A stretch of 36,514 bases of DNA from the NCBI GenBank assembly GCA_016194335.1, contig JACQBR010000018.1:1-36514 (forward strand), given 5' to 3'. The DNA is from Microcaldota archaeon (GTDB lineage Archaea > Micrarchaeota > Micrarchaeia > Norongarragalinales > UBA97). Every line of letters begins with the position of its first letter. Position 1 is the first letter of the stretch. A program made the position numbers and the translations under genes. Shown in pieces: positions 1-36,514 of this stretch. The notes under the pieces are model-generated. The model searched no databases, was not told the origin of the DNA, and saw nothing but the letters and a program-made list of their open reading frames with translations.

Positions 1-231
1 GCCGCCGTCATCGCGGGGCTTTACACCCTGTGCGTGGCGGCGCTCTATGCGTTTTACGGAAGCGCAATGGGCGTGGGCAGGTACATGTTCCACGGAGTGG
101 CTCTCAACGAGACGAACCCGCTTATCAGCCCCTACGGTTTTCTAGTCGGCCTTGTCGCCTGGGCGGCAGTCGGCCTCGTGGGCGGTTATGCCTACGCCCT
201 TGTCTACAACAAGCTGGCGCGTGCAAAATAA
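1..231 (+). CDS. Small membrane protein, 5' end outside window
   Basis: The reading frame is open from the first base, so the gene starts upstream of the window; an internal GTG at 34 is not needed as a start. The visible 76 residues hold two hydrophobic segments separated by a short polar stretch and end in a YNKLARAK tail. The pattern (two TM helices, a G-rich second helix, a terminal 'YN' motif followed by basic residues) resembles the two-TM DUF5676 type of protein and is shared with the next gene, which ends similarly (YNWGLENK). Function is unknown. The next gene follows after 38 bp with a GGAGGGAT ribosome site, so the two are probably co-transcribed paralogues. Confidence 0.6.
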   Translation, partial: AAVIAGLYTLCVAALYAFYGSAMGVGRYMFHGVALNETNPLISPYGFLVGLVAWAAVGLVGGYAYALVYNKLARAK

Positions 232-269
232 GGTTGACGGCTGGCGGAAGGTAACAGGGAGGGATTGAA

Positions 270-548
270 ATGAAAAACGGATTGGATCAAAACGCTGCGG
301 CGATTTCAGGCGCGATAACAGGAGGCGTTTTGCACCTTCTATTCGGCCTGCTTGTTTGGGGCTCTCCCGGCGCGATGATGGGCGCGTACGGAAACATGTA
401 TTACGGCATGATGCGCTTCGGCACGCCCGCGTTTGGGGTCAGCACCTTGCTGGTGAGCCTCATCCTCGGCATCGTTGCAGGCGCTTTTGTAGGCTGGCTT
501 ATTGCGGCATCTTACAACTGGGGGCTTGAAAACAAGGCGGCCGCTTAG
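270..548 (+). CDS. Small two-TM membrane protein (DUF5676-like)
   Basis: 92 residues. A strong Shine-Dalgarno (GGGAGGGATTG) lies directly before the ATG at 270. Two hydrophobic segments (about residues 15-35 and 58-82) flank a Met/Tyr/Gly-rich loop with GAMMGAYGNMYYGMM. The second helix is glycine rich (LILGIVAGAFVGWLIAASYNW). It looks like a paralogue of the preceding partial gene. The Met-rich loop beside a cupredoxin-like gene (1223) could suggest a link to copper, but that is inference. No enzymatic motif is visible. Confidence 0.7.
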   Translation: MKNGLDQNAAAISGAITGGVLHLLFGLLVWGSPGAMMGAYGNMYYGMMRFGTPAFGVSTLLVSLILGIVAGAFVGWLIAASYNWGLENKAAA

Positions 549-586
549 GCGGCAGGGCACCGGGCCCTTTTTCCCAATTTCACATT

Positions 587-1075
587 TCAAGCCTTGGACT
601 TCAAAGCGTCAAGAATTGCGGGCGAAAGCTGCAGCCTGTTGGTCTTGCCGACTTTGGTTATCGCCACTATCTCTTTGGAAACCAGCCTGCCGACCGTGCG
701 ATGGGCCTTGAGCCGGTTCATTCCTTCAAGCCTTGACACTTCCGACTGCAGGGCATTCCCGCCGCTTTTTGCGAGAAACTCCACCGCACGCCTTTCCTCC
801 ACCGAAAGAAGGGACAAGAGCAGCGTGGCGGTGATTTTGGATTCCTTTTCCGTCTTCTCCACCCTTTCGGACATTAGGTAGAACACCCCCGCTCCCACCG
901 CAACGCCGATGGCCGATATGACGACCATAATCTCGAGGTGGTACGTCACGAGAAACGAGTGGAATCCTGAAAACTGCCCCCTTTGGGTGAGCTCGAAGCT
1001 GAAAAGCATGACGGCTATCAGCAGGATGAACCCCGAAAGGAGGAATACCGCAAGCACCACGCGCTTGTTGGGGCG
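587..1075 (-). CDS. Membrane-anchored winged-helix regulator
   Basis: About 162 residues from the ATG at 1075 (MRPNKRVVLAVFL). An upstream in-frame start at 1123 would add 16 residues, but a TATA-like box (about 1096-1105, read on the minus strand) sits just upstream of 1075 and favours the shorter form. Two N-terminal TM helices (about residues 5-27 and 48-68) are followed by a cytoplasmic C-terminal MarR-like winged helix (LLSLLSVEERRAVEFL, then a recognition-helix region with NRLKAHRTVGRLVSKEIV and a wing ending in KTNRLQLSP). This architecture is common in archaea and usually means a membrane-bound transcription regulator of unknown ligand. It is divergent from the cupredoxin-like gene, so repeated sites between them may be its targets. 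Confidence 0.75.
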   Translation of the reverse strand, partial: RPNKRVVLAVFLLSGFILLIAVMLFSFELTQRGQFSGFHSFLVTYHLEIMVVISAIGVAVGAGVFYLMSERVEKTEKESKITATLLLSLLSVEERRAVEFLAKSGGNALQSEVSRLEGMNRLKAHRTVGRLVSKEIVAITKVGKTNRLQLSPAILDALKSKA

Positions 1076-1084
1076 CATGTTTCC

Positions 1085-1165
1085 AATTGTTGAAACGTTA
1101 AAAACTGCCATAGCACTCGCCAAAAGATTGTTTCAAGCAATGATAAGTATTGTTTCAACTATAAG
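1085..1165. promoter_or_regulatory. Divergent intergenic region with repeated TTGTTTCAA sites
   Basis: Two direct copies of ATTGTTTCAA (1127-1136 and 1149-1158) are 22 bp apart, about two helical turns, and an inverted relative (TTGTTGAAAC, 1087-1096) overlaps the TATA region of the minus-strand regulator. The arrangement suggests operators bound on one face of the DNA, possibly autoregulation by the adjacent winged-helix protein (inference). Confidence 0.4.
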
Positions 1166-1222
1166 AAATACGCCGGTTGGAAGCTCAAGGCCGCAGATTA
1201 TGGATTTAAGGTGATTTTCGAC

Positions 1223-1675
1223 ATGGACCATGGAATACTAGTAATAGGGACTATAGCCTTTCTCGCAATCGGGGGGATGCTGCTCATCAGCCAGACTGCA
1301 AGCGCTGGGGGGGTTGCAGCGCAACAGTACCAATACCAGGCATACGCTCCCGCGCCTTCTTACGCGGAGGCTCCCGGAGGCCCGCAGCGGCAAGTTGCCA
1401 TAACCGGCGGGGTGCAGGAAGTGAGCCTCCGCGCGCTTGGCACCGGCACTTACGACAGGCAGGAAATCCGCGTGAAGGCGGGAATTCCCGTGAGGCTGTC
1501 CTTCTCTGCAGACCCTTATTCGGGATGCGGCCGGGCGCTCATGATTCCCGACTACGGCGTGAGGCTCATCTCAAGGAACGGCGAGACGCAAACGGCGGAA
1601 TTCACCCCCACTGCGGGCGTGCACGAATACAGCTGTTCGATGAGTATGTTCAGGGGAAGGCTCATTGCGGAATAA
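1223..1675 (+). CDS. Membrane-anchored cupredoxin-like protein
   Basis: 150 residues from ATG 1223; a GTG at 1211 is possible, but AAGGTGAT is correctly spaced for 1223. An N-terminal hydrophobic segment (about residues 5-25) acts as a signal or anchor, followed by a Q/Y/P/A-rich linker (about 30-60) and a C-terminal cupredoxin fold (about 65-150). The fold shows the pattern of copper-binding cupredoxin domains often found with copper export or sulfite-exporter-like proteins: YSGCGRALMIPDYG and, near the end, HEYSCSMSMFRGRL, where Cys, Cys and Met are candidate ligands and the usual 'YTCPMGM' motif appears as YSCSMSM. It probably faces outside the cell. Copper binding is known for the family but not shown here. 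Confidence 0.7.
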   Translation: MDHGILVIGTIAFLAIGGMLLISQTASAGGVAAQQYQYQAYAPAPSYAEAPGGPQRQVAITGGVQEVSLRALGTGTYDRQEIRVKAGIPVRLSFSADPYSGCGRALMIPDYGVRLISRNGETQTAEFTPTAGVHEYSCSMSMFRGRLIAE

Positions 1676-1812
1676 GCAATACGGGGGCGGGGGCATAAAC
1701 GCCGGTTCCCCACACACCCCTTCAAGAACAATGCAAAACATTAACCTAAGGCCGGAGATAATTTACATCTTCCAAAAATTAAGCCAATCGGAACTCGCCA
1801 AGGAGCTGCCCA

Positions 1813-2298
1813 ATGCCCATGGACCTTTCACCCGTCAGGAAAGACATTGACAGCCTGCACACGATTCTGGGCAGGCCTCATTACGCATTGCTTTTCGCAG
1901 CCCTTTCCACTATAGTAATTCTTGCCTATTGGATGCTCACTGGCATCCTCGTTCCCTCCACACTCGCCTTCAACCCCCTGCTCAAGCCGCTTGACTCAAC
2001 GCTCATCACCGCAATCGCCGCGCTTACTGCCCTGATGCTTACGGTGACGGCCTTCCGATTCAGGCAACACGACACCCGCAACCTCAGGAAAAGGACGCTT
2101 GCAGGAAGCGCACTTGGCCTCTTCACAACCGCGTGCCCCGTGTGCCAGCCCATATGGCTGGTGTGGCTGGGCCTGGGCGCATCGACGCTCTTCCTCGTGG
2201 AGCTGAGCGCCTACCTAGAGGTTGCAAGCGTCATCGCCATCCTATTCTCGCTTCATTGGATTCTTCAAACAACGGGTGATAACACGTGTCGGGCATAG
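1813..2298 (+). CDS. Hypothetical polytopic membrane protein with CPVCQP motif
   Basis: 161 residues, GGAG ribosome site at 1802-1805 before ATG 1813. I count four hydrophobic segments (about residues 23-48, 58-82, 100-128, 130-152). A conspicuous motif TTACPVCQPIWLVWLG lies at the start of the third segment; a CxxC at a membrane border could bind a metal or form a redox pair. No family recognised. Its end overlaps the next gene by 13 bp, indicating translational coupling. Confidence 0.65.
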   Translation: MPMDLSPVRKDIDSLHTILGRPHYALLFAALSTIVILAYWMLTGILVPSTLAFNPLLKPLDSTLITAIAALTALMLTVTAFRFRQHDTRNLRKRTLAGSALGLFTTACPVCQPIWLVWLGLGASTLFLVELSAYLEVASVIAILFSLHWILQTTGDNTCRA

Positions 2299-3050
2299 CT
2301 GAAGGGGGGCAGGAAATTGAGAACGAAGTGCCGCATTTCCACAAGGCGGTGGGAAAGGCCAAGGGAATCGTCTTGGGCAAGGCTGCCGTGCGGATGGAAA
2401 ACAAGATTCTAATCAATTCCGCAGTTTCGCTTTCAATCCTCCTAGGGCTGGTTTACGCCTCAAGCAAATTCCTCGGGCCGGGCAATCCCCTTGCGAAATA
2501 CTTTCCCCTCGTCGCGCTTGCGACTTACGGCGTTGTCCTCTGCACCTCCACCCTCTGGCACTTGAGGCTTTTCAAGACCGACTTTTCATGCTCTATAAGC
2601 ATGATGGTCGGAATGGCCATCGGCATGATAATCGGCCTCCTCCTCGGCGCAATCGTGGGGGCAACCAACGGCATGTTCGTCGGCTCGGCAGCGGGAATGC
2701 TCGTCGGAATGGGGGTGGGCGCGTGGGCGGGCTACAAGAGCGGGAAAAGCATCATGGCGCTTCTGGAAGGCCTCATGTCAGGGCTGATGGCCGGCACGAT
2801 GGGCGCAATGCTTTCCGTGATGCTCATTGCCGACAACCTCATCGCATTCCTCTACCTCCTCTTCGTCTCGTGCACCATCATCCTCGCCGGCAACGCCTAC
2901 CTCCTCTACCGCGAGGGATACCACGTGCCGCAGGACGGGGAGGAACCCGACTTCATGTCGTTCTTCTTCGCCTGCCTCGTCACGCTAGTCGCCCTGCTTG
3001 CGCTCGTCACAATCGGGCCCAAGTCGGCATTCGTGTGGCCGGGAGTTTAG
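2286..3050 (+). CDS. Glycine/methionine-rich polytopic membrane protein
   Basis: 254 residues starting at a GTG that overlaps the previous gene. After a soluble N-terminus (about 40 residues) come several TM segments. The centre is a Gly- and Met-rich stretch in which GMxxG motifs repeat (SISMMVGMAIGMIIG, then GMLVGMGVGAWAG), preceded by the cysteine motif FSCSIS. Proteins of this kind occur with metal-handling genes in archaea and bacteria, but I cannot assign a family. Coupled to the CPVCQP protein, it likely forms a complex or shared pathway with it. Confidence 0.65.
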   Translation: MSGIAEGGQEIENEVPHFHKAVGKAKGIVLGKAAVRMENKILINSAVSLSILLGLVYASSKFLGPGNPLAKYFPLVALATYGVVLCTSTLWHLRLFKTDFSCSISMMVGMAIGMIIGLLLGAIVGATNGMFVGSAAGMLVGMGVGAWAGYKSGKSIMALLEGLMSGLMAGTMGAMLSVMLIADNLIAFLYLLFVSCTIILAGNAYLLYREGYHVPQDGEEPDFMSFFFACLVTLVALLALVTIGPKSAFVWPGV

Positions 3051-3128
3051 GAATTTGAGGCAGGCTGCGACTGCAGTTTCGAAAGCCATAAAAACCGCCC
3101 CCCAAGTTGAAGGGAGGGTGATTTGTCA

Positions 3129-3335
3129 ATGAAGATGAAGAATATACCACCGGGAATGATTCGCAAAACTTACCGTGATTACAGGACAGATGATTTTTTC
3201 AAAAAATACCAAGAAGAAATGGAACGCTATCCTAGAAATGGATATCCTCACCCACCGAAGGTAGTAACCGCACTTGCGATTCTTAGGAAATTTCACGGCA
3301 AAAGAAGAACTAAAATTGAACTCGATGAGGAATAA
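3129..3335 (+). CDS. Small basic hypothetical protein
   Basis: 68 residues. GGAGGGTGAT at 3113-3122 is well placed for ATG 3129, and a TATA-like CATAAAAACC lies at about 3086-3095. The protein is highly charged with Lys/Arg and Tyr (MKMKNIPPGMIRKTYRDYR) and ends LDEE. Its A-rich composition differs from the GC-richer neighbours. It converges on alaS with one base between the stop codons. No family recognised. Confidence 0.5.
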   Translation: MKMKNIPPGMIRKTYRDYRTDDFFKKYQEEMERYPRNGYPHPPKVVTALAILRKFHGKRRTKIELDEE

Positions 3336-3336
3336 A

Positions 3337-5994
3337 TCAGTTCGAGGCCCCGATTTTTCCCCTCGCGAATTCCCCGCTTCCGCCGCCCTTGGCGCCCTTC
3401 AACCTGAGGATTTCAGTCGCGTTCCTGCCGCTCTTCCCTCCCGCGGCGGCCGCGACGAAACCGCTTGAGTTTGAAATGACTGCGGCGAGGGCGGGGTTTT
3501 TCTCAACCACTTTCAAAACGATTTTTTCAACCACCGCATTCTCATAACTCAAGCCAACCGCGTCAACCGTGCTAACGCCCACCTTGCGCGCTTCGGCGAC
3601 AATCCTGTTTGCAAACAACTCGGCAAGCTGCTCTTCCGTCAGTTCGCGCTTCTTGCGCTCCGTTGAGAATTCAACGACCACTTTTTTGGCGGAAGAGGCG
3701 AGCGCCTGTTTGGATGACGTGAGTGCGGTTGCCGCCTCCGCCACCATCATCTCCTGCTTCTGCAAATGCTCAAGCGCCTTCATCCCCGCTGCGTAGCGGA
3801 TTCTCACCACCCCGTCCTGGATGCTCTCGCTCCCAAGGATCTTGATCAGCCCTATCTTGCTTGTGTTGGCCATGTGCACCCCGCCGCACGCCTGCACGTC
3901 GTAACCAGCGATTTCAACAATGCGCAGCTTGCGGCCGATGGCCCCTCCGCCCTGGTAAAGCCGGAAGCCGTACTTGCCCTCGGCCTCGCCGCGGTCCATC
4001 TCGCGCATGTAGATTGGCAATCCCGCAAGCACGATTTCGTTTGCCCGCCTCTCAATTTCGGCCGCCTGCTCCGCAGTCAACCGCGCGTAGTGGGTGATGT
4101 CCACGTGCGCCTCGTCCACGTCCTTCTCCGCGCCCGTCTGCCACGCGTGGTTCCCCAACACCCGGCGGGCCGTCTGGATCATCACGTGCGTTGCGGAGTG
4201 GTGGCGCATGAGCGCCTCCCGCCTGGCCCAGTCGAGCTCGAGCCGCACGGTCATTCCCACCTTGAGGTCGGACGCGTCGTCGAGGTGGTGGACTACCACG
4301 CCGAACATCTTCTCGGCGTACTGCACAGGATGGCCACCAAGCGTTCCCTTGTCCGCGGCCTGCCCGCCGCCTTCGGGGTAGAAAACAGTCTGGTCAAGGG
4401 CCACCTTTTCACCAACGATTGCTATGATGCGTGCGTCAAGCACGGTGAGCGTGGGCTGCTCGTAGTAGATCAACTTCGTGGGGGTGAGGAACTCGAAGCT
4501 TTTTGCGTAAGGCTTATCCTCCTTTTTTGCGCCCCCGTGCTTTTCAGTGAGCTTGCGGTAGAAGTCGGTGGGGACTTCAATTTTCCTCCCCGAATCGCGG
4601 CCGGCCCGCTCTATGATTTCGGGCGTGACGCCCTGACTTTCGTAAAGCGTGGACATTTCCGCGCTGCTTAAGGGCTTGTTCCTCGCCACTATCTCGCCTG
4701 CGAGCTTCTTTGCCTTGGCGTTGCTTGCGGCAAACCTATGCCTCTCCGCCTCGATGACGTCCTGCACCTCCACCAGATTCTCGCTCAACTCCGGAAAGAG
4801 GGGGCGCAGCTCAGACGCGTGCGAGGCCATCAATTCGAAAAGCGAGAAGCCAAACCCGAATTGTTCGATGAAGGAAAATGCCCTGCGCGCAAGCACCCGC
4901 AAGTTATAGCCCCCGGAGGTGTTGGAAGGAATGGCGCCGTCGTTGATTGCGAAAAGAAGCGCGCGGGAATGGTCGGCAATTGCGTAAAGCCCCTGCATTG
5001 GCGCGATGCTCTTCTCAAGCTCGTCAAGCCCGATGCCAAGCGTCTTGGCAATCTTCTCCTTCTCCGCGGTCATGCTCACCACCGACTCGACATCGAGGCC
5101 GGAGGCGATGCGCGAATAGCGGTTTATCAGCTCCTCGTTGAATTGCATCTGGCTCTTCTTTTTCATGAACTCCAGTTGCGTGGGAAAGACCGCGTCGTAC
5201 GCGCTTGGCGCGCCGGTGTAATACCACAAGAGGCGCTCAAACCCCCACCCCACGTCGATAACCTGCATTTCAAGCGGCTGGATTTCGTCATTGTGCCCCC
5301 GGCGGAATTCGGTAAAGACGCTGTTGACCAGCTCGCTCCCCCGCGAGAACGACTCGATGCACGGGCCGAAGGAGGAAAAATCGGGAAGGCTCCAGACGTC
5401 CTCGCCGTAGATTATCTCTTCCTTGGGAATGCCGAGCACCTCTTGGAGGAACGTAAAGTTGTAGCCGATGCACTCGTTTTTCCAATAGCCGGTCTTGGCG
5501 CAGTCAAAAGCGTGCTGGCCCGCCATCATGAAGCACGAAAAGTGCCTCCCCGTCACCCCCACGTTGGCAATGTCGTTGAAGCGCAGGCACATCTGCGGCA
5601 CGACCAGGGGCGAGTAGGGCGATTCGAAAACCACCCTGCCGCTCTCAATCCTCTGGAAATCCACGATGCTAGCTATGGTGAAATAGAGGTCGTCACGCCA
5701 GCGGGAAATGACGGGATAGCGCGGCGCGATGTGGTGGCCGTTTTTGGCCCAGAACCCCTCGAACTTCTTCCAAAAGTCGGGGTAGGAAATTTTCACCGGC
5801 TTTTCCCGGATGAACGAGTAGGGCTCGTGGCTCGAGTCGCCGCACGTGCTCCGCTCCTCAACCGACCAGAATCCCTTGCCGCACTCGCTGCACGTCCTGC
5901 GCGAAAAGCCCTCCCTCCTGAAAAGGTCGACCTCGTAATAGCGCGAGTAGTCGCGCGCGAACTCCTTTTTGAGAAACTCCTTTGAGAAAGCCAA
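3337..5994 (-). CDS. alaS: Alanyl-tRNA synthetase, archaeal type
   Basis: 885 residues, normal for archaeal AlaRS. It charges tRNA-Ala in the cytoplasm. The N-terminus has the archaeal zinc-like start (RTCSECGKGFWSV) and then the class II catalytic domain (SYPDFWKKFEGFW, YFTIASIVDFQR, RPVISRW-type segment, and EMQVIDVGWGFERLLW for motif 3). The C-terminal half has the editing domain with RHHSATHV (about residue 600) and CGGVH (about residue 710), the zinc-binding H/C set that hydrolyses mischarged tRNA, followed by a C-Ala-like tail. A minus-strand TATA (TTATTAATTTC, about 6046-6056) precedes the ATG. Very long antisense open frames across it are shadows. Confidence 0.97.
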   Translation of the reverse strand: MAFSKEFLKKEFARDYSRYYEVDLFRREGFSRRTCSECGKGFWSVEERSTCGDSSHEPYSFIREKPVKISYPDFWKKFEGFWAKNGHHIAPRYPVISRWRDDLYFTIASIVDFQRIESGRVVFESPYSPLVVPQMCLRFNDIANVGVTGRHFSCFMMAGQHAFDCAKTGYWKNECIGYNFTFLQEVLGIPKEEIIYGEDVWSLPDFSSFGPCIESFSRGSELVNSVFTEFRRGHNDEIQPLEMQVIDVGWGFERLLWYYTGAPSAYDAVFPTQLEFMKKKSQMQFNEELINRYSRIASGLDVESVVSMTAEKEKIAKTLGIGLDELEKSIAPMQGLYAIADHSRALLFAINDGAIPSNTSGGYNLRVLARRAFSFIEQFGFGFSLFELMASHASELRPLFPELSENLVEVQDVIEAERHRFAASNAKAKKLAGEIVARNKPLSSAEMSTLYESQGVTPEIIERAGRDSGRKIEVPTDFYRKLTEKHGGAKKEDKPYAKSFEFLTPTKLIYYEQPTLTVLDARIIAIVGEKVALDQTVFYPEGGGQAADKGTLGGHPVQYAEKMFGVVVHHLDDASDLKVGMTVRLELDWARREALMRHHSATHVMIQTARRVLGNHAWQTGAEKDVDEAHVDITHYARLTAEQAAEIERRANEIVLAGLPIYMREMDRGEAEGKYGFRLYQGGGAIGRKLRIVEIAGYDVQACGGVHMANTSKIGLIKILGSESIQDGVVRIRYAAGMKALEHLQKQEMMVAEAATALTSSKQALASSAKKVVVEFSTERKKRELTEEQLAELFANRIVAEARKVGVSTVDAVGLSYENAVVEKIVLKVVEKNPALAAVISNSSGFVAAAAGGKSGRNATEILRLKGAKGGGSGEFARGKIGASN

Positions 5995-6099
5995 TTCCAG
6001 AACCTGCCAAAGTTAATGCCTGTTGGTTAGAAGTAGGCGGAAAGAAATTAATAAGCAGACGCAATGCGGCTGGGGCTTGAATAAAATCAGGTGAAGAAT

Positions 6100-6473
6100 G
6101 TGCGGGAGAAGAAGGCCGTACTCCGCTTTCTGTTGTCCACGACATTGGACTGATGCGGCTCTAAGGCCTTGCTCCAAGCGCGGCGCGTTTCATTCCCCGT
6201 CCCGCCAACGTCGCGTGAAAGCTCATCCTTCAGGCGAGGGGGATACCGTTTCTGTTCCGCGCTGCCGCCTCAAGCGGCGGGACTTTACGTCCCTACGAAA
6301 ACCCTTTCCGCACTTTTCTCGCAACTTTTGGTAAAGCTTTTCAAGCACCGCAGAACGCGAGCCATCAAGCGAGCGCTTCGAGGAGCGCAGAAAAGGTTTG
6401 GAGAGCGGAAGTTCCTCAGCCACGCCCTTTTGAAAGGGGCGCTACCGACAGTCGTGCACCAACTCTCCCGCAC
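6100..6473 (-). ncRNA. rnpB: RNase P RNA
   Basis: Catalytic RNA that trims tRNA 5' leaders. On the minus strand the 5' end GTGCGGGAGAG (6473 downward) pairs with the 3' end TTCTCCCGCAC (down to 6100), forming helix P1. Conserved regions follow in the right order: GGCTGAGGAACTTCCGCTC (CR-I type), AACAGAAACGGTA (middle CR), GGAATGAAACGC, GGAGCAAGGCC (CR-IV type) and ACAACAGAAAGCGGAGTAC (CR-V type). Length about 374 nt is at the upper part of the archaeal range. The segment about 6290-6400 is rich in repeated short G/C stem-forming words and may be an enlarged variable stem. Confidence 0.85.
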
Positions 6474-6496
6474 GTAGTTATTATGGGAAAGGAGGG

Positions 6497-6503
6497 ATTT
6501 AAA
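6497..6503 (-). promoter_or_regulatory. TATA box of RNase P RNA
   Basis: ATTTAAA lies 24-30 bp upstream of the predicted RNA 5' end at 6473, the standard archaeal TATA distance. Confidence 0.55.
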
Positions 6504-6583
6504 GGCCCGGGATCGAGTCGGATGGGCGCGAATGGAGAGTGAAAAAACCGCTTGACGGATTTCAAATTTTAGAAAAAGTAAAC

Positions 6584-6610
6584 GGGAGGAACCGAGAAAG
6601 TTTGCCTCCC
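6584..6610 (-). terminator. Hairpin terminator of unit A
   Basis: GGGAGG (6584-6589 as read on plus) pairs with CCTCCC (6605-6610); on the minus strand the hairpin is followed by a T-rich stretch (TTTACTTTTTC). Confidence 0.5.
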
Positions 6611-6649
6611 AAAAGGGGTTCTAAACCTTACTAGAAGATTGAACCGGAA

Positions 6650-6676
6650 TTATTTCTTCTTCTTTTTCTTCGCCAT
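6650..6676 (-). CDS. Putative oligolysine mini-ORF (copy A)
   Basis: ATG to TAA gives MAKKKKKK, eight residues. It is preceded by GGGTGA at ribosome-site distance and by TATA TTTAAA about 55-60 bp upstream, and followed by a terminator hairpin. The same peptide is kept in copy B although codons differ (GCG/GCA, AAA/AAG). It may be a translated micropeptide, a leader, or a by-product of an sRNA; I do not recognise a family. Confidence 0.4.
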   Translation of the reverse strand: MAKKKKKK

Positions 6677-6729
6677 TGCGGTTTATTCACCCGTGTAAGT
6701 TTTTGTTGCAAACATTACCAGTTTCTTGA

Positions 6730-6736
6730 ATTTAAA
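6730..6736 (-). promoter_or_regulatory. TATA box of unit A
   Basis: ATTTAAA read in the minus orientation as CCTTTAAATTC, 54-60 bp before the mini-ORF ATG. Confidence 0.5.
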
Positions 6737-6796
6737 GGTTTGCAGAAAAAAAACGCGGGTTTGGCAACGGGATGGGAAAAATAGGCGCGATTATGT

Positions 6797-6839
6797 AAAA
6801 AAAAGCGAAGGGAGGAAACGAAAAGGATTTTTCCCTCCC
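6797..6839 (-). terminator. Hairpin plus T-run terminator of unit B
   Basis: GGGAGG (6810-6815) pairs with CCTCCC (6834-6839), and on the minus strand the stem is followed by eight T residues (6797-6804). A clear termination-like signal. Confidence 0.6.
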
Positions 6840-6881
6840 GAAGGGGGTTAAATCTGATTTTGAGATTGCACTTCTCAAACT

Positions 6882-6908
6882 TTATTTCTTCTTCTTCTTC
6901 TTTGCCAT
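6882..6908 (-). CDS. Putative oligolysine mini-ORF (copy B)
   Basis: ATG to TAA encodes MAKKKKKK again, with mostly AAG codons. GGGGTGA precedes it. TATA (6962-6970) lies about 54-60 bp upstream, as in copy A. Confidence 0.4.
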   Translation of the reverse strand: MAKKKKKK

Positions 6909-6961
6909 TGCGGTGTATTCACCCCTTGGGGTTTTTTGTTGCACTAATCACCATTCCCTTG

Positions 6962-6970
6962 AATTTAAAT
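6962..6970. promoter_or_regulatory. Palindromic TATA shared by unit B and the SprT-like gene
   Basis: AATTTAAAT is symmetrical. On the minus strand it matches the TATA position of unit A; on the plus strand it is 37-45 bp before the ATG at 7007. Confidence 0.45.
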
Positions 6971-7006
6971 CTTTGCAAAGAGAAAACAATTGAACCGGGG
7001 TTAATC

Positions 7007-7741
7007 ATGGAAAATCAGTTGCTCAATGACAAAAATCTAGAAATGGCGGCCGCAAACGCGCTTTCCCTCCTTTCAAGAGGCGATTTGGACTGCGTCTCGC
7101 GCTTCTATCCCTACTCGGGGCTCAAGGCCACCGCGCGATTGAAGGGGAACACGATGACATTCAGGGCCAGCGACGGCTTCAAGGCCGCATCGCAGGACGC
7201 GCTCACTGGCCTGGCGTTGAATCTTTTCTGCAAAATCCTCAGGAGAAGCGATGGCGGGTTCGAACCTTACATCAAGGCGTACGAGGAATTTTCAAAAAGC
7301 GCATCGGCAGCGCGGCTTCACAACACAATACGGTCGGTTGAAGGAAAGAAAAAGCCGCTTGAACCAAAGGGCACGCATTACGACCTCAACGCAATAGTGG
7401 GGAAAGTTGCTGGAGAATATTGGCAGGTGTTTGACGGCGTGGAAATTCCCCACCCAACGTGGAGCGAATTCAAGGGAAGGCGGACTCTGGCTTTCCACGA
7501 CGGCGCGTTCGGCCGCATCACCGTAAGCGCGCTTTTCGACTCGCCTCGCGTGCCGCAATCTGTCCTGGAATATCTCGCCTACCACGAGATGCTCCACGCC
7601 AAGCACGACGTGAAGTACGCCAGGGGAAAAAGCATGCGCCGCACGGTGCACACCCACGCGTTCAAGCTGGACGAGAAAAAATTCGCCAAGTACGAAGAGG
7701 CGAACGGATGGATAAGCAGGAACTTGAGGTACTTAAGATAA
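7007..7741 (+). CDS. SprT-like zinc metalloprotein
   Basis: 244 residues from ATG 7007; the open frame extends to 6860, but that part overlaps unit B and its promoter. The C-terminal half contains YLAYHEMLHAKHDV, an HExxH zinc-binding helix (about residues 195-205), followed by a basic region (ARGKSMRRTVHTHAFKLDEKKF) with further histidines. This resembles SprT-like/WSS1-type minimal metallopeptidases, which in eukaryotes act on DNA-protein crosslinks. The N-terminal 100 residues match nothing I recognise. Neighbour 7766 is another DNA-repair-like gene, transcribed convergently. Confidence 0.65.
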   Translation: MENQLLNDKNLEMAAANALSLLSRGDLDCVSRFYPYSGLKATARLKGNTMTFRASDGFKAASQDALTGLALNLFCKILRRSDGGFEPYIKAYEEFSKSASAARLHNTIRSVEGKKKPLEPKGTHYDLNAIVGKVAGEYWQVFDGVEIPHPTWSEFKGRRTLAFHDGAFGRITVSALFDSPRVPQSVLEYLAYHEMLHAKHDVKYARGKSMRRTVHTHAFKLDEKKFAKYEEANGWISRNLRYLR

Positions 7742-7765
7742 CGATAAACTGGCGATTAACGATCT

Positions 7766-8089
7766 TTAGGACTTGTGGAGAAGCTTATCCAAATCAACTT
7801 TTCCGAGAGCAATCCTCACTCCTTCACTTTCAAGCAGCTGCATTTTCTTTTTCGGCCCGCTTGCAAATCCTCCAACGCTCCCGTCGCTTCTCACCACGCG
7901 GTGGCACGGGACGCGGGGCATGCCGGGGCTCTTGCTAAGCGCGTTTCCAACGGCACGACTGGCGCCGGGCTTTCCGATGGCTGCCGCTATTTGGGAGTAA
8001 GTTGATACTTTGCCTTTAGGAATTTTGCAGGCTGCCGCCCACACCAGTTCAGTAAAACTTTTTTCGGAAGTTTTTTTCACATGCTTCAC
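7766..8089 (-). CDS. ogt: Methylated-DNA cysteine methyltransferase domain protein
   Basis: About 107 residues from GTG 8089; an upstream TTG at 8128 overlaps a TATA-like TTTTAAGTTC, so the shorter start is preferred. It holds the C-terminal DNA-binding/active-site domain of O6-alkylguanine-DNA alkyltransferases: GKVSTYSQIAAAIGKPGASRAVGNAL, then the active-site motif PCHRVV and GSVGGFASG. The cysteine is present, so it may be active rather than an ATL. The N-terminal ribonuclease H-like domain of full-length enzymes (150-180 aa) is missing, which is usual for small versions. Confidence 0.88.
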   Translation of the reverse strand: MKHVKKTSEKSFTELVWAAACKIPKGKVSTYSQIAAAIGKPGASRAVGNALSKSPGMPRVPCHRVVRSDGSVGGFASGPKKKMQLLESEGVRIALGKVDLDKLLHKS

Positions 8090-8171
8090 GCTAAGCGTTA
8101 CGCGAAATGAACTTAAAAGAAGTTTCAAATGCGGCTCTCAAAGCGCCGAGCTGTTTGTTTGCATTGGTTGG

Positions 8172-8220
8172 AGCTGTGTAAGCAGTGAAGGTTTCTTGGC
8201 CTTAAGGCAAATAGTCCACA
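8172..8220 (-). other. Pre-23S processing stem, 3' strand
   Basis: On the minus strand this trailer segment is complementary over most of its length to 14764-14803 upstream of 23S (AGCTGTGTAAG against CTTACACAGCT, continuing through the CCTTAA and ATAGT words). Such flanking stems carry the BHB cut sites that release archaeal pre-23S RNA. Confidence 0.75.
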
Positions 8221-8246
8221 TTGTAGTAGGCAGTTGTAGAGCTGTT

Positions 8247-8317
8247 CTTCGTCCAACAAATTAATTCGCCCATGCTACGAGTGTAGTCGCGAATTGGTTC
8301 ATGTTGGATGAACGAAG
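8247..8317 (-). other. Long hairpin abutting the 23S 3' end
   Basis: Three nested stems: CTTCG/CGAAG, TCCAACA/TGTTGGA and AATTCGC/GCGAATT, separated by small internal loops, with a CTAC/GTAG-containing apical loop. It lies between mature 23S and the processing stem. Probably a processing or protective hairpin; not a recognisable 5S RNA. Confidence 0.6.
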
Positions 8318-8583
8318 ATTGCGGCCTTTAGTAGCGGTTGGCTGAACAGCTCGCCCTTGCGGGCTTGCTGATTACACCTCCGCCCTATTGAACGGATCTG
8401 CTAGTCCGCGGCCTAAGCCGTCTCGTTTTGGGGGTTGCTTCGTCCTTAGTTAGACCTCAAAGAAGCGTTGATGTTTTTCGCCTCTTGCGAGTATGCCTTC
8501 AGGACTTATCAATCTAGCGCGTAGCTACGCGGCTCGCGTTGACACGACCGCAATACCAGTGGCGCCGGTTCCCGGTTCCTCTC

Positions 8584-8740
8584 TTAAGCCGAAGCCGTTG
8601 GCACGATTTAGCCTTATCAGTAAAGAGAAATTCTTGCGCGCTTGTTGACTGCTTTTTCATAGCAAACGCCAGGAAAGCATTGCTTTAAGCGCCATCCAGC
8701 GCGTGAGAATCCCATACTTGGAATGTGCCAAGGGCTCCGT
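8584..8740 (-). other. 23S intron in the sarcin-ricin loop (about L2658)
   Basis: The universal AGTACGAGAGGAACC is split as AGTAC (8741-8745) and GAGAGGAACC (ending 8583) by 157 nt. Intron ends pair (CGGAGCC/GGCTTCG, then TTGGCAC/GTGCCAA) and exon TAAG pairs with CTTA to make a BHB-like fold. A strict BHB cut would drop two conserved bases, so ends are uncertain by 2 nt. No ORF inside. Confidence 0.8.
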
Positions 8741-8744
8741 GTAC

Positions 8745-9443
8745 TTAGAGAACCTTACCCTCAGACGGCCAGACACTTCTAGGAGATGCCACCGAACTGT
8801 CTTTGTCGCCTTTCTTAGCAGACTTAAGCAAATTGAATCTCAAAACCTTTTCGGGATGAGATGAATCAAAGCAATTATAGGAATTAAGAACTTGAGCGCT
8901 TCCGTGCACAATCAACGCGTACATTTCGGTAGATGCGCCTTTCTTTACGTACGGCCCGCAAACGCGGCCGCAGCGAATCCCAAAATCCAGAAGCACTTGC
9001 CTTATTTCTTCAAGGACAGCCTTGTTTGCTTGAGCCAAATATATCCCGATGTCCTTCTCTGCGGGTTTCGAACACTTTTCGAGGGAATTTACGCTTCCCT
9101 CGGCGTCGAAAAACCCGCGGACATAGGCTTTTTTCAATCTAGGCAAGCCGCACACGATCCACGAAGGCATCTTCCAAGTCGCTTGATCTCCGGTGTATTC
9201 GGAGATTTGCGTCAATTCTCGGTAGATTTCCTTCGAGGTGATGCTTAAGCACCAAACCTCGTGTCTCGCGTCCAAGTAAAAACCCGCTTTCTTGCCAAAA
9301 TTATCCTCAATAATCTTCTCGAGGAATTCAAGCCAAAGCCTGCTTTTTTGGTAGAATCTTATTCGGTAAATCCCCTCTGACGAAACTTCAGAAAAATTTC
9401 CGTCCCTCAAGGCGCCGATAAGATACGCAATTTCTTCCTTCAT
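8745..9443 (-). CDS. LAGLIDADG homing endonuclease in 23S intron L2597
   Basis: 232 residues with two LAGLIDADG motifs (AYLIGALRDGNFS at residues 6-18; AYVRGFFDAEGSVN about 110-123), the usual monomeric form that cuts intron-less 23S alleles. The ORF runs past the predicted 3' splice site (8803) and its last 19 residues are encoded by 23S exon DNA, stopping next to the sarcin-ricin intron. It can therefore be made in full only from unspliced RNA. Sense orientation relative to 23S. Confidence 0.9.
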   Translation of the reverse strand: MKEEIAYLIGALRDGNFSEVSSEGIYRIRFYQKSRLWLEFLEKIIEDNFGKKAGFYLDARHEVWCLSITSKEIYRELTQISEYTGDQATWKMPSWIVCGLPRLKKAYVRGFFDAEGSVNSLEKCSKPAEKDIGIYLAQANKAVLEEIRQVLLDFGIRCGRVCGPYVKKGASTEMYALIVHGSAQVLNSYNCFDSSHPEKVLRFNLLKSAKKGDKDSSVASPRSVWPSEGKVL

Positions 9444-9533
9444 GAACCTAAGAAATCGCGCGTGTTTTTAAGCTTGGCGGGCGTGGCTTGCCGGCCATCC
9501 TAAAATTTGCTCGTAAGGTCTGCTAAGAGAGGT
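8803..9533 (-). other. 23S BHB intron near A2602 (about L2597)
   Basis: 731 nt. Canonical BHB: central helix GTCG/CGAC, three-base bulges CGA and AAA, inner helix CTCTTAGCAGAC/GTCTGCTAAGA-type. Cutting after the second base of each bulge gives AGAACGTCGCG+AGACAGTTC, matching the conserved 23S. Carries the homing endonuclease 8745-9443. Confidence 0.92.
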
Positions 9534-9546
9534 CGCGACGTTCTGA

Positions 9547-9587
9547 TTTTGGGATCCGTTAGATGTAAAAATCAATCTAATGGACCT
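9547..9587 (-). other. 23S microintron beside U2585
   Basis: 41 nt. Central helix TTGG/CCAA, bulges GTA and AAT, inner helix GGTCCATTAGAT/ATCTAACGGATC. BHB cutting gives GTTAGTTGGGT+TCAGAACGTCG, matching the conserved GAGCUGGGUUUAGAACG with the junction between 2584 and 2585. Confidence 0.85.
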
Positions 9588-9607
9588 ACCCAACTAACGT
9601 GGGTCTT

Positions 9608-9648
9608 TCGTTATTTCCCCAAGATGCAATCTTGCGTCCTGAGGGAAC
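9608..9648 (-). other. 23S microintron near 2565
   Basis: About 41 nt. Central helix GTTA/TAAC, bulges AAG and GAA, inner stem TTCCC/GGGAA with CAAGA/TCTTG. The strict product is two bases longer than expected, so the exact ends are uncertain, but the region has no room for an insertion in a working peptidyl-transferase centre. Confidence 0.7.
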
Positions 9649-9736
9649 TTTAACGGATGAACAACCCGACCCTTGGCGGCTCCTGCACCGCCAGGATGAC
9701 CCGAGCCGATAGCGATGTATCAAACCGCGTCGTCGA

Positions 9737-9939
9737 TTAGTCCCTTTTAGGAAATAATCTTTCATTCGATGCGCCGATACCAGTTTATCCACGTTTTGTT
9801 GAAAGTCCCGAAATTCGGTTCCTCCATTGTGTATAGCCTTACTACAAATGTTTTGCAGTAAAGAAGCTCTTTTTATTGAAAGAACTTTACGGGATTTTCG
9901 AAGACGTTAAAACTGGCCGGCGCGTATTTCCCGAAAGAA
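9737..9939 (-). other. 23S BHB intron in helix 89 (about L2476)
   Basis: 203 nt, no ORF. Central helix AGTT/GACT, bulges CAT and AAT, 14-bp inner helix TCTTTCGGGAAATA/TATTTCCTAAAAGG with two mismatches. Joined product GAGAGTTCA+TCGACGACG corresponds to conserved AGAGUUCAUAUCGACGG, though two bases shorter. Confidence 0.8.
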
Positions 9940-10167
9940 TGAACTCTCGGACGCGACGAACCTGTTACCCCCAGGGTAGCTTGTCTGTCAGAAACGGCCC
10001 TCATTAATAGGGACACGTTTGTTCGTTAAGCCCCGCTTTCGCGCCTGCATCCCATTTTGTTAAGGATACAGTCAGTCGCACATTTGTCTTTGACCCTCTA
10101 CAGACGACTTCTGACCGTCTTGAGTGCAACTTTGGGCGCCTTTGTTTTCTTATCGAAGGCGTGCCGC

Positions 10168-10871
10168 TTGCTGGTCTCCGGAACTAGCCGGCAAGTTACC
10201 CCCCATTTGTTTAAAAACCCATTCAGAGATAGCAGATTATGAACGAAAACCAAGCGATGCTTGTCGCATTCCTCCTTTCGGACGGAAGCGTTTATTTCGA
10301 CAAATCCAAGAGGACATATTGCATCCAATTCACCAATAAGGTCGGAGCGCTTCTTGAAAAATTCATCTTCCTTATGCGCGAATGGTTTGCGCTTGAAAAT
10401 TTTAGAATCAACCATTGCGCTCGGGCAGAATCAATTCGTTTTTTCTCAAAGAATGCCGCGGATGAACTGTTTGCACTATCTCCAACCTACCGGACGCTCG
10501 TATTCCCGGACGGCACGTTTCCCAATGCCATCATTCCCCAAGAGATTATTGGGGATGAAAAGCTTGCAATTGCTTTTCTCAAGGCATTCGCCTCTTGCGA
10601 CGGCGGGATTGTTGTCAATCCCCCCGAAGGCCAGTACCGCATCGAACTCGCCTGCAGGCACCCCTCGCTCAAAAAACAATTGGGCGAGTTGCTTGCGAAA
10701 ACGGGATTCGAATGCGTCCTGACTAAAGAGCGCGTGATCGTCCGCGGAAAGGGGAACATCGTTAGGTATCTTGGAAAAATCGGCTTTCTAAACGAAAGCA
10801 CAATCTGCAAAAAATCTCTTCACTATGGACTTCCAAAAATGAAGGTGTTTTCTTTGCTAGTTCAGAAGACT
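10168..10871 (-). other. 23S BHB intron in the P loop (L2252)
   Basis: 704 nt. Central helix GCTG/CAGC, bulges GGA and AAG, inner helix GTCTTC-T-GAACTAGC/GCTAGTTC-C-GGAGAC. Cutting gives GTTTGGCTGGG+GCGGCACGCC, an exact fit to the conserved P-loop segment GUUUGACUGGGGCGGUCGCC. Contains an endonuclease gene on the opposite strand. Confidence 0.93.
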
Positions 10872-10922
10872 CCCAGCCAAACCACCCATCTGCAGCGGTC
10901 CTCCGCCGATGAGGCGAAGTAA
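10239..10922 (+). CDS. LAGLIDADG homing endonuclease antisense to 23S
   Basis: 227 residues on the plus strand, opposite to the rRNA. Motif 1 is AMLVAFLLSDGSV (residues 6-18) and motif 2 AIAFLKAFASCDGGIVV (about 111-127); spacing and length match double-motif LAGLIDADG enzymes. The frame reads on beyond the intron's 5' boundary (10871) and its last 17 residues are antisense to 23S exon. It cannot be translated from the rRNA precursor, so it needs its own promoter; none obvious is seen upstream, and no clear ribosome site precedes ATG 10239. Other ORFs on this strand are shadows, but the motifs make this one convincing. Confidence 0.88.
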   Translation: MNENQAMLVAFLLSDGSVYFDKSKRTYCIQFTNKVGALLEKFIFLMREWFALENFRINHCARAESIRFFSKNAADELFALSPTYRTLVFPDGTFPNAIIPQEIIGDEKLAIAFLKAFASCDGGIVVNPPEGQYRIELACRHPSLKKQLGELLAKTGFECVLTKERVIVRGKGNIVRYLGKIGFLNESTICKKSLHYGLPKMKVFSLLVQKTPSQTTHLQRSSADEAK

Positions 10923-11058
10923 GAAACGTCGTCAACACAGAGCAGTGTTACATTATCGCCTATTCCCGCCCCGAAAGACGGGACATAGCGGCTCCTGCTT
11001 ACTCTGGGCAATGCCAACAACGCTTCAACAACAGACTGTGGTTAAGCTCCATGGGGTC

Positions 11059-11097
11059 TTAACGCAAAACCAATGCGAAAAAACTGCATTGATCAGT
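11059..11097 (-). other. 23S microintron at the A2058-G2061 site
   Basis: 39 nt. Central helix AACG/CGTT, bulges AAA and AAG, inner CAATGC/GCATTG. Product AAACGAA+GACCCC has the same length as conserved ACGGAAAGACCCC; the junction falls between A2060 and G2061 in the exit tunnel. Confidence 0.78.
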
Positions 11098-11233
11098 TTC
11101 GTTTCCCCCTAGAAGTCCTCGGCATGTTCACCGAGTAGTAGGTTCACCAGGTCCAAGACAGGGACAGCTGGACACTCGTTACGCCATTCATGCAAGCCGC
11201 CAATTAAGCGGCGAGGTATTACGCTACCTTAAG

Positions 11234-11945
11234 CAAATCATTTTCAGAATTTAGAAAACGTTGGACTATATCTTCGCCGTTTGGTTTTCCGGCGTTCGGC
11301 TTGTAGTCTCTGAGGCGTCCGCCTTGCGCGCTTGAATCGCTTCAAGCACCTGCTCGAGGGAATATCTCCGTTGCTTGCCGTTCATGTTCATTTGAAACGC
11401 CAAGCGCGTGAGTTCTTCCAAACCCTTGAGCGTGGAGTGTTTTTTCGCTTCAAGCCCAAGCACAATCTCTCTAAACAGGAGGTAATCCCCTGATTTCACG
11501 ATTGGCTTGTACTTGTCGAAGAACGGAATGACTTTCTCCACCAACTGCCGCCTGTTGTCCACCATGAACTGCATGGTGTCAGGCTGGCCCGGCTTTTCCA
11601 TCACCCTGCCGCACGTGAACGCCCGCTTGAACAACTCAAGCACATCAGCGTGCGTGCGGTGTTGGGTGACGTGGAACATTGGGTCAAGCGCAAAGCCGAA
11701 TCTTGTGGTGGGCTCTTTCTTGAGAGAGACGCAAAAACACCCCTCCCCGTCTGAAAAACCCAGCAGGTAATACCTTAGGTATTTCATCCTGCCAATTGCG
11801 ATTGACCTTGCCATTCCGTTCAACACTCCAGTAAAGCGGTTCCCTGCTGATTATCCTTCACAATCATGCGTTTTATTCCTTTCTCAGGAAACGCATTAAT
11901 CTGGATTTCCCAGCATATAGCCGAATTCGACAGACCCTTAAGTTG
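11234..11945 (-). other. Group I intron in 23S at L1923
   Basis: 712 nt. Group I hallmarks on the minus strand: 5' exon ends in T and the intron ends in G; exon AGACT pairs with internal guide GGTCT (U-G at the cut, P1); CTATATGCTGGGAAATCC (P/Q region), CTCAGAGACTACAAGC (R) and AAGATATAGTCC (S), with GACTA/TAGTC forming P7. Joined exons give GAGACT+CTTAAGGTAGCG. By alignment the site follows U1923, the position of the algal intron encoding I-CeuI. Confidence 0.92.
11266..11826 (-). CDS. Single-motif LAGLIDADG endonuclease in group I intron
   Basis: 186 residues (ATG 11826; a Met at residue 5 or 14 is also possible). One LAGLIDADG motif (YYLLGFSDGEGCFCVSL, about residues 19-35), like I-CreI/I-CeuI, which act as homodimers. 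Body: FVSLKKEPTT-type strands, HVTQHRTHADVLELF, QPDTMQFMVDNRRQLVEKVIPFFDKY, which fits the family. The C-terminal tail (ETTSRTPENQTAKI) is encoded by the ribozyme core itself: the R element gives ETTS and the stop TAG is within the S element. Confidence 0.92.
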   Translation of the reverse strand: MLNGMARSIAIGRMKYLRYYLLGFSDGEGCFCVSLKKEPTTRFGFALDPMFHVTQHRTHADVLELFKRAFTCGRVMEKPGQPDTMQFMVDNRRQLVEKVIPFFDKYKPIVKSGDYLLFREIVLGLEAKKHSTLKGLEELTRLAFQMNMNGKQRRYSLEQVLEAIQARKADASETTSRTPENQTAKI

Positions 11946-12155
11946 AGTCTCAGAGTTAGACCCGCTCTTTAGCAGCCCTTTGCCAGGTTGTAACCCGGTT
12001 TGAGGTACTGCCAGTGAGCAGGCGTCGGCCTCCGTATATAGCGTTTCCACCTTGCGGAGACCTGTGTTTTTGCTAAACAGTCGATGTCCTCTGGTCACTG
12101 CGACCTACTAACAACCCATCAAACTTGCGCTCTTTGGGCCGAAAGTAGGCACCCC

Positions 12156-12872
12156 TTATCCCGAAGTTACGGGGCTAATTTGCCGAATTCCCTTGCCTTG
12201 GTTCTCCTGCCACGTCTTAGCTTGTTCAGCCAGGGGCACCTGTACTGGTTTTACCGAATCTTTTGTGAACGAATTTTTTGAAAACTTTCGTACCTTCTGG
12301 AAATGCCAACAACCGATTTGATCAAAATATTTTTCGGCACTGGTTCCGTAAAGATCAAGACGATACATCGTACACCGGTATATTTTGTCGGACGTTGGAA
12401 CCCGAGACTTTTCAATCGCTTCACCAACCGTGTGGTGGATTCCAAATTCCGTCAGAACTCTACTCACGTCATCACGGAGTTTTTTGCTCCGCACTCGCAA
12501 GCGAATTCTCGGCTTTCCGTCGGAATCGAAGAAAACGACCCCGTCACAGCCGATTACACCGTTGACGAAATCTTTCCACTCCGACTTTGCGACGCAGCTG
12601 GGCATACTTATTATTTCGGCTTTTCTTCCAACGGGAAGGCCAAATTCTTGCGTGAGTTGCAGCCACATTTTCTTTGATTGCACGTAAACGACGTAACGAT
12701 TGCCGCGCTTTTTTATGTGCGGCGTTACGCCGAATATTCGTGCGACCAGTTCGGCTACGAACTTTGCGGCTTCCTCGTCCTCATCGCAGAACTCCCACCA
12801 ATACACGTTTTTACGCGCGTATTTTGGAAGGCTGCCATCGCCACAATGTATGCCCAAAAACAAGCCGTACAT
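12156..12872 (-). CDS. LAGLIDADG homing endonuclease in 23S intron near L1650
   Basis: 238 residues from ATG 12872. Motif 1 YGLFLGIHCGDGSL (residues 2-15) and a degenerate motif 2 FVNGVIGCDGVVFF (about 101-114). The middle (RNRYVVYVQSKKMW-type strands, IRLRVRSKKLRDDVSRVLTEFGI) fits a double-motif enzyme. Only about the first 207 residues are intron encoded; the last 31 (for example QVPLAEQAKTWQENQ) are translated from 23S exon downstream of the splice site at 12251. Confidence 0.88.
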   Translation of the reverse strand: MYGLFLGIHCGDGSLPKYARKNVYWWEFCDEDEEAAKFVAELVARIFGVTPHIKKRGNRYVVYVQSKKMWLQLTQEFGLPVGRKAEIISMPSCVAKSEWKDFVNGVIGCDGVVFFDSDGKPRIRLRVRSKKLRDDVSRVLTEFGIHHTVGEAIEKSRVPTSDKIYRCTMYRLDLYGTSAEKYFDQIGCWHFQKVRKFSKNSFTKDSVKPVQVPLAEQAKTWQENQGKGIRQISPVTSG

Positions 12873-12919
12873 ACCTTACTATACGAAAGTTTCCTTTAAA
12901 ATGATTCACAAAAGAGTTT
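12251..12919 (-). other. 23S BHB intron near L1650
   Basis: 669 nt. Central helix ACCG/CGGT, bulges AGA and AAA, long inner helix TCTTTTGTGAA/TTCACAAAAGA continuing to CTTTCGTA/TACGAAAG. Product CGTACCGAG+AACCAGTACAGG equals the conserved CGUACCCCAAACCGACACAGG in length. Carries endonuclease 12156-12872. Confidence 0.88.
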
Positions 12920-13679
12920 CTCGGTACGGGCTCCAAACAGGATTTTTACACCATTTTCAGGGGCTTATGGACTCGTCCCACCTTTCGGCCATTCGAGACT
13001 TGAAGTCGTGCTCCTCTCAACGAGACTTCCGACTCCTGGTTCTCTTAGATGCGCTCTCGCGCACAGGAACTATCCGCAAGCGTCTGATGCAAACTTGCGT
13101 TGCCGCACTCCGTTTGAAGGCACCCGAATATTAACGGGTTTCCCTTTCGTCCTACACGATTGCGTTTGGACTTAGGACCGGCTGACTCTAGTTCGACTAG
13201 CGTTGACTAGAAACCCTTGCCCTTTCGACGTCCAGGATTCTCGCCTGGATTAGATGCTACTAGCACCAGGATTTTCGTTGCGAGCCGCTCCACAGGACCT
13301 CACGGCCCTGCTTCGAGGCAACCCGCACGCCCTCCTACTCAATCACCACCCACTGGTGGTGTGCTGCAGTGTCGGTGAATTGCTTAGTCCCGGTAGTCTG
13401 CGACGCCGCGAACCTTGACGGGTCCGCTGTTACGCGTTGTTTAACGGATGGCAGCTTCTGTTCCTCGGCCGCCACGCCGCCGTTACAAACTTGCATTCGG
13501 CGGCGTGTCGTCTACCGCCCCGCTGTCTGCGGAACACGACGTCTTTCTGAGTAACACTCAGCAATTTCTTAGGGACCTTAACTGCAGTAGGGGTCGTTCC
13601 CCTCTCGCCGTCCGCGCTTAACTCGGACTGGCCGACTCCCACCTTCTACGGCGGCAGTAGCTTCGGAGTTTCGTCGAAT

Positions 13680-13747
13680 CTTTTCCGTGAACGCTTTTCG
13701 CAATCGCGAGCGTTGTCGCGACGGAATAGCGAGCGATTGCGGAAAAG
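13680..13747 (-). repeat. Hairpin insertion in 23S
   Basis: CTTTTCCG (13680) and CGGAAAAG (ending 13747) enclose CGCAATCGC/GCGATTGCG. It looks like an extra stem within 23S. It lacks a BHB shape, so it is more likely a retained expansion than an intron. Its left arm resembles 14975-14999. Confidence 0.5.
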
Positions 13748-14763
13748 GGTTCTTTGACAAGGACGTGAGGATTTTACTCCCCGGTCGTCCGAATCGGTAG
13801 CTCTACCTACTGCCTGCCTCTAGTGGGGCTGTACTGCGGTACACTTCGGAGGGAACCCGCTATCGCCGCACTCGTATGGACTTTCACCCCTACACGCACG
13901 TCACCCAAGGGGATAGACCACCACTGGTTGCGGGCTTCCACCATTCGTAAGAACGGCTTCACCCTGCGCGCGCGTAGTTCGTTGCGGCTTCGGGTCTTAC
14001 ACGAGTGACTTGGGGCCAGTTACGACCCCCTCCCTGGCCGCTTGCGCGGTTGCGGAGAATAATCGCTTTCGCTTCGCTCAATGCTAAACGCCACTCCCGT
14101 AAACTCCCTGGCTCTTGCTTCAAGAAGGACGACGGAACGCCGTAGGCCTTGCGGCCCCTTTATCGCCCCGTCTTCTTGTCGCCACTCAGTTTCAGGCTCT
14201 TTGCACTGGCCTTTCGGCTTTCTTTGCAACTTTCGCTCACGCTACTTGATACGCTATCGGTCTTGGGTTATATTTTAGGGTTGCAAGTTGAATGACTCGC
14301 AATTTCACGCCGCCATGCCAGGCGACGCTACTCTGGAATCCGGCTCAGGCGAACTCACTTTGCCTACGCGGCTGTCACGCTCTTTGACGCGACTTTCCAA
14401 TCGTCTTCGGCTCGCGAATCCGCCTTAAATGCCGGTCCGACAACCCCACATCTGCACCCGCCTTGCAGCGGGGCATTCGGTTTGCCCTGAATTCGCCGCT
14501 TTCGTTCGCACTACTCACGGCATCCCGGTTGGTTTCTTTTCCTCCGCTTACTAAGATATTTCAATTCAGCGGGTGGTGCTCTCCTCTCGGAGCGGTTAGG
14601 GAATCTCGGGTTTACGGGCTGCATACGCCTACCCCGAGCTTTTCGCAGTTAGCCACGCCCTTCGTCGCTACCCAAGCCTAGTCATCCACTGAGTGGCTTA
14701 AAGCTAGCAGCTCTAAACTTTCCTACTCGGCCTCCCTCCACCCTTGCGGATGGAAAAAGGCCT

Positions 14764-14803
14764 TGTGAACTATTTTTAAGGCTTCTTTACTACTTACACA
14801 GCT
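14764..14803 (-). other. Pre-23S processing stem, 5' strand
   Basis: Complementary to 8172-8220 at the other end of 23S, 6.5 kb away; see that entry. Confidence 0.75.
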
Positions 14804-14990
14804 TCACAAACCGCAAACCCCCCCACCGCAAAAAACGGCAGGGAAATTGCTCAGCACTTCGATTGCGGAAACGAGGGTACGCCTCGGATTACTCCGCAAA
14901 CCGCATTTCAACGCCCCGCGGCTTTTTGAAAGGCACGCGGGACACAAAACATTTTTTTTTAACTTACGAGTTCTTTCTTTTCCGTCAACG

Positions 14991-15048
14991 CTTTTCTTTC
15001 TTTACGCGACGAAGCGCCGCAAAGCGCGAGGAGCTAAAGAAAGAAAAG
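14991..15048 (-). other. Hairpin between tRNA-Ala and 23S
   Basis: Perfect 13-bp inverted repeat CTTTTCTTTCTTT / AAAGAAAGAAAAG around a GC-rich loop, starting 8 nt after the tRNA-Ala 3' end. Possibly a cleavage site in the spacer. Otherwise the spacer 14804-15055 shows no gene; the ORF readings there include a T-run and are not credible. Confidence 0.55.
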
Positions 15049-15055
15049 GGTCGAG

Positions 15056-15184
15056 TGGACTCGGTGGGATTTGAACCCACGACCTCCTGCTTGCAAAGCA
15101 GGCGCGCTTTAGCGAATTACGCTCGCGCCCCCACTTGCGTTGGTCGTGGGGCTCAAACGCCTTTTGCCACTGCGCTACGAGCCC
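15056..15184 (-). tRNA. tRNA-Ala(TGC) with an intron in the D loop
   Basis: Acceptor GGGCTCG/CGAGTCC plus A, anticodon arm CCTGC-TTTGCAA-GCAGG, T arm GTGGG-TTCAAAT-CCCAC are intact. Between D-stem strands GCGC (15172-15175) and GCGC (15104-15107) lie 64 nt in place of a normal 8-10. Removing about 54 nt (roughly 15112-15166) leaves AGTGGCTAAA as D loop and a 75-nt tRNA. The insert folds by CCCCAC/GTGGGG and CGTTTG/CGAGCG. The strict BHB form would delete the D loop, so exact ends are open. Location in the 16S-23S spacer is classic. Confidence 0.88.
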
Positions 15185-15212
15185 ATTGATTTCCCCGATT
15201 TTCAGATGGAAA

Positions 15213-15228
15213 TGACAGGTTTTAGAAA
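15213..15228 (-). other. Pre-16S processing stem, 3' strand
   Basis: TGACAGGTTTTAGAAA here is the exact reverse complement of 18261-18276; a perfect 16-bp stem that brackets the 16S RNA. Confidence 0.85.
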
Positions 15229-15357
15229 TTTAGCAAATGTGCTTAGTCACCTTCCTTGCGGAAGGGCTTAAAGGGTTTGACACAGTTGCTCCAAAGGCTG
15301 AGTTCTTGTGCCAAATGGAGGTGATCTAACCGCAGGTTCCCCTACGGTTACCTTGTT

Positions 15358-15685
15358 CACGTTGTTCCACATGTCGCCATGCGGCGTGGACTATATCTTC
15401 ATCTTGAATTTCTCCAAGAGCCTCGCTTGTAGTCTCTGAGGTGTCCGTTAAGGTACATCTACATGACGGAAAGAAATGGGTTCTTGTCTAATGCACAAAT
15501 CCAATGTGCCTCAGCGACAACCTAAATGCCATGATACTTGTACCCGTGTCACGCCGTTGAGCGTTAACGGTTCCCTGCTGATAGACCCCACTTCAACCGT
15601 TGCCAGTTGAAGATGCTTTAGGGTTGTTCCAGCATATAGCGAAGTTTTTCCGCAATCTCTCAACTGCGGGTCGCAACAAATGTTT
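15358..15685 (-). other. Group I intron in 16S after U1498
   Basis: 328 nt, no ORF. Exon GTCGT pairs with guide GCGAC (U-G at the cut), the intron ends in G, and CGCTATATGCTGGAACAACCC, CTCAGAGACTACAAGC (R) and GAAGATATAGTCC (S) are present in order. Joined exons give AAGTCGT+AACAAGGTAACC exactly. The core is clearly related to the L1923 intron. Confidence 0.93.
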
Positions 15686-15802
15686 ACGACTTAATCCTCC
15701 TCACGAAGCTCTAGCTCGACATGCCCGTAGGGCAAGCCTCACTAAAACCTCGCTCGGATGACTTGACGGGCGGTGTGTGCAAGGAGCGGGGACATATTGG
15801 TG

Positions 15803-16534
15803 TACGATATGCCTAGAAAATTGGGCGTGTCGTAATTCAATGCGCTACGACGCAGGTCCACTTCGAGTGCTTCACGGGAATAAGCCTCAAGAATTTATCA
15901 AAATTCTCTCTACCTATTAGTTTTACCAAGAATCTCCCATTCGTAGAGGCGTAAGTTGGAGTTGGAAACAAACCTAATCAAGTTAGAAGTTTTCCAATCC
16001 GAAAACATACTTCCTCGTTGCAAACGCAGAATGATATCGATGGGTACGGGCCTATTTTCGTCCTCTTTGAAAGAGATAATGAACCTTCTGCGTCAAACCA
16101 CCCTGCCAAATAAGCAGCGCATTCTGATTCAGTTGCAGATAAAACAATTTCGGGAATACGAATAATTCTCGACTTGTTCCCCTTGGGCAATTCGAAGTAG
16201 TTTTCTAAATTCCAAACCAATTCTTTGGAAGTTATTCTCACTCGCTTGTGCCCGAGGTCTAAACAAGGTTGAAAATATGCAAACTCATTTGCTATGTTTT
16301 TTGCAAAACATTCGTCTGCTATTCGTATGTCGATTCTGTTTCTTCCCCCCTCCAGATGACCGTCTCCCGATATGAGACCGGCTAGGTAGAATATTTTTTC
16401 CGTGAAAGACACTCTATGGGAACTTGCGTCGTAACCGCGCGAATCCACTTCTAACAACCTGCTACACTCTTCAATTTCCACTCTTTATAAATGAAAGAGA
16501 GGGTAGCTTGCCGGCTGGCAAGAAATCAGGTTGG
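15803..16534 (-). other. 16S intron in helix 43 (about S1365)
   Basis: About 732 nt separate CGTGTCATCAATTCTAC from ACCAATATGTCCCCGC. Splice sites are not pinned down: the exon sequence CGTGTC pairs with GACACG 15 nt or more inside the 3' end and AATTC with GAATT, which suggests a BHB, but the predicted product is longer than expected. Carries a degenerate endonuclease gene. Confidence 0.8.
15837..16481 (-). pseudogene. LAGLIDADG endonuclease with in-frame TGA
   Basis: Two motifs, FYLAGLISGDGHL (about residues 31-43) and AAYLAGWFDAEGSL (about 121-134). The frame stops with TGA after RIGKLLT (residue 167, position 15978), but in the same frame it continues LGLFPTPTYASTNGRFLVKL and IGRENFDKFLRLIPVKHSKW to a second stop at 15837. 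The continuation looks like the missing C-terminal part of the second domain, so one base change (for example CGA to TGA) has broken a 214-residue enzyme. UGA recoding is possible but nothing else here suggests it. Confidence 0.75.
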
Positions 16535-16584
16535 TAGAATTGATGACACGCGATTACTAGGGATTCCAACTTCATGGGGACGAG

Positions 16585-16620
16585 CTCTGGAAACTGATAA
16601 CAAAAACGGTTAACAGTCTT
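16585..16620 (-). other. 16S microintron in helix 42 (about S1320)
   Basis: 36 nt. Central helix CTGG/CCAG, bulges AAA and AGC, inner helix AGACTGTTAAC/GTTATCAGTTT. Product GGGGGCTGGAA+CTCGTCCCC matches the archaeal GGGCTGCAACTCGCCC in length and form. Confidence 0.85.
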
Positions 16621-16992
16621 TTCCAGCCCCCAATCCGTACTGGGGCGGAGTTTGGGCGATTGCCTTCACCTTTCGGCGTCGGAACGCATTGTCTCCGCCA
16701 TTGTATGCCACGTGTGGCCCCAGAGATTCAGGCCATACGGACCTAGCGTCGCCACTTCCTTCCTCCAACTTAGCGCTGGCAGTCTCCAACGAGTGCTGCC
16801 CGAATTTCTTCGAGCGTGGCAACGTTGGACGGTGATCTCGCTCGTTGCAAGACTTAACTTGACACCTCACGGCACGAGCTGACGCTGGCCATGCAACACT
16901 TCTCGGCTTGTTGGCTAAGATCTTTAGTCTGAGCTTCATACTGCCGTCTCTCTGGGTGAGTTTCCCGGCGTTGAGTCCAATTGAACCGCAGC

Positions 16993-17090
16993 ATGTGGAA
17001 CGCCAAACCTTGGATAAGAAATATACATGCCTTCCAATAGCGAAACCTCTCGGTAGACTATTGGAATTGGCAAATCAAGGTTTGGTGTTA
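16993..17090 (-). other. 16S BHB intron at about S946
   Basis: 98 nt. Central helix GTGG/CCAC, bulges ATT and ATG, inner helix AACACCAAACCTTG/CAAGGTTTGGCGTT; a second stem TTCCAATAG/CTATTGGAA. Product GGTGGAT+GCTGCGGTTCAATTGG is the expected conserved sequence. Confidence 0.9.
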
Positions 17091-17106
17091 ATCCACCCCT
17101 TGTGGT

Positions 17107-17208
<102 letters not shown>

Positions 17209-17300
17209 CCCCAGGTAGCGGACTTAACGCTTTCGCTGCGGCACTGCAGTCACTCGCGGTGGCTGCAACGCCTAGTCCGCATCATTTACTGCTAGGACTA

Positions 17301-17335
17301 TTTCCGGCACAACCAATGATGCACTGGCTGTTGCT
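17301..17335 (-). other. 16S microintron at about S800
   Basis: About 35 nt with stem GCAACAGCCA/TGGTTGTGC (one bulge). Removal gives ACCCGAG+TAGTCC, matching ACCCGGGTAGTCC. It lies only 7 nt from the next intron. Confidence 0.75.
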
Positions 17336-17342
17336 CTCGGGT

Positions 17343-17450
17343 GATTAGTGAGATAGAAGCTCATTTGTTGTCGTTCTTTCCGCCAGTAGTTTTTTCGTGC
17401 AATTGGCGGGAAGAATTCATCTCGTTTTTTTTTTTGAGAGCTTCCCTCAT
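17343..17450 (-). other. 16S BHB intron at S793
   Basis: 108 nt. Central helix TTAG/CTAA, bulges ATA and TCA, inner helix with TGAG/CTCA and GAAGCTC/GAGCTTC. Product GGATTAGAT+ACCCGAG is the universal 790-loop sequence. Confidence 0.87.
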
Positions 17451-18199
17451 ATCTAATCCGATTTGCTACCCTAGCCTTCGCATCTCACCGTCGGACATGT
17501 TTTGGCCAAGCGCTTTCGCCACCGATGGTCCTGCAAGGATTAGAGGATTTTACTCCTACCCCTACAGTACCCTTGGCCTCCCCCATTCCCAAGACCGGTA
17601 GTATTCCCCGCGCGCCCACCGATTAGGTCGGTGGATTTCACGGGGAACTGGCCGATCAGGCTACATGCGTTTTAAACCCAATATTCGTGGGCACCACTCG
17701 GGCTACCTGTGTTACCGCGGCGGCTGGCACAGGATTTACCCACCCCTTATTCAGCCAGCTTTTCAAGCTGACTAAAAGCCGACCGTAAGGTCGGCACTCA
17801 GAGTACCCTCGTCACGCTTTCGCGCATTGCGAAGGTTGCGCGACTGCTGCATCCCGTAGGACTCGGGCCCTTGTCTCAGTGCCCGTCTGGGGGCTCCTAC
17901 TCCCATAGCCCCTACTGATTATCGCCTTGGTGAGCCGTTACCTCGCCAACAAGCTAATCAGCCGCAGAGCAATTCTTCGGCGGTACGCCTGCAATTTGGC
18001 GCCCTTTTGGCAAAGCCAACGTTCCAGTTGCGCTTTGCTATGTGGAATTCTCGTCACTTTCGCGACGATGTTCCCCTCCGGAGATCATGTTCTCTACGTG
18101 TTACTCAGCCGTCCGCCAAGAACCGAAGCCGGTTCTTCAGACTTGCATGTCTTAGTCGCACTCTGATAGCAGTGCCCTCCAGCAGGATCAACTGGAGTC

Positions 18200-18540
18200 G
18201 CCCGGCCCCCATTGCAGGAGACCGGGACTTAAGGTCGCAAGAACTAAGCTACTTATTGTCTTTCTAAAACCTGTCAGTCGAACTCAAAACTCGGCCCTCC
18301 ACGGGGATGGAAAGCTTTGCCTGCTTGAGTGCCCATAATTGCCCTTAGTGGAAAAAGGTGGAATCGAGTCATGCGAGCAGCAAGGCGCATTGATGGCCAT
18401 AACTGCGAATTACCGCAATCAAAGCACGAAAAAGGCGCCTGAACCTGCTCTTCCGTCCGCCGGGACTAAAAGCACTAAAAAAACAACGCATCGTCATAGA
18501 ATGAGAATTCTAGACGCGCCTACTTAATTGAGCAGAGAAA
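18200..18540 (-). other. rRNA operon leader
   Basis: About 340 nt between promoter and 16S. It contains the processing strand 18261-18276 and a shorter AGTTCTTG/CAAGAACT match to the trailer. The plus-strand reading frame at 18339-18527 has no coding character. Confidence 0.6.
18261..18276 (-). other. Pre-16S processing stem, 5' strand
   Basis: Exact reverse complement of 15213-15228. Confidence 0.85.
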
Positions 18541-18551
18541 GGTATATAAGG
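18541..18551. promoter_or_regulatory. TATA box for rRNA operon (and divergent gene)
   Basis: GGTATATAAGG; on the minus strand CCTTATATACC, a strong TATA for the rRNA operon, and on the plus strand 36-46 bp before ATG 18587. Confidence 0.6.
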
Positions 18552-18586
18552 CTAACGAGAGGCAATTGGTGGGAAAAGGTGAGATT

Positions 18587-19035
18587 ATGCGATTCAGCTT
18601 GAGAGACCCGTTGGGAATAAAGGCGAGAAAGGAGGAAAGGCAAAGAGAACGGGAGGCGCGTGCCCAAGCGAACGAAAACCACGAGATGTACCTCAAACAT
18701 TTGGCGACTGTGCAAAACAGGAGAGCGTCCCCTGCGGAATTGAAGCCGCCTTGGAACACCTGGCTAAGGCAAAGCCAAGATATTCGAGCGCCTGGGGCCG
18801 CTACGCGGGCCTGAACAACAAAGAAACTCTCAAAGCTCTCCGGGATACCCTTCTGGAGATGCGCGACCGTATGCACAATGAAGAACTCCGAACTCTTATG
18901 GCAAAAGCCTACGAATCCATGATAACCCAATTTGACGTCATCGCCCAGACGGGGATGGAAAGGCACAAGGCAGAGCTTAAGAAACTCCAGCGAAAAGAGC
19001 AGGAAGAATTCGAAAGAGAACAACGAAAACGATAG
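18587..19035 (+). pseudogene. Charged coiled-coil protein, frameshifted
   Basis: From ATG 18587 the frame reads MRFSLRDPLGIKARKEERQR and on to ATVQNRRASPAEL, then shifts into non-coding-like sequence ending at 18814. Another frame (open from 18751 to 19035) continues as EHLAKAKPRYSSAWGRYAGL and a long Glu/Lys/Arg helix ending FEREQRKR. If one base is restored near 18740, the product reads ...SPAEIEAALEHLAKAKPR..., a natural helix of about 149 residues. Mutation, sequencing error or programmed shift cannot be told apart; no slippery run is obvious. Function unknown; probably a soluble coiled-coil protein. Confidence 0.6.
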
Positions 19036-19088
19036 GCCTATTTTTCTGCGGGTTAAGCGTTGCGACCGGATTTTCTGTTTGCAAAACA

Positions 19089-19853
19089 CTAACAGAAATC
19101 CTCAGTCACGAGGATGTTCCCATCCTTGTCCTCCCCCACGCCTATCCCCTCGCGGTCGAAGGTGGCCGTGAGGATGTTCTTGCGGTGGTGGGGGCTGTTG
19201 AACCACCAATCCACGACCTCCTGCGCAATCTGGTCGTTTGACTTGCAATCCCTGGTTTCGAAGGCCGAATTGTAGGTTTTCGCGCTCCATGATGTGGTCT
19301 TGATGATGTTCTCGCTCAACCCGTCGGCATATTGGGAGCCGAAAACCTTGTGGCAAGTGTAACCGGCATTGAGGCCGCGCGCCGTGGGGTCCAATCCTTC
19401 GGGAGTGTCGTGCTCGAAATAGTTCCGTTCCAGCATGTCCAGGCTGTGAAGCCGCGCGATTCGGGCCAGGGAGTCGTCAAATGCCAACTGCGCCAAACCG
19501 TTCTGTGCCCTTTGCAGGTTGATTCCCGAATGGACGGCGGCCTCGATCTTTCCGGTTGACAGGGGAGCCTCACAATTGGACAAGCTGACGGGATGCCCGC
19601 CGTTTGAGAGGGCGTATATCGAGCCTATTTGGCCGCTCAACATGGCAGCCACGTAGCCCAAGAGAAAAATCCCCACTAACGCCATTAATGCGGTAAAGGC
19701 CGCCCCCGTGATCTTGGAGACGAACGAACCGACAAGCCTAGTGAATGAACTGGCCCTTCCCGTTGGCAAATGGCGGCCGCCCTTAACGCGATGCCTCCTC
19801 TCCGAATCTCTATTGGTTAGCCCGACATTTTGCTTGAAAAACCCTTTTGCCAT
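19089..19853 (-). CDS. Membrane-anchored CAP/SCP-domain protein
   Basis: 254 residues from ATG 19853 (AGGAG upstream); a GTG at 19919 overlapping the stop of the upstream gene as GTGA would add 22 residues and couple the two. An N-terminal basic region is followed by one TM helix (about residues 50-75) and an extracellular CAP domain: INLQRAQNGLAQLAFDDSLA, ARLHSLDMLERNYFEHDTPEG, GLSENI, WWFNSPHHRKNILTATFDREGIGV. Four cysteines in the outer part could form disulfides. CAP proteins are secreted and of varied function. Confidence 0.85.
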   Translation of the reverse strand: MAKGFFKQNVGLTNRDSERRHRVKGGRHLPTGRASSFTRLVGSFVSKITGAAFTALMALVGIFLLGYVAAMLSGQIGSIYALSNGGHPVSLSNCEAPLSTGKIEAAVHSGINLQRAQNGLAQLAFDDSLARIARLHSLDMLERNYFEHDTPEGLDPTARGLNAGYTCHKVFGSQYADGLSENIIKTTSWSAKTYNSAFETRDCKSNDQIAQEVVDWWFNSPHHRKNILTATFDREGIGVGEDKDGNILVTEDFC

Positions 19854-19915
19854 CAGAATCTTCGCTCCTGAAAAGTCTTTCCGGAAACATCCCGGCTGGC
19901 GACCTTGAATCGAAT

Positions 19916-20323
19916 TCACTTCTTCGGCAACCCCACGCCCAACCCGCGCAAGCTGTCCTCCACTTCCTTAATCCGTCCGTGGTGCGTCTTGCTCAAAAGC
20001 TTGAAGTCATGCTCCGTAATTGCCCCTTCGAGGAATTTCCTCTTGGCGTCGGCAAGCAGGCTCCGCAGGTTGAGCCTCTGGTCAAGCAGGGCGGAAACCG
20101 CTTGGGCGCGGGTGAATTCCCCTCCCGCGAAGGGGTCGGAAACAGAGTCCGAGGCGGAAAGCACTTCCGCAGCCGCCCTCAGCGCTGCCGGCACTTTCCT
20201 GCTTCGCGCCGGTTCGGTGACGATTGGAGCGGCGAGCTTCTTGTAAATGAGGTACGCGAGCACCCCGCAAAGCAGGACGGTCAGCGCGTCTAAAATGAGG
20301 AAAAACTCCGGACTTAGTGCCAT
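19916..20323 (-). CDS. Single-TM hypothetical protein
   Basis: 135 residues from ATG 20323 (TTG at 20335 is an alternative). One N-terminal TM helix (LILDALTVLLCGVLAYLIY), then a soluble helical tail containing FTRAQAVSALLDQRLNLRSLL and AKRKFLEGAITEHDFKLLSK, resembling short oligomerisation (SHOCT-like) segments. It is directly upstream of the CAP protein with a possible 4-bp GTGA overlap, so both may be made together at the membrane. Confidence 0.7.
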   Translation of the reverse strand: MALSPEFFLILDALTVLLCGVLAYLIYKKLAAPIVTEPARSRKVPAALRAAAEVLSASDSVSDPFAGGEFTRAQAVSALLDQRLNLRSLLADAKRKFLEGAITEHDFKLLSKTHHGRIKEVEDSLRGLGVGLPKK

Positions 20324-20401
20324 GCGTTCTATCAACTACCCGCAATTCATTTGGAAAAACCTACATTTAAGACAATGCGCGGGGCAAAATTATTCTTGTT
20401 T

Positions 20402-20573
20402 GCAGGGGTGGCCGAGTTTGGTCAAAGGCGCAGGGCTTAGGACCCTGTCCCCAAGGGGTTCGAGCGTTCAAACGGCCCTTTCTTCGCTCGCTCACTCCGC
20501 TTCGCTGCGTTCGACTCGCTCGAAAGCGCTGGCGGAAAACGATGAAAGAGTTCTGAAAATCGCTCCCCCTGCA
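20402..20573 (+). tRNA. tRNA-Leu(TAG) with an intron in the T loop
   Basis: Acceptor GCAGGGG/CCCCTGC plus A, anticodon arm CAGGG-CTTAGGA-CCCTG, long variable arm TCCCCAAGGGGTTC, T stem GAGCG/CGCTC. The T loop TTCAAA/T is split by 87 nt (20473-20559). A canonical BHB forms: T stem, bulge AAT, central TTCA/TGAA, bulge AAC, inner CTTTC-T-TCG/CGA-T-GAAAG. Cutting gives the standard TTCAAAT loop and an 85-nt tRNA. Confidence 0.93.
20473..20559 (+). other. T-loop intron of tRNA-Leu
   Basis: 87-nt BHB intron, GC-rich with repeated CGCTCGC-like words. No room for a protein. Confidence 0.85.
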
Positions 20574-20814
20574 TATAGTATCTTTCTATAGTCTTGACTT
20601 TTTCTCCTCGTCAATCCCCTTGAGTCATCTCGTCGCTCGCCTAAGAAAGACAGACTATAAATAGTTCTCAGTGCACTGCCCAGACTCCAAATTACTTTAG
20701 GTCAAGCGGGATTTCTAGTCGGATCAAGTTTTTGCATATTACCCCTGCTATCACCCACGAAGTAAACATGGTCGCCAGAAATTGTTTTAAAGTATGTGAA
20801 GGTAAAATAATCTT

Positions 20815-21066
20815 ATGACCAAAAAAGAAATCGCCAGCGGTGTGGTGCACAAAATGCCTGCTGACTTACGAAGAGCCCTTATTTCAACGCCTGCGGCTCA
20901 AGCAGTATGGGAAGATATTTCGCCACTTGCGCGCAATGAGTGGATCTGCTGGGTTACGTCCGGCAAAAAAGCGGAAACGCGGAATATCCGTATCGAGAAG
21001 GCACTCTCGAAGCTTAAAGGTGGAATGCGCAGGCCTTGTTGTTGGGCAGGTTGTATTCATCGTTGA
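20815..21066 (+). CDS. YdeI/OmpD-associated family small protein
   Basis: 83 residues. The body LRRALISTPAAQAVWEDISPL ARNEWICWVTSGKKAETR and RIEKALSKLKGG is the C-terminal helical domain of YdeI-like 'bacteriocin-protection' proteins, and the end RRPCCWAGCIHR is the cysteine tail found in many bacterial members. The family is mostly bacterial, so transfer is likely. It begins a small plus-strand cluster after tRNA-Leu; a TATA-like ACTATAAATAG lies at about 20654. Confidence 0.75.
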   Translation: MTKKEIASGVVHKMPADLRRALISTPAAQAVWEDISPLARNEWICWVTSGKKAETRNIRIEKALSKLKGGMRRPCCWAGCIHR

Positions 21067-21097
21067 AATCTTCGGAATCGGTTCAAGGGCATCTCTA

Positions 21098-21217
21098 ATG
21101 AACATGAAAAGCAAGCCCAAAAAAGCGAAAACCTGTAGCCGCGGCCATAAATACGAGGGAAGCGACCCGTGTCCCATTTGTTGGCCCGGACACGATGAAA
21201 AGAGGAAACGATCATGA
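21098..21217 (+). CDS. Small zinc-ribbon protein
   Basis: 39 residues, MNMKSKPKKAKTC followed by SRGHKYEGSDPCPICWPGH. The C-x3-H...CPxC pattern is the zinc knuckle of short bacterial proteins with 'CPKGHxYYKSSDCPxCPxC'. Only the knuckle is present. Its stop overlaps the next ATG (ATGA). Confidence 0.55.
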   Translation: MNMKSKPKKAKTCSRGHKYEGSDPCPICWPGHDEKRKRS

Positions 21218-21321
21218 AAAAGCATGAATTAAAGAATATGAGATTTAAACCTACACCTGCAGAAAGAATTCAGGAGAGCTTCATGCAATACTTCAAGCAC
21301 TTTTGGAAAGAACCAAAGTAA
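21214..21321 (+). CDS. 35-residue hypothetical protein
   Basis: Starts in an ATGA overlap with the zinc-ribbon ORF. Reads MKKHELKNMRFKPTPAERI then QESFMQYFKHFWKEPK. AT-richer than the rest. Overlap argues for translation; function unknown. Confidence 0.45.
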   Translation: MKKHELKNMRFKPTPAERIQESFMQYFKHFWKEPK

Positions 21322-21323
21322 TG

Positions 21324-21358
21324 CTCTAGTATTAAGCTAGAGTTACTTCCCCTGTATC
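21324..21358 (+). terminator. Possible terminator
   Basis: CTCTAG/CTAGAG hairpin followed by a T-rich stretch (CTTATTTTTATTG) after the small gene cluster. Confidence 0.4.
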
Positions 21359-21391
21359 TTATTTTTATTGTTCTTTCGCTTAATCGCTACG

Positions 21392-22075
21392 ATGCCAAAT
21401 CCGTTCGACGATTTTTCCCCAAGGCAGAGACGCACGCTCCAAGCACTCGGCACTCCGGCGAAGGTGCAGGACCTTGTCGAGAACCTCGCCTACAACGTCG
21501 AGGACAAGGGCGAAACCGCGTACTCGCCGAAATTGGTTTTGGAAAAGAAGAAGGCGCACTGCCTTGAAGGGGCGTTGCTCGCTGCGTGCGCCTTCCGATT
21601 CCACGGCCAGCCTCCTTTGCTGGTTGACCTGCGTTCGGTGAGGGACGAGGACCACGTGATTTGCGTCTTTAGGCACGGAGGGTTGTGGGGAAGCGTTGCA
21701 AAGTCGAAATTCACCGGCTTGCGCAGCCGCGACCCGGTTTACGCAAGCGTGCGCGAGCTGGCAATGAGTTATTTCGAGGACTACTACAACTACGCGGGTG
21801 AAAAGACTCTGCGCGAGTTTTCAGAACCGCTTGACTTGAGAAAGTTCGACAACCGGAATTGGATGGCGACGGATGAGAACGCGTGGTTTCTCCACGACGC
21901 GCTTGACGGCAAGCGGCACCATTCGGTCATGCCGCTTACGCACGAAAAAAAGATCACAAGAGTGAAAGGAAGCTTATTTGCCGCCGGACTGATCGCCCAC
22001 CCCAAACTCAGTATGGCAATTCCTTCCAAAAAGGAAATGATGGAAGAAATACTGCAAAAAAAGAAAGCACCCTAG
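21392..22075 (+). CDS. Transglutaminase-like cysteine-peptidase family protein
   Basis: 227 residues from ATG 21392 (MPNPFDDFSPRQRRTLQAL). A papain/transglutaminase-like core is visible: KKAHCLEGALLAACAFRFHG holds the putative nucleophile Cys (about residue 62), and RDEDHVICVFRHGG supplies the His (about residue 91), followed by GSVAKSKFTGLRSRDPVY and the conserved ELAMSYFEDYYN. This is a conserved uncharacterised family seen mainly in bacteria. Its 3' end overlaps the convergent PAC2 gene by 4 bp. Confidence 0.7.
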   Translation: MPNPFDDFSPRQRRTLQALGTPAKVQDLVENLAYNVEDKGETAYSPKLVLEKKKAHCLEGALLAACAFRFHGQPPLLVDLRSVRDEDHVICVFRHGGLWGSVAKSKFTGLRSRDPVYASVRELAMSYFEDYYNYAGEKTLREFSEPLDLRKFDNRNWMATDENAWFLHDALDGKRHHSVMPLTHEKKITRVKGSLFAAGLIAHPKLSMAIPSKKEMMEEILQKKKAP

Positions 22076-22797
22076 CTGTACATCGGGTTTTCTTCCATCG
22101 TCTTGTAGTCCTGGTGCATCGAACGCATTTTTTCCATCGCGTCCTTGATGCGCCCCTCGATCTTGTCGCCCTCGCCGATGAGCTCCTGCGTCTTTACCGG
22201 AAGGGAAAGCATAGTGGTCACCTTGTCAAGAAGCCGCGCGGCGGCCTTGGGGTCAAGCGGGTTTGCAGTCTGCACCATCAGGTTGGCCGCCGGGAACTTT
22301 TCGGCCGCGCATTCGGCAATCAAAACGCCGCTCACGCCCTGCGTCGCGCCCTCCTTGATAAGCTCGATCCCTTCCTTCTTGAGCTTCTCGCCGATTTCGG
22401 CAGTGCTTGCAATCCCGTAAATCTTGTCATCAGGCGTCCCCGACGCCACGCCAGCGAGGGAATATATCATGGCCGCCTTGTTTTTCCGCGCGTAATCAGT
22501 AATCGCCTCGGTGAGGGTGAAGACGATGTTGGCGGGAATGACGAATTCGGAAAAGAGCACGATGAGGTTGTGCTTCTCACTCGCGTAAATGCGCGCTGGG
22601 GAGACGGGCTTGAAGTCGTGGATCGCCGCGATGGGTGGGAAATGGGGGGAGGAGAAATAGCCGATGAGCTTCATGTCGAGCTTTTCGGCCAGGAAAGACG
22701 AACTGATCGTGCCGATCATGCCGATTCCGGGAAACCCCTCGATGATCACGGGGTTCTTCAGCTTCACGGGCTCGATTTCCTTGATTTCAACGTGCAT
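22072..22797 (-). CDS. PAC2 family protein
   Basis: 241 residues from ATG 22797. Signature IIEGFPGIGMIGTISSSFLAEKL near the N-terminus, SPARIYASEKHNLIVLFSEF, and a helical C-terminus (KIEGRIKDAMEKMRSMHQDY). In eukaryotes PAC2 helps proteasome assembly; archaeal members occur widely with unclear role. It overlaps the upstream DUF192 gene by 11 bp; a TATA-like TTTATAAG inside that gene (22846-22853) may give a private promoter. Confidence 0.88.
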   Translation of the reverse strand: MHVEIKEIEPVKLKNPVIIEGFPGIGMIGTISSSFLAEKLDMKLIGYFSSPHFPPIAAIHDFKPVSPARIYASEKHNLIVLFSEFVIPANIVFTLTEAITDYARKNKAAMIYSLAGVASGTPDDKIYGIASTAEIGEKLKKEGIELIKEGATQGVSGVLIAECAAEKFPAANLMVQTANPLDPKAAARLLDKVTTMLSLPVKTQELIGEGDKIEGRIKDAMEKMRSMHQDYKTMEENPMYS

Positions 22798-23278
22798 GAA
22801 AACCACCTTTTGAAGCGGGGCTGGAATTCAAAGAAGGGAGGTGAAGCTTATAAAGAGGCGCCGCTCCAATCCGCCTCGCGCCAAGCTTCTCGCCCAAAAC
22901 AATCTTTTTTCCCTTGGCGCTAAATGCCGGCGCTTCAATGAGGAATTTGCACGCAACCGATGGGACGATGATGGAAGTGTAGGGCCGGACGTTGATGCGG
23001 ATGTCGACAACTCGCATCCTTTCGTTGAGGAAAATGGCGTCGAAGGGCGGGCAGAAGACGGAATGGATTGAATTGCGCCTCCTGCCCGAGGATTCGAACT
23101 CGAAAAAAAGTGGGAGCGCGACTTTTCGGGAGAACATCAGCCCGCGGGCGCGCTTTAACGGCGAGTCCATCACCTCGCACTTGGGAAAGACCGCCTTTCC
23201 ATTGCCCCGCGTTATGGAAACGAATGAAGGCATTGCCACCAAAACCCCGCTATCCGTCACAATCCCATTGCGCCGCAA
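22787..23278 (-). CDS. DUF192 protein (cytoplasmic form)
   Basis: 163 residues from a TTG at 23278; GTG 23260 or ATG 23233 are alternatives. DUF192 features: SPLKRARGLMFSRK, PLFFEFESSGRR, SIHSVFCPPFDAIFLNERMRV and VPSVACKFLIEAP. No signal peptide is seen. A second DUF192 protein (24147) lies 1.4 kb away. The role of the family is unknown. Confidence 0.85.
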   Translation of the reverse strand: MRRNGIVTDSGVLVAMPSFVSITRGNGKAVFPKCEVMDSPLKRARGLMFSRKVALPLFFEFESSGRRRNSIHSVFCPPFDAIFLNERMRVVDIRINVRPYTSIIVPSVACKFLIEAPAFSAKGKKIVLGEKLGARRIGAAPLYKLHLPSLNSSPASKGGFHAR

Positions 23279-23420
23279 GAGCGTTGCCCCCCAACGCCCT
23301 AAAACGAATTGGTAATAAAGCGTTTCAATAATAACCTTTTTATTGGCGGTCCGGTTTAAACCGTTTCAAGCCGTCTAGAGCGAAAGTTGGGCCACGATTA
23401 GGGGGCAGGGAGTCCGCGAC

Positions 23421-24128
23421 ATGCATCCTCAGAGCATTGCAATCATCCCCGACGGAAACAGGCGGTATGCCCACAAAAACGGGCTGGGCCTGCAGGCCGC
23501 TTACGGCGATGGCTTCAAGAAAGTCGCCAAGGTGGCGCAATGGGCACAGGAGGCCGACGTGAAAAGGCTGGGCTTCTGGGCCCTTTCCCTGGAGAATTTC
23601 AACCAGCGCTCTGCAACGGAGCTCAAGACCCTTTTCCACCTGATGAAGAGCCACATCAGCGAGGCGATAAGCGAAACCGGGGAACTCTCCAAGCGCGACG
23701 CCTCGGTGAGGTTCTTCGGACGGCTTGACCTTCTCCCCAGTGAGCTGCGCGGGGCGATGGCGGAACTTGAAAGGAAAACCGAAGGGAACGATTCGCTAAA
23801 GCTCGACATCGCCGTTGCGTACAGCGGGCAGGACGAGTTTCTCCACGCGGCCAGGGGGCTTGCCCTTGACGTGAAGGAAGGGAAGCTGTCCCTCAACGAC
23901 ATACAATCCCTCGGAACCGACGGGCTTAAGGACTACCTTTATTTCCCCTATTCCCCCGACCTCATCATCCGCACCGGCAAGGTCCAGCGCCTCAGCGGAT
24001 TCCTGCCCCTGCAGAGCGCGTACTCGGAATTTTATTTCTCCAACAGGCTCTGGCCCGAATTCGCCAAGGCGGACTTCAACAGGGCAATAGCGTACTACGA
24101 CTCGGCAGAGCGGCGTTTTGGAAAGTAA
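23421..24128 (+). CDS. uppS: cis-prenyltransferase (polyprenyl diphosphate synthase)
   Basis: 235 residues. Makes long-chain polyprenyl diphosphate from IPP and an allylic primer; reduced or phosphorylated products carry glycans. Motifs: SIAIIPDGNRRYA (catalytic Asp and diphosphate loop), WALSLENFNQRSATEL, and PDLIIRTGKVQRLSGFLPLQ SAYSEFYFSNRLWPEF. The usual 'RTSGEQRLSNF' reads RTGKVQRLSGF, so Ser/Glu positions differ slightly. Fits the glycosylation genes that follow. Confidence 0.95.
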   Translation: MHPQSIAIIPDGNRRYAHKNGLGLQAAYGDGFKKVAKVAQWAQEADVKRLGFWALSLENFNQRSATELKTLFHLMKSHISEAISETGELSKRDASVRFFGRLDLLPSELRGAMAELERKTEGNDSLKLDIAVAYSGQDEFLHAARGLALDVKEGKLSLNDIQSLGTDGLKDYLYFPYSPDLIIRTGKVQRLSGFLPLQSAYSEFYFSNRLWPEFAKADFNRAIAYYDSAERRFGK

Positions 24129-24146
24129 GCGAGGCAACCCCCCACC

Positions 24147-24902
24147 TTGGCCGCGGATAGCAGCACGATCACCGGCGAGAACCGCGCCAACTTCCTAGTT
24201 TTCGGCATTCTCTTCCTCGCAGGCGCGGGGCTTTTTGCCTATATGCAACTTCAGCCCGCGGGGGCGAATGCGCCCAACACGGCCAGTTCGCAAACCGGCC
24301 TCGCAACGGCCGCGGAGGAAAACGCCCAAGTTCCAACGGCACAAGCCGCCAACCCGGCCTCGGCAACCGCGGACGTGCAGGCAACCCCAACGCCGGCCGA
24401 TATGCAACCGGCCCCAACATCAAGCGCGCAATACCCAAGCCGGAATTCCCGGGCCGCAGAAAACCCGAACGCGCAATTCCCGTCATCGGGAGCGGATTAC
24501 TACCCCGCCGCAACGCCCAAGGCGAGGCTTGCAAGCTCGTGGATAAGCACGCCCGACGGCACGCTGATGGAATGCGAGGTCGCCAAGACTGCGGCACAGC
24601 GCGAGAAGGGGCTGATGGGCCGCACTTACCTCGCGCCGTCCGACTGCATGCTCTTCGCCTTCGAGAGGAGCGACCGCTACTCTTTCTGGATGGAGGACAC
24701 CCTCATCCCCCTTGACATGGTGTTCCTCGATTACAACTTCAGGGTGGCGGACGTGATTGCCAACGTGCCCATCTGCACGCAAAACCCCTGCCCCATTTAC
24801 GAGCCCAAGACAGAAGCGCGCTATGTGATTGAAATGAACGCTGGAGAGGCGGCGAGAAGGGGGATTGCGGAAGGGAAGGCAATAACGTTCGCGTCGGTGT
24901 GA
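24147..24902 (+). CDS. Membrane-anchored DUF192 protein
   Basis: 251 residues from TTG 24147. One TM helix (FLVFGILFLAGAGLFAYMQL), then a long Ala/Pro/Thr/Gln-rich linker (about residues 40-125), then DUF192 (about 130-251): AAQREKGLMGRTYLAPSDCML, FWMEDTLIPLDMVFLDYNF, CTQNPCPIYEPKTEARYVIE. It is exported, with the domain outside. Starts 19 bp after uppS. Confidence 0.88.
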   Translation: MAADSSTITGENRANFLVFGILFLAGAGLFAYMQLQPAGANAPNTASSQTGLATAAEENAQVPTAQAANPASATADVQATPTPADMQPAPTSSAQYPSRNSRAAENPNAQFPSSGADYYPAATPKARLASSWISTPDGTLMECEVAKTAAQREKGLMGRTYLAPSDCMLFAFERSDRYSFWMEDTLIPLDMVFLDYNFRVADVIANVPICTQNPCPIYEPKTEARYVIEMNAGEAARRGIAEGKAITFASV

Positions 24903-24914
24903 GCTTCAACCGGG

Positions 24915-25142
24915 TCAAGAGTCTTTAGATTTTTGGATTAGACTCTCCATCTTTCCAATAGTATCACAAAAACCGCGAACAATTTCTGTAATTTCTCTTT
25001 CTTCCGCTTCAGAAAGTTTGTTACCGTTTTTGAAAATCCAGGCGCCCCATCGTTTTAAGTACTCCTCCCCTTGCAGTAATTCCAAACTCCTTGTCTTCAG
25101 CCCCCATATGTCAATCAAGATTACAGTTGAAAAAAAAATCAC
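24915..25142 (-). CDS. Small hypothetical protein downstream of GGR
   Basis: About 75 residues from GTG 25142, which directly follows the geranylgeranyl reductase stop with GGAG just ahead; TTG 25118 is an alternative. A short hydrophobic N-terminus (FFSTVILIDIWGL) precedes a charged helical body (LLQGEEYLKRWGAWIFKNGN, EREITEIVRGFCDTIGKMES). AT-richer than neighbours. No family. Confidence 0.5.
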   Translation of the reverse strand: MIFFSTVILIDIWGLKTRSLELLQGEEYLKRWGAWIFKNGNKLSEAEEREITEIVRGFCDTIGKMESLIQKSKDS

Positions 25143-25143
25143 G

Positions 25144-26247
25144 TCACTCCTTGACGATAAAATCCATGTCGCCGAACCTTTCGATTGCGCCTTTGAGCCC
25201 GATGCCCGCAAGAAAGAGGAATGCGGAAATTAGGGAGTCGTTCATTCTGGAATAAGCCGACCTGATGAGTTCGTGCATACGCAGGTTTTTTCCTAGGCTC
25301 TTTCTCCATCGCGTTTCGTAATCCAACGGCTTTCCAGTCTTGATTGACTCGCTTACGCAGGCGGCTGCAATCTTGGCGCACTTGCCGCCGAAAACCACTC
25401 CCCCGCCGGTTGTTGCCTTAACCTGCCCCGCGGCATCCCCGCAGAGGAGGACGTTGCCCAATTGCGTTTTAGGGCGCATTTTGATCGGAATTACGTAATT
25501 GAACTCCCGCGCGCAGGCGCAGGAGGCGCTGCCGAACTCCGCGCCGCTGAGAAGATTGGATTTGAGAAACGCCTCTTTTGAAGCCCTGATGCTTTCAAAA
25601 CTATTTGTGGCAAAGCCGATTCTCGCAGTCGTTTCGTCCACGGGAATGAGCCAGCCGAAGAAGTTGGTGAAGAGCTTCTGGTCGAAGTAAAGCTGGACGA
25701 GGTCAGGCTCTCCCACCTTCAGGCCGGTAAACTCGCCCTCCCATGCGGAAACGAAATCTTTCGCTTCAAGTTTGGGAAAGCCGAATTCGCGCGCCACGGT
25801 GGAGGAGGCGCCGTCGCAGCCGACCAGGAATTTTGCGGAGTGGGTTCCCGACTTCGATTGCACCGATACCGTCCCGCCCTTGGAGGAAAACTTTTCCGCC
25901 CGGGAGTTGCAAACCAGTTTAGCCCCCGCTTCCTGCGCCTCGAAAACCGCCCGCTCGTCAAACGCCTGCCTGTTTATCACCACGGCCTGCGAATGCGAAG
26001 TGGCGATTTTCAACTCGTGCCTTTCTGAAAAGAGGCGCGCCCCCTTCACTTCGTTAAGCACAATCCCGTCGAGCGAAACGCCAAGCGAGGCGAGGCCCTT
26101 TTTCGACATTATGCCGCTGCACTTGTGGAACTTGCCTGGGGCGGGATGCTCCTCGAGAAGAAGCGTTTGCACTCCGAGGGAAGAGAGCTCCTTTGCGCAC
26201 ACTCCCCCAACTGCGCTGGCGCCGACTACGACCGCTTCGGAGTCCAT
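25144..26247 (-). CDS. Geranylgeranyl reductase family flavoprotein
   Basis: 367 residues from ATG 26247. FAD-binding Rossmann start EAVVVGASAVGGVCAKELS, then KCSGIMSKKGL, GCDGASSTVAREFGF and the second FAD motif GNVLLCGDAAGQVKATTGGG. Such enzymes reduce the double bonds of archaeal isoprenoid lipids or polyprenols. Position between uppS and a dolichol-type glycosyltransferase suggests reduction of either membrane lipid or glycan-carrier chains. The C-terminus has a hydrophobic helix (LISAFLFLAGIGLKG), probably membrane contacting. Confidence 0.93.
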   Translation of the reverse strand: MDSEAVVVGASAVGGVCAKELSSLGVQTLLLEEHPAPGKFHKCSGIMSKKGLASLGVSLDGIVLNEVKGARLFSERHELKIATSHSQAVVINRQAFDERAVFEAQEAGAKLVCNSRAEKFSSKGGTVSVQSKSGTHSAKFLVGCDGASSTVAREFGFPKLEAKDFVSAWEGEFTGLKVGEPDLVQLYFDQKLFTNFFGWLIPVDETTARIGFATNSFESIRASKEAFLKSNLLSGAEFGSASCACAREFNYVIPIKMRPKTQLGNVLLCGDAAGQVKATTGGGVVFGGKCAKIAAACVSESIKTGKPLDYETRWRKSLGKNLRMHELIRSAYSRMNDSLISAFLFLAGIGLKGAIERFGDMDFIVKE

Positions 26248-26275
26248 GTGAGGTAAGTAATGCGAGGACAAGATC

Positions 26276-27013
26276 TTAATGATGCCTGTTCAATCTTGAT
26301 GCCTTCAACTTCCCCACGCTAAGGAGCATCTGCGCAACCGTGCGGTAGGGCGAGGCGAACCTTTCGTTTTTTGAGTGCGACCATTCGATTGGCACTTCCT
26401 CAACCCGCATGCCCTCTTCAAGGGCGAGAAGGATCATTTCAACATCCCAAACATAACCGGTATTCCTGACTTTGTCAACGAGCTTGAGATAAGCCCTGCG
26501 CTTGAATGCCTTAAAGCCGCACTGCGTGTCGGCAAACGGCATGCCGAAGAGCGTGCGGATGATTGAGTTGAAAATCCTGCTTGCCGCCCGCCGCCGCAGG
26601 GGGGGACGGACCCTCACGGACGAGGCGGGAAGGCGGCGCGAGCCGATTGCGACGTCCGCCCCTGCGTCAAGGGCCTTTTTGAGCTTGAGAATCTCCCTGG
26701 GAGGGGTTGAGGCGTCCGCGTCGTAGAGAAGCGCGTCCCCCCTCGCGGCGCGCATTCCCACCGTCACCGCAAGCCCCTTGCCCAGCCGCTTTCTGGAATG
26801 CAACGGATGCAACTGACGCTTTACTCCCAATTTGGCGGCGGCATTTTTGGCTACTTCAATCGTGCCGTCCGTCCCGTCGTCGCTGATGATAATTTCGTAA
26901 TCGGCCCATCTGCCGAGCGCCCGCTTGTGGGACTTGATGAATGAAGCCAGTTTCCCGATTGCCGCGCCGATGCGCGGGGCCTCGTTTCGGGTTGGGATGA
27001 TTATCGAAAGCAT
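26276..27013 (-). CDS. GT2 family glycosyltransferase (dolichyl-phosphate sugar synthase type)
   Basis: 245 residues. LSIIIPTRNEAPRIGAAI, EIIISDDGTDGT, GKGLAVTVGMRAARGDALLYDADAS (DXD-like), ADTQCGFKAFKRRAY and a C-terminal WDVEMILLALEEG match dolichyl-phosphate glucose/mannose synthases (Alg5/DPM like). TATA ATTATAAG at 27043-27051 gives a nearly leaderless mRNA. A 60-bp segment with this gene's first codons is duplicated upstream (27058-27109). Confidence 0.93.
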   Translation of the reverse strand: MLSIIIPTRNEAPRIGAAIGKLASFIKSHKRALGRWADYEIIISDDGTDGTIEVAKNAAAKLGVKRQLHPLHSRKRLGKGLAVTVGMRAARGDALLYDADASTPPREILKLKKALDAGADVAIGSRRLPASSVRVRPPLRRRAASRIFNSIIRTLFGMPFADTQCGFKAFKRRAYLKLVDKVRNTGYVWDVEMILLALEEGMRVEEVPIEWSHSKNERFASPYRTVAQMLLSVGKLKASRLNRHH

Positions 27014-27109
27014 AGGGGTGAAAGACCGTTAGGCCCGATGTTGATTATAAGGCCGGGAATGATTATTGAAAGCATGCTGAAAATGGGTTATGCCCGATGT
27101 TGGTTATAA
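26996..27109. repeat. Tandem duplication of the GT2/flippase promoter region
   Basis: ATGATTATCGAAAGCAT...GCCCGATGTTGATTATAA (26996-27050) recurs as ATGATTATTGAAAGCAT...GCCCGATGTTGGTTATAA (27058-27109). The copied GT2 start codons would read MLSIIIP and then run to a stop out of frame. Each copy supplies one TATA: the first serves GT2 (minus), the second the flippase-like gene (plus). Confidence 0.85.
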
Positions 27110-27135
27110 AAGAGAGAACGCAGGAACTATTTGAA

Positions 27136-28020
27136 ATGAAACTTTCCAACCTCGCCTTGGCAGCCGTTTCAATCCTGCTCATCGCGTTCCTCCTCTCCAC
27201 CGTCGATATTCCCCAGCTCGCCCGCACGCTTTCGGGGGCGTCGCTTCCCCTCGTTGTCGCGGCGCTGCTTTCGGCGTTGACGGCGCTGGCATTCAAGACG
27301 CTGCGCTGGAAGGCGCTTCTTTCAGAGAAGCGCGAGATCAAGTTCGGCGAGCTGTTCCCAATCCAGGTTGCGGGAATAGCCACGAGCAACTTCTCGCCGG
27401 GAAAAATGCTCGAACCGGTCAAGGTCGTGCCGCTCAAGCAGCGTGGGATCAACTACAGCTTCGGCCTGCTCACAGTCTTTTGGGAACGCGCGTTTGACCT
27501 ACTCGTGCTTTTCGCACTCGCAATCGGCGCGCTGCCGCTTCTTGACGGCAACGTGCGGCTGGCGCTTTCGGCAATCTTTCTAATAATAGTCCTGGCGGTG
27601 CTGGCGATGTTCCGCCACTCCTCCAAAATCCTCTCCCTCCTCAAGCGCCTGCCTTTCCTCAAGTTCCTCTCGGGAGTCGAGGCGCACAATTTCAAGAAAC
27701 GCGCACTTCTCTCGAGCTTCGGCCTCACCGCAGTCGCCTGGATTTTCGACGCGCTGGTGATGCAGCTCTCATTCATGTCGGTGGGCATTTCCATCAGCTT
27801 CACCACGCTTGCCAGCGCCTATTTCGCAAGCATCCTCATCGGCGTCGTCTCGTTCCTCCCCGGAGGAATCGGTGGGACTGAAGCGGCAATGCTCTTCCTC
27901 CTCAAGGGCGCCGCGCCGAAAGAAGCGCTTCTGGGTGCAATAGTGATTGGAAGGGCAAGTTCCCTTGGATTCTCGTCGCTGCTTGGATTCGCAATGCTGC
28001 CGAAAGTGAGGAAAAACTAG
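27136..28020 (+). CDS. UPF0104/AglD-MprF-like integral membrane protein
   Basis: 294 residues from ATG 27136, about 27 bp after TATA TTATAAAAG, so leaderless or nearly so. Eight or so TM helices. Conserved elements: LAFKTLRWKALLSEK, GELFPIQVAGIATSNFSPGK (family G..N...P..), and SFLPGGIGGTEAAMLFLL, the typical C-terminal PGGIGGxE motif. In archaea this domain occurs with dolichyl-phosphate sugar transferases (AglD), and in bacteria in MprF flippases. Divergent from GT2, so a lipid-linked sugar pathway is likely. Confidence 0.88.
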   Translation: MKLSNLALAAVSILLIAFLLSTVDIPQLARTLSGASLPLVVAALLSALTALAFKTLRWKALLSEKREIKFGELFPIQVAGIATSNFSPGKMLEPVKVVPLKQRGINYSFGLLTVFWERAFDLLVLFALAIGALPLLDGNVRLALSAIFLIIVLAVLAMFRHSSKILSLLKRLPFLKFLSGVEAHNFKKRALLSSFGLTAVAWIFDALVMQLSFMSVGISISFTTLASAYFASILIGVVSFLPGGIGGTEAAMLFLLKGAAPKEALLGAIVIGRASSLGFSSLLGFAMLPKVRKN

Positions 28021-28776
28021 CTACTTTCCAATGCGCCGCTGGCGGCGGGAGGCAATTTTACGTCCCACCGCGGCGATAAGGTTCCGGGGTGCACTCTTGA
28101 TGGCTTTTAACGAAGCGGCAAAACCTTTCTTCGGCTTGGGCTGGTAGCGGTCAATCAGTTCTTGCCTTGCCGCTTCCCATTTTTTCTCCACTTCTTTCCA
28201 ATTTTCCTGTGCGGACCGGTGAGCCGACAACATTTCTTCATATAGCGCGGGATGATGGAGATATCCCATCGAAGGCAATGGTTCATTCGACAACTGGAAA
28301 CGCGGGACCAATGTATGCAGGAATTCCTCAATTGCTTTCATTTTCTTTCGATTAAGGTTAAGTTCTGGCTGGAACAGGTATAGCTCGGGCCAAGGCAGGG
28401 AGAGGGAAGTCCTTTCGCCATCGCTATGGATTGACGTCCTCGCTATTATTCTCCGTTGATATTCATCCTCGATTTTCCTTGTTGAGCTGATTGGCGTGCC
28501 GACCTTGGGAATCGATTCGGGAATCCGCTCGGGGTCTATACTGACCATCAGGGTTGTTCCGGCTTTTTTACGGTCTGCGGGAAAATGGTGGTCAATCAGA
28601 ATGACGGCTTGATGCCGCTCGCCGCCAACCTCGACCTCCATCGGGCTTGCTTTCCACCGAAGGAATTTGAGAAACTCGTGTTTTTCCCGCAGGCCGTTGT
28701 TGACGACGTGGAAGTGAATGGGCGATTCGCCTTGGGCGCGTATGAATGCAATCAATGGGACTAGTTCCTCCGCCAT
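28021..28776 (-). CDS. Hypothetical protein
   Basis: 251 residues from ATG 28776, five bases after the phosphomutase stop, with GGTGGG upstream; the longer frame to 28935 lies inside phosphomutase and is rejected. Features: FIRAQGESPIHFHVVNNGLRE, a VILIDHHFPADRKK motif that looks like the DHH of phosphoesterases but lacks the rest of that family, and a very basic C-terminus (AAVGRKIASRRQRRIGK). It converges on the flippase gene. I do not recognise the family. Confidence 0.65.
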   Translation of the reverse strand: MAEELVPLIAFIRAQGESPIHFHVVNNGLREKHEFLKFLRWKASPMEVEVGGERHQAVILIDHHFPADRKKAGTTLMVSIDPERIPESIPKVGTPISSTRKIEDEYQRRIIARTSIHSDGERTSLSLPWPELYLFQPELNLNRKKMKAIEEFLHTLVPRFQLSNEPLPSMGYLHHPALYEEMLSAHRSAQENWKEVEKKWEAARQELIDRYQPKPKKGFAASLKAIKSAPRNLIAAVGRKIASRRQRRIGK

Positions 28777-28781
28777 CTTCT

Positions 28782-30170
28782 TCAACCCACCGCCGCCTTC
28801 TCGCCCATCTTCACGCCTTGGGAGGCAATCCTCTCCCTGAAGAGCGAGTATACCTCCTGCAACTCCTTTGGCGTGCGCGCCTCGAAGCGCATTGTGATTG
28901 CAGGCTCGGTGTTCGAAACGCGCAGGAGGCCCCACGCTCCGTTGGGCAGGTCGAGCCGCACGCCGTCGATGTCGAGGAGCGTCGCGCCGAGTTTGGCCGC
29001 CGCGGCCGACAACTGCTTTTTGACCGATTCCACCACCGCGATTTTTCTATCGTGGGGAACGGCAAGCCTGATTTCTGGAGTCGAGGGGTAGCGCTTTATC
29101 GAGTCCACCATTTTTGAGAGCGGAAGCCCGCTTTTCGAGACTATTTCAATCATCTTCGCCCCGGCAAAAATCGCGTCGTCGTGGGAATACATTTCGGAAA
29201 AGAAGGCGTGGCCCGTCTGCTCCCCTCCAAGCACCGCATTGTGCTGCATCACCGCGGCAATCACGTTAGTCCTGCCTGCCTTGGTCATCACGGCCTTCCC
29301 GCCGTTTGCAACGATTTCCTCCCTCACGATGTTGGAGCAGCGCAGGTCGAAAGCCACGGACGCGCCCCGCCTTAACTTGAGGTAATGCCGGGCGAAAATC
29401 ACTATGGCATCGTCGCTGCGGACCTTCCTTCCAAGCTCGTCCACAAACGCAACCCTGTCCCCGTCGCCGTCAAGGGCTATTCCCAGGTCGGCCTTTTTCT
29501 CCATGACTGTTTTCTTCAGCGTCGCAAGCGTCTCCTCCCTGTGAGGGTCGGCCAGGTGGTTGGGGAAAGTCCCGTCTGGCTCGCAATAGAGGCGGGTGAG
29601 GCCGCACAGTTTTTCGTAAGCGAGGGGGGCGGCAATGCCGCACGCGCCGTTGCCGGCGTCGAGAACGGCCTCCAGTTTTCTTGAAGGATGGGATTTTAAC
29701 ACCACGGCATTTGCGTATTCAGGATTGAGGTCGAGATTGCGCACCGCTCCTTTCTTCCTCGCGTTAGGAAACTTCTTTCCCCCTTCGACCATTTCCCCCA
29801 TCGCCTGCATCCTCCACGAAGGGAACGGGATGTCGTGGGAATAGAGCTTCACGCCGTTGTACTGGGGGGGGTTGTGCGACGCGGTGACCATCGCCCCGCC
29901 TGCCGACTTGCGGTGCGCAAGGGCGTAGAGGATGAGGGGCGTGGGGACCATGCCCAAATTGGTTGCGTCAAGCCCGCCGTCAGTAGCGCCCTTGAGAAAA
30001 GCCTGCGAAAGGGGGATTGAGGAAGGCCGCGGGTCGTGGCCGAAAAGCACGTCGGTCCCCGTTGGGAAAAACGTGGAGAAAGCCGCGCCGATGCGCTCCA
30101 TCAGGGGCTCGTCAAGCTCGGAGCCGTAGATGCCCCTCACGTCGTAGCCCTTGAAAAGTTGAAGCGCCAT
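28782..30170 (-). CDS. Phosphomannomutase/phosphoglucomutase
   Basis: 462 residues from ATG 30170; a TATA (ACTTATAAGT, 30211-30222) argues against the upstream start at 30212. Interconverts hexose 6- and 1-phosphates. Motifs: FKGYDVRGIYG at the N-terminus, phosphoserine loop MVTASHNP (about residue 97), metal loop LDGDGDRVAFVDE, sugar loop GGEQTGHAFF, and phosphate-binding RVSNTEPAITMRFE at the C-terminus. Supplies sugar 1-phosphate to the nucleotidyltransferase encoded divergently. Confidence 0.95.
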   Translation of the reverse strand: MALQLFKGYDVRGIYGSELDEPLMERIGAAFSTFFPTGTDVLFGHDPRPSSIPLSQAFLKGATDGGLDATNLGMVPTPLILYALAHRKSAGGAMVTASHNPPQYNGVKLYSHDIPFPSWRMQAMGEMVEGGKKFPNARKKGAVRNLDLNPEYANAVVLKSHPSRKLEAVLDAGNGACGIAAPLAYEKLCGLTRLYCEPDGTFPNHLADPHREETLATLKKTVMEKKADLGIALDGDGDRVAFVDELGRKVRSDDAIVIFARHYLKLRRGASVAFDLRCSNIVREEIVANGGKAVMTKAGRTNVIAAVMQHNAVLGGEQTGHAFFSEMYSHDDAIFAGAKMIEIVSKSGLPLSKMVDSIKRYPSTPEIRLAVPHDRKIAVVESVKKQLSAAAAKLGATLLDIDGVRLDLPNGAWGLLRVSNTEPAITMRFEARTPKELQEVYSLFRERIASQGVKMGEKAAVG

Positions 30171-30210
30171 TTCGACCAGCTTTGGGAATTTGAAATCTTC
30201 ATACTTGGTC

Positions 30211-30222
30211 ACACTTATAAGT
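30211..30222. promoter_or_regulatory. Palindromic TATA between divergent sugar genes
   Basis: CACTTATAAGTT reads as a TATA box on both strands, 40-50 bp before each start (30170 and 30261). Confidence 0.55.
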
Positions 30223-30260
30223 TTAAGGACGCCTACTGTATTTTCCGGTGACTATCAGGC

Positions 30261-31502
30261 ATGAAAGCCATTTTGCTCGCGGGCGGTTACGGCACGAGGC
30301 TCTTTCCCCTCACACTGCGGATTCCCAAGGTGATGGTGCCCGTGGCGGGAAAGCCTTCGCTTGAGCACGTGGTGGCCGCGTGCGTGTCGGGCGGAATCAG
30401 GGACATCGTGATTTCCCTCAACACCACCCAGAAGGCGATTGAGGACTATTTTGACGATGGGAAGAAGTGGGACGCCAAAATTTCATACGTCTACGAGGAG
30501 ACGAAAAGCGATTCGGACAAACTTGGTGCGATTGGCGCGGTGCAATACGCCGCGAAGGCCGCGGGGATTGAGGGTGAGTGCGTCATCATCGGCGGCGACA
30601 ACGTGTTTTACGGCCTTGACCTCAATTCGCTCCGCTCGTTCCATTCGGAGAAAAAATCCAACGCGACCATCGCGCTTTACGAGCTTTCCGACAGGAAGGA
30701 CGTGGAGCAGTACGGCGTGGTTGAGCTTGACGGGAAAGGGCGCGTCGTGCGCATACAGGAAAAGCCGAGGGAAAGCGAGGCCGTTTCCAAACTTGCGTCC
30801 ATGGCCGTCTATCACCTTGACGAGGCGTTCCTCAAGGAGTGCCTGCCCAAGTTCATCGCGGACAGGAAGGCCGAAGGGAGAAAGCCCGACAAGCTCGGGG
30901 AACTCTGGGGGCACTTCCTCTCAAGCCACGCGATTTACGGGAAGGCGTTCCCCTGCATGTGGGGGGACACCAACTCCACCAAGACCTACGTAGAGAGCAA
31001 CAGGCAGGCGATGCGCTTCATCGTGGGAAACGCGCAGGCCAAAACAGGATGGCACGCCACCGACGGGGAGACTATACAAATCCGCGGGAAGCCCGACATC
31101 TCCCCCCACGCGCACATAAAGGGGCCGTGCATCGTCGAGGACGGTGCGGAAATAGGCGACGGCGCTTCGGTGGGCGGCGGGACTTACGTCGGGAGGAACG
31201 CCAAAATCGGCGGCCGCGCCGTGGTTTCGGGAAGCATCCTCTTCAGGGACTGCGAAGTCGGGGCGGGCGCGAGGGTGACCCACAGCGTGCTTGACATAGG
31301 CGCGAAGGCCGGCAGGGACGCGAATGTGGAGCCGTACTGCATCGTGGGGTACGGGGCAAGCGTCGGGGCAGATGCCCACCTCGTGCAGGAATCGAGGATA
31401 TGGCCGCAGGTGCAGGTTGCCGACGGGGCGATAATCAGCGGCGACGTCGTGCTTGCCGAAGGGCTGTGGAAGGAAAAAGTGATGACGAGGGAACTGTTCT
31501 AG
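30261..31502 (+). CDS. Sugar-1-phosphate nucleotidyltransferase with left-handed beta-helix
   Basis: 413 residues. N-terminal NTP-transferase domain: LLAGGYGTRLFPLTLRIPKV, VIIGGDNVFYGLDL, YGVVELDGKGRVVRIQEKPR. C-terminal domain from about residue 280 has hexapeptide repeats (GAEIGDGASVGGGTYVG, AKIGGRAVVSGS). This fits mannose-1-phosphate guanylyltransferase or glucose-1-phosphate thymidylyl/uridylyltransferases; the exact sugar and base cannot be told. Works with the adjacent mutase. Confidence 0.94.
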   Translation: MKAILLAGGYGTRLFPLTLRIPKVMVPVAGKPSLEHVVAACVSGGIRDIVISLNTTQKAIEDYFDDGKKWDAKISYVYEETKSDSDKLGAIGAVQYAAKAAGIEGECVIIGGDNVFYGLDLNSLRSFHSEKKSNATIALYELSDRKDVEQYGVVELDGKGRVVRIQEKPRESEAVSKLASMAVYHLDEAFLKECLPKFIADRKAEGRKPDKLGELWGHFLSSHAIYGKAFPCMWGDTNSTKTYVESNRQAMRFIVGNAQAKTGWHATDGETIQIRGKPDISPHAHIKGPCIVEDGAEIGDGASVGGGTYVGRNAKIGGRAVVSGSILFRDCEVGAGARVTHSVLDIGAKAGRDANVEPYCIVGYGASVGADAHLVQESRIWPQVQVADGAIISGDVVLAEGLWKEKVMTRELF

Positions 31503-32083
31503 TTTTTCAAACGCGCGACTTTCCTGAACGCCAGTTGCACTATCGTCGCCGGCACTCTTTTTTGGTAATCGGCGTATTGCCCTGCGAACTTCCCAAGCAG
31601 GCTGCGCTCCTCAACCGCAATCCTCCAATGCAGATAGGCCATGACCAGCAGGAGGAGAGGGAGCGAAAACTGCGAAAAAAGAAGGAGGGCGAGGCCCGCG
31701 AAGTAAAGCATTGCCGCGGAGTAAATCGGGTGGCGCACTTGGGAATAAGGCCCGTGCATCACCGTTCGCACGCCTTGCGCCCTATTGTGCGCGCTATACT
31801 CATCCCCCAACGCATCGATTGCCTCGGCATGGATAATCACGCCCGCAATGCAGAGGGCCACCCCCGCGACGGCGAGGGGCAACGGGACCGGTTGGGAATG
31901 GAAGTGGAAAATTCCGGCGTAGAAGATTGCGTAAGTGGCGTACATCGCCACGCTTACCGCAAGCGAGCGGCCGAAAAGAAAATCCCTCCGCTTCAGGCCC
32001 GCCGCCATTGAAGGGAAGTAATACGCTGCGGCAAGCAGGATTGCAAGACCTGACAAGGCATCGGAAGGCATTCCTGTAAACAC
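31499..32083 (-). CDS. ICMT-like membrane methyltransferase
   Basis: 194 residues, five TM helices. The SAM-binding C-terminus of isoprenylcysteine carboxyl methyltransferase/phospholipid methyltransferase families is visible: HGPYSQVRHPIYSAAMLYF and AVEERSLLGKFAGQYADYQKRV. Archaeal members methylate unknown isoprenoid or lipid substrates. Stop overlaps that of the nucleotidyltransferase by 4 bp (convergent). Confidence 0.88.
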   Translation of the reverse strand: MFTGMPSDALSGLAILLAAAYYFPSMAAGLKRRDFLFGRSLAVSVAMYATYAIFYAGIFHFHSQPVPLPLAVAGVALCIAGVIIHAEAIDALGDEYSAHNRAQGVRTVMHGPYSQVRHPIYSAAMLYFAGLALLLFSQFSLPLLLLVMAYLHWRIAVEERSLLGKFAGQYADYQKRVPATIVQLAFRKVARLKN

Positions 32084-32132
32084 GCCAAAATGATGATGTT
32101 AAAGAGAATCGGGAAGGAAAAAAAAACGGCCT

Positions 32133-32897
32133 TTAGTCCTTGATCGCTTCCCAGAGCACTTCCTCCTTGGAGCTCACGGCCAAGCCCGTCTCGCTTATCT
32201 GCATCGGGTGGATTGACTTGCTGTGGTCGGTGCCGCGCATCTTGCGCACGAATATGGAGCGGTTGGGCGGGAAGAAGTAGAGCATCACCAGCCCGTCCAC
32301 GAGGAATTCCTCCACGCCGAACATGCTGTAATCGCGCTTGCCGCCCTTGACCTCGCAGCTGAGTATGGTTGTGCAGTTGATGTTGCGCAATTCCTCCACG
32401 AGCCGGTAGATTACCTTCCTGATGCGCGCCTCGTCGGAATACCAGTATGTGAATGCGGAAATGCTGTCAATGACCATGCGCCTCGCGCCGATTTCGCGCG
32501 CCTTGTCCACGATGCGCCTAATCTGGATTGCCGGGTCGGTCCCGCCGTAGAGCCGCGGCATCTGGTCGGGGGTGAGAAGCAGCGAGTGGGGGCTTGAGTC
32601 GTCCGACTCCTCCTCCCCAGGCTCGAACTTGTAAATCTGCAGGAGGTTCTGCTGCTGGAGGGGAAGGATGTCCCACTTGAACCGCTGCATGTTCCACCAG
32701 AGGTTGTGCTGGCCCTCTTCGAGGGTGATGTACACGCCAGGCTGGCCCTCCTCCTTCGCCCCGTAGTAGAGGTATTGCATGCAGCAGATGCTCTTGCCCG
32801 TGCCTGCCGCGCCGCTGAGAAGCACCGAGGAACCTTCGGGAAAGCCCCCTTCGATAAGCTCGTCCAAACCCGGCACGCCGGTTTTCAGTCGGTTCAA
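32133..32897 (-). CDS. KaiC/RAD55-like RecA-type ATPase
   Basis: 254 residues from TTG 32897, chosen because GGAGAGGGAG lies just upstream and the family start 'L.TGvpGLDELI.GG' follows at once; the open frame to 33266 upstream is not conserved-looking. Walker A GAAGTGKS (residues 29-36), GVYITLEEGQHNLWWNM, Walker B-like RRMVIDSISAF, and SCEVKGGKRDYSMFGVEEFL VDGLVML. Single-domain archaeal KaiC proteins may be signalling or regulatory ATPases. Confidence 0.92.
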   Translation of the reverse strand: MNRLKTGVPGLDELIEGGFPEGSSVLLSGAAGTGKSICCMQYLYYGAKEEGQPGVYITLEEGQHNLWWNMQRFKWDILPLQQQNLLQIYKFEPGEEESDDSSPHSLLLTPDQMPRLYGGTDPAIQIRRIVDKAREIGARRMVIDSISAFTYWYSDEARIRKVIYRLVEELRNINCTTILSCEVKGGKRDYSMFGVEEFLVDGLVMLYFFPPNRSIFVRKMRGTDHSKSIHPMQISETGLAVSSKEEVLWEAIKD

Positions 32898-33111
32898 TAT
32901 TCTCCCTCTCCTTGCAATCGGTCCATAATCCTCTCCCTTAACCCTGATTAGGGTAAGGAAGTTAAAAAAGCACCATTGCAAACGGGTCGCGGCTTGCTGC
33001 AAATGCGTTAGGCCCTGGGGGGAGTGCCCTGAGGATGGTTTTATTAACCGCCAGCCTAATTGTTGGACGCCGGTTGGCGTTAAGAGGCAATTGACGGAGG
33101 TTGGTCGGGTT

Positions 33112-33303
33112 ATGGCAAAGGATTCTGGAATGTGCGCCTGTGGAATGCACGCTTGCGGCAAGTGCGCGCCAATGATAGCTGTCTTCGGGCTGCTGTTCCT
33201 GGTCGCCGGACTGGGACTCTTCACCGCACCGTGGTTCAACGGCTGGACCGTCGCGGGTGTGTTCATGGCCCTCTGGGGAGGCCTGAGCCTGATGAAAGGC
33301 TAA
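33112..33303 (+). CDS. Small cysteine-rich two-TM protein
   Basis: 63 residues from ATG 33112. N-terminus MAKDSGMCACGMHACGKCAP with a CxCxxxxCxxC cluster that could bind metal, followed by two TM segments (MIAVFGLLFLVAGLGLF and VAGVFMALWGGLSLM). TTTTATTAA at about 33037 may be its TATA. Function unknown. Confidence 0.65.
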   Translation: MAKDSGMCACGMHACGKCAPMIAVFGLLFLVAGLGLFTAPWFNGWTVAGVFMALWGGLSLMKG

Positions 33304-33482
33304 AAGAAGGAAACTGTAAACCCCCCACTTGGATAACTCGGAAACGGGCCGGAGCGGTGAAGGCCCTGATTTATTCTTCAAGGGCAGACTCGGCTGGCGC
33401 CATACTGCCTCCAGCACGCTTTTAAACAACGGCAGGCTAACACAATTCAGATACCCGCCAAACGCAAAAGTGACATTCCCCA

Positions 33483-34382
33483 ATGGACTTGCTTACAGTG
33501 GTGGTCAAACCCACTTGGAAGGAATTTCTCATTGACCTAGTCAGTTCCAACCAGATGGACCCGTGGGACGTTGACATCACCGCAGTGGCGGACGCGTATC
33601 TGGTGAAGGTGCGGCAGCTTCAGGCGCTCGACCTCCGCCTTCCCGCCAACGTCATCCTCGCCTGTGCGCTTCTTTTGCGTTTCAAGGCCGAAAGCCTCAG
33701 CTTCGAACAGGAGGAGCCTGAGGAGTATTACGAAGAGCCCGCCCTCATCCAGGAGGAAGTCCCCGAACTTGTCTTCAGGGCGAACAGGCCGCGCCGCAGG
33801 CGGATCACCCTCCAGGAACTTCTTGCCGCGGTGGAGCAGGTGATGAAGCAAGGGGAACGGCCGCAGGCCAGGCTTTTCGCGCCCAAGGAACTCAACATCG
33901 AGCTTCCGAAAGTGGACATGAACGAGCTTATGGCTGAAGTGCACGCCAAGGCGCACAAGCTCAAGGACGCCGAGGGCGTGCTGCTCTTCTCCGACTTGGT
34001 CAGGCACGGGTGGAACCCGGCAAGCGGCGGGGGGCTGACGCTCAACGACAACGGCACCAACGGAAGCAACGGCCACAACGGGGATGGCGCCGGCAACGGG
34101 AACGGCGCGCTTTCCCAAAACGGAAACGGCGCCAACGGGCGCGCAATCCCAATTTCCCCCGAAACCACCCTTCAAAACGAAATCATCCGCATCAACGCCG
34201 CGCGCTTCCTCTCCACCTACGAAACCTACGCCGAAGGCGTGGCGTACCACCTCATTCCCGTCCTTCACCTCGCGCAGGAAAACAAGCTCCACGTCTGGCA
34301 GGATGAGAATTTCGGCGAGATTTTCGTCAAGGTCCTGCCGGAAATTGAAATCTCGCCTGCAGTTGCGGCCAAAGCCAATTGA
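33483..34382 (+). CDS. scpA: Segregation and condensation protein A (kleisin)
   Basis: 299 residues. N-terminal ScpA domain: LIDLVSSNQMDPWDVDITAVADAYL, PANVILACALLLRFKAESL. C-terminal winged helix is split off by a linker of Asn/Gly/Ala repeats (about residues 180-222, NGTNGSNGHNGDGAGNGNG-like), then AARFLSTYETYAEGVAYHLIPVLHLAQENKL, the kleisin C-domain. The linker is unusual. ScpA bridges SMC heads in chromosome condensation; no SMC or ScpB gene is in the window. TATA CTTTTAAACA at about 33418. Confidence 0.9.
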   Translation: MDLLTVVVKPTWKEFLIDLVSSNQMDPWDVDITAVADAYLVKVRQLQALDLRLPANVILACALLLRFKAESLSFEQEEPEEYYEEPALIQEEVPELVFRANRPRRRRITLQELLAAVEQVMKQGERPQARLFAPKELNIELPKVDMNELMAEVHAKAHKLKDAEGVLLFSDLVRHGWNPASGGGLTLNDNGTNGSNGHNGDGAGNGNGALSQNGNGANGRAIPISPETTLQNEIIRINAARFLSTYETYAEGVAYHLIPVLHLAQENKLHVWQDENFGEIFVKVLPEIEISPAVAAKAN

Positions 34383-34457
34383 GAACCGCTTGTTTTAGCC
34401 AAGCTTTTCAGGAACGCGATTGCTTATTTGTACATTATGCGGAATTAGGCTCTGAAT

Positions 34458-35483
34458 TCAGAGGAGGAGCCCGTAGGCGTCTTCTATAATCCCTATTCCT
34501 GCGGGCTTGCTTGCGTTCTTGAAAGTGAAATCCGCGCATTCGACCATGTGCTCGTCGTAATGGAACTCGCCGCGGCCCCTCATTAGAAACGGCTTGGACG
34601 CGTACGTTTTCATGCTGGCTGAAAAGTCCTTCCCCTCAAGAAGCCAACGGTTGGGCCCAAGCCTGCGCAGCCTGCCCCGGCCAAGCGCGAAAGTCTTTCC
34701 AGACGCGAGCCGGTACGTGGCAGTCTGCATAATGCCGTAGCCCTCATCGCGGCGGCTCAACCTTGCGGTGAAGAAATCCAGGACCGAACGGTCGGCAAAC
34801 ACCAGCCGCACCCAGTTCCACGGGATGAACGGCGCGACGACCACGACTTTCTGCACGTAGCCCACGCCCTCGAACTTTTTGCCGCCAATCGTGCCCTTTG
34901 CGTCGAGGTACATCGTGAGCATGCCAATTCCAAGAGCACCGACAGTTGCTGAAACCGCTTCGTACGGCACGCCCCGTTCCGGCTTGGAGAGCCGCAGCTT
35001 ATTATTTCCCGCAACAAGCTCGTAGGTGGGATATGCGCCGCGGAAGGAAAACGAATCCGTCTTGAGCAGGCCTTTGGCACATTGGAGACGAAGCGACTTC
35101 TCCAGAAAAACCTTTTTCCCGCCAGAGTAAAGCCATCCCACCGTGGCAACCCTGTCGCCATGTGCCGCCTTTCCGTTGACGGTGGTCTTTCCATCCGACC
35201 TCCCGAAAGTGAGCACCAGCTGGGAATTGCCGCCCTGCGTTGACACGATGTTGATGAACCAATATTCCTTCCCGCCAGCCGGAAGCGAAGCTGCCTTGAA
35301 GAAAAAGCCGTCGGGGTTCCTGAACCTCCTGGCGGGCGAAATGCTGCTGAAAAACTTCGCCAACCCCGCCCTTCGCACAAGGCCCTTGCCCAAGGCCTTG
35401 CGCTCCAGCTTGAAAAGCCAATCGCCGTACTCGCGGCCGAGCTTTCGCTCCAGCTTTCCGAGCGAAAACGGATTTCCAGCCAT
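34458..35483 (-). CDS. Lipocalin-like (CrtC/AttH-type) hypothetical protein
   Basis: 341 residues from ATG 35483. All-beta protein with several Gly/Trp-rich strands: GKEYWFINIVSTQGGNSQLVL, GYVQKVVVVAPFIPWNWVRL, FADRSVLDFFTARL, FSFRGAYPTYELV. This resembles the double-lipocalin fold of carotenoid 1,2-hydratase and AttH, where 'G.GY..k..g..P..W.W' patterns recur. No signal peptide. Substrate unknown; a lipid or terpenoid would fit the neighbouring pathways. Confidence 0.5.
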   Translation of the reverse strand: MAGNPFSLGKLERKLGREYGDWLFKLERKALGKGLVRRAGLAKFFSSISPARRFRNPDGFFFKAASLPAGGKEYWFINIVSTQGGNSQLVLTFGRSDGKTTVNGKAAHGDRVATVGWLYSGGKKVFLEKSLRLQCAKGLLKTDSFSFRGAYPTYELVAGNNKLRLSKPERGVPYEAVSATVGALGIGMLTMYLDAKGTIGGKKFEGVGYVQKVVVVAPFIPWNWVRLVFADRSVLDFFTARLSRRDEGYGIMQTATYRLASGKTFALGRGRLRRLGPNRWLLEGKDFSASMKTYASKPFLMRGRGEFHYDEHMVECADFTFKNASKPAGIGIIEDAYGLLL

Positions 35484-35619
35484 GACCAACAACCCTTAAA
35501 GACGTTAGGAGGCGTCAAATATATGCCCGGCGGATGTGAAGGCACTGGGAAGAAAACGCCAAATGGAGTGCAGTCCAAATAAATACTTTTGAAACCAGAA
35601 AATGACCTCCTCCGCGACC

Positions 35620-35700
35620 TAAAGGCTGCCGCGTGCACCGCGGCAGGCCGCCCTCGCTGTCGTGGCTCGGGCGGCTCGCGGTTTCCCACTGCCCAGTCCA
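35620..35700. repeat. Hairpin pair beside IS200-like gene
   Basis: CTGCCGCG/CGCGGCAG (4-nt loop) and GCCGCC/GGGCGGC stems lie downstream of the transposase-like gene. IS200-family ends carry subterminal hairpins, so this may be an element end. No ORF in 35493-35703. Confidence 0.4.
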
Positions 35701-35703
35701 GAG

Positions 35704-36138
35704 TCAGCTAAGGGTGGTTTGCCGTGGGTCGTTGTGCGGCGCGCGCACGTAGGCAATTGCTTTCTGCACGTCCAGCGGGCTGACGGGCTTCGCGTCAAAA
35801 CCACGCGCCCAAAAATGGCCCTGCGGATACCGCAAGTGAAACCGTGACTCAAACTCGCGCGACTCGTGAGCGCTCGCACCCTTCAGCAAAAATGCGTATA
35901 CGCTCGCGCTCAAAGTGTGTGGTCCGACCACCACCAACTGCACAGTCGTCGGCATCACCGACACTGCAAGCAACTGAAAACCGTGCCTGCGGCAAACCCG
36001 CTGTAAAATCGCCTCGCACGCAACGAAATGTCCTCTCTTCGCAAGCATCTTATACCGGTACTTCGTATTCCAAGTAAGAAACCACGCTGCAAACCCGCGC
36101 GAATGCGCCGCGCTCCGAACAAAGCTTTTACTATCCAT
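35704..36138 (-). CDS. IS200/REP-type transposase-like protein lacking the HUH motif
   Basis: 144 residues from ATG 36138. Overall layout of the single-Tyr transposases: FAAWFLTWNTKYRYKML, ILQRVCRRHGFQLLAVSVMP, SVYAFLLKGASAHESREFES, YPQGHFWARGFDAKPVSPLDV and AIAYVRAPHNDPRQ, which holds the position of the catalytic Tyr. The usual MPDHVHLLV is replaced by MPTTVQLVVV, so both HUH histidines are missing. Activity is therefore doubtful; it may be a decayed element or a domesticated DNA-binding protein. A 12-bp hairpin lies just upstream. Confidence 0.75.
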   Translation of the reverse strand: MDSKSFVRSAAHSRGFAAWFLTWNTKYRYKMLAKRGHFVACEAILQRVCRRHGFQLLAVSVMPTTVQLVVVGPHTLSASVYAFLLKGASAHESREFESRFHLRYPQGHFWARGFDAKPVSPLDVQKAIAYVRAPHNDPRQTTLS

Positions 36139-36146
36139 AACACATC

Positions 36147-36186
36147 GTCTCCAGCCGGTCCGGCTCGACAAAGCCCCGGCTGGAGA
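36147..36186. repeat. 12-bp perfect hairpin upstream of transposase-like gene
   Basis: GTCTCCAGCCGG and CCGGCTGGAGAC are inverted around a loop containing a second GGCT/AGCC pair. Candidate element end or 5' UTR hairpin. Confidence 0.55.
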
Positions 36187-36215
36187 CATCACGCTAACCC
36201 CAGAGAAAAAACAAT

Positions 36216-36253
36216 GCAGTAAGGGGAAAAACTGGCTTCTCCCCTTACAAACC
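36216..36253. repeat. GTAAGGGG/CCCCTTAC hairpin
   Basis: 8-bp inverted repeat; its CCCCTTAC arm recurs once more just after it. Possibly a terminator or outer boundary of the IS200-like element. Nothing coding is seen in 36139-36373. Confidence 0.4.
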
Positions 36254-36373
36254 CCTTACCACTTCGGCCAATTCACCCCACTGCCTAAAAGCCAGTCCGC
36301 TCGCTAACGCTCGCTGGTTCTCTTGGCCGAAACCCACAATCAGTGCCTTGTAGGAACTCAACCTAGGGCTCAA

Positions 36374-36478
36374 TGCGGCCGCCGGGATTCGAACCCGGGT
36401 CATGAGCTTGGAAGGCTTACCCCCGATTTTGGCTATTCGGTTCAGATCCTACCATTGCCCAACACTTTCTAACGCCGC
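36374..36478 (-). tRNA. tRNA-Gly(TCC), interrupted; 5' end uncertain
   Basis: The 3' half is clear: anticodon loop CTTCCAA, 3' strand GCTCA, T arm CCGGG-TTCGAAT-CCCGG, acceptor CGGCCGC plus A. The anticodon stem TGAGC is split as TGA and GC by 25 nt (36417-36441). The D arm (GTTGGGCAATGGTAGGATC) follows, but a proper 5' acceptor GCGGCCG is not found; GCGGCG at 36478 matches only in part and leaves about eight extra bases, so another intron, possibly running past the window edge, is likely. Confidence 0.7.
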
Positions 36479-36514
36479 TTTCCGTAAACGCTCTCAAGCA
36501 CCGCAGGCTGCGAG

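Follow-up and report, generated by a model that had tools for sequence, protein, structure and literature searches.

Two tandem units on the minus strand of the window (the whole stretch analysed, 36,514 nt of contig JACQBR010000018.1, assembly GCA_016194335.1) each carry an eight-codon ORF for the peptide MAKKKKKK. The units probably encode very short polycationic peptides that mark the lower size limit of basic proteins resembling H1 tails and that would bind nucleic acid by charge. Each is best explained as a stand-alone putative gene with a TATA box, a Shine-Dalgarno (SD) sequence, an 8-codon ORF and a T-rich 3' end, and we strongly infer that the ORFs are translated. The host is a Micrarchaeota MAG sharing its GTDB order with LFW-144_1 'Ca. 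Norongarragalina meridionalis' (PMC8561730). A divergent gene of 244 codons borders the units on one side and the RNase P RNA gene on the other, as follows.

7007..7741, plus strand: neighbouring gene in divergent orientation, 244 aa, with an HEMLH motif and a SprT-like look by eye; synteny anchor, outside the unit
6958..6969, minus strand: TATA-box region TTTAAATTCAAG of the upstream copy, one of only two occurrences in the window
6919..6925, minus strand: SD sequence GGGGTGA of the upstream copy, from sequence
6882..6908, minus strand: micro-ORF MAKKKKKK* of the upstream copy (ATGGCAAAGAAGAAGAAGAAGAAATAA), an exact match in the pattern search
6797..6881, minus strand: 3' region of the upstream copy, with hairpins TTTGAGA/TCTCAAA and GGGAGGG/CCTCCC and a T-run at 6804-6797; fold -18.9 kcal/mol, z -1.6
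6725..6736, minus strand: TATA-box region TTTAAATTCAAG of the downstream copy, the other occurrence
6687..6692, minus strand: SD sequence GGGTGA of the downstream copy, from sequence
6650..6676, minus strand: micro-ORF MAKKKKKK* of the downstream copy (ATGGCGAAGAAAAAGAAGAAGAAATAA)
6573..6649, minus strand: 3' region of the downstream copy, with two hairpins and a T-run at 6577-6573; fold -19.9 kcal/mol, z -1.6
6106..6467, minus strand: archaeal RNase P RNA (RF00373, 75.3 bits, E 1e-20, just under the gathering score)

An earlier note had described tandem MAKKKKKK units with a common TATA box and GGGTGA, and both copies were confirmed on the minus strand (6908-6882 and 6676-6650), their start codons 232 nt apart. 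The two units share 74% identity across ~188 nt (alignment E = 7e-25). The TATA-region word occurs twice in the window, both times at the units, against 0.04 expected, and GGGTGA lies 10 nt 5' of the ATG in both. The ORFs differ only by GCA/GCG and AAG/AAA, so that the peptide is unchanged and the silent Ala and Lys codon differences reported before hold. The span first given, 6570-6980, was corrected to ~6570-6990 because of the position of the upstream TATA box. A hairpin terminator with a T-run had also been proposed; each copy indeed has two 3' hairpins and T-runs, but the intrinsic-terminator scan of the units returned no consensus site, as is expectable for archaea. Rfam held no family matching the units themselves, and no further exact copy was found in the host genome (1.18 Mb, 85% complete). 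The RNase P RNA 3' of the units has its own TATA-like sequence and lies outside the unit.

Other features of the window were observed in passing. The 7007-7741 gene has a metallopeptidase-like HEMLH motif, and its sole Pfam match, to TROVE, falls below threshold. The match to the archaeal 23S rRNA model stretches over ~5.1 kb (9560-14713, minus strand) where 3 kb would be expected, indicating that the gene holds large insertions or introns. A group I intron (RF00028, 57 bits; 15367-15695, minus strand) lies between a tRNA (15056-15130) and the 16S rRNA; introns of this type are uncommon among archaea.

The same locus was compared across the order by synteny. The query for the genome search was the protein of the divergent neighbour rather than the ORF, and the opposite strand upstream of the neighbour gene was then read. 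The neighbour gene was found in 18 of 29 genomes, and its divergent site in relatives carried SD-led basic micro-ORFs of 8 to 34 residues, as listed here (all with SD).

Window genome: MAKKKKKK twice
Relative G002: MAAKKKKKK
Relative G004: MAAKKKKAKKK, GTG start
Relative G005: MAAKKKKK then MAAKKKAKKKK, both taken from other steps of the analysis than this reading
Relative G008: MAKKKATKSKAKKKK
Relative G013: MAKKKKKKKK then MMKKKKKK
Relative G014: MKKKKKKKK then MKKKKKKK
Relative G017: the 34-residue MPARKRKTVKKKATKRKAKKRTVKRKTAKKKRKR

G013 has the sequence of the LFW-144_1 MAG (L036 = L064), which is what ties the order of the host to that MAG. The long end of this series, MPARKRKTVKKKATKRKAKKRTVKRKTAKKKRKR, looks like a linker-histone tail. 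Other members of the order had no unit at the neighbour-gene site; what adjoins the neighbour gene there is, by eye, an apparent RNase P RNA in L189 and L178 and an apparent pyrE in L183, L184 and L188. Beyond close relatives, the similarity of the unit flanks was no better than that of shuffled sequence, a few upstream regions excepted, and the sequence of the 3' regions of the window units was not conserved across genera. An sRNA-only reading therefore fails in archaea, since the flanks diverge across genera while the ORF persists.

Units of the same kind occur in Levybacteria-type CPR bacteria. There they are flanked by serS and secA (genes recognised by eye) and have a promoter of the TTGACA type; a conserved element TTGGTAA...TTACCAATTGATCARTTGGTAA and then a terminator follow on the 3' side. 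The 3' element alone was searched in 329 genomes of the class. Every one of the 24 genuine sites with upstream DNA had an SD-led basic micro-ORF, and 19 of them were new relative to the ORF scan (author's count). The peptides include MAKKRKKKGKR, MAKKKAKKKK, MPAKKKAKKAKKK, MARKKAKRKKRKKRKK and MAAKAKKRTTKKTATKRTTKKRK, with residue totals of K160, A32, R15, T6, P3, S1 and G1 and no D or E.

These sites bear on the improbable alternative that the product is an sRNA or dual-function RNA, with the ORF incidental or governing RNA stability only. Such a reading would account for the strongly conserved CPR hairpin and palindrome after the ORF, and for the 3' hairpins of the window copies. A broken ORF beside conserved RNA, which the earlier note had named as its refutation, was found at none of the 24 CPR sites, and in two units (L128 and L141) it is the first stem that was lost and the ORF that was retained. 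Length also changes in whole codons and Lys and Arg are swapped, and between archaeal genera the peptide is conserved without its flanks. Together with the ribosome site, the start codon and the in-frame conservation at loci located blind to the ORF, this strongly supports the translated oligolysine micropeptide that had been suggested, over the sRNA offered beside it.

The palindrome is an observation in its own right. It is near-perfect over 22 bp (TTACCAATTGATCARTTGGTAA) and is conserved, together with a variable stem, after the stop of the micro-ORF and before the terminator, on the upstream side of secA (seen in L121-L145 and L041-L070, e.g. L143:1479-1522). It could form an RNA hairpin or kissing loop or be a protein-binding site, and the 3' element perhaps has a regulatory role, perhaps acting on the peptide mRNA.

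A lysine-codon run followed by hairpins also recalls a leader peptide, or a lysyl-tRNA or ribosome-stalling sensor for the downstream gene, as was suggested before. The CPR arrangement would suit this, with secA directly downstream on the same strand and a stop-codon-proximal TTGGTAA that could pair alternatively. Most archaeal units, however, are followed by a gene on the opposite strand, and the following gene is as a rule convergent or served by a promoter of its own; the next same-strand elements in the window are the second copy and then the RNase P RNA. Arg freely replaces Lys in many units, which also speaks against a lysine sensor, and we regard this explanation as very unlikely.

Selection on the peptide was examined by codon position, in the last five codons of 34 distinct archaeal units recovered with a pattern that did not discriminate between positions 2 and 3. 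G occupied position 3 at 97 of 170 codons and position 2 at 23 of 170, a difference with p ~2e-17 if sites are independent, an assumption that overstates the significance. Lys to Arg changes are common among the units, while Lys to Glu is absent from every accepted unit. AAR to GAR (Lys to Glu) is one transition, as is Lys to Arg. The missing Glu is informative for the CPR and synteny sets, the archaeal pattern itself having barred GAR in the last five codons. Archaeal residue totals were K264, A72, R47 and T8, the only E belonging to one ORF of doubtful status, MKERRKIS. The peptides are 7-11 residues long as a rule and 7-34 overall. The exchange of Lys and Arg and the preference for G at position 3 rather than 2 reveal selection for a basic peptide, and the conserved property is, as judged from these patterns, charge and not lysine as such.

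The distribution was surveyed with a global scan for an SD, MA...K5 and a stop over 84,980 genomes, which gave 33 loci; the in-frame loci were almost only from DPANN archaea and Levybacteria-type CPR bacteria. In the Aenigmatarchaeota class (156 genomes), a pattern that equally permitted A or G at codon positions 2 and 3 detected 25 stand-alone in-frame units, often two or three per genome. An SD, which the search did not require, preceded 22 of the 25, against 11% of all ATGs. Their peptides include MAKKKKKKR, MAKRRKK, MAKKKRRK, MAKKRKRK and MAKRRRK. Nanoarchaeia (234 genomes) had a handful, e.g. MAKKKKKR, MAAKKRKR, MAKKRKK, MAAKKKRKK, MAKKKKK and MAKKKKKKK, and in the 272 genomes of other Micrarchaeia no convincing unit was found. 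The counts of these pattern surveys are lower bounds, with members richer in Ala/Thr or in CGN codons missed. The micropeptide is not essential everywhere, as no unit was detectable in many genomes of its own order and class.

Some matches were set aside. The MARGG[KR]5 matches in Nanoarchaeia were rejected as units, being in-frame C-terminal tails of a ~40-residue protein (...KRKPGYLYYVDGKGNVCEAKMARGGKKKKK). Out-of-frame matches were also excluded (MAEEKK... starts of ordinary genes, Terribacillus, and others). Viral contigs gave only two matches, one following a set of genes of the phage lysis type, the other apparently within a longer frame. The ~40-residue Nanoarchaeia protein is itself a conserved small protein ending ...YLYYVDGKGNVCEAKMARGG[KR]5, that is, in RGG and a basic tail (L149, L154, L156, L167, L171, L172 and L173, near 1501).

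Low-complexity tracts arise easily, and chance or a simple AAG repeat without product was therefore weighed. It is the least credible of the explanations. Armatimonadota gave three in-frame matches in 291 genomes (~1.1 Gb, the sum of listed sizes), whereas Aenigmatarchaeota have about one per 5 Mb. A possible Armatimonadota unit, L045, has an SD but lies inside a longer open frame. SD, TATA and stop context recur, and the synteny found without the ORF also stands against chance.

Tandem pairs were found at eight loci in three DPANN groups, with the two units 73-205 nt apart on one strand; besides the window, a second unit in tandem was found in G005, G006, G013, G014, G372, G384 and G970. Several pairs combine an oligolysine with a longer H1-like peptide, e.g. 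MAAKKRKR then MAARRRASSARKKTTARKTARRRR. Tandem duplication recurs in this putative family. Directly upstream of MAKKKKKR in G006 (L015:1371-1427) lies MACGCCGPKKKKRAKKKK, with a Cys-rich head and a basic tail, possibly a metal-binding variant of the family.

The micropeptide occurs in archaeal relatives, and the CPR units show that it is not restricted to archaea. A homopolymer carries too little information to demonstrate homology between the archaeal and CPR units, which may well have arisen independently by convergence.

By composition, the nearest known counterparts are the bacterial H1-like lysine-rich proteins, namely Chlamydia Hc1/Hc2, Bordetella BpH1 and Pseudomonas AlgP (PMC2848022, PMC9239181), and a protein of Methanomassiliicoccales that is rich in lysine, 74 residues long and a candidate nucleoid component (PMC7613761). 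The H1-like proteins likewise combine K/R with A, T and P in a basic domain of variable length without acidic residues. The micropeptides show this composition (K/R with A/T/P/S, no acidic residues), and that of the longer member MPARKRKTVKKKATKRKAKKRTVKRKTAKKKRKR is the same. In length they differ by an order of magnitude, 7-34 residues against ~100 or more (165-237 in Hc2), and unlike the H1-like proteins they mostly measure 7-11 residues, often consist of nothing but Lys behind the Met-Ala, and are frequently encoded in tandem. Nucleic-acid binding is known for the H1-like proteins and would be expected by analogy of the micropeptides. The Methanomassiliicoccales protein is also small, basic, lysine-rich and archaeal and a proposed DNA organiser, but it is nine times longer and from an unrelated lineage, and the likeness noted is compositional. 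Eukaryotic histones and some archaeal histones bear basic tails (PMC6136690), which share with the micropeptides a short, basic, lysine-rich character and, presumably, contact with DNA; the micropeptides differ in being separate genes, unattached to a histone fold.

At E 5, neither Pfam nor NCBIfam matched the 34-mer and 23-mer members, and the 8-mers fall below the 20-residue limit of the profile search. A literature search, with preprints and most subscription journals outside its scope, returned nothing on point for microproteins that are rich in lysine or built of oligolysine, whether from archaea, CPR or DPANN, and no mention of MAKKKKKK. The recurrence of such units in DPANN archaea and one CPR group points to an overlooked family of putatively encoded polycations, for which no prior description was found in that search. 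Gene finders skip ORFs so short, so that such genes are invisible to annotation.

The main rival to nucleic-acid compaction is a ribosomal partner, that is, a ribosome- or rRNA-associated micropeptide with a role like that of eL41 or bTHX, not associated with the chromosome. Those are likewise tiny basic proteins from their own genes, of about 25-37 residues and conserved sequence. The MA- start, the high basic charge and the small independent genes fit a ribosomal role, as do the occurrence in reduced-genome lineages with slimmed ribosomes and the neighbours (RNase P RNA in the window, serS and secA in CPR). However, the sequence of eL41 and bTHX is conserved, whereas the units vary freely in length and residue order (7-34 residues of K/R/A/T), are present in one to three copies and are patchily distributed rather than single-copy and near-universal in a lineage as ribosomal proteins are. 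We therefore consider a ribosomal role unlikely.

A secreted or host-directed cationic peptide, cell-penetrating or antimicrobial-like, of episymbiotic cells was judged very improbable. DPANN and CPR are mostly host-attached, and oligo-Lys/Arg peptides of the length of these units are cell-penetrating. No signal or export sequence and no linked transporter or processing gene was seen, however, and longer H1-tail-like members occupy the same locus.

In the preferred reading, a nucleic-acid-binding polycation, the presumed target is nucleic acid; the peptide would be abundant and would neutralise or compact it. The mature peptide after Met removal would be Ala-Lys6. Oligolysine would act by charge alone, through electrostatic binding to DNA or RNA, with nucleoid or RNA compaction or charge neutralisation as the outcome. 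The basic micropeptides would then stand at the far end of reduction among disordered, lysine-rich proteins of the H1-tail type. The peptide might also serve as a 'tail in trans' for host histones, which seemingly have little or no tail. The open frame around the best histone match of the window genome is just 67 aa long, so that such a detached basic tail is conceivable. Histone presence was tried as an explanation of the unit distribution and was uninformative; 27 of the 29 genomes of the order have histones, which occur with and without the unit and show no complementary distribution.

More tentatively, the units may constitute a new gene class of DPANN and CPR, the smallest known dedicated nucleic-acid-binding proteins, with oligolysines acting as polyamine-like or detached-histone-tail polycations. 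If translated, they would rank with the smallest protein genes that stand alone; their product, nearly a homopolymer, would be under selection solely for its charge, and they would offer a testable example of the minimal sequence need for a functional protein. They would also be a gene class that annotation pipelines overlook by design and a candidate missing part of DPANN/CPR chromatin or RNA packaging. Such a gene would have persisted in, or been invented anew by, two separate lineages of ultra-small cells associated with hosts, and an independent origin in archaea and CPR would argue for a shared need.
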